Assembly (NCBI RefSeq): GCF_000214825.1
Contig: NC_015581.1
Span: 1,302,001 to 1,366,000, forward strand
Direction: 5' to 3'
DNA length: 64,000 nt
Source: Thiomicrospira cyclica ALM1
Lineage (GTDB): Bacteria; Pseudomonadota; Gammaproteobacteria; Thiomicrospirales; Thiomicrospiraceae
Below, in pieces: positions 1-64,000 of this stretch; within the stretch, counting starts at the first letter, position 1, and every line of letters begins with the position of its first letter. Made by a program: the position numbers and the translations under genes. The notes beneath the pieces were generated by a model, which was not told the DNA's origin, ran no database searches, and worked only from the letters and a program-made list of their open reading frames with translations.

Positions 1-364
1 CTAAGCCACGGCGACTTTTACCCGTAGCCACCGCTAATTTATACCCTTCATCCAGCAGAGCTTCTAACAACTCATCCGCAAACGGAAAGGGTGTCATCGG
101 CACCTGAGACTCATGTAAAAAATGTTCCGTGTAGGCTTCCGAAACCGCTTGAATGGTGGTTAAATCTTCAGCGATTGTCGGATAGAGTTGTGCCACCGCA
201 TTTTGTAGACTCAAACCAATAATCTGTTTTGATTCATGATCACTGAGTACCGGCAAATTATTCTGAGCCGCAGCATACTGAATCGCCGCAACAATTCTTG
301 CCTCAGAATTCATCAAGGTACCATCCCAATCAAAAATGACGCCCCGGTAATTGTGCTTACTCAC
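1..364 (-). CDS. HAD-superfamily (IA) phosphatase, 3' end cut by window edge
   Basis: The N-terminal 121 codons of a haloacid dehalogenase-like hydrolase are present; the C-terminal part lies before position 1. A GTG start at 364 gives a protein beginning SKHNYRGVIFDWDGTL, which holds the HAD motif I (DxDGTL, with the nucleophile and acid/base Asp residues). An all-alpha cap-like stretch follows. The GTG overlaps the rluC stop in a GTGA junction, so the two genes are translationally coupled. A HAD-IA phosphatase after rluC is also found in pseudomonads. The substrate cannot be told; phosphoglycolate phosphatase-like is the nearest general description. Family is confident, specific function is not. 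Confidence 0.85.
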   Translation of the reverse strand, partial: MSKHNYRGVIFDWDGTLMNSEARIVAAIQYAAAQNNLPVLSDHESKQIIGLSLQNAVAQLYPTIAEDLTTIQAVSEAYTEHFLHESQVPMTPFPFADELLEALLDEGYKLAVATGKSRRGL

Positions 365-1323
365 GATATCTCCTTTTGGCTTAGCTGATGATGGCGTAAC
401 AATTTGTCAAAATCAGGGTACAAGGGCGCAAAAATTTTAACTTGCTCGCCCGTTTTAGGATGCTTAAACGCAACCATTCGTGCATGCAAGGCTAAAGAAT
501 GCATACCCTGACGCGCCTGCCATTGATCAAATTCGGCATCACCATATTTGTCATCACCAGCAATGGGGTGACCATTAGCCGCACAATGAACGCGTATTTG
601 ATGGGTCCGACCAGTGGCCAGTTTTACTTCGATTAAACTCGCCTGACCTAAGTCAACCAACAAGCGCACAAAGCTCAAACTTGGCTTACCCGCAGGGTGC
701 ACTTCGACGCGTCGTTCACCTGAAGGTAAGGTGAATTTGCGCAAAGGGTGCTCCACTTTCATTAAGGCTTTTGGCCAACGTCCTTTAACCAGCGTCCAGT
801 AAAGCTTGGTCACCTGATGCTCACGAATCTGCTGATGTAAATCGCGCAAAACCGACATTTTTTTGGCCAAAATAATTGCCCCAGACGTATCACGGTCTAA
901 ACGATGCACAAGTTCCACTCGCTTAGCCAGTGGGCGCGCATTTCGTACCAGCTCAATTAAGCCCCAGCTAACACCACTCCCACCATGCACCGCCATGCCT
1001 GAGGGCTTGTTAATGACAATCAGGTCATCGTCTTCAAATAAGATCGCCTGCTCAATCCGTGGCACTTGCGATGCAGGCGGTGTCACCCGCTCAGGAGAAT
1101 CTGGCAGTTTCACCGGCGGAATTCGCACCACATCCCCTGCTTTTAGGCGCTGAGAAACTTGAGCACGCCCTTTATTAACCCGAACCTCACCCTTTCGTAC
1201 TATCCGATAAATCAAGGGTCGCGGTACTTTTCTTAAGTGCTTTAACAAAAAATTATCCAGACGCTGTCCAGCGTCTTCCGCATCCACATGAATAAATCGC
1301 ACCTCGGCCACAGCACCCACCAT
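361..1323 (-). CDS. rluC: 23S rRNA pseudouridine synthase RluC
   Basis: This 320-residue RluA-family enzyme isomerises uridines in 23S rRNA (positions 955, 2504 and 2580 in E. coli). An N-terminal S4 RNA-binding domain (about residues 15-70, starting at QRLDNFLLKHL) is followed by the catalytic domain. The catalytic Asp lies in HRLDRDTSGAIILAKK, and the RTHQIRVH motif follows. Length matches E. coli RluC. It is divergent from rne, as in E. coli and Pseudomonas, which favours RluC over RluD. No good ribosome binding site precedes the ATG at 1323; an in-frame GTG a few codons in is a possible alternative start. It ends in a GTGA overlap with the HAD gene. Confidence 0.93.
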   Translation of the reverse strand: MVGAVAEVRFIHVDAEDAGQRLDNFLLKHLRKVPRPLIYRIVRKGEVRVNKGRAQVSQRLKAGDVVRIPPVKLPDSPERVTPPASQVPRIEQAILFEDDDLIVINKPSGMAVHGGSGVSWGLIELVRNARPLAKRVELVHRLDRDTSGAIILAKKMSVLRDLHQQIREHQVTKLYWTLVKGRWPKALMKVEHPLRKFTLPSGERRVEVHPAGKPSLSFVRLLVDLGQASLIEVKLATGRTHQIRVHCAANGHPIAGDDKYGDAEFDQWQARQGMHSLALHARMVAFKHPKTGEQVKIFAPLYPDFDKLLRHHQLSQKEIS

Positions 1324-1379
1324 AAAAAATTTTCGCTTATAGTAACTGATTAAGCTTCATTGAGCGCTATTTTTTTAGA

Positions 1380-1408
1380 TTGCGCAAAACAAGAATGAGT
1401 GCTATATT
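1380..1408 (+). promoter_or_regulatory. candidate sigma70 promoter for rne
   Basis: TTGCGC (1380-1385) and TATATT (1403-1408) are separated by 17 bp. Transcription would start near 1415 and give an rne leader of about 450 nt. Judged by eye from consensus only. Confidence 0.35.
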
Positions 1409-1414
1409 CGGATA

Positions 1415-1865
1415 GTTATTGGATTGGCGTGCTTTTTTGTAATGCCGGCAATAGACAAAAACTGACGATAAAGAATTTTGAGATATAACCACTAAATTTT
1501 ATATGTAAACTTGGCTAAGGCCACAGTGTAATTTGGATGACTCGGAGTAGAAAAACTCCAACAACTTATCGACGTGCCGCGCAATTTTATCATTAATTTT
1601 GAATATAAGACGCGGCACTCACTGAGTTTGAATGAACACGCATTGCAATCAACTTAATATAAGACTAAGAGCTGACAACTGCACAAAATTGACCAGCTCG
1701 ACAAAAACGAAACTTACTTAAACACTGCTGATTTTAGACGGCACTCACTGTGCCTGGCTAACAGAAACTAAGTATTTCAAGATGTCAAAACGTTGACCTT
1801 CCTTGCAACATTCTTTTGCATCCAACTCTGCCTGTGCCTGCGCCCCTAACCACAAAGAGAATAGC
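1415..1865 (+). promoter_or_regulatory. long structured 5' leader of rne
   Basis: This gene-free stretch holds several inverted repeats: GGAGT/ACTCC (1544-1548 with 1555-1559), GTGCCGCG/CGCGGCAC (1574-1581 with 1611-1618) and GGCAC/GTGCC (1740-1744 with 1750-1754). A 12-base repeat, CGGCACTCACTG, occurs near 1613 and again at 1739. In E. coli the long rne 5' UTR folds into hairpins through which RNase E destabilises its own mRNA. The same autoregulation is inferred here; the structure itself was not computed. Confidence 0.5.
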
Positions 1866-4370
1866 ATGAAAAGAATGCTTATCAACGCAACCCAGCAAGA
1901 AGAGCTGCGTGTTGCACTAGTCGATGGTCAAAATCTATATGACCTAGACATCGAGACCCCACAACAACAAAAGAAAAAAGCCAACATTTACAAAGGCACC
2001 ATTACACGAATTGAACCGAGCTTAGAAGCTGCTTTCGTTGATTATGGCTCTGACCGTCATGGCTTTTTGCCATTCAAAGAAATAGCTGAAGAATACTATC
2101 CTAACGGCGACTACGACCCTCAATTAAATATTCAACAGGTCTTAAAAGAAGGCCAAGACGTCATTATTCAAGTGCAAAAAGAAGAGCGAGGCAACAAAGG
2201 CGCTGCACTAACCACCCAAATCACTCTCGCCGGCTCATACGTGGTGATGATGCCGAACAACCCAAAATCAGGTGGTATTTCACGTCGTATCGAAGGGGAT
2301 GAACGCTCAGACCTAAAAGAAACGCTACGCAACATTGACATACCCGATGGCATGGGCTTAATAGTCCGCACCGCAGGCGTTGGCAAAAGCCCCGAAGAGT
2401 TGCAATGGGGCATCAATTATTTGGTTAAACTTTGGGAGGCTATTCAGCATGCCGCTCAAGAAGGCGCAGCACCGATTCTTATTCACCAAGAATCGGACAT
2501 CGTAACTCTCGCGATTCGTGATTATTTACGCCAAGATATTGGAGAAATTCTCATTGATGACATGGACACCTTCCATCGTGCGCGCGATTTTATTCAGCAA
2601 GTGATGCCGCAACACGTAAATAAAGTGAAGCCTTACCAAGACAAAATTCCATTATTCACCCGCTTCCAAATTGAATCACAAATTGAATCGGCCTATCAGC
2701 GTGAAGTCGTATTACCATCTGGTGGCGTCATTGTTATTGATATTACTGAAGCACTAACGGCTATCGACATCAACTCGAGCCGCTCGACTAAAGGCGGTGA
2801 TATCGAAGAAACGGCCTATCACACCAACATGGAAGCAGCGGTTGAAATTGCACGTCAACTGCGTCTTCGTGACCTAGGTGGGCTTGTAGTCATCGACTTT
2901 ATTGATATGCATTCTTCACGCCACCAACGTGAAGTAGAAAATCAAATGCGTGAGGCGGTTAAGAACGACCGTGCCCGCGTACAAATTGGCAAAATTTCTC
3001 GCTTTGGCTTACTTGAAATGTCGCGTCAACGCCTACGCCCGTCCATTGACGAATCAACTCAAATTGTTTGCCCACGTTGTAGGGGCGTTGGTGTCATTCG
3101 TGGTGTAGAGTCATTGGCCCTATCAATCTTGCGCTTAATTGAAGAAGATGCTATGAAAGAGGGCACCAAACGGATCACAGTGCAAATACCTGTTGATGTA
3201 GCTACCTTCTTACTTAACGAGAAACGCGCGCAGATTATTAAAACCGAAGACCGTTACAACCTACACGTATTAATCGTTCCTAATGAGCATTTAGAAACAC
3301 CGCAATACCTAATCGAACGATCACGAATTGGAGAACAACTAGGCAACGAAACCAGTTACCAAACTAAAACCTTTATCCAACCTGAATTGCCCTTGCTAGA
3401 GCAGCCAGAGAAGAAAAAAGAAGAGCCGGTATTAAAAAACATTAACATTCCTTCAATGCCTGCACCCACTGAGCAACCATTCTCTGCTAAAGCAAATACA
3501 AAAACCGAACCAAGACTGCTTAGCAAACTTTGGAGCTGGCTGTTTAAGGATGAACCACAAAATCCAACTGAGAAAACGGCCAAGTCAACTCAAAAAACGG
3601 TCAAGTCCGATGAGAGTTCAGAAGGACCGCGACGAAACAATCGTCGTCGTAACGGACGTCGCCGTAATGCTAATGAATCAGATAACTCCGAGACTAAGAC
3701 TAGCACCCAAAACGACAGCTCGACGACTCGTGACGGAGAAAAATTAAGTGAACCACGTCGTCGCAATCGCTCCAGAAATGGGAGAAGTAATAACAATGAC
3801 AATGTGTCACCTGAGTCAACGGCACCGGATAAATCGACTAAAGATGAACGCCGAGGCAGTGCCAACGTAAAATCAGCCGAGAAGACATCTAGCAATGAGG
3901 AATTGAATGCAAAAACTGAGCCTCAATATAGTAGTTCTAAGCGTCAGACTGAAAGAGCAACTAGTAAAACGCCTGAGAGTACGAAGAGCACTGAACCGCG
4001 TCGTCGGAGTCGCTACAACTCACGAACTAGCCTCAATCGCCGTCGCGCACCTCGTGATGCAGAAAATTTAAGTATTCATGACTTTAATGTCGAGAGTGCT
4101 TCTGAAACGCCGGTGCCCGTTAGCACCTCTGACATTGCTGTCACAACAGCGATTATTGCCAACGAAGCAACGTCGTCTTTGCCACCGTTATCAACTGATA
4201 ACGCGGTTGACATATCGGCATTAGAGACGGCTAAAGACACAAGTCAAACTGAAGGGGCCGTACCTGAAAAAGAACCAGAGACAACACCTAAGTTTACTTC
4301 AACTGAAAAAAGCGCTGATTCAACATCCGAGGATCAGGCAGAACAAACTAAGCAGACCGAGAGAGTTTAA
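1866..4370 (+). CDS. rne: ribonuclease E
   Basis: This is the endoribonuclease of the RNA degradosome, 834 residues from the ATG at 1866. That start gives the usual [17 protein letters not shown] opening and is preceded by AAAGAGA; the 21 in-frame codons upstream are not expected to be translated. An S1 domain (about 35-125) leads into the catalytic core. The Mg-binding Asp residues are D301 (in TAIDINSS) and D344 (in VVIDFIDM), and the Zn-link cysteines are C402 and C405 (CPRCRG); all are two residues off E. coli D303, D346, C404 and C407. The C-terminal part (about 510-834) is low complexity, Arg/Ser/Thr/Glu-rich with RRRN-type clusters, as expected for the disordered scaffold, but shorter than in E. 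coli. Confidence 0.97.
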
Positions 4371-4389
4371 CGCTTAGTTACCTCTACCC

Positions 4390-4418
4390 GACCAACATTG
4401 TCAGCTGACATGTTGGTC
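4390..4418. terminator. hairpin between convergent rne and DTW gene
   Basis: GACCAACA (4390-4397) pairs with TGTTGGTC (4411-4418). The interior TGTCAGCTGACA (4399-4410) is itself a perfect palindrome, so almost the whole 29 nt can pair with a single bulged base. It overlaps the stop codon of the minus-strand gene. There is no U-tract, so it may be a bidirectional 3'-end stabiliser rather than a classic intrinsic terminator. Confidence 0.5.
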
Positions 4419-5058
4419 ACCCCTCCTTACCCACCTCACATCGGTAACCCATTACCTGTAGCTGCCACCCCTGATAACCTTGCCTTAAAAGTATCACATC
4501 ATCTAATGTAATTATTGACGATCGCTCTAAACAAGCCACTATCGCCTCAAAGCTTGATAAACTATACGGATTAGGGCTTTTTCGTATGAGGTAGTTAGCC
4601 TGTTCGGGTATGTCTAAATGAAGACGCGGCAAGCGTGCAATCTGTGGATTGGTTAACAGCATTGCGCTGGCTTTTCGCCATGTGGCATCAATAAAGAGTA
4701 ACCTTGGTGTTACTTGGCCTGAATGATCATTAGCCTGCAGTGCAAGTGGTAAGTCAGACAGTTGATAGCTCTGTGGTTCAGGTTGACCAGGTAAACAGGC
4801 CTTGTGCGCCGGAAAAACTACATAAACTGGTCCTTTGGCTAACCAGGCATCAAATTCAGCAGCTTGATCTAATGTTTTCGTAGACCAGATTGGCAAATCC
4901 GGCCAACAAAGTGATAACAACCGCAAAGTGTTCTTAGCATGCTTGGCTTCATTAGGATCCTGCCAAACAGCCCAGTCACATCGAGGCGTAATGGGATGAA
5001 CCCAAGAACATAAACAGCTTTTTAAAGGTAACTGACACTGAGCACAGATTTCTCGCAT
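4417..5058 (-). CDS. DTW-domain tRNA aminocarboxypropyltransferase (TapT-like)
   Basis: A 213-residue protein with the DTW domain. N-terminal cysteines are in the pattern CAQCQLPLKSCLC (CxxC-x5-CxC), and the family signature appears as FIDATWRKASAML, followed by NYLIRKSP. E. coli TapT (YfiP) of this family transfers the 3-amino-3-carboxypropyl group of S-adenosylmethionine to U47 of tRNAs (acp3U). The ATG at 5058 is preceded by GAGG. It is divergent from the GNAT gene with only 13 bp between start codons. Family is clear; that it acts on U47 is inferred from the E. coli enzyme. Confidence 0.85.
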   Translation of the reverse strand: MREICAQCQLPLKSCLCSWVHPITPRCDWAVWQDPNEAKHAKNTLRLLSLCWPDLPIWSTKTLDQAAEFDAWLAKGPVYVVFPAHKACLPGQPEPQSYQLSDLPLALQANDHSGQVTPRLLFIDATWRKASAMLLTNPQIARLPRLHLDIPEQANYLIRKSPNPYSLSSFEAIVACLERSSIITLDDVILLRQGYQGWQLQVMGYRCEVGKEG

Positions 5059-5071
5059 AGAGCCTCAAACA

Positions 5072-5497
5072 ATGACTAACAATAATCTCACTTTACACTA
5101 TGAAACACAGCATTTTAGCGCAGAAGTCATCCAATTATGCAAACGCACTAAACAGCGCAAACCACAGCGCGATGAACGGGTATTTTGGCATAGTAATGGA
5201 ATTGAAGGGGTAGGTATTGTCAGATTGCGTAGACTCGACAGCGCATACGATGATTGGCTTGTTAGGGGGTTATGGATAGCGCCTAAATATCGCCAACAAG
5301 GGTTTGCTAGCCAGTTAATGAACTTTGCGATTTCAGAAATGCAATCAAAGTCGAGCCAACGAGTTTACGCCATGGCGAGCCACCATTTAGACGAATTTTA
5401 TTCTAAACTTGGCTTTAGCCCAGCCGAACAAGAAACCTGTCCGAAGCAACTTGAAAAACAACATAAATGGCGGGTTTGGGTCTACTCAATTCAATAG
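5072..5497 (+). CDS. GNAT-family N-acetyltransferase
   Basis: A 141-residue single-domain protein. The acetyl-CoA binding motif A is visible as LWIAPKYRQQGFASQLM (R/QxxGxA pattern), followed by a helix and a strand with HLDEFYSKLGF, a usual GNAT C-terminal feature. The substrate is unknown. The start is close to that of the divergent DTW gene, so promoters must overlap coding sequence, and the ribosome binding site is weak. It ends 22 bp before the convergent LysR gene, with no clear terminator between them. Confidence 0.8.
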   Translation: MTNNNLTLHYETQHFSAEVIQLCKRTKQRKPQRDERVFWHSNGIEGVGIVRLRRLDSAYDDWLVRGLWIAPKYRQQGFASQLMNFAISEMQSKSSQRVYAMASHHLDEFYSKLGFSPAEQETCPKQLEKQHKWRVWVYSIQ

Positions 5498-5519
5498 AAC
5501 AAACCAGCAGCCATTAACG

Positions 5520-6467
5520 TTATTTTTTCATACCTTTCGGTGGGTTAGGTACTTCAAAACCAAACTCTAAAGCACGACGCTTACAATAATCAATCGCGAA
5601 ATCTAACAACTCACCCACCGCACGATGACGGAATTTTTGTTTCTGACGAACGTGAGAAAACGGGCGCGTCAAAGGTGGATCCAATGGAATCGCTTTGATA
5701 GTTCCAAGCTTTAACTCTTTCATCAAGGTCGAACGAGACACGATAGCCAAGCCAACATCGGCCTCAGCGGCCATTTTCACCGACTCAGGCGCGCCCAGCT
5801 CCATAACAATATTCATATCGCTAAGGCTAAGGCCTTGTTCACGGATATAGTTATCAATCACAGCGCGAGAACCCGAACCCTCTTCACGAACAATGAAGGG
5901 GTATTTACGGAAATCCTCAACCGAGACTTTTTCACGCTTAGCAAGAGGGTGATTGACCGAGCATATCATCTGCATCTCGTCAATACGACAGACCTCTACA
6001 TCTAGGTTTTTGTTATTGACCGGCGCCTCAACAAGCCCAAGATCAATCATATTATTTTCGACCATGGAAACAACCGCATCCGTGTTACCTACTTGTAAAC
6101 GAATAGTCACATCAGGGAACTGCTCTTTGAAGGCACCCAATAAGAATGGCAACATATATTCAGCAATCGTGGTGCTGGCACCAATGACCAAGCTACCTGA
6201 TACTTCGCCGGTTAGATCACGGACTTCAGAGTTCATCTTGTCATAGAGTTCAAGAATATTTTCCGAATAGTCATAAACAATACGCCCTGCTTCGGTTAAG
6301 GTGATCTTGTTGTGGGTACGATCGAAAAGACGAGTGTTAAAAAAGTCTTCTAGCTGTTTAACTTGGAAGGTAACCGCAGGCTGCGTCATATGCAACGTCT
6401 CAGCCGCTTTGGTAAAGCTCATTACTTTTGCAACAGTGTGAAATACTTGAAGTCGTCTATCGGCCAT
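5520..6467 (-). CDS. LysR-family transcriptional regulator
   Basis: A 315-residue LysR-type regulator. The N-terminal winged helix (residues 1-65) has the usual KVMSFTKAAETLHMTQPAVT recognition region, and a periplasmic-binding-like effector domain covers about 90-300. The effector domain has ASTTIAEYMLP and the VREEGSGSRAVID loop seen in the CbbR/YeiE branch. The short Lys/Arg-rich tail is ordinary. Neither neighbour is an obvious target: a convergent GNAT lies downstream and the ubi operon end lies upstream. In autotrophic sulfur oxidisers such proteins are often CbbR or related, but nothing here ties it to RuBisCO genes. Confidence 0.9.
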   Translation of the reverse strand: MADRRLQVFHTVAKVMSFTKAAETLHMTQPAVTFQVKQLEDFFNTRLFDRTHNKITLTEAGRIVYDYSENILELYDKMNSEVRDLTGEVSGSLVIGASTTIAEYMLPFLLGAFKEQFPDVTIRLQVGNTDAVVSMVENNMIDLGLVEAPVNNKNLDVEVCRIDEMQMICSVNHPLAKREKVSVEDFRKYPFIVREEGSGSRAVIDNYIREQGLSLSDMNIVMELGAPESVKMAAEADVGLAIVSRSTLMKELKLGTIKAIPLDPPLTRPFSHVRQKQKFRHRAVGELLDFAIDYCKRRALEFGFEVPNPPKGMKK

Positions 6468-6618
6468 ACCCGTTCATCCCTCGTGATCTGATTTCTGCAG
6501 TTATCTTAAGATACTGAATTAATCATTATAAATATATTTTATTATTGCACAAACTATAAGACCTTGATTTTCAAAAGTCAAAGTTTTGTTGCTTTAAGTT
6601 GTTTTAATTAGCTTTGCC

Positions 6619-7863
6619 TCAGATGCGGGTTAAACCAGGATAAGGTTTACGCCCATAAAGCGCTTCTCTCATCAAGGTATTTTTAATCGGCTTCGCCAAA
6701 TTAGCTAACTTCATCAGCTCGGAACGCACCGGATCTAAGCCAGTAGCTTGTTGACCTAATCCCCAATCAAAGACCTCCATCGCTCGCTGCATTAAGGCAT
6801 TATCACCACGACGCCAACGCTCATATTGACGCAACAGCGTAAATTGGCCAGGATCAAACAACAGTGGGTCATCAATTTCATTTTTAGCCACCGCTAACAC
6901 ATCAATCAGACTGGCCGCATCCAGAAAACCCAGGTTTACACCCTGCCCCGCTTGCGGATTAATAGTATGCGCAGCGTCACCCACTAGCGCAATGCGCGGC
7001 TTAACATAGGCTTGAGCGTGACGACGTGTTAAGATAAAAGCCGCCCTATCCCACGAATCGACAATCGCTCCTAAATGGCCAGCACTGGCTTTATAAAGCG
7101 CCTGATGATAATCCTCTTTCGACAACGACATGGCCCAGGCCTGCTGATCTGCCGGCATATACCAGGCGATGGAGCTCACTTTCGGCCCCATCGGCAAAAA
7201 CGCAAATGGACCCGTCGGTGTGTAACGCTGCCAACATACCTGCTGATGATCGGCACTCGTTTGCACACAACCGACTACCGCCACTTGCGCATAATCATGC
7301 TGATCGATACCTATGCCGGCTAGTTGACGCACTTTAGACATAGCGCCGTCAGCACCAACCACCAACTTTGCAGTTAATTCAGTGCCATCGGCAAAATCCA
7401 AATAAGCCAATTCGGTATCTACGTTTAGTGCCACCAGTGACTGACCACTGAGCATGTTAATATCCTGCTGACGCAAGCCATGCCATAACGCCATTTGTAT
7501 CGCTTGATTTGCGACTAAATGACCTAGATTCGCTTCGCCAATATCCGCGGCATCAAAATGGACCTCACCTGCCTGCTCGGCATCACAGACCTGCATTCCC
7601 ACAAACGGAAAAAGCTGCTGTTGCTGCTCAAGCCATGACCAAACTCCCAGGTTACGCAATAGGTTTTCTGATGCACGACTTATGGCGCTAACGCGACTAG
7701 GATGGGTTGCCAAATCTATCTTTGGCCAATCCTGGCTAGACGGGTTCTGCTCCAACAGGGCTACCCGTAACTGACATTGAGTTTTAAGGGCTAATGCAAC
7801 GGCCGCACCCACCATGCCACCACCCACAACGATAACATCATAATTCGCTTGCATAGCCATCAT
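6619..7863 (-). CDS. ubiI: UbiI/VisC-type FAD-dependent ubiquinone-biosynthesis hydroxylase
   Basis: A 414-residue UbiH/UbiF/VisC/COQ6-family flavoprotein monooxygenase. The N-terminal Rossmann motif is VIVVGGGMVGAAVALAL; the second FAD motif is GDAAHTINPQAGQGVNLGF (about 295-315). It is last in a ygfB-pepP-ubiH-ubiI-like operon that matches the E. coli order, so it is probably the C5-hydroxylase UbiI. The GDAAHTINP wording also resembles UbiF, so the hydroxylated ring position is not certain. AAGGGAAG precedes three closely spaced ATGs (7863, 7860, 7854); 7860 fits the spacing best. It lies 13 bp behind ubiH. Confidence 0.85.
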   Translation of the reverse strand: MMAMQANYDVIVVGGGMVGAAVALALKTQCQLRVALLEQNPSSQDWPKIDLATHPSRVSAISRASENLLRNLGVWSWLEQQQQLFPFVGMQVCDAEQAGEVHFDAADIGEANLGHLVANQAIQMALWHGLRQQDINMLSGQSLVALNVDTELAYLDFADGTELTAKLVVGADGAMSKVRQLAGIGIDQHDYAQVAVVGCVQTSADHQQVCWQRYTPTGPFAFLPMGPKVSSIAWYMPADQQAWAMSLSKEDYHQALYKASAGHLGAIVDSWDRAAFILTRRHAQAYVKPRIALVGDAAHTINPQAGQGVNLGFLDAASLIDVLAVAKNEIDDPLLFDPGQFTLLRQYERWRRGDNALMQRAMEVFDWGLGQQATGLDPVRSELMKLANLAKPIKNTLMREALYGRKPYPGLTRI

Positions 7864-7875
7864 CTTCCCTTCAGA

Positions 7876-9099
7876 TTAGTTAACTGAGCGGCCTCGACTG
7901 GCAAAGGCTGCTAAACGTTTTTTCAACGGTGGCAATGCCTGAAGCACCATTAAGCCGAAACCTCGCAAATGGCCAACAAGAGGCGATGGGTGCTGAAAGA
8001 CTCGAATCAAGCCATCGGTTAATCGCATCACTTGTTGATGGTCGGCCAATCGCTGTTCTTCGTAGGCCACTAAATCCGAGTTAGACGGCGCACCCGTTGA
8101 GCTTATTGCTAAAAAATCACTGACATCGCGCAAGCCGAGATTTAATCCCTGCGCCGCCACGGGATGTTGAGTATGACAAGCATTGCCCATTAATAGCATC
8201 CGACTCTTTAAAACCTGTTGCGCACGACCTTCAGTGAGAGGATAGGCTAAACGTGCCGAAATACGTTCAAAGCCGCCCATTCGAACCCCCATCTGCGCAT
8301 AAAATGCCGCCAAAAACGCATCATCATCAAAATTTTCTACAAGCGCTTTATCAGCCTCGGGCACAACATAAACTAGCTTATGATCGTGACTTCCTATCGG
8401 CAATAACGCCACAGGGCCCTGAGGTGTAAAACGCTCATAAGCCCAGCCATTATGTGGCTGACGACTGGTTGCTTGCGCTAAAAAAGCCCAGGCCTGGTAA
8501 TTAGTTTGTTCAAACGCCACACTCATCAATTCGCGTACTTTTGAATTTGTGCCGTCCGCGCCAATTAGCAATCGGGCTGGTAAGGTTTCGGTTTCAGTTG
8601 TGTCTGAGGTTGCCAGCACCACCTCTAGGTGGTTTGTTTGCTCGTGGGCTTCCACCACTCGAGCACCATAATAACCACGAATACTTGGAGTTGCTAACAC
8701 CGCTTGCCATAAAATACGTCCTAAATCAGCCGCACGAAGCGCATAACCTAAAGCCTCAACACCCATTTCTTCGGCATGGATAAGGGTTAACCCTAAAAAC
8801 CCTTTTTGAGATACATGAATATGCTCTATGGGCGTAGCTACGCTGCGCAATGCTGGCCAGACGCCTAGCTGCTCGAACAATTGAATTGAGCTTGAGGACA
8901 ACGCCAACATCCGACCATCAAAACTGGCACTCAAGTTTTGCTGAGGCTTAGTCGGGTCAACCAAACAAACGGCATAACCCTGTGCCGCTAAACCTAAGGC
9001 TAGGCTCAAACCCACCGGACCACCCCCCGCGATCACAAACGGTAAGGTATCAGCTGGTTTTTCAGCTGCCGAGCCTAGACTCGATGCTGCTGCATCCAT
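7876..9099 (-). CDS. ubiH: 2-octaprenyl-6-methoxyphenol hydroxylase UbiH
   Basis: A 407-residue FAD monooxygenase of ubiquinone synthesis. The N-terminal FAD motif is FVIAGGGPVGLSLALGLA, and the UbiH-type second motif is GNACHTQHPVAAQGLNLGLR (about 305-325). The ATG at 9099 lies inside the end of pepP (25-bp overlap) with AGAGGAG correctly placed upstream, so it is translationally coupled to pepP. The pepP-ubiH pair is conserved across gammaproteobacteria. A full CCAGGCCTGG palindrome lies in the gene at 8488. Confidence 0.92.
   Translation of the reverse strand: MDAAASSLGSAAEKPADTLPFVIAGGGPVGLSLALGLAAQGYAVCLVDPTKPQQNLSASFDGRMLALSSSSIQLFEQLGVWPALRSVATPIEHIHVSQKGFLGLTLIHAEEMGVEALGYALRAADLGRILWQAVLATPSIRGYYGARVVEAHEQTNHLEVVLATSDTTETETLPARLLIGADGTNSKVRELMSVAFEQTNYQAWAFLAQATSRQPHNGWAYERFTPQGPVALLPIGSHDHKLVYVVPEADKALVENFDDDAFLAAFYAQMGVRMGGFERISARLAYPLTEGRAQQVLKSRMLLMGNACHTQHPVAAQGLNLGLRDVSDFLAISSTGAPSNSDLVAYEEQRLADHQQVMRLTDGLIRVFQHPSPLVGHLRGFGLMVLQALPPLKKRLAAFASRGRSVN
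8488..8497. repeat. iterated palindrome CCAGGCCTGG
   Basis: Full 10-bp copy inside ubiH, read as Gln-Ala-Trp in the coding frame. One of nine full copies in the window. Confidence 0.7.
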
Positions 9100-10457
9100 G
9101 ACATAATCTCCTCTGGTTGACGAGGTAACCCTTGGGTTAATACCTCCGATCCTGTCTCGGTAACTAACACATCATCCTCAATGCGAATGCCGATGCCACG
9201 CCAATGCTCTGCAACCTCGGTAGCATCTTTATCGATATAGAGCCCCGGCTCTACTGTGACCACCATTCCCGGCGCCAAAACCACGGATTGGTTATTATGC
9301 TTATACAGCCCAACATCATGCACATCCAATCCCAGCCAGTGTCCGGTGCCATGCATAAAATAAGCCTTATAAGCTTTGCTATTCACTAAATCGGCCAGAT
9401 CGCCTGACAAAATGCCTAGTTCAACCAACCCCTCGGTTATCACTTGCGCTGCTGTTTGATGCAGTGCTTCATAGGCGACACCCGGTTTTATCATCGCAAT
9501 GACTGCTTGCTGTGCGTCCAAAACCACTTGATAGAGCTGTTGTTGCGCACTAGTAAACCGCCCTGACACCGGAAAGGTGTGGCTAATATCACCGGCATAA
9601 CCCTGCCACTCAACCCCCGCATCAATTAGCACCAACTCACCTTCAGCCAAGCAGGCCTGGTTTTCAGTGTAGTGCAGAATACAAGCACGCTCACCACCGG
9701 CAACGATGGAATTAAAAGCCATTCGTTGAGCACCGGCATGACGTGCCGTGGCCTCCAATGCACTTTGAACTTGATACTCAAAAACACCGGGCCTGGTTGC
9801 CTGCATCGCAGCCAAATGGGCGGCTACTGATAGCTTTGCCGCCTGGCGCATCTGCTCAATCTCATAGGGTGCCTTGACTCGGCGCATCGAATGCAAAGTT
9901 TCATCCGCATTAATCAACCTAGTCGGCACCTGACCGCCTTGTCGAATTTTGCTTTGAGCCTGCTGTATCCAACCTGACAGGTAGTTCGCCCAATAATCTA
10001 TATGACTAAAGCTCAAATGAATTTCGTCCGCATAGGCCAGTAACGAACCCAGCATGGTATCGCGCTGATCAGACGACCAGGCCTTCTGGACGGCCAGCTT
10101 TTTCACCGCGGCTTCAACACCTAGGCGACGTCCTTGCCAACGTTCTTGCAAAGGGTCTTTAGGACGCAGCCACAACCAGGCCTGCTCCTGCGAAGAATTT
10201 AATTGCCATTGATTTTTTAACTCTTCGGGTAATTGGGCAATAACATCCGCACTAACTAACGCCAGCGTAGCTTCAGGCTCAGCAAAACCAGTTAAATACC
10301 AAAAATCACTCTGCGGGCGAAACGGATAATCGACATCGCGATTTCGAATGGTCTCATCACCGGCGTAAATTAACCAGATAGTGCGACTGGGCATAGCCGC
10401 AAACAGTTGTTGTCGCTGACCACAAGAAAACTGAGTCTGAGCGGTATCGCTGTTCAT
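9075..10457 (-). CDS. pepP: Xaa-Pro aminopeptidase (aminopeptidase P, M24B)
   Basis: A 460-residue metallopeptidase removing N-terminal residues linked to proline. An N-terminal creatinase/AMP_N domain (YPFRPQSDFWYLTGF) precedes the M24 pita-bread domain. Metal ligands appear in LIDAGVEWQGYAGDISHTFP (two Asp), HGTGHWLGLDVHDVG (His), VEPGLYI (Glu) and RIEDDVLV (Glu). The ATG at 10457 has AAAAGG upstream and avoids overlap with ygfB; a longer reading frame upstream (to 10547) is not needed. It is the second gene of the ygfB-pepP-ubiH-ubiI operon. Confidence 0.93.
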   Translation of the reverse strand: MNSDTAQTQFSCGQRQQLFAAMPSRTIWLIYAGDETIRNRDVDYPFRPQSDFWYLTGFAEPEATLALVSADVIAQLPEELKNQWQLNSSQEQAWLWLRPKDPLQERWQGRRLGVEAAVKKLAVQKAWSSDQRDTMLGSLLAYADEIHLSFSHIDYWANYLSGWIQQAQSKIRQGGQVPTRLINADETLHSMRRVKAPYEIEQMRQAAKLSVAAHLAAMQATRPGVFEYQVQSALEATARHAGAQRMAFNSIVAGGERACILHYTENQACLAEGELVLIDAGVEWQGYAGDISHTFPVSGRFTSAQQQLYQVVLDAQQAVIAMIKPGVAYEALHQTAAQVITEGLVELGILSGDLADLVNSKAYKAYFMHGTGHWLGLDVHDVGLYKHNNQSVVLAPGMVVTVEPGLYIDKDATEVAEHWRGIGIRIEDDVLVTETGSEVLTQGLPRQPEEIMSWMQQHRV

Positions 10458-10473
10458 ATAAACCTTTTCTCGA

Positions 10474-11046
10474 TTAATGAAGGGTAACCACCGACTCACT
10501 CGCGACCTTCGTGGGGGCTTTGGTCGCCATAGGATGCAATTGGTCATAAAACATCATCGCAGCTAAACGCGCAAACTCATACAACTGCATATATTGCTCT
10601 TCGGCCATATCATCAACATTTTCAGGCGGCTCAACCATCGCGAGCTCACTTAAATCCTGAATCAACTCGGTAAGCTCTTGATTTAATTCGGGCAACTGAC
10701 CCAAGCCTAAGCCATGCAATACGCCCTCAGCCCAAAGCGCAAGGTGATTAACTCGTTGTGACAAGGTGCTGGTATCGTCAGGTAAAAACAATTCCAACTC
10801 AAGGGTATCACTATTTAAACCCAACAATGTATGCTCATAAAGCTGATGTAAGTCTTGTAACCAACGCTCTTTTATTTTTGTAATGCCCGCTTCGACTAAA
10901 AACTGCTTTAACCACTGAGCTTCCGTTAAACTGGTATCGGCACAAAGCTGACCAATCATCAACCCCTGCACAAATGCCGGTGACTCCAATTGCGAAATTG
11001 AGGCAATCCACTCATTGTAGTGTTCAAAATCTAACTTTGTACTCAT
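10474..11046 (-). CDS. ygfB: UPF0149 family protein YgfB
   Basis: A 190-residue protein of the YgfB/UPF0149 (YecA-like) family: all-helical, acidic, with the motifs FVQGLMIGQLC and WAEGVLHGLGLGQL. In E. coli and pseudomonads it lies upstream of pepP-ubiH, as here. In Pseudomonas YgfB has been linked to beta-lactamase regulation, but no general biochemical role is established. It is divergent from zapA across about 130 bp. Confidence 0.9.
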   Translation of the reverse strand: MSTKLDFEHYNEWIASISQLESPAFVQGLMIGQLCADTSLTEAQWLKQFLVEAGITKIKERWLQDLHQLYEHTLLGLNSDTLELELFLPDDTSTLSQRVNHLALWAEGVLHGLGLGQLPELNQELTELIQDLSELAMVEPPENVDDMAEEQYMQLYEFARLAAMMFYDQLHPMATKAPTKVASESVVTLH

Positions 11047-11058
11047 TGAATTAACGTC

Positions 11059-11086
11059 TTTTGTTACAATTGTTAAGGTCTATAAT
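11059..11086 (+). promoter_or_regulatory. candidate promoter for zapA
   Basis: A perfect TATAAT (11081-11086) with a weak -35, TTTTGT (11059-11064), at 16-bp spacing. It would give a leader of about 80 nt before zapA, in the zapA/ygfB divergent gap. Confidence 0.45.
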
Positions 11087-11174
11087 AATAGCATAGCTCA
11101 TGATGAGGTTAAGCCATTGTTAATTGATTGTGACTTGATACGATTTTGCGATTTTACTAGACCAGGTTGGAACT

Positions 11175-11480
11175 ATGACCCATGTAACACTCACATTACT
11201 TAACCATCATTTTGACGTGCCTTGCACCGAAGAGGATCGCCCAACTCTAATACAAGCGGCTACGCTACTTGAGGATAAGTTAGACCAAGTGCCCCACTTA
11301 AAAGGTGAAAATAAAGTGCTGATGGTCGCACTCAACTTATGTTACGACTACATTCGATTACGTCAGGATACCCTAAACTATTCAAACCACCTTGAAGAAC
11401 AGCTTGAAGCACTGATGACTGCCGTGATGCAACAGGATTCCACGGCCGCAACTGACACAAACCCACCTGAAAACCCTTAA
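11175..11480 (+). CDS. zapA: cell division protein ZapA
   Basis: A 101-residue FtsZ-ring stabiliser. The N-terminal beta part (VTLTLLNHHFDVPC) is followed by a helix with EEDRPTLIQAATLLEDKL and a C-terminal coiled coil (about 55-90, containing VALNLCYDYIRLR), the usual ZapA layout and length. ZapA bundles FtsZ protofilaments at the division site. Position opposite ygfB is conserved. In E. coli zapA leads into 6S RNA and fau; here tamA and tamB lie between. Confidence 0.9.
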   Translation: MTHVTLTLLNHHFDVPCTEEDRPTLIQAATLLEDKLDQVPHLKGENKVLMVALNLCYDYIRLRQDTLNYSNHLEEQLEALMTAVMQQDSTAATDTNPPENP

Positions 11481-11493
11481 CCAAGGTTCACTC

Positions 11494-13278
11494 GTGACGA
11501 GTCATTGGCAAACTCTCCCTTACCTCTATTGGCGCGCCACAATCGCGCTGTTTGTGATGCTATTGACACTAAATATAATTCAGCCTGTGCAAGCGAGCCC
11601 TGTTCTTGATTTGCAAATCCGCTTCACCGATGCGCCTAATCCTGATATAGAACGACGGTTACTACAAGAGCTACGGTTAGGTCTTTTAACCCATGACCAA
11701 TTTCCGGCTCAAACGGATTTTCTATTCAACCGCACAGAACAAGAAATCCTGCAGATACTTCGCGGATTAGGTTATTACCAAGCTCGTGTTGAGCCATCAC
11801 TCAGTCGCTCCGATACCCGCACCCGAGCACGAATCACTATTACTCTTGGCGAACCCGTTCGTATTCGTGACTATCAACTCCGAATTCGTGGTGATGGGCG
11901 CCGTCTGACTGTATGGCGAGAATACCGACAATTTAACCAACGCCTTACCGAGGGCGAAATTTTTCGCCACGACCATTACATTAACACCCTAAACGATCTG
12001 CGAACCCTTGCACATAACAATGGTTTTCTAGACGCTCAATTTATCCAAAGAGAGTTCAAAGTTAACCCCCATACTGGAGAGGTCTTTATAACGATTGAAC
12101 TGGATACCGGCACGGCCTATCAGTTCGGAACAGTTTCATTTAAAGGGAGTGACCAACTAAACGAAGATTTTTTGATGAGCTATGTAGAATTCGAAGTTGG
12201 ACAACAGTTCGAACAAGCGCCGCTAACAGAACTTCAAACGCAATTAGTTGGCAGTCAATATTTTGGTATGGTGAGAATTAACCCAGATTTTGATCGCATT
12301 GTTGACCGCCAGATTCCCATTGATATTGAAGTAGAAGATAACTTAAAGCATCGCTATACCATTGGGGTTGGCTATGGAACAGATACCGGTGCACGAGTGA
12401 CGTTCGGCTTTCAAAATCGCTTACTGAATCGGCGCGGCCACAACTATGAAATTGAAAGTACATTGGGTCAACAGCTACAAAATGCGACTTTTCGTTACCG
12501 CCTACCCGGTAAACGCCCTGCTATTCAATATTGGAATATCAACCTAGGGGTTGATGCCACACAATCTGCCAACCTGAAACGTAGCCGCAGCCTGGTATCC
12601 CCGGAATATATTTATCAAGTTACACCGAAATTTAGAGTGAATCCTTTTCTCTCTCTTGAAACCGAAAACTTTAATTACAGCAATCAAGATAACGAAGTTA
12701 TTCAATCGTTACTAGGTGGCTTGAACTTGCAGTATCGCTGGGTTAATCAAGAGGGTTACGTTAACGCTGGTTACCGTCATAGCGCCAGCTTTCGATTTAG
12801 TAGTGATCAATTTTTGTCCAATGCCGACTTCCAACAAATTGAACTTGGCAGTCGCGGTATTTATTCGCCACTGGCCTTTCTGCGTTTACATGGTCGCATC
12901 CAAGCCGCCTATACCTTTAGCGATGACCTACGCAAAATCCCAGCGACCTATCGCTACCTTCTGGGCGGCGAGTCGCTACGAGGCTATGGCTTTGAAAGCA
13001 TCGGCATTCAAACAGAGCGAGGTTTGGAAGGCGGTGCCAATATGGTACAGGGGTCACTAGAAGCCGATTACCGCTTCTCACGCTGGTTGGGAACCGGCAT
13101 TTTTGTGGATGCCGGCCAAGTATATGAAGATGTGCCCAATGATCAATATCTAGTCGGCACTGGCTTTGGTATTCGGGGGTTTACCCCGATTGGTACGGCA
13201 AAACTTGATATCGCATGGCCACTTACAGAACCTGAACGTGGCTATCGCATCCACTTTTCACTTGGCCTAGATTTATAA
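11494..13278 (+). CDS. tamA: outer-membrane translocation module protein TamA
   Basis: A 594-residue Omp85-superfamily protein from a GTG start 13 bp after zapA. A signal peptide (about 1-34, ending PVQASP) is followed by POTRA domains (about 35-280; EILQILRGLGYYQARVEPSL is typical) and a 16-strand barrel. The barrel holds the conserved YRYLLGGESLRGYGFESIG (VRGY-like) segment, and the chain ends in an aromatic/leucine strand (FSLGLDL). With TamB it helps insert autotransporters and other outer-membrane proteins and supports lipid transport. tamB follows after 10 bp, which confirms the call over BamA. Confidence 0.92.
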   Translation: MTSHWQTLPYLYWRATIALFVMLLTLNIIQPVQASPVLDLQIRFTDAPNPDIERRLLQELRLGLLTHDQFPAQTDFLFNRTEQEILQILRGLGYYQARVEPSLSRSDTRTRARITITLGEPVRIRDYQLRIRGDGRRLTVWREYRQFNQRLTEGEIFRHDHYINTLNDLRTLAHNNGFLDAQFIQREFKVNPHTGEVFITIELDTGTAYQFGTVSFKGSDQLNEDFLMSYVEFEVGQQFEQAPLTELQTQLVGSQYFGMVRINPDFDRIVDRQIPIDIEVEDNLKHRYTIGVGYGTDTGARVTFGFQNRLLNRRGHNYEIESTLGQQLQNATFRYRLPGKRPAIQYWNINLGVDATQSANLKRSRSLVSPEYIYQVTPKFRVNPFLSLETENFNYSNQDNEVIQSLLGGLNLQYRWVNQEGYVNAGYRHSASFRFSSDQFLSNADFQQIELGSRGIYSPLAFLRLHGRIQAAYTFSDDLRKIPATYRYLLGGESLRGYGFESIGIQTERGLEGGANMVQGSLEADYRFSRWLGTGIFVDAGQVYEDVPNDQYLVGTGFGIRGFTPIGTAKLDIAWPLTEPERGYRIHFSLGLDL

Positions 13279-13288
13279 AGATGGTGTT

Positions 13289-16200
13289 ATGCTGCTAAAA
13301 TTTAAAAAACACTTCTTACGGCTAATTCTAAAAACGACCAGTGCGTTAGCGTCCATAGTTTTGTTACTCCTTGGCGTCACCAGCCTAGCGGGATTATGGG
13401 TGATTTCTCATCCCAGCGCCCCTCAAACACTTTATAATTGGGCGAGCACATCTCCCTTAACCGCTGACTACTGGCCAGATGGTTTCGCGATTGGCGCTCT
13501 GAAAGGCCCACTTTATCAAGAACTCACCCTTCAAGATCTTTACCTCCCCATACAAGATGCTTCCGGTGCAGATCTCAATGAACTGACTATTGAAGAGCTG
13601 CGATTATCATGGCTTCTTCACCGACTTTTCTTGCAAGAAGTGACTATTAAAAATCTCGATATTATTCGCCCTCAACTTCGCATAACGAACACCAATAAAC
13701 CGGAAGAAAAAACGACACCACTGGACTGGGCAAGTCTAAAAGACTTGAGCTTTGATACGGCTGACCTGCATCAAATATTCACCCCTATTACTGCCCTTGG
13801 ATGGTCGATTAATCTGCAACAGCTTACTCTTGTCGACCTGCAACTAGAACAAGCAGGCCAGAGTCTTGATATTAGCCAGGCACAGGTCGGTTTGCGATGG
13901 CAGCAACAACAGCTGATACTTGATCAATTGGACATTGAGGCCTTTAACACCAAGGTGGAATTGACGGGTTCATTGCACATTCATAGTCTCCAACATACAA
14001 ACATTAGCTGGCAAGGCGCGATTCATCAGTGGGATGGATTTTCGGGCTTACCTACTAACCTGGCTAAACAACTGGCTGAACTGGATACGACCCTGCCGGC
14101 TATGACATTTAATGGGCACCTTAATCTACATGAGGACCAGCTGAGTATCCATTTGGACTTGTCAGGCCCCATTGATATCTCTTTACAACAAAAACTTGCG
14201 GGCAACGAACAAGCGGTCGACTGGGATACTCATATAGAACTGCGCCGATCAGATCACGATCTTCTTAGTCGCTTAAAACTCCCCCTAGCGTTGGAACACT
14301 TCCAGCTTACGAGTCAGGGTCAAGGAAGTTGGTATGCGCAGTCGCTTGAAGCACACCAACAACTGCAACTACAAATTGGACAACTACCGACGATTTCATT
14401 GCAAAACCGTATCGGCTTTCAGCCAAATGTTTATGATGAAACAGAGATGAATGCACAGCTTGCTTTTACCCTTGCAAACCACGGCACAGTGCATCAAGCT
14501 CTTATGGTTAACCTTGATAATAAAACGGGGCAATTATTGGTTAATACCAAAGGCTTCGCGCTTCCTGGCACCCAGCGTGATAACCGGCAGGCCTGGTCGC
14601 TCAGTTTAGAAACCGCCGTTCACTTACTTGACTGGGACACACGCAGCATCATTCTATCCATTCCAGAAATCAATCTTGAGGGCTTGCCTGCAACTTTCAA
14701 ATTTAGCGGTCACGCCCTAAGTCAACTTACCAACTCAAATACTTATCAACTAGACTGGCTCACAAGCGATGTGAGCTATGGAGAGGTTAAGGGAGAGTTT
14801 GATGTCATGCTGCAACTAGCCAAGGACCGCAGCCAGTTTTTGTTGGACTCTTTACGCTTTCAACTAGGTGATGCGCAACTGAATCTTACCGCCCAACTTG
14901 AAAATGATTTACATATTAATCTAAACCTAAGCGCACCAAACTTAACGACACTGCATCCTGATATTGCGGGTTCTTTGCAGGGCACAGTTCAAGTACATCA
15001 AACCGTCGATCGCACAGACTGGATTGACAGCTTGCGTAGTGCGCAACTCGATCAGAGCTGGCAGGTTAAACAGCTAGAATGGCTAAATAATCTACTAGAA
15101 GATGCCCGCCTGACCACAAGCGGATCACTCGAAAACCTGCTTACGCATGATATTAACTTTACAGTAAATAATCTGACTGATAAAAAAGCTGGCATACCAC
15201 TCCTTGAAAAAATGGAGTTTAACCGCCAAGCTGTGGATAACGAAACCCACAACCATTTACGTTTAACCCAGCCCGAGCTTAGTCTGAATATCCATCTCAA
15301 TGACAGCTGGCCCAAGCCAATCAATATTGATGCTCTGAAAGACTGGCAAACTTGGCAGAAAACCGGCATGACACCCCACTTTACCCTTGATGAACTCAGC
15401 ATCGATGCGCCCATAATCGGTACATGGCAGCTACTCGAAACAACACACGGACATTGGCAAGGGCTGGCAGAAGGTTTAACACTCAATCCGCTATGCTTAC
15501 AACAAGGCACAACGGCGACTTTCTGCATTGAGAGTGAACAACACCGCATTCGATGGCAGGGTCAGCAGTTACCATGGCAAGCCTGGTTAGCACCCTTTAA
15601 ACCGGATAATATCACCCTGTTAGGAGAATTTAATATTCAGGGTCGCTTAGACTGGCACCCGCCAATGTCTGCCCATAATCCATCAGAAAACATCGACTGG
15701 AATCTAAATAACAGCATTAACTGGCCCTACTTTTCCATCAATGTGCAAACACCTGAGGTAGCGCTGCCTTTAACTGTATTGAATTGGCGCAATGAACTAG
15801 GTGTCACGCCCAATCAACTGCATCTAATCAGTCGCGCACAGCTTAATCAACAAGGCGAACTTGATACCGAGATTAAGCTGTCAAAATTAGCAACGGATTC
15901 TTGGAACGACGCCAAAATTGACGGACAATTTCTATTAAACATTGTGGATTTATATCTTGCTGAAGACTGGCAAAACTTACTTACCATCCATCAGCAACGT
16001 CTCAAACTGAGCGGTGCACTATCGGGTAACGTTTCGGCACCTGACATACAAGGTCACCTTGATTTGGCACTTGGTTTTGACCTGCCGTTGCTTGGGCTTG
16101 CTGACCAACGCGTTGAAATCACCAGCACTGTTAACTATCCTATATCAGCAGCAGCGCCCCTAACCCTTAATGGTCGCTGGTTACAACCTCAAGACAATCA

Positions 16201-17239
16201 AGTAGACCTTAGTATTTCTTACGATCCAAGTCTTTTGACGCCAGCTGATACCGACCTTGACAATACGACAACAACCCCCATTTTTATTCGGGTTGACAGT
16301 GAAAATGTACAATTGCTCAACACCTCACTAGGCGATATCAATAGTCAAATAGGTATTCAAATCAATTACCATCCCGACGCAATTCAAGTGCTTGGAGGCA
16401 TAAAGCTACAAAACACTCAGCTCAATCTAGCGCTTGTAACAGGGCAGTCGCGAACGCCTATTAGTGGCGACGAAGTGTTACTTGATGCCCAAGGACAGCC
16501 GGTAATTATTGAAGAAACAGGCCTGCCACTGTTTTTAGATTTCACAGTAGGATTTGGGGAAGATGTGCAAATTAGAGGTCTGGATGCACGTATATGGTTA
16601 GGTGGCGAGATAAACCTAGTTCAGACCCCTCAACGCCCAGAAATCCAAGGTTTTGGAAAGGTGCATATCGAACGCGGTCATTTAAATATCGATCGCAGAA
16701 ATCGTGTAGAAATTGATCGTTCCAGTTTTAATTTTAATGGACCGCTTGATAATCCACGCCTTGACGTAAGTCTTTTCCGGGTTGTTGACCAAACCACAGC
16801 TCGCCTCAATATTACAGGCCAAGCTACTCGACCACAGTTTGTGTTTTACGCTACGCCCACTCAGTCGCAAGCCAGAACTATCAATATGTTAATTTTTGGC
16901 CGAGCCGGCGATTTACAAAACGAGCCAAACTATGAATCCCAAATGCTGACTGCGCTTTACAAGCTAGGTTTGCAAAATAACTTACCGATACTGAGCGACT
17001 TAACGCAAACACTGGGTATTGAAGACATTTATTTTGATGTCCAAGACCGAGAAGTTAACAACCTAATGTTGGGACGGGCTATTAATGAACAAATCTACAT
17101 CAATTATGCCCACAACCTATCGGGCGTAGGTCAAAGTGCGGTGCAAGTCTTTTTTAACCTAACACCCAACTGGCTAATTAAAAGCGAAAGTGGTGAAAAC
17201 AGTAATGCGATAGACTTAATTTACCGTTTAGAGCGCTAA
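13289..17239 (+). CDS. tamB: translocation and assembly module protein TamB
   Basis: A 1316-residue protein with an N-terminal signal anchor (about residues 18-38, ALASIVLLLLGVTSLAGLWV), a very long beta-strand-rich region of the AsmA/VPS13-like bridge type, and the C-terminal TamB (DUF490) domain from about residue 1000. It ends DLIYRLER; a terminal aromatic/basic strand is usual for docking to TamA. The protein spans the periplasm and is thought to carry phospholipids or assist outer-membrane protein insertion. Length is close to E. coli TamB (1259). Confidence 0.93.
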   Translation: MLLKFKKHFLRLILKTTSALASIVLLLLGVTSLAGLWVISHPSAPQTLYNWASTSPLTADYWPDGFAIGALKGPLYQELTLQDLYLPIQDASGADLNELTIEELRLSWLLHRLFLQEVTIKNLDIIRPQLRITNTNKPEEKTTPLDWASLKDLSFDTADLHQIFTPITALGWSINLQQLTLVDLQLEQAGQSLDISQAQVGLRWQQQQLILDQLDIEAFNTKVELTGSLHIHSLQHTNISWQGAIHQWDGFSGLPTNLAKQLAELDTTLPAMTFNGHLNLHEDQLSIHLDLSGPIDISLQQKLAGNEQAVDWDTHIELRRSDHDLLSRLKLPLALEHFQLTSQGQGSWYAQSLEAHQQLQLQIGQLPTISLQNRIGFQPNVYDETEMNAQLAFTLANHGTVHQALMVNLDNKTGQLLVNTKGFALPGTQRDNRQAWSLSLETAVHLLDWDTRSIILSIPEINLEGLPATFKFSGHALSQLTNSNTYQLDWLTSDVSYGEVKGEFDVMLQLAKDRSQFLLDSLRFQLGDAQLNLTAQLENDLHINLNLSAPNLTTLHPDIAGSLQGTVQVHQTVDRTDWIDSLRSAQLDQSWQVKQLEWLNNLLEDARLTTSGSLENLLTHDINFTVNNLTDKKAGIPLLEKMEFNRQAVDNETHNHLRLTQPELSLNIHLNDSWPKPINIDALKDWQTWQKTGMTPHFTLDELSIDAPIIGTWQLLETTHGHWQGLAEGLTLNPLCLQQGTTATFCIESEQHRIRWQGQQLPWQAWLAPFKPDNITLLGEFNIQGRLDWHPPMSAHNPSENIDWNLNNSINWPYFSINVQTPEVALPLTVLNWRNELGVTPNQLHLISRAQLNQQGELDTEIKLSKLATDSWNDAKIDGQFLLNIVDLYLAEDWQNLLTIHQQRLKLSGALSGNVSAPDIQGHLDLALGFDLPLLGLADQRVEITSTVNYPISAAAPLTLNGRWLQPQDNQVDLSISYDPSLLTPADTDLDNTTTTPIFIRVDSENVQLLNTSLGDINSQIGIQINYHPDAIQVLGGIKLQNTQLNLALVTGQSRTPISGDEVLLDAQGQPVIIEETGLPLFLDFTVGFGEDVQIRGLDARIWLGGEINLVQTPQRPEIQGFGKVHIERGHLNIDRRNRVEIDRSSFNFNGPLDNPRLDVSLFRVVDQTTARLNITGQATRPQFVFYATPTQSQARTINMLIFGRAGDLQNEPNYESQMLTALYKLGLQNNLPILSDLTQTLGIEDIYFDVQDREVNNLMLGRAINEQIYINYAHNLSGVGQSAVQVFFNLTPNWLIKSESGENSNAIDLIYRLER

Positions 17240-17275
17240 CCCCCTCTCTGTGATTAAACCTTATGCCGAGGGGGT
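17239..17275. terminator. inverted repeat between convergent tamB and fau
   Basis: ACCCCCTC (17239-17246) pairs with GAGGGGGT (17268-17275) around a 21-nt loop, overlapping both stop regions. No U-tract follows on either strand, so terminator function is uncertain. Confidence 0.3.
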
Positions 17276-17887
17276 AAAAATGTGCAGCCCATCCTCTGTA
17301 ACACAGGCATCTAAAGCTACATCCCAGGGCTCTGGTTGAATAGGATCTACCTGCTGTAAACTGTGCGCCCAGCCGAGCAACCAAGGGCGCTGTTCTATTG
17401 GTAAATTGACCAGGCCTGCCAATAGACGATCATAAAAACCGCCCCCCATCCCTAGGCGATTTCCGTGCTGATCAAATGCCACTAGAGGCATCAACACACA
17501 GCTAACTTCTTCAATCGCAACACGAACTTGCACCTCATTTAAACAAGGCTCTAGGATACCCCACTGATTAGGTTGCAAGCTGGAATGCCCATCCCATAAT
17601 ACACAATGCATCTCACCTGGCTCTTCACCCATTACGGGTAAAGCTAATTGCCAATTTGGTTGTGCTGCGACCCAATTAAGAAGCTCCGTTGTTGCCAGCT
17701 CACCATCGTTTGCTATAAACCCCAAAAAAATGGCTTTTTTGTCAGAGTTTGCGCGTGGCGATAACCAAGGCCAATAGATTTTAAAATGCTGAAATGCCTG
17801 CAGGAAGTGCTGTCGTTGGTCATCGGGCGATAATTGCTGACGTAACTGACGAATTGACTGACGATGTTGCGAAGAGGTTAGATTCAT
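17261..17887 (-). CDS. fau: 5-formyltetrahydrofolate cyclo-ligase
   Basis: A 208-residue enzyme converting 5-formyl-THF and ATP to 5,10-methenyl-THF. The signature GMGGGFYDRLLAG (ATP/Mg loop) and VDPIQPEPWDVALDACVTEDG at the C-terminus are typical of the YgfA/MTHFS family. It lies directly downstream of the 6S RNA gene on the same strand, the same ssrS-fau (ygfA) arrangement as in E. coli, so the two are probably co-transcribed. Confidence 0.93.
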   Translation of the reverse strand: MNLTSSQHRQSIRQLRQQLSPDDQRQHFLQAFQHFKIYWPWLSPRANSDKKAIFLGFIANDGELATTELLNWVAAQPNWQLALPVMGEEPGEMHCVLWDGHSSLQPNQWGILEPCLNEVQVRVAIEEVSCVLMPLVAFDQHGNRLGMGGGFYDRLLAGLVNLPIEQRPWLLGWAHSLQQVDPIQPEPWDVALDACVTEDGLHIFTPSA

Positions 17888-17907
17888 GATTAACCATAGC
17901 AGTAATA

Positions 17908-18071
17908 GAAGTGAAATGGGGCTGCGGTCCCTGAACCCGGAGGTTCAAGGTGGCGGCCTTCTCTATAAGTTTAGGCTCCTCGGACATAAGCGAGGTGCTC
18001 ACCACAAATAGTTTCTGGCCCCAAAGTAGTACTTATCGGCTCGAGGGTCTCGCACCCCATTCCACAATTCC
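17908..18071 (-). ncRNA. ssrS: 6S RNA
   Basis: On the minus strand the RNA holds the hallmarks of gammaproteobacterial 6S RNA: GAGCCGATA in the 5' half, TGGTGAGCACCTCGC...TGTCCGAGGAGCCT around the apical stem, and CCGCCACCTTGAACC...GGGTTCAGGG towards the 3' end. The closing stem forms between GGAATGGGGTGCG (near 18063) and the 3' segment ending near 17913 (CGCAGCCCCATTTC). It mimics an open promoter and sequesters sigma70-RNA polymerase. Ends are approximate (a few nt). Location in front of fau matches E. coli. Confidence 0.93.
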
Positions 18072-18077
18072 AATATT

Positions 18078-18106
18078 ACCATACCTTTCCATTAAAACAC
18101 GAACAA
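18078..18106 (-). promoter_or_regulatory. promoter of the 6S RNA gene
   Basis: On the minus strand TTGTTC (18106-18101) and TATGGT (18083-18078) are 17 bp apart, placing the start near 18071, where the folded 6S RNA begins. Confidence 0.6.
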
Positions 18107-18238
18107 ACATCAGCATAATCGATTGAGTCTATTAATCCCTAGGCAATAATAAAATTTATTACAGATTAATTAGTATTTTTACTTATTTTTATTTATGATA
18201 AAGAATAAGCAATAATGCTTAACATCTGGAGATCACTC

Positions 18239-18880
18239 ATGAAAAACTTAAACCTACATTACAAACGCACACACGCTCATCAAGCTAAACACCAAGTTCT
18301 GCTCAGACAAAAGGGCTTTTCACTCATCGAAATAGCCATTGTATTAGTGATTATTGGATTATTAATCACTGGCATCATGAAAGGAACTGAGCTCATAACC
18401 AATGCCAAAATCAGCACCGCTGCAACGGATGTGAATAATTACTCGATGGCATTAGCCAGCTATGAGCAACGCTTTGGCAGCATCTTAATCGGTGCAGAGA
18501 CTAGTGGAAGATCTTGGCAAACGGATAGCGAACGCCTCCTCAACGAACTCAGTGACACGGGCTTCATAAACCCAAAATCTCAACACAGTTTAGGGGGGCC
18601 TATCTATTTGGTTAAAAACGGTACCCTCTCTGGCAGTCCAAGAGGGACTCTGGGTTCCGCTGATTTAGCTAGCAACGGATCAAATCATTTCAACTGGGCA
18701 CTCTGCTATGGCGAAATAACGGACGATAGTCATATTAACCACCTTATTCGTTTAATTGATGGTAATGAAAGCCTGACCACTGGACGCGCTCGCCTTGTTC
18801 ATAACACCACTTTGTTATCCAGTAGCACAGCTGACTTTTCACCCGACAATGATCATCGTACGGTTTGTTTTGACATCTAA
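18239..18880 (+). CDS. type IV pilin-like prepilin
   Basis: A 213-residue prepilin. The ATG at 18239 has GGAG eight bases upstream and is preferred over the in-frame ATG at 18215. The class III signal is RQKG^FSLIEIAIVLVIIGLL: cleavage after Gly26 would leave N-terminal Phe and Glu at +5, followed by the hydrophobic assembly helix. The 26-residue leader is long. Two cysteines near the C-terminus (CYGE and VCFDI) may form a D-region disulfide. It is convergent with the Msh-type operon (10-bp gap) and is the only pilin here, so it is the likely substrate of that machine. Confidence 0.85.
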   Translation: MKNLNLHYKRTHAHQAKHQVLLRQKGFSLIEIAIVLVIIGLLITGIMKGTELITNAKISTAATDVNNYSMALASYEQRFGSILIGAETSGRSWQTDSERLLNELSDTGFINPKSQHSLGGPIYLVKNGTLSGSPRGTLGSADLASNGSNHFNWALCYGEITDDSHINHLIRLIDGNESLTTGRARLVHNTTLLSSSTADFSPDNDHRTVCFDI

Positions 18881-18889
18881 ACCGATAAC

Positions 18890-19702
18890 TCAACAGTTCG
18901 GCAGGCTTTGTCCTAGTCTAATGCGCTGGGCAAAACCTGGATCTGTTGTACTCGTTAATATCAATGCCTGCCCATCGTACTGAGCAATAATCCACTGACA
19001 CCAAAGCGTTGGCAGAGGCATCCAAGCACCATCAATACTGACATAACGGTCTTGCCCTTGTGTCAGAACACCCATAAAGATAACTTGTGCCTGCTCCGCC
19101 ACACTAATAACTTCGGCAGGCTTGCTCGACGCAAGTGTTGGCGGTATGTCGGTTTTAATGACTTGACTTAACCCCGGAATTCCCTGCCATTGGTTAACCA
19201 GCCACTCACAATCGATTGAACCGATAAAATGTTCATTACGTGTGTTATTAAGATGGGCTTGCCAGCGACACCCACCGGGCAATACAGTAGATTTTAATTG
19301 CTGACTTTGCCATGCTTGCCAAGCCTGGTAGTCATTATAGGTTGAAATCCGCACCTGCTTTTTTAACTGAAACTGTTGCCAAGCAAATGCGGGCTCAGTC
19401 TGCTCAAATACCACATCAGGCCAGGCCTGCTGATAGCGTGTCTGCCAATCTTCCAATTCATGTAACCAATCATCTATGCTGAATTCCAATTGAAGCGTAT
19501 GACGCACAGGCTTTGCTAGATCATCAATTTGGTTGAGCCAATGTTGGTAAGTAGATTGAGTTTGCAAGGCATTCGCTTGCTTAGTTGCTATTTTTGAATG
19601 GGATTTTAGTTGTTGATAGTTAACCAGATGCAGACCACAAATAAAGGCTAAAACCGTTGTTAGACCTAGGCTGACCACTAGAGGTTTTATGCTCGCTTTC
19701 AT
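18890..19702 (-). CDS. inner-membrane pilus assembly protein, PilO/PilP-like
   Basis: A 270-residue protein with one N-terminal membrane helix (PLVVSLGLTTVLAFICGLHL) and a periplasmic remainder that is Trp/Gln-rich. The C-terminal part (about 200-262: VIFMGVLTQGQDRYVSIDG) resembles the small beta domain of PilP/GspC-like proteins. The ATG at 19702 forms an ATGA overlap with the stop of the gene before it, which supports this start over the longer reading frame. Last gene of the pilus operon. Sequence similarity to known families is weak; the role is inferred from position and topology. Confidence 0.55.
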   Translation of the reverse strand: MKASIKPLVVSLGLTTVLAFICGLHLVNYQQLKSHSKIATKQANALQTQSTYQHWLNQIDDLAKPVRHTLQLEFSIDDWLHELEDWQTRYQQAWPDVVFEQTEPAFAWQQFQLKKQVRISTYNDYQAWQAWQSQQLKSTVLPGGCRWQAHLNNTRNEHFIGSIDCEWLVNQWQGIPGLSQVIKTDIPPTLASSKPAEVISVAEQAQVIFMGVLTQGQDRYVSIDGAWMPLPTLWCQWIIAQYDGQALILTSTTDPGFAQRIRLGQSLPNC

Positions 19703-21069
19703 GGCCATAACTGCCACTGCCAATTGACATGAATCTGCTGCTGCTGAGGATTCATAATTCGCCCCGCAACGGGCTCAAAACCTGAGATATCGGCTTGCCA
19801 ATGCTCGATTTTCCCATAACTTGCCAAATCAGCTTCTAGGTTTTCTAAAATGGACGGTAATGCGTGCCGATCGGATAAACGCAGTTCTGCTTGAAGACTC
19901 CACTGCCAATACCCCGTCGTTTGCCAGCGCCATTCCAACTGCTTAATCACCATGCCGCTACCGCTTAACCGCTGCCATACTTGCTCAGCATAGTCATTAA
20001 CATAGTGATTTTTATGCGCAGTGTAATGACGGTTAAAATCCTCAAGCTGTTTTTCCAGTGCTTGTTGTTGCTGGCGGTTTAGCAGCGGCTCATCTAATAC
20101 AACATTACCAACCTGATTTGGAATCGATGTCCATTTCCAAAGGGGTAATGTTGCTGTCAGCAAAAACACCAAACTTAATAACCATGCATTAAATTGCATC
20201 AACTTTGCCTGACGCTTTTGCAACCCATACTGTTGATACCAAGGTTGTACCGCATACGCAGGTTGATGACTTGCCAAAGATTGCAATACCGTGTGTGAGT
20301 CAAAATCGCATTCATGCGACTGCCACATAGACCTTTCTGGAAGGGTTACCTCCACTGACAAACCTGGGTCAACCTCTCCTATGTTTGGTATAACAACATA
20401 GCTAGTCTTATCAACCCAAACTAAACAGCTTGGGCTGATTGCCTTGAGTAAGGGTTGCAGGGATAAAAAGTCAACAAAGCGTTGATATTCATAAGACCAA
20501 TGAACCTCTTCACGAACATTAATGGGACGCCACCAGCAGGCCTGCTGATGGTAATGAGCAACTTGAACCCAGAGCGTCGGTGACACTTGCAAATGTATCA
20601 CTTGGAGTGCAGCAACCGATTGCTTATTGAGGATCGACCCAAGTTGACTCTTTGAGCACCAAGCCAGCCACCATTGATTAAAACTATATAGCCCCTGAGA
20701 TGAGTCTAGCTGTGATTGCAATCTTGTCGAGATGGCATGGTTAGGTGATAGATTTTTGCGATGCGGTTCCCACTGTTGCTGTAAATAAACCCGCTGCCCT
20801 TGCCATCGGCGCATAACAGGCATGGCGTAATAGCGATTAGATTGTTGAACAGACCGCTGATCACGCGCTCGACGAAATAATGCGCGACGCCAAATCCAGT
20901 GCTGCCAAAAAACCAGTGAAGGCTGTTGTTGCCACTTACAGGTCTCATCATTAGTTATTAATACCAGCACAGAATTGCCAACGACGCGCCTAGGAACAGG
21001 GTCGACAGCAAGCTCATGGCCATCAAACCAAAGCAGTTCCAAAGCAGATTTAGTCTTAAAAAACCGCAT
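19699..21069 (-). CDS. pilus assembly protein, PilM/PilN- or GspL-like
   Basis: A 456-residue bitopic protein. Residues 1-285 are cytoplasmic, one membrane helix lies at 291-311 (MQFNAWLLSLVFLLTATLPL), and the periplasmic part has a coiled-coil segment (about 330-355, RQQQQALEKQLEDFNRHY) and a ferredoxin-like domain. This matches the layout of GspL or a PilM-PilN fusion. Actin-like nucleotide motifs cannot be seen, so the cytoplasmic part is degenerate or different. It overlaps the end of the platform-protein gene by 14 bp. Confidence 0.55.
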   Translation of the reverse strand: MRFFKTKSALELLWFDGHELAVDPVPRRVVGNSVLVLITNDETCKWQQQPSLVFWQHWIWRRALFRRARDQRSVQQSNRYYAMPVMRRWQGQRVYLQQQWEPHRKNLSPNHAISTRLQSQLDSSQGLYSFNQWWLAWCSKSQLGSILNKQSVAALQVIHLQVSPTLWVQVAHYHQQACWWRPINVREEVHWSYEYQRFVDFLSLQPLLKAISPSCLVWVDKTSYVVIPNIGEVDPGLSVEVTLPERSMWQSHECDFDSHTVLQSLASHQPAYAVQPWYQQYGLQKRQAKLMQFNAWLLSLVFLLTATLPLWKWTSIPNQVGNVVLDEPLLNRQQQQALEKQLEDFNRHYTAHKNHYVNDYAEQVWQRLSGSGMVIKQLEWRWQTTGYWQWSLQAELRLSDRHALPSILENLEADLASYGKIEHWQADISGFEPVAGRIMNPQQQQIHVNWQWQLWP

Positions 21070-22294
21070 CAGCCATCATCTCATAAATAGGACCCAAAAT
21101 AGCCAGAATCATCCATACCACGAGCGCACCAAGCAGCAAGGTAGTCATCGGCTCTACCCAGGGCTCTATGCGATCTAATTGTTGTTTCGCCTGGGCCTCA
21201 AAATAATCGGCAAGTTGTTGAGTTACGGGCGCTAACTGCCCGGTTTTTTCAGCCAGTTTTAAAAGTTTCTGACTAAATGGAGGTAGCGACAAATTACTTA
21301 CAACCGCCTGTGGCATAGGAACCCCCTGCGCTAATTGATCATGCAGGTCTTGCAACTGCTTTTTTCGTTTTACTGATGACGCATTTTCAAGCATCTGTCC
21401 TACCGCGTCATGCAAGGTTGCACCAGCTGATAACAGCCAATTGAGCTCGCGCATTAAGTAGGCTCGGTCAAGGGCTAGACTCACTGTTCCCAAATAAGGG
21501 ATGCGCTGTAGACCCACTAGCCTAATCCCCAATATCAATAACCCTATCAAACTCAACACACTGATAAATAGCACAATTGGGTGATGAACCAGCAGGTGCG
21601 AGATCGCCAGCATGGAACGCGTGGCTTGATTCACTGGCGCATTCATGTCCACCAAAAATGCCATCAAGTCAGGTAGCACCCAAACCAACATAAACCCGAG
21701 AACCAACAACAAAATGCTAAAGGCAATCAGGGGATAGGTCAGTAGCTTTTTTAGTCGACCACGAAAAGACCGCCGCCAAGACTGTAACATTAACCAATGG
21801 CCTAATACATGGGCCAATTGCGCTGTTTGCATGCCAAGTTTAATACTCAGCACCCATGAGGGATTCAAATGCAACCCCGCTGACAACCAGGCCTGGTCAA
21901 GTGGTTTGCCAGCATTAATTTCTTCTAAAACCTGCTGAAGAGCCCGAGTCAACTTTTGACTTACCAGCGAAGAATGCTCCTGCTGCCATTCGATTAGAGT
22001 CTGAATCGAATCCACCACCGTTAAACCTGATACCAGTAATGCCACCCAATCTTCCGTTAAACGCACACAATCAAACCTTAAACCCGACGGCAAACTCGAC
22101 TTAACTGATAGCCCAAACAACGATAGTAACCGAAATGATATTGCTTGATCCTTTGTAATCATGCGAATACGTATTACAACACTACCTTGCTGCTCAAAGT
22201 ATTGACGCGCATCCATCTCCGTAGGCATTTCCAGCTCATCAGTTTTAAGCTGACCTTCTACTGTCGTGATGGTATAGCGAAACCTAGGCATCAT
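21056..22294 (-). CDS. type II secretion/pilus inner-membrane platform protein (GspF/MshG family)
   Basis: A 412-residue protein with two GspF domains. The N-terminal part (FRYTITTVEGQLKTDELEM) is the usual start of GspF/PilC proteins. Membrane helices are near 170-200 (LIAFSILLLVLGFMLVWVLP), 220-245 and the C-terminus (MTTLLLGALVVWMILAILGP); the second repeat contains LAEKTGQLAPVTQQLADYFE. It is the platform on which the ATPase acts during pilin assembly. The start overlaps the ATPase stop region; ATGs at 22294 and 22291 are both possible. Confidence 0.9.
   Translation of the reverse strand: MMPRFRYTITTVEGQLKTDELEMPTEMDARQYFEQQGSVVIRIRMITKDQAISFRLLSLFGLSVKSSLPSGLRFDCVRLTEDWVALLVSGLTVVDSIQTLIEWQQEHSSLVSQKLTRALQQVLEEINAGKPLDQAWLSAGLHLNPSWVLSIKLGMQTAQLAHVLGHWLMLQSWRRSFRGRLKKLLTYPLIAFSILLLVLGFMLVWVLPDLMAFLVDMNAPVNQATRSMLAISHLLVHHPIVLFISVLSLIGLLILGIRLVGLQRIPYLGTVSLALDRAYLMRELNWLLSAGATLHDAVGQMLENASSVKRKKQLQDLHDQLAQGVPMPQAVVSNLSLPPFSQKLLKLAEKTGQLAPVTQQLADYFEAQAKQQLDRIEPWVEPMTTLLLGALVVWMILAILGPIYEMMADAVF
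21887..21896. repeat. iterated palindrome CCAGGCCTGG
   Basis: Full copy in the GspF-like gene, Gln-Ala-Trp frame, part of the longer 12-mer ACCAGGCCTGGT. Confidence 0.7.
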
Positions 22295-23813
22295 CACCAC
22301 CTAATACGCGCTGCAACTCAGCCTTATCAGTAATGGCGTTTGCGACAAGCTCTCGACCATGGTCAAAAAAGTCACCCAACTCGACATCGGCTGGCCAGCG
22401 CGATAGCATTTCAATTATCGCTTGGCGCCCCTTATAGCTTCCCGTTTCAGGAACGAGTCGGCGTACCAAGCGTTGCGCCATAACGCCAAGCAAGCACTCA
22501 TTAATCACCGTATCACTGACGCCCAAATCGACTAAACGATGTTGTGCTTGAGTGGCTCGATCACAATGGAGTGTTGATAACACCAAGTGTCCCGTCATAG
22601 CCGCCTGAAACGCCAGACGTGCGGTCTCTGCATCACGAATTTCACCGACTAAGATAATATCAGGGTCCTGCCGAAGAATAGCGCGTAAACCACTTTGAAA
22701 GCTAACCCCAAACTCCGTATTAACCTGGGTTTGACGTAACCCGACTAACCGATATTCGATAGGATCTTCCAGGGTCATAATATTGACTCCGGGCTGATTA
22801 AGACTTGATAACATCGCATATAAACTGGTAGTTTTTCCCGAACCCGTTGGTCCAACGACCAGGATAACTCCCGCTGGCTGAGCTAACCAACGCCTTAACG
22901 ATTTTTCACGAAGATCATCAAGTCCTAACGCCGCAAGATCCAAGACACTTTTTTGCTGATCCAGCACCCTCAGCACCAAATTTTCGCCCTGTGCACCCGG
23001 CAAGCTACTGACCCGAAAATCAACCGGCTTCCCCATCAACATCATCGCAAATCGACCATCTTGAGGACGTCTTTGCTCTGTTACATCCAAGCCACTCAAA
23101 ATTTTAATACGTGCCAATATCGCCAACCACAAGGCTCGAGGAATGTAATGTTGAAGCGCCAATAATCCATCAATACGATATCGCAGTTGGACAAAGGCTT
23201 GCTCAGGTTCAAAGTGCAGGTCAGAAGCCCCGAGCTTGATTGCTTCAATGAAAACACTATCAACCAAGCGCACAATTGGATGCCGAAAATCATCCTGATC
23301 ATTTAAACTTGCTTGCTGAGGACTTAATTCCAATGCCTCTGTCATCAATGCCGATATTTTGCGTTCATACTGATAAGATCGAGCAAGAAAATCTGGTAAC
23401 TCATCTGCATTAATTAACACCCAACTGATCTGAAAGGACGGCAAGTTTGAGGCACAATAGTGCTCGATTTGATCCTGTACCCATAGGTCTTCCGGATTCA
23501 CAACACCCAGGGTAAGGGTTTGCTGTTGCATGCGAATAGGTGCCGCTTGCCATTTACGAAGCAAACTCGGCTCAAATAACGCCAAAGCGTCTGGATCAGC
23601 AACTAAGCTGGTTAAGGATAAATAGCTTAAACCCAGTTGCTTACCATAATAGTTATTGGCTGCCTCACGCGTTAAAAAACCTAGCTTAACGGTATTCTCG
23701 AGCAAACTGCCACCCTGAAGCTGCTGGGCTTGCTCAGCTAAAACCAGTTGCGCCTCATTAAGAACGCGCTGATCTAATAGATACTCCCGCTCCATTCGTT
23801 CACTAACACCCAC
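22284..23813 (-). CDS. type II/IV secretion assembly ATPase (GspE/MshE family), zinc domain missing
   Basis: A 509-residue hexameric ATPase powering pilus or pseudopilus assembly. An N-terminal MshEN-like domain (about 1-140) precedes the core with Walker A (VVGPTGSGKTTSLYA), the Asp box (TLEDPIEYRL), Walker B (ILVGEIRDAETARLA) and the His box (STLHCDRATQAQHR). The tetracysteine zinc subdomain normally found after QRLVRRL is absent: the chain runs straight from LVPETG to YKGRQAI. The GTG at 23813 is preferred, because GGGGAGGA is ideally placed upstream and overlap with the secretin gene is avoided. Confidence 0.9.
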   Translation of the reverse strand: MGVSERMEREYLLDQRVLNEAQLVLAEQAQQLQGGSLLENTVKLGFLTREAANNYYGKQLGLSYLSLTSLVADPDALALFEPSLLRKWQAAPIRMQQQTLTLGVVNPEDLWVQDQIEHYCASNLPSFQISWVLINADELPDFLARSYQYERKISALMTEALELSPQQASLNDQDDFRHPIVRLVDSVFIEAIKLGASDLHFEPEQAFVQLRYRIDGLLALQHYIPRALWLAILARIKILSGLDVTEQRRPQDGRFAMMLMGKPVDFRVSSLPGAQGENLVLRVLDQQKSVLDLAALGLDDLREKSLRRWLAQPAGVILVVGPTGSGKTTSLYAMLSSLNQPGVNIMTLEDPIEYRLVGLRQTQVNTEFGVSFQSGLRAILRQDPDIILVGEIRDAETARLAFQAAMTGHLVLSTLHCDRATQAQHRLVDLGVSDTVINECLLGVMAQRLVRRLVPETGSYKGRQAIIEMLSRWPADVELGDFFDHGRELVANAITDKAELQRVLGGDDA

Positions 23814-23817
23814 GATA

Positions 23818-25338
23818 TTAATCCTCCCCAATAACCGTAGCTCGCAATAAGACAACCATCTCAGTCTTACTTTGCGTGGCTTGCCTAAAACCAAATAATC
23901 GCGCTAGGGGACTTTGATGACGGGCAAGACCATACAAGCCCGCTTGATTTTCATCTTGACGCTGCTGAATCAAGCCGCCAATAATGACCGTTTCTTGATT
24001 TTCTAAGCGCAACAAGGTTTCCATTTCACGCTCTTGGATAAGCGGAACAAAATTTTGAACGCCTACTGCCGCTAAATCTGGGTTGGGGTCTAATACCTGA
24101 CCAATGATACGCGTCACGCTTGGCCGAACGTTTAATAACACCTCTTGCTGCTCTGTGATCATCGGCTGAACATTTAAAATCAACCCCACCGGTACCGAAT
24201 TTAAATTAGATCCGTAGGTTACTTCGGTCACATTTTGATTTGTGATACGAACGACGCCTATCGTAAAATACACAAAATTATCAACAACTTTTAACATGGC
24301 TGGCTGATTATTGAGCGCCTTAACACGAGGACTGGACAAAACGCTAACTTGACCAAAATTTTCTAACCAGCGCAGGCCTAACATAACATCCAAACCCACA
24401 CTGCCTAGACGAGCACTAAATGTACGATCATGCCCCATTTGCGTTAAACCACTGCGATTAATAAACCCATCTAAATTCCAATCAATTCCGGTTTGATAGG
24501 CTTCTGACAACGTTACCTCAGCAATGACCGCTTCAATTAGGACTTGTCGACGCGTCCTCGTTTGAAGTTCCGATAACCAATGCGCGACCTGCTGCTGTTG
24601 ATGATAGCTTGCTAGTACCATCACCAGACCTGCCTCGGGTTGTGTCATGACACGTTGAGCAGGCAAAAGTTCGGTTGATAAGGGTTCACTAACAAGAATT
24701 TGGGCGATATTCGCGGTCAAACTTCCCCAGATATTCGATTCACTTACCACTTGCATCCTCGATTGACTGGAGTTTTGTGTGGCGGCAATAGTGCTGATTT
24801 GTCCAATATTGAGATTAGTCACCAAATCATCCAACTTTGAACGTTCTAGATTGAGTAGGTCAACGGGATAAGCTTGCCAATACAACTGATCAGGACGCGC
24901 AACAATTCGACGTTGTTGTAATAAAACCTGTAAACCACTGGCCACGCCTACTCGGTGCAATAGTTCATTAAGCGTGACATCATCTGCTCTAATCGTAATG
25001 GTTGGCGCTTGATTAGGCCAAAGCTCCAATTCCTTATCAGCCATCCAGGCCAATTGCTGTAACACGTCAGACACGGGAGTTTCAATAAGGTGCAAGCTAT
25101 ACCTAGCTGGTTTTAATGATTCTTGTAACTCTGCTTTTACTGAGGAGTCTGAGAATTGTTCGGATTCAGAGTCTGGTGATGTCGTAATTGAGCCAGATGA
25201 ATAATCCGGTACTTGAATAGGTAGTTCATAATCGGCATCAAAACTGTAATTAGGTGTTGTATTACAACCGACAAGCAAGACCATATTAAAAACGGCCAGG
25301 GTCAATGTCATGACATATCGCGAAGATAAAGATCTCAT
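23818..25338 (-). CDS. outer-membrane secretin, lipoprotein (MshL/PilQ family)
   Basis: A 506-residue secretin that forms the outer-membrane channel. The N-terminal signal ends in a lipobox (VLLVG^CNTT). A short STN/N0-like domain (about 85-160) and an N1-like domain precede the secretin core (about 250-500), with QVLIEAVIAEVTLSEAYQTG, VPVGLILNVQPMI and ETVIIGGLIQQRQ motifs. The ATG at 25338 is chosen over upstream TTG codons. It heads the operon and lies 79 bp behind hemN, with a long hairpin over its ribosome binding site (25350-25390). Confidence 0.92.
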   Translation of the reverse strand: MRSLSSRYVMTLTLAVFNMVLLVGCNTTPNYSFDADYELPIQVPDYSSGSITTSPDSESEQFSDSSVKAELQESLKPARYSLHLIETPVSDVLQQLAWMADKELELWPNQAPTITIRADDVTLNELLHRVGVASGLQVLLQQRRIVARPDQLYWQAYPVDLLNLERSKLDDLVTNLNIGQISTIAATQNSSQSRMQVVSESNIWGSLTANIAQILVSEPLSTELLPAQRVMTQPEAGLVMVLASYHQQQQVAHWLSELQTRTRRQVLIEAVIAEVTLSEAYQTGIDWNLDGFINRSGLTQMGHDRTFSARLGSVGLDVMLGLRWLENFGQVSVLSSPRVKALNNQPAMLKVVDNFVYFTIGVVRITNQNVTEVTYGSNLNSVPVGLILNVQPMITEQQEVLLNVRPSVTRIIGQVLDPNPDLAAVGVQNFVPLIQEREMETLLRLENQETVIIGGLIQQRQDENQAGLYGLARHQSPLARLFGFRQATQSKTEMVVLLRATVIGED

Positions 25339-25349
25339 CAACAACAAAA

Positions 25350-25390
25350 CTCCGTATATTTACGTAATAATTATACGCAATTATACGGAG
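25350..25390 (-). promoter_or_regulatory. long hairpin covering the secretin ribosome binding site
   Basis: On the minus strand CTCCGTATA pairs with TATACGGAG (9 bp), and inside it TTGCGTA pairs with TACGTAA (one G-U), separated by a symmetric A-A mismatch, with a 7-nt loop. The 3' arm contains GGAG, the only candidate Shine-Dalgarno for the secretin ATG. TTTTG follows. It could be an attenuator or terminator after hemN, a translational switch, or a DNA operator; the arms also contain two TATAAT sequences. Confidence 0.55.
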
Positions 25391-25416
25391 ACTTTAAAAT
25401 TATTTTCAGTGTTTTT

Positions 25417-26805
25417 CTAAATGACTTTCGAAAAACGATTGGTTGTACCGGGTTTGATATAAGCATCAAACGCCATACAAATATTACGAATCAGTAAACG
25501 ACCTTTGGCGGTAATGTAGATGTCGTTCTCATCCAGCGTTAACAAACCGTCTTCTACAAACTGTTGCACCGCGACTAATTCTTTAGCAAAGTATTCATCA
25601 AACCGAATGCCCCATTGCTGATTCACCGTTGCAAAATTCAAATGAAAATGGCTGATTAAACGCGTAATCACGTTACGACGTAACTCGTCGTCTTCGGTCA
25701 GATGCACACCACGGAAAATCGCCAATTTGCCACTATCAATCGCTGAGTAATAGCTTTCTAAATCCTTACGGTTTTGAGAATAGGTATTGTCCACCAGCCC
25801 AATCGAAGTAGCACCCATGCCCACCAAATCGCAATCGGCGTGGGTTGAATAACCTTGAAAATTGCGATAGAGAGTTTCATTACGTTGCGCTACCGCCAGT
25901 TCGTCGTCCGGCTTGGCAAAGTGATCCATGCCGATATACACATAACCGGCTTGCAATAAACGCTCGGTGGTGGCCTGTAAAATCGCTAGTTTTTGATCGG
26001 GTGACGGCATATCTTCTTCACGCATTTTTTTCTGCGTTGGGAACATACTCGGCATATGTGCATAGTTAAAAATTGAGAAGCGATCCGGCTCGACTTCTAG
26101 CAACTTATCCAAGGTTTGTAAAAAACTGGCTTGGGTTTGGAACGGCAAACCGTAAATCAAATCGACGTTTACCGACAAAAAGCCTTCGGCACGCGCCGCA
26201 TTCAGCACCGTAAAAGTTTCTGCTTCCGATTGAATACGATTAACTGCTTTTTGCACTTTCGGGTCAAAATCCTGCACGCCCAAACTCATGCGGTTAAAAC
26301 CGAGTTCACGCAACAACTTCACCGTTTCAGCAGTCGCTTCACGCGGATCGATTTCAATCGAATATTCGCCGCTGTCGTCATCATATAAATTGAAACATTC
26401 GCGCGTTTTCGCCATCAATTGACGCATTTCATCGTGATTAATAAAGGTCGGTGTACCGCCGCCCCAATGCAACTGCTCTACTTTACGATTCGGATCAAAC
26501 AACTTCGCTTGCAGTTCGATTTCTTTAAACAGACGTTCTAAATAAGGCGTGGTTTTTTTGCGGTCACGAGTCCATTCTTTATTGCAGGCGCAATAAAAAC
26601 AAATGGTGTCGCAGAACGGAATATGAAAATACAACGACAAGCCGCGACCGGACACATTAGAGCGCGCAGCGGCGGCTTCATAATCGGCAATACCGAATAA
26701 CTCGTCAAACTGCACTGCCGTCGGATAAGAGGTATAACGCGGCCCAGTTTGGTTATAACGTTTAATTAAGTCCGCATCAAATTGAATTCCTTGTTCCAAG
26801 CTCAT
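25417..26805 (-). CDS. hemN: oxygen-independent coproporphyrinogen III oxidase HemN
   Basis: A 462-residue radical SAM enzyme converting coproporphyrinogen III to protoporphyrinogen IX without oxygen. The N-terminus has GPRYTSYPTAVQF, and the [4Fe-4S] cluster motif is FHIPFCDTICFYCACNK (CxxxCxxC). GGGTPTF and the C-terminal HemN domain with IRNICMAFDAY are typical of true HemN. It lies between rlmKL and the secretin operon on the same strand. AGGGAG precedes the ATG. Confidence 0.95.
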   Translation of the reverse strand: MSLEQGIQFDADLIKRYNQTGPRYTSYPTAVQFDELFGIADYEAAAARSNVSGRGLSLYFHIPFCDTICFYCACNKEWTRDRKKTTPYLERLFKEIELQAKLFDPNRKVEQLHWGGGTPTFINHDEMRQLMAKTRECFNLYDDDSGEYSIEIDPREATAETVKLLRELGFNRMSLGVQDFDPKVQKAVNRIQSEAETFTVLNAARAEGFLSVNVDLIYGLPFQTQASFLQTLDKLLEVEPDRFSIFNYAHMPSMFPTQKKMREEDMPSPDQKLAILQATTERLLQAGYVYIGMDHFAKPDDELAVAQRNETLYRNFQGYSTHADCDLVGMGATSIGLVDNTYSQNRKDLESYYSAIDSGKLAIFRGVHLTEDDELRRNVITRLISHFHLNFATVNQQWGIRFDEYFAKELVAVQQFVEDGLLTLDENDIYITAKGRLLIRNICMAFDAYIKPGTTNRFSKVI

Positions 26806-26873
26806 CTCCCTCGTAGTCTTATGTCATTATTTTGGCTTTTGCGAGACTTGTTCATAACTTTGACAATCCTTGC

Positions 26874-26948
26874 TTAAGTCAACTGCCAAACAAGCAAACC
26901 CAATAACATTATGGTAATACCTGTTACTAATACTAAGCTTACAAACAT
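26874..26948 (-). CDS. candidate 24-residue membrane microprotein
   Basis: A 24-codon frame from ATG 26948, starting 2 bp after the rlmKL stop and preceded by AGGGG at good spacing. The product, MFVSLVLVTGITIMLLGLLV followed by WQLT, is almost one entire membrane helix. It lies between rlmKL and hemN, same strand. No family recognised; short length means chance cannot be excluded. Confidence 0.35.
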   Translation of the reverse strand: MFVSLVLVTGITIMLLGLLVWQLT

Positions 26949-26950
26949 AT

Positions 26951-29266
26951 CTACCCCTGACGTTTTTCCAACAACCAGGCCTGGTGAATTTTGGGGCTGC
27001 GTTTAAAGTCTTCTGGCAGGGTTTTACGGGTAATATCCTCGATCTGCCAAGCGGATAACGCATCCTTATCTAGTTTAAACTTCTGCATATTATTGGAAAA
27101 CACCAAAGTGCCACCAGGCGCGAGTAACGCCCCCGCCTGTTCAATCAGTTCAACATGATCACGCTGAATATCCAGTACGCCTTCCATCCGTTTCGAGGTT
27201 GAAAACGACGGTGGATCTAAAAAAATCACATCAAACGGGTCCATTTTGGGTGGATTTTTTAACCAAGCCACCACATCTTCTTGCAACAGCTCATGACGAC
27301 GTAAATCGATATTATTGGTCATAAAATTATGCTTAGCCCAATAGAGATAGGTTTTTGACATATCCACACTCAGCGAGTTATTCGCCCCCGCCACCGCGGC
27401 CTGTGCCGTAGCGGTGGCGGTGTAGCAGAATAGGTTCAACAGGTCTTTGCCCCTAGATAGCTTCGCGACCAACGCGCGCACACCACGGTGATCTAAAAAC
27501 AAGCCAGTATCCAAATAATCGGTAAAGTTCACCCGCACCTTGGTGTTGTTTTCGATGATGGTAAAGTAATCTTTACGCTCCTCGAGCTTCTCATATTGGC
27601 TGGCGCCTTTTTGCTTCTGACGCATTTTATACACCACCCGCTCAGCCGCAATGCCAAATACCTCGGGCAGTACCGCCATCGCTTCATACAGACGTCGTTT
27701 CGCTTTGGCCGCATTCACCGTTTTCGGCGGTGCATATTCATTCACCACCAACCACTCGCCCGCTTCAAGGGTATGATAATAATCAATCGCTAAGGCATAT
27801 TCCGGCATATCCGCATCATAGACTCGATAGGCCAATACCTTATTACGATCAGCCCACTTGCGCAGCGTTTTTAGGTTTTTGCGCAAGCGATTGGCAAACA
27901 TCTGCGCACCCTCGGTCTGCGCCAAATCCGCCATCGAGCTTTCTACTTCCGCCGCTAAATCCGCCCCCGCTTTTAACGCCGGTTGACGGAAAAATTCTTC
28001 TTCAACCTCAAAGCGGAACAACTTACATTCCATCGCACCATTAAAAAACGCATGATCACGTTTGGCCTTTAAGCCAAGATACAAGCCAAGTTCTTTGTTA
28101 CAGGTGAGTACCGCCGCCTGCCAACCGACAAAATGACGTTTTAAGGTTTCGCCTATTTGAACATACAAGGCTTTGACTTCATCTTCTTCACCCAAGCGTT
28201 CGCCATAAGGTGGATTGGTCACTACCAGGCCTTTTCGACCTGCTACGACCTGCAATTCCTGCGTTGGGCGCTGCTCGCCATCCTCATGTACTTCCTTGTA
28301 CACTCCGGTGTCTGCGCTGCGTCCGCCTTGAACTTGAAGGTTTCGCGACGGTCGCTCTTCATTATCAAACCAATTTTCACCCAGTTTAGCGACGCACACT
28401 TTAATCACATCGGCATAACCGGCTTGTTGAATTGCTTGACGCGCAATTTTGACCGCGCCACCATGCGCATCCGAGCCGTAAATCGGAGGCATCTTCGCTA
28501 AACCCGCTAACTCGCGCGCCTGCGCATCCTTAACCAGCTCATCCCAAACATTACTTTGATGGCCTAACCAAGATAAAAAGCCCATATCATGGGACTTTGC
28601 CAGGCCTGGTGCGGTGTCCGATGCCATCATCGCCGCCTCAATCAGAAAGGTGCCCGAGCCACACATCGGATCAAATAACGGTGCGCCCTGCTCAGCCAGC
28701 TGCGGCCAACCGGCGCGAATTAAAATCGCCGCCGCCACGTTTTCTTTAAGCGGCGCTTTCACCTGCTGACCTTCACGATATCCCCGTTGATGCAGGCTAT
28801 GCCCCGACAAATCCAAACTCAGGATAAATTGATTACGATTTAAATGACCATGCAACTGAATATCGGGATAGTCACGATCGACCGCTGGGCGAGTACCAGT
28901 AGTATCACGGAAATAATCAACAATCGCATCTTTGATTTTCAACGCGCCAAAATGGGTATGCTCAATGCCCATCCCTTTACCGGTAAACGAAATCGCAAAA
29001 CTATGCTCTTCGGTCATGTGACGTGCCCAATCGAGCGAGCGCACATTCGCATACAAGTCTTCTTGGGTATCCAGCTCGGATTCTAACAAAACCAAATACA
29101 CATGATTCGCCAACCGTGACCATAAACAGGCGCGATAGCCATCAACCAAGCCGCCTTCAAAACTCACGCCACGCGGTTGCGCTTTCACCGCTTGTGCCCC
29201 TAGTGCTTGCAACTCTTCTTTTAATAGCTCGGACAGACCGTTTGGCGCTGTAGCAAAAAACTTCAT
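26951..29266 (-). CDS. rlmL: bifunctional 23S rRNA methyltransferase RlmKL
   Basis: A 771-residue fusion. The N-terminal THUMP domain (about 45-155) and RlmL methyltransferase (m2G2445; LFDPMCGSGTFLIEAAMMA and NPPYGERLGEE) are followed by the RlmK methyltransferase (m7G2069; LNLFCYTATATAQAAVAGA and VIFLDPPSFSTSK). A stretch of about 40 residues between NWFDN and KGLVVTNPPYGER has no counterpart in E. coli RlmL and coincides with a palindromic DNA element (28236-28354). The reading frame stays open through it. Divergent from mltB. Confidence 0.95.
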   Translation of the reverse strand: MKFFATAPNGLSELLKEELQALGAQAVKAQPRGVSFEGGLVDGYRACLWSRLANHVYLVLLESELDTQEDLYANVRSLDWARHMTEEHSFAISFTGKGMGIEHTHFGALKIKDAIVDYFRDTTGTRPAVDRDYPDIQLHGHLNRNQFILSLDLSGHSLHQRGYREGQQVKAPLKENVAAAILIRAGWPQLAEQGAPLFDPMCGSGTFLIEAAMMASDTAPGLAKSHDMGFLSWLGHQSNVWDELVKDAQARELAGLAKMPPIYGSDAHGGAVKIARQAIQQAGYADVIKVCVAKLGENWFDNEERPSRNLQVQGGRSADTGVYKEVHEDGEQRPTQELQVVAGRKGLVVTNPPYGERLGEEDEVKALYVQIGETLKRHFVGWQAAVLTCNKELGLYLGLKAKRDHAFFNGAMECKLFRFEVEEEFFRQPALKAGADLAAEVESSMADLAQTEGAQMFANRLRKNLKTLRKWADRNKVLAYRVYDADMPEYALAIDYYHTLEAGEWLVVNEYAPPKTVNAAKAKRRLYEAMAVLPEVFGIAAERVVYKMRQKQKGASQYEKLEERKDYFTIIENNTKVRVNFTDYLDTGLFLDHRGVRALVAKLSRGKDLLNLFCYTATATAQAAVAGANNSLSVDMSKTYLYWAKHNFMTNNIDLRRHELLQEDVVAWLKNPPKMDPFDVIFLDPPSFSTSKRMEGVLDIQRDHVELIEQAGALLAPGGTLVFSNNMQKFKLDKDALSAWQIEDITRKTLPEDFKRSPKIHQAWLLEKRQG
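26975..26984. repeat. iterated palindrome CCAGGCCTGG
   Basis: Full copy near the 3' end of rlmKL, Gln-Ala-Trp frame, within ACCAGGCCTGGT. Confidence 0.7.
28236..28354. repeat. palindromic element inserted in frame in rlmKL
   Basis: About 119 bp bounded by CGACC (28236-28240) and GGTCG (28350-28354), with imperfectly complementary arms. A central hairpin TGTAC-TTCCTT-GTACA (28287-28302) sits exactly at the midpoint. It encodes about 40 extra residues in RlmKL, running from RPSRNLQVQGGR to RPTQELQVVAGR. Resembles in principle the in-frame palindromic elements of Rickettsia; family not identified. Confidence 0.55.
28600..28609. repeat. iterated palindrome CCAGGCCTGG
   Basis: Full copy in rlmKL, in the other frame (Pro-Gly-Leu). 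Confidence 0.7.
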
Positions 29267-29370
29267 TTAACCTTCTTAATAATATGGGAATTCAACTTAT
29301 TACAATTTTACCCTTTTTAGCGCGCGCTTTCGTTAGAATAAGCAAAATAGTTAGTGCGACATAGATAGGA

Positions 29371-30600
29371 ATGAACATGATTAAACTTCGGTTACTTCAG
29401 CGGTATTTAATGAGCTTGTGCTGTGTTTTGCCCGGATATGCCTTGGCTGAGTCAAATGAGAACTTTCAACGTTGGGTGCAAAACTTTAAACCTCAAGCCA
29501 TCCAAGCGGGCATTAGTGAACCCACTTTCAACCTGGCCTTTGCGAATGTAAAACTGAATGAACGTGTGCTAGAGCTCGACCGCCGTCAACCCGAATTTAC
29601 CCGAACCTTTTGGCAATATATCGACATGACGGTAACGCCGCTGCGTATTGAACGTGGACGGTTATTACGCCAGCAACACGCACCACTACTAACCCAGGTC
29701 AGTGAACGCTATGGTGTTGATGATGCCTACCTATTATCTTTTTGGGCGATGGAAACTAATTTTGGCAGTTTTACGGGTAATACCCCTACCATTGAAGCCC
29801 TTGCCACCCTGGCCTATGACCCACGTCGCAGTGCATTTTTTACTGAACAACTCCTGTATGCTCTGCGTATTTTAGAAGAAGGTCATCTAAACCTTGAGCA
29901 AATGAAAGGCTCCTGGGCTGGCGCACTTGGGCACACGCAATTTATGCCGTCAAACTATATTCATTACACGGTTGATGGCGATGGCAGTGGTCGCAAAGAT
30001 TTATTTAACAGCCTAGACGATGTGTTTCATTCTGCCGGGCATTTTTTAAATCGTTTGGGCTGGCGTGCTGGCCAAGATTGGGGCTATGAAGTACGCTTAC
30101 CGAAAGGATTCAACTACGCACTGGCGGATGGCCGGACGCAACGTAGCATCGACGATTGGGCTGCAATGGGTATTACCACGGCACAGGGCGAGCGTTTAAA
30201 TCAACAAACCAATCCAGACACAGCGGCTGCCTTACTACTACCCAGCGACTATCGAGGTCCCGCTTTTTTAGTGTTTCACAATTTCAATGTCATTAAACGC
30301 TGGAATAACTCCAATAATTACGCCCTGGCTGTCGGCTTAATTGCCGATCAAATTCGCCAACAACCAGGCCTGGTAGCCAAAGCGCCTGCGGATGATGCCG
30401 CTATGACTCGAGACGAGGTCATTGCACTGCAAAATCACCTCAATCGTTTAGGCTTTGATGTCGGTCGAGCCGATGGCATTGCCGGTCAACGCACCCGGCA
30501 AGGCCTGCGCGAATTTCAAGTCAAACAGGGTATGCCTGCAGATGGCTTTCCTAGCCCAAGAATGCTTAAGGTGTTACAACAAATACCTACCAGCCGTTAA
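29371..30600 (+). CDS. mltB: lytic murein transglycosylase B with peptidoglycan-binding domain
   Basis: A 409-residue periplasmic lytic transglycosylase cleaving the MurNAc-GlcNAc bond. A signal peptide (about 1-25, CCVLPGYALAES) precedes the SLT_2 domain, with the catalytic Glu in FWAMETNFGSFTGNTPT and the motif GSWAGALGHTQFMPSNY. A peptidoglycan-binding domain 1 ends the chain (about 345-405, LNRLGFDVGRADGIAGQRTR). There is no lipobox, so it is a soluble form. A second ATG at 29377 has better spacing from AGGA and may be the true start. Confidence 0.9.
   Translation: MNMIKLRLLQRYLMSLCCVLPGYALAESNENFQRWVQNFKPQAIQAGISEPTFNLAFANVKLNERVLELDRRQPEFTRTFWQYIDMTVTPLRIERGRLLRQQHAPLLTQVSERYGVDDAYLLSFWAMETNFGSFTGNTPTIEALATLAYDPRRSAFFTEQLLYALRILEEGHLNLEQMKGSWAGALGHTQFMPSNYIHYTVDGDGSGRKDLFNSLDDVFHSAGHFLNRLGWRAGQDWGYEVRLPKGFNYALADGRTQRSIDDWAAMGITTAQGERLNQQTNPDTAAALLLPSDYRGPAFLVFHNFNVIKRWNNSNNYALAVGLIADQIRQQPGLVAKAPADDAAMTRDEVIALQNHLNRLGFDVGRADGIAGQRTRQGLREFQVKQGMPADGFPSPRMLKVLQQIPTSR
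30364..30373. repeat. iterated palindrome CCAGGCCTGG
   Basis: Full copy in mltB (plus-strand gene), Pro-Gly-Leu frame, within ACCAGGCCTGGT. Confidence 0.7.
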
Positions 30601-30622
30601 CCGCAATTTTTAAGAGGCCACC

Positions 30623-31717
30623 ATGCAAACCAAAACTCTAGCATCCAGTCTATTAGTCGTTAGTTTCACTCTTTTTGGCTGCTCAAACGAGCAACCAGCC
30701 AGCGCTGAAAACACCAGCACGGAATCAGTAACTAGCCTAGCGGTCTCAACCAGCAGCGTGGCAAGGGTTGATAGCGAACAGTGGCAAGCATTAGGGCAAT
30801 TATTACCCGCTCAGCAGATTCCATTAAGCATGGAGGTTACTGGTCGGGTCACAGAGCGACTGGTAAAACGCGGCGATCACGTCACAACAGGCCAGTTATT
30901 AATTCGCCTAGACGACCAAGACTTTCAGCTTAAACGTAACGCATTGGATGCCAGCATTAGCCAGCTAGAAGCGGATTTACAATTAGCCAAAATTGACCGC
31001 GACCGCTTAAACAGCCTGCTCCAACGCGAACTGATCTCGCAACAAGACCTAGACCAAATCACCACTCGAATTAAAAGTTTAGATGCCCAGCTGACCCGTT
31101 TAGCCCAAGAACGCGCATTGGCTAATCGCCAAGTCGACTATACCCAACTCTTGGCACCGGTGACGGGTCGAATCAATCAAGTCCTAGTAGAACCCGGTCA
31201 ACAGGTTCAAGCGGGCCAGATTATTCTTGAAGTCATTCCAACCGACGACCTTATCATCTCAACACAATTGCCAGCGAGCCGAATGGCCAACCTACCGCAA
31301 CAAGCCACCCTTGTCACGCCCTCGCAGAGCTTTGGGCTAGCTCTTTATGAACAAGAGCCCCTCGCCGATCAAAACACAGGGTTATTTCAGGTGCGCTACC
31401 AACTCGCGCCAGATCAGGCGCACCTGGCTGCCGAGTTAGCAGGCCTGCCTCTGGGAGAACGCTATCCAGTGCAATTTCAAAAACCCCTGGCGGTCGCATT
31501 ACAAAAAATACCGGCTAGCGCGCTGATTGATCTCGGTCAAGGCCCCCATGTCTGGACAATTGACAATGACCGAGCGCAGTTAACCCCTGTTAACCTGGTT
31601 CGACTCCATAACGGTGCGGCACTGATTGAACCAAGCCTGGTAATTGATGCCCTTATCGTGCGTCACGGCGTGCACCGTTTGCAACCCAATCAAGCGGTTC
31701 GCATCCTCAATGATTAA
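30623..31717 (+). CDS. RND efflux periplasmic adaptor lipoprotein
   Basis: A 364-residue membrane fusion protein. The signal peptide ends in a lipobox (TLFG^CSNE). Biotinyl-lipoyl half motifs (MEVTGRVTERLVKRGDHVTTGQLLIRLDD and LLAPVTGRINQVLVEPGQQV, quoted in part) flank a coiled-coil hairpin (about 115-175). It links an inner-membrane RND pump to an outer-membrane TolC-like channel, which is not encoded here. The RND permease gene follows after 14 bp. AAGAGG precedes the ATG. Confidence 0.9.
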   Translation: MQTKTLASSLLVVSFTLFGCSNEQPASAENTSTESVTSLAVSTSSVARVDSEQWQALGQLLPAQQIPLSMEVTGRVTERLVKRGDHVTTGQLLIRLDDQDFQLKRNALDASISQLEADLQLAKIDRDRLNSLLQRELISQQDLDQITTRIKSLDAQLTRLAQERALANRQVDYTQLLAPVTGRINQVLVEPGQQVQAGQIILEVIPTDDLIISTQLPASRMANLPQQATLVTPSQSFGLALYEQEPLADQNTGLFQVRYQLAPDQAHLAAELAGLPLGERYPVQFQKPLAVALQKIPASALIDLGQGPHVWTIDNDRAQLTPVNLVRLHNGAALIEPSLVIDALIVRHGVHRLQPNQAVRILND

Positions 31718-31731
31718 AAGGAATTTCAAGT

Positions 31732-34700
31732 ATGTTTGAACGCTTTAATCTGTCAGCATGGGCCGTCCGTGAGCGTGCCCTGACGCTCTATTTCATTATT
31801 CTTGTGTCGCTCGCGGGCTTGTACGCATTTGTTAGTTTGGGACGTGCTGAAGACCCAAGCTTTACTATTAAGGTCATGACCGTATCCGCCCAATGGCCTG
31901 GCGCCTCCGCACTAGAAATGCAACAACAAGTTGCAGATCGCCTGGAAAAGCGGATCCAGGAGGTGCCTTTTTTCGATCGCGTGGAAACCACGGCGCGACC
32001 AGGCCTGGTGGTGATGCAAGTGCAATTTTTAGATGAAACACCGGCATCCGAAGTGCAAAATGTTTTTTACGAAGTGCGCAAGCGTATGCTTGATGAGGCG
32101 CCACGACTGCCTCGCGGTGTTATCGGCCCCGTAGTCAATGATGATTTTGCCGATGTCTATTTCAGTCTTTATGCGCTCACCTCGAACAATCGCCCGCAAT
32201 ACGAACTGGTTCAACCGGCTGAACAGCTTCGTGATCAGTTATTACGCGTGCCCGGCGTGCAAAAGGTTAACCTACTCGGTGAGCGCCCGCAACAGGTGCA
32301 AGTTGATTTAGATTTGGATCGCTTAGCACAACTCCAACTGGCGCCACAAAGGGTATTTGATGCTATTGCCGCTCAAAACCAACTCCTCCCGGCAGGTTTC
32401 ATTGAAACCGCTGCTGGCCGCACCTATTTGCGCCTCAATCAAGACATGGGCAACCTTGACCAATTACGCTTACTACCCATTCAGCTTGAAAACCAGGTCA
32501 TTGCGCTGGGTGAAATTGCCACCATCACACGCGCCTTCCAAGACCCACCCAGCTACCTTATTCGCGATCAAGGTCAAGAAGCCTTAATGCTCGGCGTGGT
32601 GATGCAGCCTGGCTTTAACGGCCTCACCCTCGGCAAGAATTTACAGGGCGTTGAAGCCGAGTTACAAGCGCAACTCGCCGGTGACATTACCTTCGAACAA
32701 ATCACTAATCAAGCCAATGCGATTCGGATGGCGGTTGACGAGTTTCAGTTAAAGTTCTTAATGGCGCTGGGCGTCGTTATGATCGTTAGTTTTTTGGCCT
32801 TAGGATTGCGAGCAGGTCTGGTGGTCGCGCTGGCCGTGCCCCTCACGCTGGCGATGACCTTTTTTATTATGATGCTCACAGGCAAAAATCTCGATCGGAT
32901 TACCTTAGGCGCGCTTATTTTAGCGCTAGGGTTACTGGTTGATGATGCGATTATTGCGATTGAAATGATGCTGGTTAAAATCGAGGAAGGTCTTGATAAG
33001 GTTAAAGCCGCCTCCTATGCCTGGTCGGTCACCGCGATGCCGATGCTTGTGGGCACGCTAATTACCGCTGCTGGCTTTGTGCCGATTGGCTTTGCCGCAT
33101 CGAACGTCGGCGAATATGCCGGCAATATTTTCTGGGTATTGGCGATTTCGTTAATCGCTTCATGGATTGTGGCGGTCACCTTCACCCCCTATCTGGGCGT
33201 CAAGCTATTAAAAAACCACCCGGCTGCGCCTACTCATCATCCTGTGGCCGATCATGGCGATCAGGCCTATCAAACCCGTGGCTATAAGCTGCTGCGGCGT
33301 ATTATTCAAGGCTGTGTTAATTATCGCAAAAGCATTTTAATCCTTACCCTGCTGTTATTTATCCTCTCGGTTATAGGCATGGCCAAGAAGGTAGAAAAAC
33401 AATTCTTCCCTAGCTCCGATCGCCCAGAGCTGATGATTGATATTTACCTTCCCGAAGGTTCCGCTTTTGCGACCACCGAAGCGGTAACTCAGCGGATGGG
33501 AGCGATCTTAAACGAACAGCCTGAAGTGCAATCCTTAGCCAGTTATATTGGCGCCGGTGCACCGCGATTTTTTATGGCCCTTAACCCAGAATTGCCCAAT
33601 CCGGCTTTTGCCAAAATTATCGCCATTACCGGTGATCGCCACGAGCGCGATCAATTGCAAAAACGCTTGCAAACTCTGATTAATGACGGCGCATTTTCAG
33701 ATGCCAGAGTTCGCGTGCATCCCTTGCTTTATGGCCCGCCTGTAGCCTGGCCGATTACCTTCCGCGTAATGGGTGAAGACCCGTTAATCTTGCGGGATAT
33801 TGCCAACCAGGTGAGAGATCAGGTAGCCGCCCATCCGCAAACCCTAGAACCGCATTTGGATTATGGGCAACGTGCGCCTGTGGTGCACTTGGAGTTCGAC
33901 CTACAACGTCTTGCGCAACTTGGCTTTACGCGGCAAACGCTTCATCAACAACTGCAATTTGCACTGCAAGGGCAAAGCCTAACCGAACTGCGTATCGATA
34001 CCCGCAGCGTCGCGCTGGTGGCGCGAGCAGATAACCGAGAGTCCATCAACCTGGAGCAACTGACTAGCTTGTTAGTCACAACCCCAAATGGTCACAGCTT
34101 ACCTCTTGCGCAACTAGCGGTATTGGTGAAAAGCTATGAAGACCCGGTATTAAAACGCCGCAACCGTACTCCGTATTTGTCGGTTAACAGCGAAATTGTT
34201 CAGGGCGCACAGCCACCTGATGTCACTTTTGAGATTTGGCCCGCTTTAGAAGAGTTGAACAAAACCCTACCGCAAGGCTATCGTATTGAAATTGGCGGCA
34301 CTATTGAGGAGTCCGCTAAGGCGCAAGGCTCGATTCGTGCCCTGATGCCGGTAATGGTGATTTTAATGATTACCTTGATTATGTTAATGATGCGCTCGTT
34401 TAGCGGCACGTTGATGGTGCTATTAACCGCACCCTTAGGTTTAATTGGTGCGGTAGCGGCTTTGTTACTCTTCTCGCAACCCTTTGGCTTTGTCGCAACC
34501 CTGGGATTAATCGGTCTAGCCGGTATTCTGATGCGTAACACCTTAATACTGGTTGGACAAATTGATGATAATAAACGCCACGGGCTTAATGACTATGATG
34601 CGGTTGTTGATGCGACGGTGCGCCGAGCTAGACCCGTTATATTAACCGCACTGGCCGCGGTACTGGCGTTTATTCCGCTGACCACCTCGACCTTTTGGGG

Positions 34701-34806
34701 TCCTTTAGCCTATGTATTAATTGGTGGTATCACCATGGGAACACTGCTCACGCTATTATTTTTACCGGCTTTATACAGTGCCTGGTTTAAAGTTAAGCCA
34801 GCGTAA
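31732..34806 (+). CDS. RND efflux permease (HAE1/AcrB family)
   Basis: A 1024-residue proton-driven pump. The RND layout is complete: helix 1 (residues 15-33), a large periplasmic loop, helices 2-6 (about 335-480), and the repeat in the C-terminal half. Motif GRAEDPSFTIKVM after helix 1 is typical of the family. The Asp pair of the proton relay is visible in helix 4 (LILALGLLVDDAIIAIEMM). The first periplasmic loop carries a full CCAGGCCTGG. The substrate is unknown. Followed by a possible terminator in the convergent gap with lspA. Confidence 0.92.
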   Translation: MFERFNLSAWAVRERALTLYFIILVSLAGLYAFVSLGRAEDPSFTIKVMTVSAQWPGASALEMQQQVADRLEKRIQEVPFFDRVETTARPGLVVMQVQFLDETPASEVQNVFYEVRKRMLDEAPRLPRGVIGPVVNDDFADVYFSLYALTSNNRPQYELVQPAEQLRDQLLRVPGVQKVNLLGERPQQVQVDLDLDRLAQLQLAPQRVFDAIAAQNQLLPAGFIETAAGRTYLRLNQDMGNLDQLRLLPIQLENQVIALGEIATITRAFQDPPSYLIRDQGQEALMLGVVMQPGFNGLTLGKNLQGVEAELQAQLAGDITFEQITNQANAIRMAVDEFQLKFLMALGVVMIVSFLALGLRAGLVVALAVPLTLAMTFFIMMLTGKNLDRITLGALILALGLLVDDAIIAIEMMLVKIEEGLDKVKAASYAWSVTAMPMLVGTLITAAGFVPIGFAASNVGEYAGNIFWVLAISLIASWIVAVTFTPYLGVKLLKNHPAAPTHHPVADHGDQAYQTRGYKLLRRIIQGCVNYRKSILILTLLLFILSVIGMAKKVEKQFFPSSDRPELMIDIYLPEGSAFATTEAVTQRMGAILNEQPEVQSLASYIGAGAPRFFMALNPELPNPAFAKIIAITGDRHERDQLQKRLQTLINDGAFSDARVRVHPLLYGPPVAWPITFRVMGEDPLILRDIANQVRDQVAAHPQTLEPHLDYGQRAPVVHLEFDLQRLAQLGFTRQTLHQQLQFALQGQSLTELRIDTRSVALVARADNRESINLEQLTSLLVTTPNGHSLPLAQLAVLVKSYEDPVLKRRNRTPYLSVNSEIVQGAQPPDVTFEIWPALEELNKTLPQGYRIEIGGTIEESAKAQGSIRALMPVMVILMITLIMLMMRSFSGTLMVLLTAPLGLIGAVAALLLFSQPFGFVATLGLIGLAGILMRNTLILVGQIDDNKRHGLNDYDAVVDATVRRARPVILTALAAVLAFIPLTTSTFWGPLAYVLIGGITMGTLLTLLFLPALYSAWFKVKPA
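31999..32008. repeat. iterated palindrome CCAGGCCTGG
   Basis: Full copy in the RND permease gene, Pro-Gly-Leu frame, within ACCAGGCCTGGT. Confidence 0.7.
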
Positions 34807-34817
34807 TCAGGCCTGGT

Positions 34818-34848
34818 ACCACTTACTTTCCAGTGGTTGCTGTTTTTT
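34818..34848 (+). terminator. possible intrinsic terminator after the RND operon
   Basis: ACCACT (34818-34823) pairs with AGTGGT (34832-34837), followed by TGCTG and a run of six T. It lies 12 bp after the permease stop, inside the end of convergent lspA. A TCAGGCCTGG motif copy lies just before it. Confidence 0.45.
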
Positions 34849-35347
34849 CATCCTTGGGGCGAAGAAAAAACTCATAGATAATCAACATTGCCGCACCAAG
34901 GGTTATGCCCACGTCAGCGATATTGAAGGTGGCATAGTGCCAATTGCCATAATAAAAGTCGAGAAAATCGGTGACCTTGCCAAACAGCAAGCGGTCAATT
35001 AAATTGCCGATCGCACCGGCTAAAATTAACTGCAAACCGATCACTTCAAAGGTCGGTTTAGCTTTGAGTTTGCTTAACCAAAACACTAAACCAAGACTTA
35101 TCCCCACGGCCAAAATAACAAAAAACCAACGCTGCCAACCACCCATATCAGCTAAAAAACTAAAGGCCGCACCGTAGTTATAGACCAGCGTTAAATTAAA
35201 GTGCGGCATCACCGCCAAGGGCTGACCAAAAGTCAAATAACTAACCGCTAAAAACTTGGTCAATTGATCAAGCACCAGCACCAGGCCGGCTAACCACAGA
35301 TAGCGCAAACCAGTTTGTCGCCATAACGACCGATCTAGCTTAAGCAT
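34823..35347 (-). CDS. lspA: lipoprotein signal peptidase II
   Basis: A 174-residue integral membrane aspartic peptidase that cleaves prolipoproteins after lipidation. Four membrane helices; the catalytic Asp residues are in [22 protein letters not shown] and [12 protein letters not shown], with the conserved [10 protein letters not shown] motif. ATG 35347 overlaps the ileS stop in ATGCTTAA and is preferred to the longer frame from 35368. It ends the ribF-ileS-lspA operon. Substrates in this window include the secretin, the RND adaptor and the TPR lipoprotein. Confidence 0.95.
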
Positions 35348-38168
35348 AGTGGCGGACTTCGCCGTCACCTACGACGTTATCGACACAGCGTTGGCACAGC
35401 TCAGGATGATCCGCATCAACACCAATATCTTCACGGTGATGCCAACAGCGCGGGCATTTTTCAGCCTGCACCGCTTGGGCATCTAGCCACAAACCGGCCA
35501 GTTCAGACTCCACCGCCGTAGCGGACTTCTCAGCTAATGGCAATACCTGCGCGTAAGAGGTAATCAATACAAAGCGCAATTCGTCCTGTAACTTGGCCAA
35601 GGCGTTATACAGCTCGCCATCCGCATAGAGTTTAACTTGCGCGGTCAGGCTGGCTTTAATTTCACCGGCATTACGCAACTCTTCCAGACGCTTGGACACT
35701 GCCGAACGCACTTCAATCATCTGCGCCCAATAGGCGGAATTCATCTCAGCGGTTTCATCCAACGCGGTCAGCCCTTCATACCAGGTGGCGACAAACACGG
35801 TTTTCTCACGCTCACCCGGAATATATTGCCAAATTTCTTCGGCAGTAAAACTCAAAATCGGCGCAATCCAACGCGTCATGGCTTCAATAATATGATACAA
35901 AGCGGTTTGGGCAGAACGACGCGCCAAGCCATCGGTTTTACAGGTGTATTGACGGTCTTTAATGACGTCTAAATAAAACGCCCCCAGTTCAATTGAGCAG
36001 AAATGCGACACCGCCTGATAAATTTGATGGAAATGATACTGCTCATAAGACGCGACAATCTGCTGCTGCAACTGGTGGGCATGGCCGACCGCCCATTTAT
36101 CGAGTGGCAATAAATCGGCATAGGCCACCAAATCAGTGGCCGGATTAAAGCCGTTCAGATTCGCAAGTAAGAAACGGGCGGTATTACGAATACGGCGATA
36201 GGCATCGGCGGTGCGGCTGATAATTTCGTCCGACACGGTCATTTCATAACGGTAATCGGCGGCTGAAATCCACAGGCGTAAAATATCTGCGCCAAGGGTG
36301 TCAGCGATTTTTTGCGGCGCGACCACATTGCCTTTCGATTTCGACATTTTTTTGCCGTCTTTATCGACTGTAAACCCATGCGTCAGCACTTGTTTATAAG
36401 GCGCGGCATTATTCATTGCCATGCCGGTTAACAAGGACGACTGGAACCAACCGCGATGCTGATCCGACCCTTCTAAATACAAATCCGCCGGTGCTTGCAA
36501 TTCGTCACGCTGCTGACAAACCGCAAAATGGGTCACGCCGGAATCGAACCAAACATCGAGAATATCTTGTACTTTTTCATAGTCATCGGCTTCATCACCC
36601 AATAACTCAACTGCGTCCAAGTCATACCAGGCATCAATCGAGTTCTGCTCGATACGTTGCGCAATCTGTTCCATTAATTCAACGGTACGCGGGTGCATTT
36701 CACCCGTCACCTTATGCACAAAAATACAAATTGGAACTCCCCATAAACGCTGACGTGAAATACACCAATCCGGGCGACCTTCAATCATCGCTTCAATCCG
36801 GTTTTGTCCCCAATCCGGTACCCACTCGACCGTTTTGATCGCGTTCATCGCGCTGGCACGCAAGCCTTGTTGATCCATGCTAATAAACCATTGTGGGGTG
36901 GCACGGAAAATCAACGGCGTTTTGGTGCGCCAACAGTGTGGATAGCTATGACGAATCGCTTGGTGATGCAATAACGCACCGCGCTCACGCAACACCTCAA
37001 GCACTGGCTCATCCGCTTTCAGCACGTTAATGCCCGCAAATAAAGGCGTGCCTTCAACAAAGGTACCGGAACCATCCACCGGACAATCCACCTCTAAATC
37101 ATATTTTAAGCCGACAATAAAGTCGTCCTGACCATGCCCCGGCGCGGTATGCACACAGCCGGTACCGGCGTCGGTGGTGACATGCTCACCCAAAATAATC
37201 GGCACAATGCGCTCATAGAAGGGATGCTGTAAGCGGATTAAATCAAATTGATCACCACGGCCATAGGCCACCACACGATAATGCTCAATATCACACTTCG
37301 CCATCACGTCTTTAACCAGTGCTTCGGCCATAAATAAACGCTCTTTGCCCTGCTCAGTTTCCACATGTACCAGCGCATACTCCAGTTCAGGATTAATCGC
37401 GACCGCCTGGTTAGCTGGCAAGGTCCAAGGTGTCGTGGTCCAAATCACCACCGACAATGGGCCTTCCCCCGTGTGATCTTCAATATGGTGACAACGCTCA
37501 AAAAACGCTGCTTCGTCCACAACCCTGAACCGCACATCAATCGCGTTTGAACGTTTTTCTTCGTATTCGACTTCCGCTTCCGCCAGCGCCGAACGCCCAC
37601 CGATTGACCAATAAACCGGCTTGGTGCCCTTCACTAAATGACCTTTTTCAATGATCTTAGCCAGTGCGCGTACTTCATTCGCCTCAAAATCAAACGCCTT
37701 GGTTAGGTAGGGGTTGTTCCAATCCGCCATAATTCCCAAACGCTGAAAGTCTTTCATCTGGCCTTCAACTTGGCTTTGCGCATAGTCACGGCAGGCCTGG
37801 CGGAATTCACGCTCATTCAATTTGACGCCCACCTTGCCGTGTTTTTTCTCAACATTTAATTCAATCGGCAAACCATGACAATCCCAACCCGGCACAAATG
37901 GTGCATCAAAGCCACTTAAACCTTTGGATTTGACAATCATGTCCTTAAGAACCTTATTAACAGCGTGACCAATATGAATATCGCCATTGGCATAGGGTGG
38001 GCCGTCATGCAGCACAAATTTCGGACGTCCTGCCATCGTTTGACGCACGGTTTGATACAAATCGTCATCTAACCAGGCCTGCACTTGTTTTGGCTCACGC
38101 TGGGGCAATCCGCCACGCATCGGAAAATTGGTTTCGGGGAGATTAAGAGTGTGCTTGTAATCGGTCAT
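35340..38168 (-). CDS. ileS: isoleucyl-tRNA synthetase
   Basis: A 942-residue class Ia synthetase. HIGH motif: [13 protein letters not shown] near residue 65. Editing (CP1) domain: [18 protein letters not shown] and [20 protein letters not shown] motif: [13 protein letters not shown]. The C-terminal zinc site is CPRCWHH and CQRC. Length equals the E. coli enzyme. The ATG shares a base with the ribF stop (TAATG), indicating coupling. Confidence 0.97.
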
Positions 38169-39133
38169 TATGGCTTCTCAAAATTTGAATGATATGAATG
38201 AGTTAATAAAGCTCTGGCCTGCTCGGCATCCTGTACAATTTGTGCTTGGAGCGCCGGCAACCCACTGAATGTCATTTCTGGACGAATAAACGCCTCAAGG
38301 CGCACTTCAACGTGGGCACCATAAACCATTTTTTTCCAATCGAAAAGATGGACTTCAATCGATGGTCTTTGACCCTGAACAGTCGGACGCAGCCCAATAT
38401 TTGCGACACCAGGCCAAGGCTGGTCTGCTAGGCCTGCAACGCTAACCGCAAAAACCCCATTTACCGGCATTTGCAAACGTTTGGGGTTCAAATTTAAAGT
38501 CGGAAAACCCAATGTACGTCCGAGTTTTTGACCATGAATTACCCGGCCTTCAAACCGAAATCCCTGACCCATTAATCGCGCGACTTCAGATAAATCCGGC
38601 TTCGCTAGCACCTGGCGTACTCGTGTACTACTGACGCGTGCGCCGTCAAGATTAAAGGTTGGCATCGCGCTGACACTGAACCCCATTTGCACTCCTCTTT
38701 GACGCAAAAATGCAAAATCGCCCTGCCGCTGGTAACCAAATTTAAAATCGTCTCCGATCACCAAATGCTTAGCATGTAATTGTTTGTGCAATACCTGATC
38801 CACAAAATCAATTGCTGTTAAAACAGCAAAGGACCGATTAAAGCTAACACAAAGCAAATAATCAATACCAACGCCGGCCAAAGCATGTGCTTTTTCACGC
38901 AAATTCATCAACCGAACCGGTGCCTGCTCAGGGCGAAAGTACTCGATAGGAAAGGGTTCAAAAACCATCGCTACACTTGGCAAACCTAGAGCTTCCGCCT
39001 GTTGCTTTACCTGAGCTAAGACACGCTGATGTCCCAAGTGTACCCCATCAAAATTACCAATAGTAATAACACTGCCCTTGGCAAAATCGGCAGTAAATTG
39101 GTTAATGTTATGAAGGCCACGAATTAAACGCAT
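38168..39133 (-). CDS. ribF: bifunctional riboflavin kinase / FAD synthetase
   Basis: A 321-residue enzyme making FMN and then FAD. The N-terminal nucleotidyltransferase domain has [14 protein letters not shown] (HxGH-type motif), and the C-terminal flavokinase domain has [13 protein letters not shown] and the [11 protein letters not shown] segment. First gene of ribF-ileS-lspA, a conserved gammaproteobacterial order; murJ lies upstream on the same strand. No FMN riboswitch was seen in the 78-bp gap. Confidence 0.95.
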
Positions 39134-39171
39134 TGCAACGGCTTGGTTTCTCTGAACAAAAATAAACCGCG

Positions 39172-39199
39172 ATTATAACGGATTAGGCGCAGACTGTAA
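39172..39199 (-). promoter_or_regulatory. promoter for ribF-ileS-lspA
   Basis: On the minus strand TTACAG (39199-39194) and a perfect TATAAT (39177-39172) are 16 bp apart, about 40 bp before the ribF start. Confidence 0.6.
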
Positions 39200-39211
39200 C
39201 CCTTGTTAAGT

Positions 39212-40777
39212 TCATCCCAATTCATCAGCATTCAGAGAACTTTCTTCTCGGTTTTTTAGTTGGCGTAAAAAAGCCTTTGGCCGAAAGCCTACGGCAACCA
39301 TCGCAGCCAAATAAGCCAAGATCGCCAGCAAAATAATGCCTAACAACCAGCTAACACGCTGCCAGGCGCTAAAGTCTAACCAGGCCTGGTGTTCGGGGTT
39401 AATCAGCAAAATCACTAAAACCATCACCAGCAAGCCCAAGGTCACTTGTAGTAAAAACCAGCGCCAAGGAGTTTGAAGACAAAACACCCCCTGCTTGAGC
39501 AAAAAATAATAGAGGAGCCCGGCATTAAGCATCGCCGAAATAGAGGTCGCCAAAGCTAACCCCACATGCGCAAGCGGGCCGATCAACAGCAAATTTAAAA
39601 TAATGTTACTCACCAAGGCGACCACCGCAATTTTGACCGGCGTTTTCATATCCTTGCGCGCATAAAAAGCCGGTGCCAACACCTTCACCAAAATAAAACC
39701 TAACAGACCCAGTGAGTAGGCCATCAAGCTATGACTCGACATCAACACATCAAAAGCGGTAAATTCACCATAAAAAAACAAGGTGACTAACAAGGGCTGT
39801 GCCAATAAAAATAGCCCAAGCGTTGCAGGAATCGCAATGAGTACGACCAGTTTTAAGGCAAAATCTAAATCCCGCCTAAAGCCATCCCAGTCAGCACGAG
39901 CAGCTTTTTTTGACAAGCCTGGTAACACTACGGTTGCCAAGGCTACCCCAAACACACCCAACGGAAACTCCATTAAACGGTCTGAGTAATACAACCAAGA
40001 CACACTACCAGTCACCAAAAAAGACGCCAAAATGGTATCAACCAATAAATTAATTTGCGCCACTGAAACCCCAAATAAAGCAGGCAGCATCAAGCGTTTA
40101 ACCTCACCAACACCGGGATCAGTGGCCAGAGTAGGTTTAGGTAGCAAGTTCATATGCCACAAAAACGGCAAATGAAATAACAACTGCACCAGACCTGCCA
40201 ATAACACACCCCAAGCCAAGGCCATAATGGGCTCTTCGAGTTGTGGTGCCAACCAAATGGCACAACCAATCAATACCAGATTTAACCAAACGGGGGTAAA
40301 TGCGGGTACCGCAAATTTGTTATAAGTATTCATCAAGGCCGACGACAAGGCCACCAGCGAAATCAACAGCAAATAGGGAAATGTCAACTGCAACATCGCC
40401 GTAGCTAATGCAAACTTTTCAGGATCGCTGCGAAAACCGGGCGCAAAAACAGTCATCCATAAGGATGCACCGAACACACCAAATAAAGTTAAGATCAATA
40501 GAATAAAGCCAAGTCGCAACCCAATCGCTGCCACTAAATGGCGAACAGCCTCATGACCACGATTCTCCTTGGTATCTGCCAACACCGGTACAAAGGCTTG
40601 TGAAAAAGCGCCTTCGGCAAACAAACGACGAAAAAAGTTGGGGATTTTAAAGGCGACAAAGAAGGCATCGGCCCCTGCAGATGCGCCAAAAAAACGAGCA
40701 ATCACCATATCACGCACAAAACCTAAAATGCGTGAAATAAAGGTCATGCTACCCACATTGAGGGTTGCCTTAATCAT
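39212..40777 (-). CDS. murJ: lipid II flippase MurJ
   Basis: A 521-residue polytopic protein (about 14 membrane helices) of the MOP superfamily that flips lipid II for peptidoglycan synthesis. The N-terminus has TLNVGSMTFISRILGFVRDM with essential Arg residues, and RRLFAEGAFSQAFVPV is the family signature. ATG 40777 is chosen; a TTG three codons earlier is also possible. Upstream of ribF, as is common. A full CCAGGCCTGG copy lies near its 3' end. Confidence 0.95.
   Translation of the reverse strand: MIKATLNVGSMTFISRILGFVRDMVIARFFGASAGADAFFVAFKIPNFFRRLFAEGAFSQAFVPVLADTKENRGHEAVRHLVAAIGLRLGFILLILTLFGVFGASLWMTVFAPGFRSDPEKFALATAMLQLTFPYLLLISLVALSSALMNTYNKFAVPAFTPVWLNLVLIGCAIWLAPQLEEPIMALAWGVLLAGLVQLLFHLPFLWHMNLLPKPTLATDPGVGEVKRLMLPALFGVSVAQINLLVDTILASFLVTGSVSWLYYSDRLMEFPLGVFGVALATVVLPGLSKKAARADWDGFRRDLDFALKLVVLIAIPATLGLFLLAQPLLVTLFFYGEFTAFDVLMSSHSLMAYSLGLLGFILVKVLAPAFYARKDMKTPVKIAVVALVSNIILNLLLIGPLAHVGLALATSISAMLNAGLLYYFLLKQGVFCLQTPWRWFLLQVTLGLLVMVLVILLINPEHQAWLDFSAWQRVSWLLGIILLAILAYLAAMVAVGFRPKAFLRQLKNREESSLNADELG
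39380..39389. repeat. iterated palindrome CCAGGCCTGG
   Basis: Full copy in murJ, Gln-Ala-Trp frame, within ACCAGGCCTGGT. Confidence 0.7.
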
Positions 40778-40962
40778 GTTAGCCAAACTGTTATGTCCTG
40801 CAATCTAAGTCCTTTAAACCGTGTGAAGCGTTAACCCTTATTTGAAGTCTTTGCAATGATGAAAAATACAAGACTTTAAACTACTATTTTACGAAAAGTT
40901 GCTATTATTTACTTAGGCTTTAATTGATAATTTCCAATCATACCAAAACAAGGGTTACTACA

Positions 40963-42594
40963 ATGAATGCAGCAGAGCTATTGGTCAAGTGCCTTGAAAA
41001 CGAAGGAGTTGAATATATTTTTGGCATCCCTGGCGAAGAAAACCTCGACATTATGGACGCGCTCCTCGACAGCCCAATTGAGTTTATTCTTACGCGCCAC
41101 GAACAAGGCGGCGCCTTCATGGCCGATGTCTATGGTCGCCTTACCGGTAAAGCCGGCGTCTGTTTATCAACCCTTGGTCCAGGCGCTACCAATCTAGTTA
41201 CCGGTGTGGCTGACGCCAATATGGACCACGCCCCCGTAGTAGCGATAGCAGGTCAAGCGTCAACGAATCGTCTACATAAAGAAAGCCACCAGGTGCTTGA
41301 TTTAGTCAACCTGTTTCAACCTATCACAAAATACAGCACCCAAATTCTAAGCCCAGATATTGTACCCGAGGTCGTGCGAAAAGCCTTCAAAGTGGCACAA
41401 ATGGAAAAACCTGGCTGTTGCTTTATTGACTTCCCAGAAAACATCGCACCCATGACCGTTAATAAACAACCCTTAAAACCTCAAGCACCTAAAGCCCCTT
41501 TCCCCCATCCGGATAAAGTAGCCTTAGCCGCTGAAATTATTAGCAAAGCGCGCTACCCCATTATTTTAGCGGGTAACGGCATTGTCCGTAATAACGCTAA
41601 CACGGCCCTTGCCACTTTTGCAGAAAGCCATCAAATCCCCGTTGCCAATACTTTTATGGCAAAAGGTGTTTTACCCTGCCGCCACCCTCTGGCACTGGGA
41701 ACAATTGGTTTACAAGCCCGTGATTATATCGCATGCGGTATCGACCGTGCCGATGTGATTATTTGTGTTGGCTACGATATCGTCGAATATCACCCTCATT
41801 TGTGGAATCACTGCCCAGATTGCCACATTATCCATCTCGACTCTCAACCTGCCGAAGTTGACGAATTTTACAGCCTCGCTGTAGGGATCGTAGCCGATTT
41901 AAATGAAAGCCTAAACCAGCTTTCCAAACAGGTTGTGCGCCAAAACCAAACCGATGTGAGTCCAATCAAACGCTTAATTGACAACGAATTAAGCCAATTT
42001 GCAGCAGATAATCATTTTCCGGTTAAGCCACAAAAAGCGATCTATGATTTGCGCCAAGCTTTGGCAGATGAAGATATTGTCATTTGTGATGTAGGTGCCC
42101 ATAAAATGTGGATGGCTCGACTCTATCCTGCTCAAGCACCGAACACCTGCATTATTTCAAATGGCTTTGCGGCTATGGGCATTGCACTGCCCGGTGCGAT
42201 GGCGGCTAAACTCGCCCATCCTGACCGAAAGGTAGTTGCCCTAACCGGGGATGCTGGTTTCTTAATGAATGTTCAAGAAATTGAAACTGCCGTGCGACTC
42301 AAACTCAATATCGTGGTGTTAATTTGGAATGATAGTGGTTATGGATTAATTAAGTGGAAGCAACTCAATGAATTTGGTCGCGAGAGCCATATCGCGTTTA
42401 ACAACCCTGACTTTGTCAAACTGGCTGATGCCTTTGGCGCAACAGGCCTGCGTGTCACCGCTGACTTTAGCTTAGAACAAGCTCTAACTAAAGCAATCGC
42501 CACCGATGGCGTCGTCATTATTGACTGCCCGGTTGATTACTCCGAAAATCTAAAACTCACTGAGCGCTTGGGGCAAATGGTCTGCCCTACCTAG
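40963..42594 (+). CDS. acetolactate synthase, AlsS-type (thiamine diphosphate enzyme)
   Basis: A 543-residue TPP-dependent enzyme condensing two pyruvates to acetolactate. The N-terminal domain has FGIPGEENLDIMDALL (catalytic Glu in RHEQGGAFMADVYGR), and the C-terminal TPP-Mg motif is GDAGFLMNVQEIETAVR...NDSGYG. No small regulatory subunit is encoded nearby, which fits catabolic AlsS rather than IlvB/IlvI; LFQPITKYS is shared with AlsS. The start at 40963 follows AAGGG; 13 in-frame codons upstream are probably untranslated. It stands alone between divergent murJ and the convergent TPR gene, with no acetolactate decarboxylase nearby. Confidence 0.8.
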   Translation: MNAAELLVKCLENEGVEYIFGIPGEENLDIMDALLDSPIEFILTRHEQGGAFMADVYGRLTGKAGVCLSTLGPGATNLVTGVADANMDHAPVVAIAGQASTNRLHKESHQVLDLVNLFQPITKYSTQILSPDIVPEVVRKAFKVAQMEKPGCCFIDFPENIAPMTVNKQPLKPQAPKAPFPHPDKVALAAEIISKARYPIILAGNGIVRNNANTALATFAESHQIPVANTFMAKGVLPCRHPLALGTIGLQARDYIACGIDRADVIICVGYDIVEYHPHLWNHCPDCHIIHLDSQPAEVDEFYSLAVGIVADLNESLNQLSKQVVRQNQTDVSPIKRLIDNELSQFAADNHFPVKPQKAIYDLRQALADEDIVICDVGAHKMWMARLYPAQAPNTCIISNGFAAMGIALPGAMAAKLAHPDRKVVALTGDAGFLMNVQEIETAVRLKLNIVVLIWNDSGYGLIKWKQLNEFGRESHIAFNNPDFVKLADAFGATGLRVTADFSLEQALTKAIATDGVVIIDCPVDYSENLKLTERLGQMVCPT

Positions 42595-42614
42595 TAGACC
42601 TGCCCGATATCCTA

Positions 42615-44387
42615 TTATTGCGTGACCGACTTATTATGGGCACGCAATTTTTTTAGAATACTTTGTACCTCTTCGTTATCCATGTAGTCGCTATGGTAAC
42701 GCTCCCATAGCGCTTCTGCTTCTGCAAACTTACGTAACGCCCATTTAACCTGGATTAAATGTAATAAAACCTCTTCGTCTTGCTGCATCGACCAGGCCTG
42801 ACTGATTAATTTTTCCGCCAACTCATAATCACCTTGTTGGTAAGCTAACCAACCGCGACTATCAATAATATGAAAAGCGTCAGGCGCAATATCCAAGGCC
42901 CGATCCAACAAAATCTGGGCTTTGCTTAAATTAATGCCTTTTTCAGCATAAAAATAACCCAGTGCATTGAGTAAATCCGCTTCGTCTGGATAGAGTTGTA
43001 ACGCGCGCTGAATAACAAACTCATACTCATCATCCAATCCAGTGTTATACAAACTCAGCGCATAAGCATAAATAAGCGGTAACAACTCACTGTGTTTTGA
43101 ATAGGCCTCTCGATAGACACGAACGGCATCATGCCAATGCTCTGCTTGAGAATAAAATGAACCCTGCGCACGCCATAACTTTAACTGAGTAGTGTCATCA
43201 ATAGATGAGACGTCTTGTACCAAGATAGCTAGACGAGCCGTCGCAGCCTCCAAACCGGATCGATCAAAATCGAGCTGTGCCAAAACTAATTGTGCGTCAA
43301 GATGATACACGGGATCTTCAACGCGGCTTAAATGTTGGCGCGCCAAAGTCGCATTATTTTGGCCATGATAAATCAAACCCAAGTAGTAGTTAGCAATATC
43401 TTGATAGGCCTGTTGACGTAACAAGGAATGAAAGTGTGGCATGGCCGCATCTAAATCGCCACGGTCTAAAAGTAATAGCGCCAAGGATAACTGAGAGGCA
43501 CGCGCTTGGGGATTATTGCTCACTATACGCTTATAACGAGCTTCAGCCGCATCAAATTGTTGAGCGCGAACCTCTAGACGTGCGTAACGCTCTTGCATGC
43601 TCCAATCATCGGGCTGAGCCACCATGTAAGCGGCCAACATCTCAATACCCCTTTCATACCAATCTTGCTCTAGATAAATATTAATGAGCGCGAAATACAC
43701 ATCCCGCTCGGACTGAGGGTCTTGAATAACCTCTTCGAGTACTTTCATTGCTAATTGAGGTTGTTGATAATGGTCAGCAACGAAACCATAGACATAACCC
43801 GCGCTCCATTCATCGGGATAACGAAGATAAAGTTGTTCAAAAAAAGCCAACGCAATCTCAGGATCCATACCATGACCGATCTGACTCGCCGCATTTTTTA
43901 AATCCGCCTCTAAGATGTCAGTTGAGCGTTCGCGGTAAGCCTGCCAATTCAATAAAGCTTGTTCCAGATCACCGTCACGAAGCGACATGATGTAGCCAAT
44001 TCGCCAAGGAGTGGCGTTGGCAGGCTCCAGCGAACGCCAAAGGGTCGCACTCTCTTCAATACCTCGCGGTTCATAAGCACTCATTGCAAAATGAAACGCC
44101 CGCTCCGCCAATTGCACATCTTGACTTTGCGACGCGACCCTCATCATCACATGATAGGCATTGACAAAATCACCGTGCGTAGCCAACATTTCAGCCACTA
44201 AAATATCATACATCCAAGAAGGGTTAATCTGCGTAGATGGCAACTGTTGCGCCGCAAGTGAGCCTGTCGATACAGCATCATCGGCCTTAACACTCAGGCT
44301 CTGACCCTGACAACCGGTTAAACCAGATAAGGTTAATCCGCCACCGATTAGAAGTGACAGCACCATCCGGGTTGATATCTTATGCAT
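42615..44387 (-). CDS. TPR-repeat lipoprotein
   Basis: A 590-residue protein with a lipoprotein signal (LTLSGLTG^CQGQ) and about a dozen tetratricopeptide-type helical pairs over residues 60-575; clear ones include ALAFFEQLYLRYPDEWSAGY and ANYYLGLIYHGQNNATLARQ, with ADLLNALGYFYAEKGINLSK near the end. Proteins of this type near the outer membrane act as scaffolds, but no partner is evident. It lies 9 bp behind parE on the same strand and may be co-transcribed. Confidence 0.8.
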   Translation of the reverse strand: MHKISTRMVLSLLIGGGLTLSGLTGCQGQSLSVKADDAVSTGSLAAQQLPSTQINPSWMYDILVAEMLATHGDFVNAYHVMMRVASQSQDVQLAERAFHFAMSAYEPRGIEESATLWRSLEPANATPWRIGYIMSLRDGDLEQALLNWQAYRERSTDILEADLKNAASQIGHGMDPEIALAFFEQLYLRYPDEWSAGYVYGFVADHYQQPQLAMKVLEEVIQDPQSERDVYFALINIYLEQDWYERGIEMLAAYMVAQPDDWSMQERYARLEVRAQQFDAAEARYKRIVSNNPQARASQLSLALLLLDRGDLDAAMPHFHSLLRQQAYQDIANYYLGLIYHGQNNATLARQHLSRVEDPVYHLDAQLVLAQLDFDRSGLEAATARLAILVQDVSSIDDTTQLKLWRAQGSFYSQAEHWHDAVRVYREAYSKHSELLPLIYAYALSLYNTGLDDEYEFVIQRALQLYPDEADLLNALGYFYAEKGINLSKAQILLDRALDIAPDAFHIIDSRGWLAYQQGDYELAEKLISQAWSMQQDEEVLLHLIQVKWALRKFAEAEALWERYHSDYMDNEEVQSILKKLRAHNKSVTQ

Positions 44388-44396
44388 CTTTACGTC

Positions 44397-46315
<1,919 letters not shown>

Positions 46316-46411
46316 GACCAAAAGGCCTGCTTTGGTGAGTGCCTCTAGCATTTTGTCAGCGCTGTCAGTATCATGAGAGATCCATATTGACGGATTTATT
46401 CGAGGTAGACT

Positions 46412-47059
46412 ATGCCAAACCGTGATTACCATGCCGAACGCAAAAGTTATGAGATGGGTGCATTGGATGACAATTTCCTGCAGCACGATCCCTTACTGCT
46501 GTTACAAACCTGGTTTGACGATGCCTTTAACCACAAGGTCGATGAACCCACGGCCATGAATCTAGCCACAGTGGACGCCAAAGGGAGCCCTCATAGTCGT
46601 ATCGTTCTGCTTAAACAATTTGATGAGGCAGGCTTGGTTTTTTACACCAATTATGCCAGCGATAAAGGCGAAGAGCTGTTAGCTAATCCGGTCGCCGCGG
46701 TTAATTTTTTCTGGCCACAACTAGAGCGCCAAATTCGTATTGAAGGTCGAGTAGCCAAAATTAGCCCGGAAGCCTCTGATCGCTATTTTCAGAGCCGTCC
46801 ATTGGATAGCCAGCTCGGCGCGCTGGTTTCTGCTCAAAGCCAAACGCTTCCTAATCGTGACGCGATTGAATTAAAAATGGCCGAGTTAAAACAACAATAC
46901 GCCAATAGCGCACCCACAAGGCCTGCTCATTGGGGTGGCTATTGTTTAACCCCTAAACGTATCGAGTTTTGGCAAGGGCGTCCCAATCGCCTACACGACC
47001 GGCTTAATTTCACCTGTAATACCGCGGGGGAATGGTCAGGTGTACGTCTTTCCCCATAA
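46412..47059 (+). CDS. pdxH: pyridoxine/pyridoxamine 5'-phosphate oxidase
   Basis: A 215-residue FMN enzyme making pyridoxal 5'-phosphate. FMN-binding segments SRIVLLKQFDEAGLVFYTNY and the C-terminal dimerisation motif WGGYCLTPKRIEFWQGRPNR are typical; the terminal VRLSP is the usual RLxP end. GAGG precedes the ATG. Divergent from parE; ung follows after a short gap. Confidence 0.95.
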   Translation: MPNRDYHAERKSYEMGALDDNFLQHDPLLLLQTWFDDAFNHKVDEPTAMNLATVDAKGSPHSRIVLLKQFDEAGLVFYTNYASDKGEELLANPVAAVNFFWPQLERQIRIEGRVAKISPEASDRYFQSRPLDSQLGALVSAQSQTLPNRDAIELKMAELKQQYANSAPTRPAHWGGYCLTPKRIEFWQGRPNRLHDRLNFTCNTAGEWSGVRLSP

Positions 47060-47081
47060 CGCCGACCAGCTTAGCAATACT

Positions 47082-47768
47082 ATGTCGATTAATTTAGCCA
47101 ATCTTATAACTGAACCCAGTTGGCAGGCTCAGCTTGCCCCGCTGTGGAGCCATCCTAGCCTGCAACAACTCAGTGACTTTTTAAATAACGAATTAGCTGA
47201 AGGACATCAAATTTTTCCGGCACAAACCCAATGGTTTCGAGCACTCAATTTAACGCCATACGAACAAGTGAAAGTTGTCATCGTGGGACAGGACCCCTAT
47301 CCCACCGCGGGTCATGCGCATGGTTTAAGTTTTTCAGTCGAGGCCAGTGTCAGCCCTTTACCCAAATCCCTGCGCAATATTTTTCAAGAATTAGTCGATG
47401 ATTTAGGCAGCTGTCCCATCAACGGTGATTTGTCTAGCTGGGCTATCCAGGGCGTATTACTGCTCAACCGTGTGCTAACCTTGCGCGCGGAACAGTCCAA
47501 CAGTCATCAAGGCCAAGGCTGGGAATGGTTTACCGAACAGGTTATTGCCCAGCTTAATAAGCACCCAAATAATATCGTGTTCATTTTGTGGGGCAAACCG
47601 GCTCAGCAACTTCAATCTTTGATTGATACCCGCCATTTATGTTTAATGAGCGCTCATCCCTCGCCTTTGTCTGCGTATCGTGGCTTTTGGGGTAGTAAAC
47701 CATTCAGTCAAGCTAATCATTGGCTGCGCTCGCAAGGCCTTGCTGAAATTGATTGGACGCTGACATAA
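47082..47768 (+). CDS. ung: uracil-DNA glycosylase
   Basis: A 228-residue family 1 UDG removing uracil from DNA. The catalytic loop is GQDPYPTAGHAHGLSFSV (catalytic Asp), the uracil pocket VLLLNRVLTLR, and the Leu intercalation loop HPSPLSAYRGFWG. The ATG at 47082 gives a standard N-terminus (MSINLANLI); a GTG at 47040 in the pdxH end is less likely. The ribosome binding site is weak, so expression may depend on pdxH coupling. Confidence 0.95.
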   Translation: MSINLANLITEPSWQAQLAPLWSHPSLQQLSDFLNNELAEGHQIFPAQTQWFRALNLTPYEQVKVVIVGQDPYPTAGHAHGLSFSVEASVSPLPKSLRNIFQELVDDLGSCPINGDLSSWAIQGVLLLNRVLTLRAEQSNSHQGQGWEWFTEQVIAQLNKHPNNIVFILWGKPAQQLQSLIDTRHLCLMSAHPSPLSAYRGFWGSKPFSQANHWLRSQGLAEIDWTLT

Positions 47769-47782
47769 CCCATTTATTAATC

Positions 47783-48502
47783 TCACATAAACCTGCTTAA
47801 GCCAGTCGTAAAAAAATCGGCGGCTTGCTGGTTGATCTGCTCTAACGAATGATCGGCTGGGATAACACGCGGACTAATCGCAACCTGAATCTCTCCAGGA
47901 TATTTTAAAAAGCTTTTTTTAGGCCAAATTTCGCCGGCATTATGGGTTAAAAAATAGACCGGTACTTGCATTTGTTGCGCTAAACGCGCCGCACCACTTC
48001 CTAATTTACCCACTGTGCCAGTTGGCACGCGAGTCCCTTCTGGAAAAATAACCACCCAATCGCCACGCTCGTTCATGTGTTGCTTGGCTTGCTGTAACAG
48101 CTGTTTGAGTGCTTTGGCACCGGCAGAGCGATTGATGGCAATCGGTTTTAACATGGCTAAGGTCCAGCCAAAAAACGGAATCCACATAAGTTCGCGCTTC
48201 AGCACATAGGTATGACGGGGTAATAAACCATGCAGCGCCAAGGTTTCCCATGCCGATTCATGGTGCGCCATGACAATACTTGGCTGAGAAGAGTCTAGAT
48301 GCTCCAATCCGGCAACCGATACCTTAACACCACACGTCATGCGCAACCACGCGAGTGTTAAACGGGCCCAATAGCCGAGCACAACATACCGAACAGGATA
48401 AGGTGCTAACCATAACAACTGCCCAAACACCGCAAAAAACAGCGTTAAACTGATTCGCCCGATTTCAAACAGCAATGATCGAAAAAACACGACAATTTTC
48501 AT
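47783..48502 (-). CDS. plsC: 1-acyl-sn-glycerol-3-phosphate acyltransferase
   Basis: A 239-residue membrane-bound PlsC-type acyltransferase of phospholipid synthesis. An N-terminal membrane helix (about 5-40) precedes the acyltransferase motifs: AHHESAWETLAL in place of NHx4D (the His-x4-Glu form common in this branch), and FPEGTRVPTG. The ATG overlaps the gmhB stop by 4 bp. The glyQ-glyS-gmhB-plsC order is the same as in Pseudomonas. Confidence 0.9.
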   Translation of the reverse strand: MKIVVFFRSLLFEIGRISLTLFFAVFGQLLWLAPYPVRYVVLGYWARLTLAWLRMTCGVKVSVAGLEHLDSSQPSIVMAHHESAWETLALHGLLPRHTYVLKRELMWIPFFGWTLAMLKPIAINRSAGAKALKQLLQQAKQHMNERGDWVVIFPEGTRVPTGTVGKLGSGAARLAQQMQVPVYFLTHNAGEIWPKKSFLKYPGEIQVAISPRVIPADHSLEQINQQAADFFTTGLSRFM

Positions 48503-49074
48503 CTGACCTGCTCGCTCTGTGATGATATGAGTGTCTCGGCAACAGCGGCCAAATCGTCATAAACCGGTACCTGATTAACCAGGCCTGGTTGTTGAGCCAA
48601 GGTGCGCTCGCCCTTGCCTGTACGCACCAACAAAGGACGCATCCCCGCCGCCTGCGCCGCTTGAACATCGGCCAAGGTGTCACCGACCATAATTTGCTGT
48701 TCAATCGAACGATTAAGGGTGATACCAATTTGTCGCAACATACCTGGCTGAGGCTTGCGCGCAGCATTGGGTTGATCGGTAAGATAGGGGGCGTAACATA
48801 CCCAGTCCAAAACAACGCCAAACTCATGAAATAACAAACTATGTAGCTTTCGGTGCATGGCACTCAAAGCGGCGCGATCATAGTAACCACGCGCAATACC
48901 AGATTGGTTGGTTGCAACCGCAACCTGCCAACCGGCACGTTTAAAACGCGCAATCGCCGCTAAACTTCCTGGAATAGGTTGCCACTCATCAGCCGACTTG
49001 ATAAAGGCATCCGAATCATAGTTAATCACGCCATCTCGATCCAAAATCAATAACGGCGGCGCAACATTGATCAT
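48499..49074 (-). CDS. gmhB: D-glycero-beta-D-manno-heptose 1,7-bisphosphate 7-phosphatase
   Basis: A 191-residue HAD phosphatase of the LPS core heptose pathway. Motif I is LILDRDGVINYDSDAFIK, motif II VATNQSGIARGYYD, motif IV MVGDTLADVQAAQAAGM. The Cys/His zinc loop of E. coli GmhB (CxH...CxC before RKPxPGM) is shortened to CYAPYLTDQPNAARKPQPGM, keeping only one Cys, so zinc is probably not bound. The ATG shares a base with the glyS stop (TAATG). Contains a full CCAGGCCTGG copy. Confidence 0.88.
   Translation of the reverse strand: MINVAPPLLILDRDGVINYDSDAFIKSADEWQPIPGSLAAIARFKRAGWQVAVATNQSGIARGYYDRAALSAMHRKLHSLLFHEFGVVLDWVCYAPYLTDQPNAARKPQPGMLRQIGITLNRSIEQQIMVGDTLADVQAAQAAGMRPLLVRTGKGERTLAQQPGLVNQVPVYDDLAAVAETLISSQSEQVR
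48579..48588. repeat. iterated palindrome CCAGGCCTGG
   Basis: Full copy in gmhB extended to a perfect 14-bp palindrome, AACCAGGCCTGGTT; Pro-Gly-Leu frame. Confidence 0.7.
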
Positions 49075-51149
49075 TAATTTGCCAACCGCGAAATATCGGC
49101 AACCGCCAAAAAGGCTTGACGAATATGATTCAACATCGCAATACGGTTGACCTGTAAGCCAGCATCATCAGCCATCACGTGTACCTGATCAAAGAAGGCA
49201 TCTACCGGTTCACGCAAGGCTGCTAATACCAGCAACGCCTGCTGATAATCGCCATCATTCATCGCCGCCAAACTTTGCGCTCTTACGTTACTAAAAGCGG
49301 ACCAAAGCACAGCTTCGGCCTCATGTTCAAAACGGCTCTCACTAACCTCATTTGGCCAGGGTTGCGCCACTTTTTTCAAAATATTAGCAATCCGTTTGTT
49401 CGCCGCTGACAAGCTCTCCGCCTGCTCCAAGCTCGCAAAGTGCCGTACCGCCTGAATTCGCTGGTTTAACTCTAACAAGCGCGTCACACCAGTATCACGC
49501 ACGGCATCAAACACCTGAGCGGCCACGCCCTCATCTTGATAGTAGGATTTTAAACGTGACACGATAAATGCCACAATATCAGCCTGTTGTTCGGCACTGA
49601 TGGTCAATTGTTGATAAGCCGCCGCGGCACGCTCAACCCAATAATGGATATCCAACGGCAAACCGGATTCAATGACAATTCGCGCCAAACCGAGTGCGGC
49701 TCGACGCAACGCAAACGGATCCTTATCACCGGTTGGCCCCTGCCCAATCGCATAAATTCCAACAATCGTATCCAAACGATCAGCCAAGGCGACAATTTGA
49801 CTCAAGGTATCTTCGGGTAAGCTATCGCCAGCAAAACGTGGCCAATAATGTTGCTCAATAGCCTGGGCTACCGCAGATGATTCGCCTTGTTGCTGGGCAT
49901 AATAACGCCCCATAGTTCCCTGCAACTCTGGAAATTCACCAACCATCAAGCTCATCAAGTCACATTTTGCTAACTTGGCGGCGCGCATGGCCGCGGCAGG
50001 CTCCACATTGAGTTCTGCGGCCAACTCACCGGCTAATCGCTCTATGCGCCCGATCTTCTCGGCCACCGTGCCTAATTGCTGTTGAAAAACTACTTTCTCT
50101 AAAGCGGGTAAAAAAGCATCCAAAGGCTGTTTACGATCTTGGTTCCAAAAGAATTGCGCATCCGATAAACGCGGACGAATCACCCGTTCATTCCCCGATA
50201 CCACCGAGGCTGGATTTTGGCTGGCGATATTGCTAACAGTAATAAACCGCGCCATCAGCTCGCCATTCGGTGCCAAGCAATGGAAAAACTTTTGATGACC
50301 TTTCATAGCAGATACTAAACATTCCGCGGGAACCTGTAAAAAGTCTTCATCAAAACAGCCAGCCAACGCATTTGGCCATTCATTAAGCGCAGTCACTTCA
50401 TCTAATAAGGCCTCGTCTATAACGGGGCGCGCATCAAAACTATCGGCAACTCGCGCAACCTGTTCACGAATACGCTCACGACGCTGGGCAAAATCAGCGA
50501 TCACAAAGCCCTGTTCTGCAAGGATCGACGCATATTCACTAGGCAACGAAATCTCAAGTTCTTGTGGCGCATGGAAGCGATGACCTCGAGTAGTATTTCC
50601 TGTTGGCAAACCTAAAATGGTCGCCGGAACGACCTGATCACCTATCATCAAAATGACCCAGTGAACAGGACGCACAAACTCAATCGCCGAATCGCCCCAG
50701 CGCATTGGTTTTGGAATCGGTAACTGCTTTAAAGCCTGTTCAACCAGGCCTGGTAGTAAGCTACTGAGCGCCGCACCGGCTTTAACCTGACGCGCCATTA
50801 ACCACGCACCCTTATCGGTTTCCTCAGTAAATAACTCGCTCAGCTCTAAACCACAGGACTTTGCAAAACCCATCAGGGCTTTGGTTGGCTGACCCTCACT
50901 GTCATACGCGGCTTGCAGCGCCGGTCCTTTCCGTTCTAATACCTGCTCAGCTTGCTGGGTTTGCACAGTTTCAATCCAGACAGCTAAGCGACGCGGGGCC
51001 GCGTAAATATGCACCTGCCCATAGGTCAAATTAGCTTGCTGTAAGCCACCTTCAAGACCGGTCGCTAAAGACTTGGCCAAATTTTGCAGTGATTTTGGCG
51101 GTAATTCTTCTGTACCAATTTCAATCAAGATATCTTGTTGCGCCGACAT
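49074..51149 (-). CDS. glyS: glycyl-tRNA synthetase beta subunit
   Basis: A 691-residue beta subunit of the alpha2beta2 glycyl-tRNA synthetase. The N-terminus is ILIEIGTEELPPKSLQNLA, with FCHCLAPNG-like FFHCLAPNGELMARFI in the middle and KDPFALRRAALGLARI in the tRNA-binding half. Coupled to glyQ by a TAATG junction and to gmhB by another. One full CCAGGCCTGG copy lies in it. Confidence 0.96.
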   Translation of the reverse strand: MSAQQDILIEIGTEELPPKSLQNLAKSLATGLEGGLQQANLTYGQVHIYAAPRRLAVWIETVQTQQAEQVLERKGPALQAAYDSEGQPTKALMGFAKSCGLELSELFTEETDKGAWLMARQVKAGAALSSLLPGLVEQALKQLPIPKPMRWGDSAIEFVRPVHWVILMIGDQVVPATILGLPTGNTTRGHRFHAPQELEISLPSEYASILAEQGFVIADFAQRRERIREQVARVADSFDARPVIDEALLDEVTALNEWPNALAGCFDEDFLQVPAECLVSAMKGHQKFFHCLAPNGELMARFITVSNIASQNPASVVSGNERVIRPRLSDAQFFWNQDRKQPLDAFLPALEKVVFQQQLGTVAEKIGRIERLAGELAAELNVEPAAAMRAAKLAKCDLMSLMVGEFPELQGTMGRYYAQQQGESSAVAQAIEQHYWPRFAGDSLPEDTLSQIVALADRLDTIVGIYAIGQGPTGDKDPFALRRAALGLARIVIESGLPLDIHYWVERAAAAYQQLTISAEQQADIVAFIVSRLKSYYQDEGVAAQVFDAVRDTGVTRLLELNQRIQAVRHFASLEQAESLSAANKRIANILKKVAQPWPNEVSESRFEHEAEAVLWSAFSNVRAQSLAAMNDGDYQQALLVLAALREPVDAFFDQVHVMADDAGLQVNRIAMLNHIRQAFLAVADISRLAN
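50744..50753. repeat. iterated palindrome CCAGGCCTGG
   Basis: Full copy in glyS, Pro-Gly-Leu frame, within ACCAGGCCTGGT. Confidence 0.7.
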
Positions 51150-52087
51150 TAGTTTGCTCCCTCTTGCACCGCTTTGTCTGTTTTTACCAAAGGAAACCCT
51201 AGAGCTTCACGGCCATTAAAATAGGCTTGGGCCACATCCCGTGCCATAGCACGCACCCGCCCAATAAAACGCGCACGCTCTGTAACACTAATGGCATGGC
51301 GAGCATCAAGCAGGTTAAAGGTGTGTGAGGCTTTTAGCACCTGCTCATAAGCAGGTAGGGGCAGGCCTGCTGCAATCAAACCAGCAAAGGCTTTTTCACA
51401 GGCATCAAATTGGCCAAATAAATGCGGTACATCCGCATGTTCAAAATTATAAGCCGACATTTCAACTTCATTTTGATGGAATACATCACCATAGGTGACC
51501 TTGCCCTGCGGACCATCCACCCAGGTTAAATCATAAACGCTATCCACGCCTTGCAGGTACATGGCGATGCGCTCAAGACCATAGGTGATTTCACCGGTTA
51601 CCGGACGACACTCCAAGCCCCCGACCTGTTGAAAATAGGTAAACTGAGTCACCTCCATCCCGTTTAACCAAACTTCCCAACCTAAGCCCCAAGCACCCAG
51701 GGTAGGCGACTCCCAGTTGTCTTCGACAAAACGAATATCATGCTCTAAAGGATCAATGCCTAAATGGCGTAGAGAATCCAAATAGAGCTCTTGAATATTA
51801 TCGGGCGAAGGTTTTAGCATCACCTGAAACTGATAGTAATGCTGTAAGCGATTCGGGTTTTCGCCATAACGGCCATCGGTTGGACGACGACTCGGTTGCA
51901 CATAAGCCGCACGCCATGGCTCCGGCCCAATCGAACGTAAAAAGGTGGCCGGGTGAAAGGTGCCCGCGCCCATTTCATTATCATAAGGTTGCATCACCAC
52001 ACAGCCTTGTGCGGCCCAATAGGCTTGTAGCGTTTGAATTAAGCCTTGAAAACTGGATACATCAGCAACGAGTTGATTATTTGACAC
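51149..52087 (-). CDS. glyQ: glycyl-tRNA synthetase alpha subunit
   Basis: A 312-residue class II catalytic subunit. [20 protein letters not shown] and [19 protein letters not shown] are hallmark segments, with [16 protein letters not shown] further on. First gene of glyQ-glyS-gmhB-plsC. A TATAAT on the minus strand (52206-52201) about 115 bp upstream is a likely -10. A near-copy of the iterated palindrome (CCAGGTCTG) lies in the leader near 52168. No T-box was seen. Confidence 0.96.
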
Positions 52088-52224
52088 GCTTCCATCCTCG
52101 GTTAAAATGACGAATCGAACAGAAACCCTGGCGCGCTTGAAAAGGCGTGCTTTAAAAGCCTATCCACCAGGTCTGCCCAAAAAATAAAAAAATTAGCGCG
52201 ATTATACCCTAAAAAGGATGATTT

Positions 52225-52488
52225 ATGCCGTTGCATCCGCCCCATCAACTCGATTTAAAGGGACTGAAATGCCCCATGCCGGTGATTAAAGTGCAACAAG
52301 CGGCACGCAACCTAGCCCCTGGCAGCCAACTAGAAGTCTTAGTAACAGATCCCGCTGCTGAAAAAGATCTCGCTAGCTGGTGCCGGATTAATAAACATGA
52401 CTTTATTAGTTGTGCTATTTTTGCCCAACCAGAGCCACAAGTTGCTCCAACCGTTTGGCAAATTAGGCTAAAATTAAAAGAAAGTTAA
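52225..52488 (+). CDS. TusA/SirA-family sulfur carrier protein
   Basis: An 87-residue TusA-fold protein. The signature LDLKGLKCPMPVIKVQQA contains the conserved sulfur-carrying Cys (CPxP), and the second half LEVLVTDPAAEKDLASWC matches the family, with a second Cys that is common. TusA-like proteins pass persulfide sulfur in tRNA thiolation or, in sulfur oxidisers, in cytoplasmic sulfur oxidation. Without dsr or hdr genes beside it the pathway cannot be assigned. AAAAAGG precedes the ATG. Confidence 0.88.
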   Translation: MPLHPPHQLDLKGLKCPMPVIKVQQAARNLAPGSQLEVLVTDPAAEKDLASWCRINKHDFISCAIFAQPEPQVAPTVWQIRLKLKES

Positions 52489-52564
52489 AAACACTCATAA
52501 AGACACCCAAAAAATTAGTTATAACCCAGTTACCACGACCCAGTTACCACCTTAGGATTCGTTT

Positions 52565-53884
52565 ATGCCGCAATTACCACATTTTCGTATAGCTTCAGCT
52601 TCAAAACGCCTGGCAATTCTATTTGCGCTACTGCTCAGCGCAAGCGTTTTAAGTCAAACAGCGCATGCTACAACGGATAGCTATCAGCGTGTCAGCCTAG
52701 AGCTACCCGAACCGTCTAGAATTGACACATTGGTGCAAAACGAAAACACTATCGAACAACCTGCCTTGCGCGAACACCGCTATACCCTGCAACGCAACCA
52801 AAGCCTGAGCCATGCCCTACAAGGCATAGCGGATAACGGCAACCTACTATGGCGCATTGGTCGTCATGAAAATGCGCACTACTTCACCCGCCTTCGCACT
52901 GGCGATGAATTGGTCATGTGGCTAACTGAAGATGGCGAACTGGCTCGCATGGAGCTCAACAGAACCCCTACCCTGACCTATATTCTTGAAACGAATGATG
53001 AACTAGCCGACGGCATGGCGATTTACGCCGAGCGCAAAGAGGTTAAAACCCGCATCGTTATGGCCTCGGGTGACATTAGTGATTCCTTTTATCTGGGCGT
53101 GCAAGCCGTAGGCGCCAGCCCACGCACCATTATGAATTTGGCGGATATTTATTCTTGGGAAGTTGATTTTGTCCGAGAATTACGCGAAGGTGACGAGTTC
53201 ACCATTATTTACGAACGCCGTTATATTGATGGCGAATACATTGGCGATGGTGCCATATTGGCCGCACAACTCAACCTAAAGCATCGTAATCGTACCATCA
53301 ATGCTTTCCGCTTTGAACAGGACGGCGAGCTACTCGGCTATTTCAACGAAAATGGTGACAACCTGCGCAAAGCCTTTATGCGTAACCCCATAAACTACAC
53401 CCGTATCAGCTCGCGCTTCCAGCGTGGCCGCTACCACCCAGTACTACAGGAAATCCGTGATCACAAGGGCGTTGACTATGCCGCCCCTACCGGAACCCCT
53501 ATTTACGCGGCCGGTGACGGTACGGTCAAGTTCCGCGGCTGGGGTCGTGGTTATGGCAACTACATCATTTTGCAACACGCGGGGCGTTATGAAACCGTCT
53601 ATGGCCATATGTCACGATTCGGCAAATTTCAGCAGGGACAACGGGTAAAACAAGGCGATGTTATTGGCTATGTTGGCATGACTGGCCTAGCAACCGGCCC
53701 ACACCTGCACTACGAATTCCGCATTAACGGCGTGCATCACGACCCCTTAACCGTTGAGTTCCCGGGTGGCGATCCGGTGGCAGCGGAACACAAAACGACT
53801 TTTGCCCAATGGGCCGGCCTGCTCAACAGTCAACTGCGCCGTACTGACCCAGAAGTGACGCAACTCGCGACACTGTTCGAGTAG
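52565..53884 (+). CDS. M23-family murein DD-endopeptidase (MepM-like)
   Basis: A 439-residue periplasmic peptidase cutting peptidoglycan cross-links. A signal peptide (about 10-36, LFALLLSASVLSQTAHA) is followed by an OapA/LysM-like N-terminal region (about 75-150) and the LytM domain. Zinc ligands are in HKGVDYAAPTGTPIYAAGDG (His, Asp) and GPHLHYEF (HxH). Layout matches MepM (YebA). It precedes anmK by 12 bp; both concern wall turnover. No confident upstream promoter. Confidence 0.9.
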   Translation: MPQLPHFRIASASKRLAILFALLLSASVLSQTAHATTDSYQRVSLELPEPSRIDTLVQNENTIEQPALREHRYTLQRNQSLSHALQGIADNGNLLWRIGRHENAHYFTRLRTGDELVMWLTEDGELARMELNRTPTLTYILETNDELADGMAIYAERKEVKTRIVMASGDISDSFYLGVQAVGASPRTIMNLADIYSWEVDFVRELREGDEFTIIYERRYIDGEYIGDGAILAAQLNLKHRNRTINAFRFEQDGELLGYFNENGDNLRKAFMRNPINYTRISSRFQRGRYHPVLQEIRDHKGVDYAAPTGTPIYAAGDGTVKFRGWGRGYGNYIILQHAGRYETVYGHMSRFGKFQQGQRVKQGDVIGYVGMTGLATGPHLHYEFRINGVHHDPLTVEFPGGDPVAAEHKTTFAQWAGLLNSQLRRTDPEVTQLATLFE

Positions 53885-53896
53885 CATTACACTTAG

Positions 53897-55003
53897 ATGA
53901 ACAAGCCGCACTATTTTATCGGCCTAATGTCTGGCACCAGTGCTGATGGCATTGAGGCCTGCCTCGTGAAACCAGAAGACAAGTCCATGGAACTAGTGGG
54001 GCGCTTAAGCTACCCCCTACCTCATGCCGATGAATTACAAGCACTGAATCACAGCCAGCAAATCAGTCTAACGCAACTGTCCCAACTGCAACGTGATCTG
54101 GGCGAAGCCTTCGCCCAAGCCGCACTGAATCTTATTTACCAGCATGAGCTTCAGCCCGCCGATATTACCGCCATTGGCAGTCATGGTCATACGCTATTTC
54201 ATGCACCCGAACTGGGTATGAGTTTACAAATTGGCCATCCGGCGATTATTGCCAAACGTACCGGAATCAGCACCTACGGCGATTTTCGAGTGGATGATAT
54301 GGCATTAGGCGGTCAAGGGGCACCACTGGCGCCACTGTTTCATCAGGCCTGGTTACACAGTCACAATATTCAACAGGCTTGGATGGTTAATATCGGTGGC
54401 ATGGCCAATGTCAGCTTAATTACCCCACACCAACCACTACAAGGCTGGGACACCGGACCAGGCAATAGCCTAATGGACGAGATTTGCCAACAGTATTTTA
54501 ACTGCGCTTTTGATGATCAAGGCCAATTAGCTGCCAGCGTCGCACCTAACCAGGTCTGGTTAGCACAGTTATTAGATGACCCTTATTTTAGCCAGCCCCC
54601 ACCCAAAAGCACCGGACGTGATTATTTTAATCAGGCATGGCTACGAGAATGCTTACCCGCTGAAGCTTGGCAGGCGCCACAGCAATTACTTAGCACCTTA
54701 AACGCGCTCACGGTATACACCATTGCCCAAGCGGTTAATAGCATTAACGCGCCGGTCATTATTTGCGGTGGCGGTAGCTTAAACCGAACGCTAATCCAGC
54801 GCTTACAAGATAAATTAGCCAACCAATTAGCCACCCATACCGTGGAAACCACCCAGGATTACCAGACCGACCCATTGGCCATTGAAGGGATGCTCTGTGC
54901 CTGGTTGGCGCAGCAGGCCTGGCTGGGCAATAAAGTAGATTTAACGAGTGTTACTGGCAGTGAAAAACCGATGATACTCGGCGGTTGTTGGCAGGGAAAA
55001 TAG
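53897..55003 (+). CDS. anmK: anhydro-N-acetylmuramic acid kinase
   Basis: A 368-residue sugar kinase phosphorylating anhydroMurNAc from recycled peptidoglycan. MSGTSADGIEACLV is the N-terminal ATP-binding motif; GSHGHTLFHAP, GDFRVDDMALGGQGAPLAPL and GWDTGPGNSLMD are typical. It probably shares a transcript with the M23 endopeptidase gene. Two AGGCCTGG copies and one variant CCAGGTCTGG (54550) occur in it. Confidence 0.95.
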   Translation: MNKPHYFIGLMSGTSADGIEACLVKPEDKSMELVGRLSYPLPHADELQALNHSQQISLTQLSQLQRDLGEAFAQAALNLIYQHELQPADITAIGSHGHTLFHAPELGMSLQIGHPAIIAKRTGISTYGDFRVDDMALGGQGAPLAPLFHQAWLHSHNIQQAWMVNIGGMANVSLITPHQPLQGWDTGPGNSLMDEICQQYFNCAFDDQGQLAASVAPNQVWLAQLLDDPYFSQPPPKSTGRDYFNQAWLRECLPAEAWQAPQQLLSTLNALTVYTIAQAVNSINAPVIICGGGSLNRTLIQRLQDKLANQLATHTVETTQDYQTDPLAIEGMLCAWLAQQAWLGNKVDLTSVTGSEKPMILGGCWQGK

Positions 55004-55019
55004 CGGTTTGAGATAAAAA

Positions 55020-55040
55020 GCAGGCCCGCGAGGGGCCTGA
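55020..55040 (-). terminator. intrinsic terminator of the TorF porin gene
   Basis: CAGGCCC (55021-55027) pairs with GGGCCTG (55033-55039) around GCGAG; on the minus strand it is followed by CTTTTTATC. It lies about 100 nt after the porin stop and would also receive transcripts arriving from the plus strand. Confidence 0.7.
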
Positions 55041-55110
55041 AAAAACCTTGCTTGCACAAGGCCTACGAGGATACTAACCAAGGACTCCGACAGCATAAAT
55101 CGGAAAACAC

Positions 55111-55130
55111 GGCTCGCAACACAGCGAGCC
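55111..55130 (-). terminator. first hairpin after the TorF porin gene
   Basis: GGCTCGC (55111-55117) pairs with GCGAGCC (55124-55130), loop of 6; on the minus strand GTGTTTTCC follows. With the hairpin at 55021 it forms a tandem stop. Confidence 0.5.
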
Positions 55131-55139
55131 TAACTTGCA

Positions 55140-55826
55140 TTACATAAAGCTAAATGACTTGTTGATACCAAGTAATAAAGTGGTTTCTTCATCACCACCC
55201 GTTGCTTCTTTACTCGAACGTAAGATTGAGAAATCAATCGAAGTATCAGTATAGATTTCGGTGCTATAACCTAACTGCATGTAAGTGTGATCTACGCCTT
55301 TGCCAGCGAAATCCATACCTTTGCCATAAATACCATAGAAGCCGGCATACTCTAATTCGGCACTAATAACAGAATAATCAATATCTTTACCATTATCATC
55401 AGCATCACGGTTGATACCACGATCATACATAACTGTTAATGGACCATAACCTGCCCAAAAATTTAATTCATCATAAGGCGTATCAAAATTCCCTTCCAAG
55501 TAGCGGTATAATGTAAAACCCGCACCCAAGGTAAAGCCACTGATTTCGGTTTCGTAACCACCATAGATGTCATACTCAACATCACTATCAGCAACTTTTG
55601 CCGACCATAAACCCAAGTACAAACCAGACTCGTGCTCGTAATCAACACCAAACTCAGGTGAAACAACACCCTCAGATTGTGAAATACCACGGAAATAGTA
55701 TTCTGACATCATACCAATGTTACCGGTCAATTCGGCTTGCGCGACGTTAGGCGCCATTACCGCCATTGAAGATGAAGCAACCGCTACTGATAAAGCTAAA
55801 GATTTTAATTTTAATGCATTTTTCAT
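55140..55826 (-). CDS. TorF/Gcw_chp-family putative outer-membrane porin
   Basis: A 228-residue outer-membrane beta-barrel. The ATG at 55826 follows AAAAAGGAA at good spacing and gives a signal peptide (about 1-30, ending NVAQA^ELTG). ELTGNIGMMSEYYFRGISQS is the family signature, and the chain ends in Phe-Met after NKSFS, as in barrel proteins. Family members are common in aquatic proteobacteria; substrates are not established. Neighbour of a ModE-like regulator on the same strand, with palindromes between them. Confidence 0.85.
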   Translation of the reverse strand: MKNALKLKSLALSVAVASSSMAVMAPNVAQAELTGNIGMMSEYYFRGISQSEGVVSPEFGVDYEHESGLYLGLWSAKVADSDVEYDIYGGYETEISGFTLGAGFTLYRYLEGNFDTPYDELNFWAGYGPLTVMYDRGINRDADDNGKDIDYSVISAELEYAGFYGIYGKGMDFAGKGVDHTYMQLGYSTEIYTDTSIDFSILRSSKEATGGDEETTLLLGINKSFSFM

Positions 55827-55935
55827 GTTTGTTTTCCTTTTTATGACTAACAAGAGCTAAACTCGAAATCTATGAAGCTTTTATCGTGCCAGAAATAAAA
55901 CAAAACATTAAAAAACAATTAGTTAAGTTAAATAA

Positions 55936-55964
55936 TAGCGGTATAAGTAAATTTTTATCCGCTA
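55936..55964. promoter_or_regulatory. inverted repeat upstream of TorF porin gene
   Basis: TAGCGG (55936-55941) and CCGCTA (55959-55964) with partly symmetric AT-rich interior. Candidate operator about 115 bp before the porin start. Confidence 0.3.
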
Positions 55965-55979
55965 TAAAATTGCATTAAA

Positions 55980-55995
55980 GGTGCAATATTGCACC
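55980..55995. promoter_or_regulatory. perfect 16-bp palindrome between ModE-like and porin genes
   Basis: GGTGCAATATTGCACC, fully symmetric. It lies 18 bp after the stop of the ModE-like gene and 154 bp before the porin start. Could be an operator or a short terminator hairpin (TTTAATG follows on the minus strand). Confidence 0.45.
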
Positions 55996-56013
55996 AAAAT
56001 AAAACATCAATCT

Positions 56014-56409
56014 TTATCCGCTAGACCTTCCAGCCTGATCTGGCGCAAGAATGCGCTCTTGCTCGGCACAAAAAGCTAATAACGCAGCGTGCAATTGATG
56101 ATACTGCGCAATTACCCGTTCGGCGGCCTCGGTAATCCTCGTGCCACCACCCTGGCGCCCGCCGGTTTCACTCACCACCAAAGGCTCTACGGCCGCCTGA
56201 TTCATCTCATCCACCAAACGCCAAGCTTTTTTATAAGACATATTCATCGATTTAGCTGCCTGACTGATTGAGCCATACTCCGCGATTCGCTCCAACAATA
56301 CAACGCGACCCTTGCCAAAATAACTTTCACCATTTGGCGCCATCAACCAGATACGCCCTCGAATTGACGCACTTAACACCTCACCGGGTAGTTTTTGTTC
56401 AACCTGCAT
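56014..56409 (-). CDS. ModE-like winged-helix regulator (DNA-binding domain only)
   Basis: A 131-residue protein corresponding to the N-terminal DNA-binding domain of ModE. SISQAAKSMNMSYKKAWRLV is the helix-turn-helix, followed by the wing ETGGRQGGGTRIT. The molybdate-binding MOP domains of full ModE are absent, so any signal must come another way. The ATG at 56409 follows AAAGGTGG; upstream in-frame ATG codons are less likely. Same strand as the TorF porin gene. Target genes are unknown; no molybdate transport genes are in the window. Confidence 0.85.
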   Translation of the reverse strand: MQVEQKLPGEVLSASIRGRIWLMAPNGESYFGKGRVVLLERIAEYGSISQAAKSMNMSYKKAWRLVDEMNQAAVEPLVVSETGGRQGGGTRITEAAERVIAQYHQLHAALLAFCAEQERILAPDQAGRSSG

Positions 56410-56465
56410 CCGACCACCTTTTTTTAAATTTTTTTTAAGCATAAAATGACAGCTATTCCACAAAC

Positions 56466-56474
56466 TTATCCACA
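56466..56474 (+). promoter_or_regulatory. DnaA box TTATCCACA
   Basis: Perfect match to the strong DnaA box, between the ModE-like gene and nrdA. E. coli nrdAB is also controlled by DnaA boxes. Confidence 0.5.
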
Positions 56475-56582
56475 AGCTAAGCCTCGATAAAATCTACTAA
56501 AAATCAAGATTACCCCGTCTTTAAACTAACGATACACTGTGAACAATCTAGCTAAATCAGCTATTGCACTTTACTCGCAACT

Positions 56583-56598
56583 CCACTATATTTAGTCT
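56583..56598 (+). promoter_or_regulatory. NrdR box 1 upstream of nrdAB
   Basis: CCACTATATTTAGTCT resembles the NrdR consensus ACACWATATATWGTGT. Its centre is 31 bp from box 2. Confidence 0.75.
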
Positions 56599-56613
56599 CA
56601 GAAAAAAACGTTA

Positions 56614-56629
56614 TAACTAGATATAGTGT
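56614..56629 (+). promoter_or_regulatory. NrdR box 2 upstream of nrdAB
   Basis: TAACTAGATATAGTGT, second NrdR-type box, separated from box 1 by 15 bp (three helical turns centre to centre), the usual NrdR arrangement. Confidence 0.75.
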
Positions 56630-56752
56630 TTTTACAACTACGCCTTACAACGAGTTAAATGATACTTTTTAAAAACTAACTTACAAAAAACCCCTAAGTT
56701 GATGTTTTTAAAAAACAATAAGCTGGTACTAATATTCAAAATGTCCCAGCAG

Positions 56753-56761
56753 TTATTCACA
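56753..56761 (+). promoter_or_regulatory. DnaA box TTATTCACA
   Basis: Match to TTATNCACA 68 bp before the nrdA ATG. A weaker inverted match (TGTGAACAA, 56538-56546) lies between the two better boxes. Confidence 0.45.
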
Positions 56762-56828
56762 GTGTCAGTAACCGATTAAAGTGTAAACCGAAACCTTACT
56801 TAAATGCCAACCGCTGCAGGGACTGATT

Positions 56829-59105
56829 ATGTCGAATACAAGCTCTTCTGAAATTTTAGTCGTCAAACGTGACGGACGTAAAGAATCCATTGATCTTGAA
56901 AAAATTCACCGTGTGATTACCTGGGCGGCAGAAGGCTTGGACGAGGTCTCCGTCTCTGAGGTTGAATTGCGTTCGCATATTCAATTCTATGATGGTATTA
57001 AAACGGCTGACATTCACGAAACCATTATCAAATCGGCCGCCGATTTGATTTCTGAAAACTCACCAGACTATCAACACCTGGCCGCCCGATTAGCGATTTT
57101 TCATTTGCGCAAAAAAGCCTTTGGGCGCTTTACCCCACCATCGTTGTTCGAGCAAATCAACAAAATGGTGCGCGCAGGTCGTTATGATGCCCAGTTGCTA
57201 GAGGATTTCAGCAAAAGCGAAATTGATGAGCTTGATAGCTATATCCAACATGATCGTGATTTAACCTTTAGTTATGCTGCCGTTAAGCAACTCGAAGGCA
57301 AATACCTAGTCCAAAACCGGGTAACCGGTGAAATTTACGAAAGTCCGCAATTTATCTATATGCTAATCCCAATGTGCCTGTTTAGTCACTATGACGGCAC
57401 AACGAGGTTGAACTTGATCAAGCGTTTTTATGATGCCGCCTCAAATTTCAAACTATCACTACCAACCCCGATTATGTCAGGCGTACGTACACCAACGCGG
57501 CAGTTTAGCTCCTGCGTACTCATTGAATGTGGCGACTCACTCGATTCGATTAATGCAACCTCCTCGTCGATTGTTAAATACGTCTCGCAACGTGCGGGTA
57601 TTGGGGTCAATATTGGCCGCGTCCGAGCACTTGGCAGCGCGATTCGGGGTGGTGAAGCGTTCCACACCGGTCTAATCCCTTTTATCAAGCACTTTCAAAC
57701 CGCGGTTAAATCCTGTTCACAGGGCGGTGTGCGTGGCGGTGCCGCTACCTTGTTCTACCCTTTATGGCACCTTGAAGTGGAATCCTTACTGGTATTAAAA
57801 AACAACCGTGGTGTAGAGGAGAACCGTGCCCGCCACTTGGACTATGGCGTACAACTGAATAAAGTCATGTATCAACGCCTGCTTGAAGGCGGCATGATTA
57901 CCCTATTCAGCCCTTCTGATGCACCAGGCCTGTATGATGCGTTTTTTGAAGACCAGGCTGAGTTTGAACGTTTGTACCAACTCTATGAAGCGGATCCTGC
58001 CATTCGTAAAAAACAAATCAAAGCGCTCGATTTGTTCTCTCAACTAGCACAAGAACGTGCGCAAACTGGTCGCATTTATATTCAAAACGTCGATCATAGC
58101 AATACCCACAGTCCGTTTGACTCCAAACAAGCACCCGTGCGCCAATCCAACCTGTGCCTAGAAATTGCACTACCCACTAAGCCGCTAAAATCGGTTGATG
58201 ATCCGAATGGTGAAATCGCACTTTGTACGCTATCGGCGTTTAACTTGGGGGCCATTGAAGACCTGGATGAACTTGAAGAACTGTCTGAACTGATTGTGCG
58301 CGCACTAGATAGTTTATTGGATTACCAAGACTACCCGATTAAAGCCGCGCAGATTGCCAGCCTCGATCGCCGCACCCTAGGGGTTGGTGTCACCAACCTC
58401 GCCTACTATCTTGCGAAACATGGTGTGCGCTATTCCGATGGCTCCGCAAATGACTTGGTGCACCGCACCTTTGAGGCCATTCAATACTACCTACTTAAAG
58501 CATCCAATCGACTAGCTGGTGAGTTTGGTGCCTGTCCAAAATTTAATGAAACCACCTATGCGCAGGGTATTTTACCGATCGATACCTACAAAAAAGAGGT
58601 TGATGGTATTTGCTCAACTCAGCTTCATTACGATTGGGAAACCTTGCGTCGCGAAATTACCAGCACTGGTTTGCGTAACTCGACCCTAACCGCGTTGATG
58701 CCCTGCGAAACCTCATCACAAATTACTAATTCGACCAACGGCATTGAACCGCCGCGCGGCTACATCTCGGTCAAAGCCTCTAAAGACGGTATTCTGAAAC
58801 AAGTTGTACCAGGATTTAAAGAGATTAAGGACAACTATGAATTGCTGTGGCAGATTCCAAACAATACCGGATATATCCAACTGGTAGCGATTATGCAAAA
58901 GTTTGTTGACCAAGCGATTTCGGCCAACACAAATTATGACCCGTCAAAATTTGAACAAGGCAAGGTGCCGATTAAACAGATCATGCAAGATTTACTGTAT
59001 TGTTACAAACTTGGTTTAAAAACCCTCTATTACCATAACACCCGTGACGGTGCATCTGATTCGCAAGATGATGATGGCTGTGCTGGCGGTGCGTGTAAAC
59101 TATAA
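56829..59105 (+). CDS. nrdA: class Ia ribonucleotide reductase, alpha subunit
   Basis: A 758-residue catalytic subunit making deoxyribonucleotides. It has an N-terminal ATP-cone (VVKRDGRKESIDLEKIHRVI) for allosteric control, the substrate-site Cys in RQFSSCVLIE, and active-site motif NLCLEIALPT. ALMPCETSSQITNSTNGIEP is also present. The C-terminal redox pair is C751 and C756 (CAGGAC). The ATG follows CAGGGA. Promoter has NrdR and DnaA boxes; nrdB follows after 18 bp. Confidence 0.97.
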   Translation: MSNTSSSEILVVKRDGRKESIDLEKIHRVITWAAEGLDEVSVSEVELRSHIQFYDGIKTADIHETIIKSAADLISENSPDYQHLAARLAIFHLRKKAFGRFTPPSLFEQINKMVRAGRYDAQLLEDFSKSEIDELDSYIQHDRDLTFSYAAVKQLEGKYLVQNRVTGEIYESPQFIYMLIPMCLFSHYDGTTRLNLIKRFYDAASNFKLSLPTPIMSGVRTPTRQFSSCVLIECGDSLDSINATSSSIVKYVSQRAGIGVNIGRVRALGSAIRGGEAFHTGLIPFIKHFQTAVKSCSQGGVRGGAATLFYPLWHLEVESLLVLKNNRGVEENRARHLDYGVQLNKVMYQRLLEGGMITLFSPSDAPGLYDAFFEDQAEFERLYQLYEADPAIRKKQIKALDLFSQLAQERAQTGRIYIQNVDHSNTHSPFDSKQAPVRQSNLCLEIALPTKPLKSVDDPNGEIALCTLSAFNLGAIEDLDELEELSELIVRALDSLLDYQDYPIKAAQIASLDRRTLGVGVTNLAYYLAKHGVRYSDGSANDLVHRTFEAIQYYLLKASNRLAGEFGACPKFNETTYAQGILPIDTYKKEVDGICSTQLHYDWETLRREITSTGLRNSTLTALMPCETSSQITNSTNGIEPPRGYISVKASKDGILKQVVPGFKEIKDNYELLWQIPNNTGYIQLVAIMQKFVDQAISANTNYDPSKFEQGKVPIKQIMQDLLYCYKLGLKTLYYHNTRDGASDSQDDDGCAGGACKL

Positions 59106-59123
59106 TAACAATAGGAACTGACT

Positions 59124-60257
59124 ATGAGTTGCCAAGAAAAAATGACATATTCTACTTTTTGTCGCAGTCAAAATGATGCGCTCAAAGAGCCGATGTTTTT
59201 TGGTCAAAATGTAAACGTGGCGCGTTACGATCAACAAAAATTTCCGATTTTTGAAAAGCTCATTGAAAAACAACTCAGCTTCTTTTGGCGCCCAGAAGAA
59301 GTCGATTTGTCGAGCGACCGTGCCGAATTTGCGGCACTACCCGACAATGAGAAACATATTTTCATAAGTAACCTTAAATATCAAACATTACTGGACTCGG
59401 TGCAGGGGCGCTCACCCAATGTCGCTCTGCTGCCGATTGTATCGATTCCAGAACTCGAAACCTGGATTGAAACCTGGTCATTCTCAGAGACCATCCACAG
59501 TCGTTCATACACCCATATTATTCGCAACATCGTAACCGACCCGAGCGTGGTGTTTGACGATATCGTAACCAATGAAGAAATTGTCAAACGCGCCATCTCG
59601 GTAACCGAATATTATGACGAGTTGATTTTTTTAACCAACACCCTCTATTCGCAAGCAATTGATATTGAGCAAGATGCGGTGTTTCGCAAGAAAATTAAAC
59701 GCGCGTTATACCTCACGCTGGTATCCGTTAACGTCCTAGAAGCGATCCGTTTTTATGTATCCTTTGCGTGTAGCTTCTCGTTTGCCGAACGTTCACTCAT
59801 GGAAGGCAACGCCAAAATTATCAAATTAATTGCGCGCGATGAAGCCTTGCACCTATCGGGCACCCAACACATGCTGAATATACTGCGTAATGGCGATGAT
59901 GACCCTGAAATGGCTGCGATTGCTGTCGAAGAAGAAGAGGCGATCATTAACATCTTTAAAGACGCCGCCGAACAAGAAAAGCAATGGGCCGCCTATCTGT
60001 TCAAAAATGGTTCAATGATTGGCCTTAACACCAAAATCCTGCAAGATTATGTGGAATATATTACGAACGTGCGCTTGAAAGCCCTCAACTATCCGATCAT
60101 CTTCGAGCAACGCAGTAACCCACTGCCGTGGATGAATAACTGGCTAGTCAGTGACAATGTTCAGGTCGCTCCACAAGAATCTGAAATTAGCTCCTACTTA
60201 GTTGGACAGGTTGATACCAACGTCAGCAAAGATGATTTTGGTGGTTTTTCGCTCTAA
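59124..60257 (+). CDS. nrdB: class Ia ribonucleotide reductase, beta subunit
   Basis: A 377-residue ferritin-like diiron subunit carrying the tyrosyl radical. It follows E. coli NrdB closely from [20 protein letters not shown] onward; [18 protein letters not shown] and [17 protein letters not shown] hold metal ligands. The C-terminal tail (DDFGGFSL) is the docking peptide for NrdA. AATAGGAAC precedes the ATG. A strong intrinsic terminator follows. Confidence 0.97.
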
Positions 60258-60278
60258 TTTATCGGATACAACCCGTCT

Positions 60279-60304
60279 AAAAAGCGCCTTCAGGGCGCTT
60301 TTTC
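60279..60304 (+). terminator. intrinsic terminator of nrdAB
   Basis: AAAAAGCGCC (60279-60288) pairs with GGCGCTTTTT (60294-60303) around TTCAG, with the T-run on the 3' arm. Confidence 0.88.
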
Positions 60305-60380
60305 ATTAACAAATTCTAATGCACTCGCCTCATTGATTAATCTAAGCTAGAATAAAATCAGAATTTTGATGAGGCCCATT

Positions 60381-60956
60381 ATGCTAAAAACTCTGCACAA
60401 CTGGCTAAGCACCCCATCCAGTAAAATGGATTTCAACACCCTATTAAGCCAGCATTACACTCGCCTTTATCAATTAGCCTATGCTTGGACTCATCAAACC
60501 AGTGTCAGCGAAGACCTAGTACAAGAAACCCTGCTAAAAGCCATAGAGCACCAACATCAACTCAATGATTTAGACCAACTATTGCCATGGCTGTGCAAGA
60601 TTTTACACAACCTCTATATTGATAAAATGCGCTACCAACAGCAATGGCAATGGATGGAAGAAGACGCCATTGATTTCCAACACACTCAAGCCTCTTGTGA
60701 AGACGACTATATGAAGCACGAGGCCCTTACCGCGCTTGAAGCCGCCATGACTCGTTTAACCGATAGCCAACGGCAAATCATTACGCTGATTGATTTACAA
60801 GAGCTTAGCTACCAACAAACCGCTGAGATTTTGGATATACCCGTTGGGACAGTGATGTCGCGTTTGTCACGCGCTAGAAAAGAACTTGAAAAACAGTTAA
60901 TGCTCAGTAATAAGCAAAATAAAAACAATGTTATTGAAATGAGGCAACCATCATGA
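60381..60956 (+). CDS. ECF-family RNA polymerase sigma factor
   Basis: A 191-residue group 4 sigma factor. The sigma2 region (about 20-90) has HYTRLYQLAYAWTHQ, SEDLVQETLLKAIEH and WLCKILHNLYIDKMR; sigma4 (about 125-180) has LTDSQRQIITLIDLQELSYQ and VGTVMSRLSRARKELEKQL. ATG 60381 follows GAGG at 6 bp and is preferred over ATG 60366. The stop overlaps the next ATG (ATGA), a usual sigma/anti-sigma coupling. No ECF-type autoregulated promoter could be recognised upstream. Confidence 0.93.
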   Translation: MLKTLHNWLSTPSSKMDFNTLLSQHYTRLYQLAYAWTHQTSVSEDLVQETLLKAIEHQHQLNDLDQLLPWLCKILHNLYIDKMRYQQQWQWMEEDAIDFQHTQASCEDDYMKHEALTALEAAMTRLTDSQRQIITLIDLQELSYQQTAEILDIPVGTVMSRLSRARKELEKQLMLSNKQNKNNVIEMRQPS

Positions 60957-61639
60957 ACCCTCACTTTAAACCTTACGAACTTGATCAATATATTGATGGT
61001 GAACTCGACCCTGCCGAGCGCCTCGCTCTTGAATCACGTCTAAAGCAGGATGCGGAATCTCGCGAACAGATCTGTGTCAAAAGACACATCAAAGCGCAGA
61101 TCGCCCATCATTACAAACAGATAAAACCCATTAAAGGCATCAATAGTCAACCTATAACAAAACCGAAGGCAAAAACAAAATTTAATGCTGGTTGGGGGTA
61201 TGCCGCCGCTGGATTCACCGGATTACTCTTGGGAATCATGCTAAGTCTATCACCCAGCTCCCTAGATCAGGTTAATTCCATACCCATAGCTGCCAATAAA
61301 TTTGTGATTCATTTGGATAATAATGATCAAGGCAAAATGGCTGAGAGTATCCAAAAAGCAGGCCTACTGCTCAGGGAGCAACCGAATAGCCAAGTACAGA
61401 TCATTACTAATCACGAAGGCATCGAGTTATTTAATGCACAAAACGCTAACGCTGAAGACATTATTGCCCTGTTGCAACAACATCAAAATCTCGAGCTGGT
61501 GGCCTGTCGGCGCACGCTAGATCGCATTGAACGTGGCGGTAAAACTTTTGATTTAATTCCGGCCGTTAACATTAATGAACCTGCCGTTGACGAAGTTGTT
61601 AAACGCTTAAAAGACGGCTGGACCTATATTAAGATTTAA
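60953..61639 (+). CDS. anti-sigma factor with periplasmic DsrE-like domain
   Basis: A 228-residue single-pass membrane protein. Residues 1-55 look like a zinc-free anti-sigma domain (ELDQYIDGELDPAERLALES). A membrane helix lies at 81-101, and residues 113-228 are predicted to be periplasmic. That part aligns by eye with the soluble DsrE protein encoded next: strand NKFVIHLDNND, then a helix, then LELVACRRTLDRI with Cys185 at the place of Cys104 of the neighbour, and a final helix and strand ending in GWTYIKI (neighbour: GFVYLRP). Coupled to the sigma gene by ATGA. The pairing with the sigma factor is confident; the DsrE-like assignment is my own comparison. Confidence 0.75.
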   Translation: MNPHFKPYELDQYIDGELDPAERLALESRLKQDAESREQICVKRHIKAQIAHHYKQIKPIKGINSQPITKPKAKTKFNAGWGYAAAGFTGLLLGIMLSLSPSSLDQVNSIPIAANKFVIHLDNNDQGKMAESIQKAGLLLREQPNSQVQIITNHEGIELFNAQNANAEDIIALLQQHQNLELVACRRTLDRIERGGKTFDLIPAVNINEPAVDEVVKRLKDGWTYIKI

Positions 61640-61671
61640 CGATTAAGTGATATATATTTAAGCAATCGAAA

Positions 61672-61688
61672 CATCAAAACCTTTGATG
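61672..61688. promoter_or_regulatory. inverted repeat upstream of the periplasmic DsrE gene
   Basis: CATCAAA (61672-61678) and TTTGATG (61682-61688), spaced by 3 bp, in the 127-bp gap after the anti-sigma gene. No T-run follows, so it is more likely an operator than a terminator. Confidence 0.35.
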
Positions 61689-61766
61689 GAATAAAAACCA
61701 AAAAACTCCGTTATTAATAGTGAAGGCAACATAGCCCGAACTAAAAAAACAACTAGGAGTTTACCC

Positions 61767-62210
61767 ATGAAAAATCTATTTAAGTCGTTATTAATTTCGC
61801 TAGTTGGTCTATTTACCCTTGCTGGCATGCCCGCTCAAGCCAGTAATTATGAACCACAAAAGGTGGTTTATCACGTTAATTATGCCGATGATAACCGTTA
61901 TCGGGCAATGCTTGGCAATATCCAAAACCACATCAATGGCGTTGGTTTAGATAAGGTCGAAATCCAAGTAGTCATGCATGGACCAGGCATTGACTTACTA
62001 CAACGCGCTCATTCCGACGAAATCATTCAATCACGCATTTTGAATTTAAAAGGCCAAGGGGTCGGGTTTAAAATTTGTGCCAATACACTGGTAGGACGTA
62101 GCGTTAGCATTGACCAACTATTCAATGCCTCTGAGGGCGACATTGTTCCCTCAGGCGTCGCTGAAATCGCGGCACTTCAACAACAGGGCTTTGTATACCT
62201 TCGGCCTTAA
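61767..62210 (+). CDS. periplasmic DsrE-family protein
   Basis: A 147-residue protein with a signal peptide (about 1-25, ending MPAQA^SNYE) and a DsrE-like fold: VVYHVNYADDNRYRAMLGNI, VEIQVVMHGPGIDLLQ, and VGFKICANTLVGR with the family Cys (Cys104) in the CxxT context. Cytoplasmic DsrE/TusD proteins carry persulfide sulfur; exported ones are common in sulfur bacteria but poorly studied. AGGAG lies 7 bp before the ATG. Its neighbour anti-sigma factor seems to carry a paralogous domain. Its last 4 bases overlap the convergent DCC gene. Confidence 0.85.
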   Translation: MKNLFKSLLISLVGLFTLAGMPAQASNYEPQKVVYHVNYADDNRYRAMLGNIQNHINGVGLDKVEIQVVMHGPGIDLLQRAHSDEIIQSRILNLKGQGVGFKICANTLVGRSVSIDQLFNASEGDIVPSGVAEIAALQQQGFVYLRP

Positions 62211-62575
62211 AGTTTACAGTGGCTTAGGCGCTTAAAGCGCCAAGCCGCAAAACCGCGATAAGCCAAACGCGCAAGTTGCCGCAGGCCTGGTAAGGCAACC
62301 ACTTTTCCCAGCAGTGCCCAAAATCCACCCAAACCACGCCAAATAACCAAAAACCCATCAACACCTAAATGTAATTGGCCCTGCGCATCTTGCACGTGCA
62401 AATGCTTCAATGCCGTTACCAGATCAACGCCCTGTTCGTCTAACAACTGTCTATCTTGGGTAATATCCACCCATTCAAAAACACCGACTGGTTGAATTTT
62501 TTGGTAATGCTGAATTTCACGGCGGCATAGACCACACTGACCATCGTAAAAGACACGAATTGGGGATTTTGACAT
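62207..62575 (-). CDS. DCC-family (DUF393) thiol-disulfide oxidoreductase
   Basis: A 122-residue protein with the signature RVFYDGQCGLCRREIQHYQK, that is DxxCxxC near the N-terminus, giving the family its name. A thioredoxin-like fold is predicted for the family; activity is presumed from the CxxC motif. No signal peptide, so it is cytoplasmic. Convergent with, and overlapping the stop of, the periplasmic DsrE gene. Confidence 0.88.
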   Translation of the reverse strand: MSKSPIRVFYDGQCGLCRREIQHYQKIQPVGVFEWVDITQDRQLLDEQGVDLVTALKHLHVQDAQGQLHLGVDGFLVIWRGLGGFWALLGKVVALPGLRQLARLAYRGFAAWRFKRLSHCKL

Positions 62576-62675
62576 TTACCAATCTCCGCTGAAGACAAAA
62601 ATTTTTAAAAAATGTAACCGAAGCCAACTACCTTAGATACCTAGCTCGATAACTTTATTACAAATATCATCCTAG

Positions 62676-62729
62676 CAAAAATAAAAAAACGCGGGTAGTT
62701 ATTCAGGCATCCTGATAACAACCCACGCT
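62676..62729 (-). terminator. intrinsic terminator of tRNA-Ser
   Basis: On the minus strand GCGTGGGTTGTTATCAGG pairs with CCTGAATAACTACCCGCG with few mismatches and a 3-nt loop, followed by seven T, an A and five T. Confidence 0.88.
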
Positions 62730-62739
62730 TTGTCAATAA

Positions 62740-62830
62740 TGGCGGAGAGCGGGGGATTCGAACCCCCGATAGGCTATTGACCTATACACACTTTCCAGGC
62801 GTGCGCCTTCAACCGCTCAGCCAGCTCTCC
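62740..62830 (-). tRNA. tRNA-Ser (GGA)
   Basis: A 91-nt class II tRNA including encoded CCA. Acceptor stem GGAGAGC/GCTCTCC, D arm with TGGCTGAGCGGTTGAA, anticodon loop CTGGAAA (anticodon GGA at 62796-62794), a long variable arm (TGTATAGGTCAATAGCCTATC) and T arm GGGGGTTCGAATCCCCC. Followed by a strong terminator. Confidence 0.97.
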
Positions 62831-62887
62831 ATGGTGGCGCATTATAGCGACTCCACCGATGCTTGTCTATGTAACTGTCAAACAAAA

Positions 62888-62917
62888 CAGTCAGGCTAAA
62901 TAAATCTAGCCTGGCTG
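62888..62917 (-). terminator. intrinsic terminator of the GlcG-like gene
   Basis: On the minus strand CAGCCAGGCTA pairs with TAGCCTGACTG (one mismatch), followed by TTTTGTTT, about 30 nt after the stop. Confidence 0.75.
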
Positions 62918-62946
62918 CAATAACCACCAAAAAAACGGGGTTGAAA

Positions 62947-63447
62947 CTACATCATTTCTAAATCCATTTGCACCGCTTCAACACCAGCGACAGCGCATTC
63001 TTCGTCAATATCGCCACCCGGTGCTCCACTCACGCCCACGGCGCCAAATAAACGGCCGCCGGCTGAAATCGTGACTGAACCGGCCATAAAGGCTAGGCCT
63101 TCACCCAAAGTTGGCAAAGCGCCCGCTGCTTGACTCACTAACTGTGAACCATTGGCGTTAAACATCACCGCAGTATAGGCTTTTTTCTGGGAAATCGGTA
63201 ACGATACCGGCGGTGCCATTGAATCGCGCATTTGTACCATAATAATACCGTTACGATCGACCACCGTAACCGATACCGGAATGCCTTTCGCTTCACAAGC
63301 TTTGATGGTTTCCATCGCAATTTTGTTATTCACTTCAAGGGTTAAACGTGGCACATCGACCGTTAAGGATTGTGCATTTGCTACTGGCGCCATTGCGACA
63401 ACCAGGCCTGATGCGACAAGTAAAGATTTTAATGATTGTTTCAACAT
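62947..63447 (-). CDS. GlcG/HbpS-family periplasmic protein
   Basis: A 166-residue protein with a signal peptide (about 1-25, MAPVANA^QSLT) and the GlcG/HbpS domain (TVVDRNGIIMVQMRDSMAPP and FGAVGVSGAPGGDIDEECAVAG). HbpS of Streptomyces binds haem; for other members the ligand is unknown. Two Cys (in IKACEAKG and EECAVAG) could form a disulfide. AGGATG lies just before the ATG. A candidate FNR/CRP-like site lies about 35 bp upstream. Confidence 0.88.
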   Translation of the reverse strand: MLKQSLKSLLVASGLVVAMAPVANAQSLTVDVPRLTLEVNNKIAMETIKACEAKGIPVSVTVVDRNGIIMVQMRDSMAPPVSLPISQKKAYTAVMFNANGSQLVSQAAGALPTLGEGLAFMAGSVTISAGGRLFGAVGVSGAPGGDIDEECAVAGVEAVQMDLEMM

Positions 63448-63481
63448 ACATCCTCCAAGATGATTTATATTTAGTTTATTG

Positions 63482-63495
63482 TTGATTTAAATCAG
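63482..63495. promoter_or_regulatory. candidate FNR-type site
   Basis: TTGATTTAAATCAG matches TTGAT-N4-ATCAA in nine of ten positions. It lies in the gap between the GlcG-like and SPFH genes, 35 bp from the former. Confidence 0.3.
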
Positions 63496-63550
63496 CTTGA
63501 TTCTATCACTATCTCGCGCTAAAGCTTACTGGTTAAACTAAGGATGAACT

Positions 63551-64000
63551 ATGGAATTCACAATTTTTACACTCATACTGCTCGCTGTGGTGGTCATTTA
63601 TTTAGTCTCTGGGATCAAAATTGTGCCGCAAGCTGAACTGCAGGTAATAGAACGCTTGGGGCGCTATCATCGCACCCTGCATGGGGGTTTAAACTTCATC
63701 ATTCCAGTGATCGATCGTGTGCGCTCTAAATTTGGTACCCAAGAACAAGTCATTGATATCCCGGTTCAAAAAGTAATTACTCGCGATAACGTCAGCATTG
63801 TAATTGATGGATTAGTTTTTTTACGCGTCAATAACGCGGAACACGCCACCTATGAAATCTTAGATCTTAAGCATGCCATTGCGCAGTTAGCGCAAACGAC
63901 ACTGCGTTCTGAAATCGGCAAAATGGATTTAGACGATACCCTGTCCTCGCGCGACACCCTCAATGCCACCCTGATGATTGCACTCGATAATGCCTCCGGC
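63551..64000 (+). CDS. SPFH/stomatin-like membrane protein, 3' end cut by window edge
   Basis: The first 150 codons of an SPFH (band 7) protein are present. An N-terminal membrane helix (FTIFTLILLAVVVIYLVSGI) precedes the SPFH domain: VPQAELQVIERLGRYHRTLHG, VIDIPVQKVITRDNVSI and LRSEIGKMDLDDTLSSRD are typical of the QmcA/slipin branch. AGGATGAACT precedes the ATG. Members form membrane microdomains and often pair with an NfeD protein, which would lie beyond the window. Confidence 0.92.
   Translation, partial: MEFTIFTLILLAVVVIYLVSGIKIVPQAELQVIERLGRYHRTLHGGLNFIIPVIDRVRSKFGTQEQVIDIPVQKVITRDNVSIVIDGLVFLRVNNAEHATYEILDLKHAIAQLAQTTLRSEIGKMDLDDTLSSRDTLNATLMIALDNASG

Follow-up and report, generated by a model that had tools for sequence, protein, structure and literature searches.

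In the portions of the literature available for comparison, coding palindromes of the RPE type are elements of Rickettsia (PMC3733652, PMC5896051, PMC2229807, PMC10969869, PMC5656822, PMC7519539, PMC2635572, PMC2267715). A review gives RPEs a size of 105-146 bp, against 108 bp for the element described here. Short palindromic repeats that lie mostly between genes, with some in frame inside genes, are described in the available parts of PMC3733652, PMC5896051, PMC2229807 and PMC10969869. The MITE-like repeats (ERIC, Correia/NEMIS, QMITE2, GTAG/CGTC REPs) resemble the family presented here in being short, mostly intergenic palindromes that are sometimes found in frame; compared by description, they differ from it in that here the apex and internal-loop motifs are fixed, the stems vary and no target-site duplication was found. 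Among the literature matches listed, from a coverage that mostly leaves out subscription journals, we found no RPE1-like elements in the host's group.

Here we analysed 64,000 nucleotides of the Thiomicrospira cyclica ALM1 genome (the window), in which a sequence-only reading had pointed to a palindromic element of about 119 bp, adding about 40 residues to rlmKL at 28236-28354. Our analysis leads us to hold with considerable confidence that the rlmKL insert is a degraded copy of a non-autonomous, RPE1-type palindromic repeat, which inserted into a variable surface loop of RlmL without breaking the reading frame. The relevant features, in window positions, are the following; G002 is the congener with the nearest insert-free allele.

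26951-29266, minus strand: rlmKL (23S rRNA methyltransferase RlmK/RlmL), 771 aa, intact
28236-28250: host flank wrongly counted into the reported element; the G002 allele, though free of the insert, has it too with two changes
28251-28358, minus strand: in-frame insert, net 36 codons relative to the G002 allele, edges +/- ~6 nt
28243-28335, minus strand: stretch matching the nucleotide profile of TIGR01045-positive (RPE1) elements; the coding strand is the RPE1 strand
28241-28352, minus strand: match to covariance model R1 (G000:C1:1330241-1330352), the sole match in its own genome
28287-28302: apex hairpin TGTAC-TTCCTT-GTACA; the conserved motif around it is CATGTAC..GTACACTCC (28285-28306, plus strand)
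28286-28327, plus strand: sX9-like stretch, 15.9 bits against a gathering score of 44, E 1.1; sub-threshold, in register with the apex, alone not significant

The host gene encodes a full-length RlmKL equivalog (NF008748, 926.4 bits, profile positions 4-703 of 704), and its frame runs open through the insert, as had been reported. The position just ahead of the NPPY motif was also given correctly, as was the lack of such an insert in E. coli RlmL: between the same two aligned blocks the E. coli protein (3V8V) has 13 residues (287-299) and the window protein 51 (291-341). The CGACC/GGTCG ends and the hairpin at the midpoint of the reported interval are present too. While the in-frame insert itself stands, its edges had to be moved to about 28251-28358, with a net gain of 36 codons. 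Because CGACCTGCTACGACC (28236-28250) recurs with two differences in the G002 allele, which has no insert, this stretch belongs to the host; in the remaining congeners the loop at this place is unrelated. We also observed two open frames antisense to rlmKL, at 27730-28044 (+) and 28157-28501 (+), of 104 and 114 aa.

At E<=0.001, 49 of the 57 genomes searched gave a match to the RlmKL protein, some of these being weak paralogue matches only. The insert is missing from seven congeneric orthologues, whose lengths are 730-736 aa (771-735 = 36), an eighth congener (G005) has only an rlmKL fragment, and among 30 aligned RlmKL loci the insert is found in that of the window only. The sequence-only reading had reasoned that its idea would fail if the insert were present in all relatives and had no other copies; instead, the seven congeners are without it and copies exist elsewhere. 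It had also looked to an alignment of orthologues for empty sites and target duplications. The former were found in the seven congeners, whereas comparison of the empty and filled alleles, whose plus-strand host letters agree to 28250 and again from ~28359 when G002 is used, revealed no direct repeat at the rlmKL junctions and hence no target-site duplication. These empty sites suggest that the element entered rlmKL as mobile DNA. Its tolerance there may be explained by a loop that is free to vary, a net length that is a multiple of three and one open frame.

The element had been described as palindromic, with imperfectly complementary arms; in the window copy, palindromy above chance was not confirmed. 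The RNA fold energy is -38.2 against -33.2 +/- 3.4 for shuffled sequences (z -1.45; 18/200 shuffles as good), the DNA fold gives a z of -0.27 with 79/200 shuffles as good, and the arm score of 8.0 lies below the shuffled 99th percentile of 12.0. The arms of this copy are decayed and its own palindromy is not above chance. We therefore call the stretch an element because of its homology and the empty sites, not because of its own arms.

The search for further copies proposed in the sequence-only reading gave nothing in the element's own genome and succeeded in relatives of the same bacterial family, where copies lie mostly between genes. The own genome (1.93 Mb, one contig) holds a single copy; apart from it, the search there returned nothing beyond matches of 17 and 14 bp. 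A nucleotide search of 57 genomes returned four further places at E<1e-3: the best is in another genus (G016; 84% identity over 80 bp, E 2.1e-18), followed by G024 (81%, E 2.9e-13), G009 (74%, E 9.7e-5) and a second place in G016 (E 4.9e-4). The best G016 homologue and those of G024 and G009 all proved to lie between ORFs when their context was read. The apex pattern CATGTAC-N2..10-GTACACTCC occurs at 29 places in 16 of the 62 genomes of the host's bacterial family (reversed pattern, 0), at 52 places in 20 of 276 genomes of the class by our own count of the table (reversed pattern, 4), and public genomes contain it in 116 or more stretches. Arm complementarity exceeds the shuffled 99th percentile in 144 of the 189 apex copies with enough flank, the other 45, the window copy included, lying below it. 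The mean arm score of the 189 is 18.7, compared with 7.2 for shuffled arms and 7.2 for arms taken from different copies. Since arms match within copies and not between them, the stems differ from copy to copy yet pair within each copy.

An alignment of 20 copies from the bacterial family, that of the window among them, keeps AGGCG, GGAGTGTAC, GTACATGA, GAGC/GAAG and CAAC in most rows, with G016b, for example, departing at AGGCG and CAAC. The RNAalifold structure of these copies has 13 pairs, eight of them changed on both sides, and 98.5% of cells are paired, values favoured by the structure having been taken from the tested alignment itself. None of 500 shuffles reached any of five covariation measures, and slid versions pair 15-54%. 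The covariance model built from the same 20 copies (R1, for which the window copy is thus a training sequence) gives hits at E<=0.1 in 48 of the bacterial family's 60 genomes. Congeners have one match each in G001, G002, G003, G004 and G007, three in G005 and none in G006 and G008. A near-constant short R1 match of 92-95 nt was seen in L391 (G016:C1:576244-576338) and in G023, G029, G031, G033, G035, G067, G069, G071 and G082, perhaps one orthologous copy kept by descent. Rfam searches at gathering score gave no match in window positions 25000-31000; in 20 loci they gave a C4 in L205 and a tRNA in L211, both located away from the elements and set aside.

The RPE1 protein model, TIGR01045, has a curated cut-off of 30 bits and gave no match to a 75-aa fragment of the window protein at E<=10; we therefore call the insert RPE1-like rather than a certified RPE1. 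The same model scores the in-frame copy carried by a G226 cheW-like protein at 37.3-40.1 bits, above the cut-off. Of 276 genomes of the class it matched 17 at E<=0.1, three above the cut-off and most others weak, and the control genome of Corynebacterium glutamicum gave a match too, below the cut-off. A second draw of 397 genomes yielded none at E<=0.001; its controls gave no match either, which makes that draw uninformative. A tblastn search found no RPE1 match in plasmids. Among eight genomes holding public apex loci, four have TIGR01045 matches above the cut-off, and the other four, namely the genome with the hemC copy described below and three apex carriers, have no match. Counts were 16 in a Rickettsiaceae MAG (up to 56 bits), 115 in a Holosporales MAG, 19 in a Legionellales MAG and 12 in a Legionella MAG. 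The Holosporales MAG, Cd354_bin5 (L152, L180, L202), is the densest carrier encountered here, its matches falling within ~0.9 Mb, several of them at contig ends. When 15 of the TIGR01045 class hits were examined, six proved to contain the exact apex, centrally or nearly so, and several others, L308 and L310 among them, have it with a single change; the 15 were drawn from the best 17, leaving out G173 and G127, neither of whose genomes has an exact apex.

Profiles built from RPE1-positive elements recover the window copy. A nucleotide HMM of 33 such elements, which left out two of 30 RPE1 loci (L330 and L338) whose apex the script did not find, matches it at 28335-28243 with E 1.9e-7 and 30.5 bits; this is the only window match at E<=1, and the reversed database gave a best E of 2. 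Two other loci, L393 and L397, gave no match to the nucleotide HMM. With the arms shuffled and the apex kept, the maximum in 500 trials was 17.4 bits against 30.8 for the window copy, and with the apex masked the window copy gets no score from the nucleotide profile. A peptide profile of 32 translations in the RPE1-core frame scores the insert at 17.9 bits, against a maximum of 6.7 in 1000 shuffles; the insert is read in the RPE1 frame (..TGVY..VHED..), in frame within a conserved gene. RPE1 has the ends AGACCTCTTTC..GAAAGAGGTCT, and the profile match spans positions 30-122 of ~148 only. By eye only, one end of the window copy bears a partial GACC..GCGAAACC likeness.

The insert has in common with RPE1 (TIGR01045) its apex motif, conserved core, reading frame and in-frame lodging in conserved protein genes. 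It is unlike RPE1 in that the window has no TIGR01045 match, the genome holds one copy and the host is not a member of the Rickettsiales, while copies of the family at large have variable stems and no common AGACCTCTTTC ends. The suggested likeness in kind to the translatable palindromes of Rickettsia is supported, since the RPE1-positive profile matches beyond the apex and the RPE1 frame is the one read.

In-frame copies also occur in recG (G019), hemC (a Legionellaceae MAG), hemF (G231 and G109, at the same site), yoaA (G109) and the cheW-like gene of G226. A screen of the 189 copies for those lying in genes gave 15 rows, of which seven copies in six genes were kept, and in all six genes the RPE1 strand is the coding strand. 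We set aside L107 (two rows) and L124, whose apex letters seem to belong to PALP and SusD proteins of the usual kind and whose arm scores are 8.0 and 7.5, as well as L108, L141, L170 and L196, whose ORFs have no domain over the element, that of L108 having a FlgA domain downstream. In L119 a TrkA_C domain starts just past the element; if real, this copy would be an exception to the strand rule. L108, L119, L141 and L170 are open on the other, non-RPE1 strand.

In the host's bacterial family, two of 93 distinct elements lie in recognised genes, rlmKL and recG; the 93 derive from the better-scoring matches (30 search-fetched and 60 chosen stretches), and other recG copies lie outside this set. 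Five of the 93 are ORF candidates, namely rlmKL, recG and the hypothetical L423, L431 and L440, the last three uncounted. Further model matches within recG come from G010, G016, G027, G062, G065 and G071. Comparison of 22 recG loci found a short segment of 32 residues in seven (including G063, G064, G067 and G080), the rest being intermediate or long and one unparsed. Because the recG insert is present in several species, it appears to have been inherited across them. The recG element lies between helicase motifs and in these species (G010, G016, G019, G027, G062, G065 and G071) is in varied states of decay, which offers a ready domestication series.

Between genes, too, an empty site suggests movement. 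At one intergenic site, G016 (L063) has 166 bp where G010 has 23 bp, with flanks 92-93% identical and no direct repeat at the junctions. By eye only, the far end of this insert (L063 in G016, L265 in G010) is complementary to host sequence at the near end (AATAACGC/GCGTTATT), and at the filled rlmKL site (28236-28358) the far end of the insert is likewise complementary to near-end host sequence (CGACC/GGTCG), as if the host flank had been copied in reverse at both filled sites. A different kind of relation is seen at L004 (1485-1600), where the flanks of G016 and G010 are 95.5 and 92.3% identical and the palindromes are differently composed, with a best local identity of 75% over 89 of 116 nt; the G010 palindrome is similar in layout by eye, and the family profile barely detects it (E 0.042). 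Closely related genomes, compared at L004, L271 and L272, thus have palindromes of like layout at a shared intergenic position, within flanks 92-95% identical, but the stem and the apex differ. We considered a transposase between inverted copies and recognised none by eye in the ORF lists of four loci, of which only L128 and L203 span both copies.

The orientation of copies between genes is strongly biased. By simple ORF calls, 74 of 93 placed hits lie between same-direction ORFs, 10 between convergent and one between divergent ORFs, five in ORFs and three at edges. In 71 of the 74 tandem copies, all from the host's bacterial family, the RPE1 strand is opposite to the genes, and the core lies a median of 19 nt beyond the upstream stop. 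Outside the bacterial family the bias is weaker: among palindromic tandem copies, 12 follow it against 6 in the class and 24 against 10 in public genomes, together 36 of 52. The six in-gene cases, all on the RPE1 strand, have a chance probability of 0.031 (two-sided, strands equal) or 0.0013 given the openings, for a small sample from different taxa. The central 108 nt are open on the RPE1 strand in 31 of 90 intergenic copies and on the other strand in 63 of 90 (shuffles, 35%); as the RPE1 strand is less often open, open frames do not explain the reversed orientation within genes. On the sense strand, a run of four T follows the core in 48 of 90 copies (expectation, 24.5), while 37 of 90 have a run of four A at the other end, so that use as a terminator in either direction is possible. 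We infer that the sense hairpin has a role in RNA that is not tolerated in coding regions, and that genes accept only reversed copies. In the sense direction the hairpin would probably act on RNA, through 3'-end formation, processing or stability; in the rlmKL mRNA the insert is complementary to the strand found behind the stop codons of genes, and it may be tolerated for this reason.

A small RNA family starts at the same apex. The model of sX9 (Rfam RF02228), whose standing as an observed transcript we take from its Rfam family label, starts with AUGUAC..GUACACUCC, which is the apex, and then covers the following arm; sX9, which Rfam lists as a small RNA, thus spans one half of the palindrome. 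In 18 apex loci, RF02228 gave 10 matches above its gathering score, in seven loci, six from Xanthomonas (L108, L125, L141, L157, L161 and L175) and one from Herbaspirillum (L208); the other 11 loci have none above that score. Each of the seven positive loci has a match on the non-RPE1 strand whose first base is base two of the exact apex and which extends over the arm that follows; the remaining three matches, of which L125 has two and L157 one, fall where an exact apex is absent. The window copy, at 15.9 bits, falls far from the gathering score of 44 and is not assigned to sX9. An sX9 start at the apex of related copies fits a sense hairpin that acts on RNA.

Could the insert be an ordinary, lineage-specific expansion of the loop, arising by slippage or local duplication, whose palindromic look is accidental? 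Palindromy alone does not exceed chance here and loop length varies among congeners, as such an origin would allow, but it would not explain why an intergenic palindrome of another genus shares 84% of its DNA letters with the insert over 80 bp, nor would it account for an RPE1-seeded HMM match at E 1.9e-7 that none of 500 arm-shuffled controls equalled, and we consider it very improbable. A functional role of the DNA in place, as an antisense or structured RNA in rlmKL, perhaps sX9-like on the plus strand, with the protein merely tolerating it, would draw on the conserved unpaired motifs and covarying stems of the family and on the plus-strand sX9-like stretch in register with the apex, though that stretch reaches only 15.9 bits (E 1.1). 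We judge this role improbable: the window copy has lost most of its pairing, its orientation relative to the gene is opposite to that of 71 of the 74 tandem intergenic copies, and Rfam gave no match at gathering score in 25000-31000.

How the element reached this allele is a separate matter, since its identity would be the same if loop and element had been imported together, by recombination, from another lineage's rlmKL that already carried the insertion. The window loop matches G002 on both sides of the insert, though the whole gene is nearest at the nucleotide level to G004 and G006 (90.7 and 90.1% identity, against 82.6% for G002). A loop like that of G002 in a gene otherwise like those of G004 and G006 suggests local recombination in the loop. 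An import with the element already in place is nonetheless rather unlikely in our estimation, given that no other RlmKL among the 30 aligned loci from the 57-genome search has the insert. Whichever way the allele arose, we favour the reading of the insert as a decayed, non-autonomous repeat of the RPE1 kind.

A wider hypothesis, which in our judgement has an even chance of being right, is that RPE1 is one branch of an old and widespread superfamily of palindromes whose apex and internal-loop motifs are fixed while their complementary stems drift freely. Most copies would work downstream of genes as RNA hairpins locked in one orientation, and cleavage or a start at the apex would yield sX9-like small RNAs. 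Copies inserted in reverse within genes would be silent as RNA; their translation would add new segments to proteins, and these would persist through speciation, as in recG and perhaps rlmKL. The presence of RPE1-like DNA in frame in the rlmKL of an unrelated bacterium, together with its orientation-fixed intergenic relatives and with sX9, ties together three things that had been described separately, and it opens hosts outside the Rickettsiales for tests. It also suggests a simple rule for the passage from repeat DNA to protein, in which the reversed copies are the ones that are tolerated.
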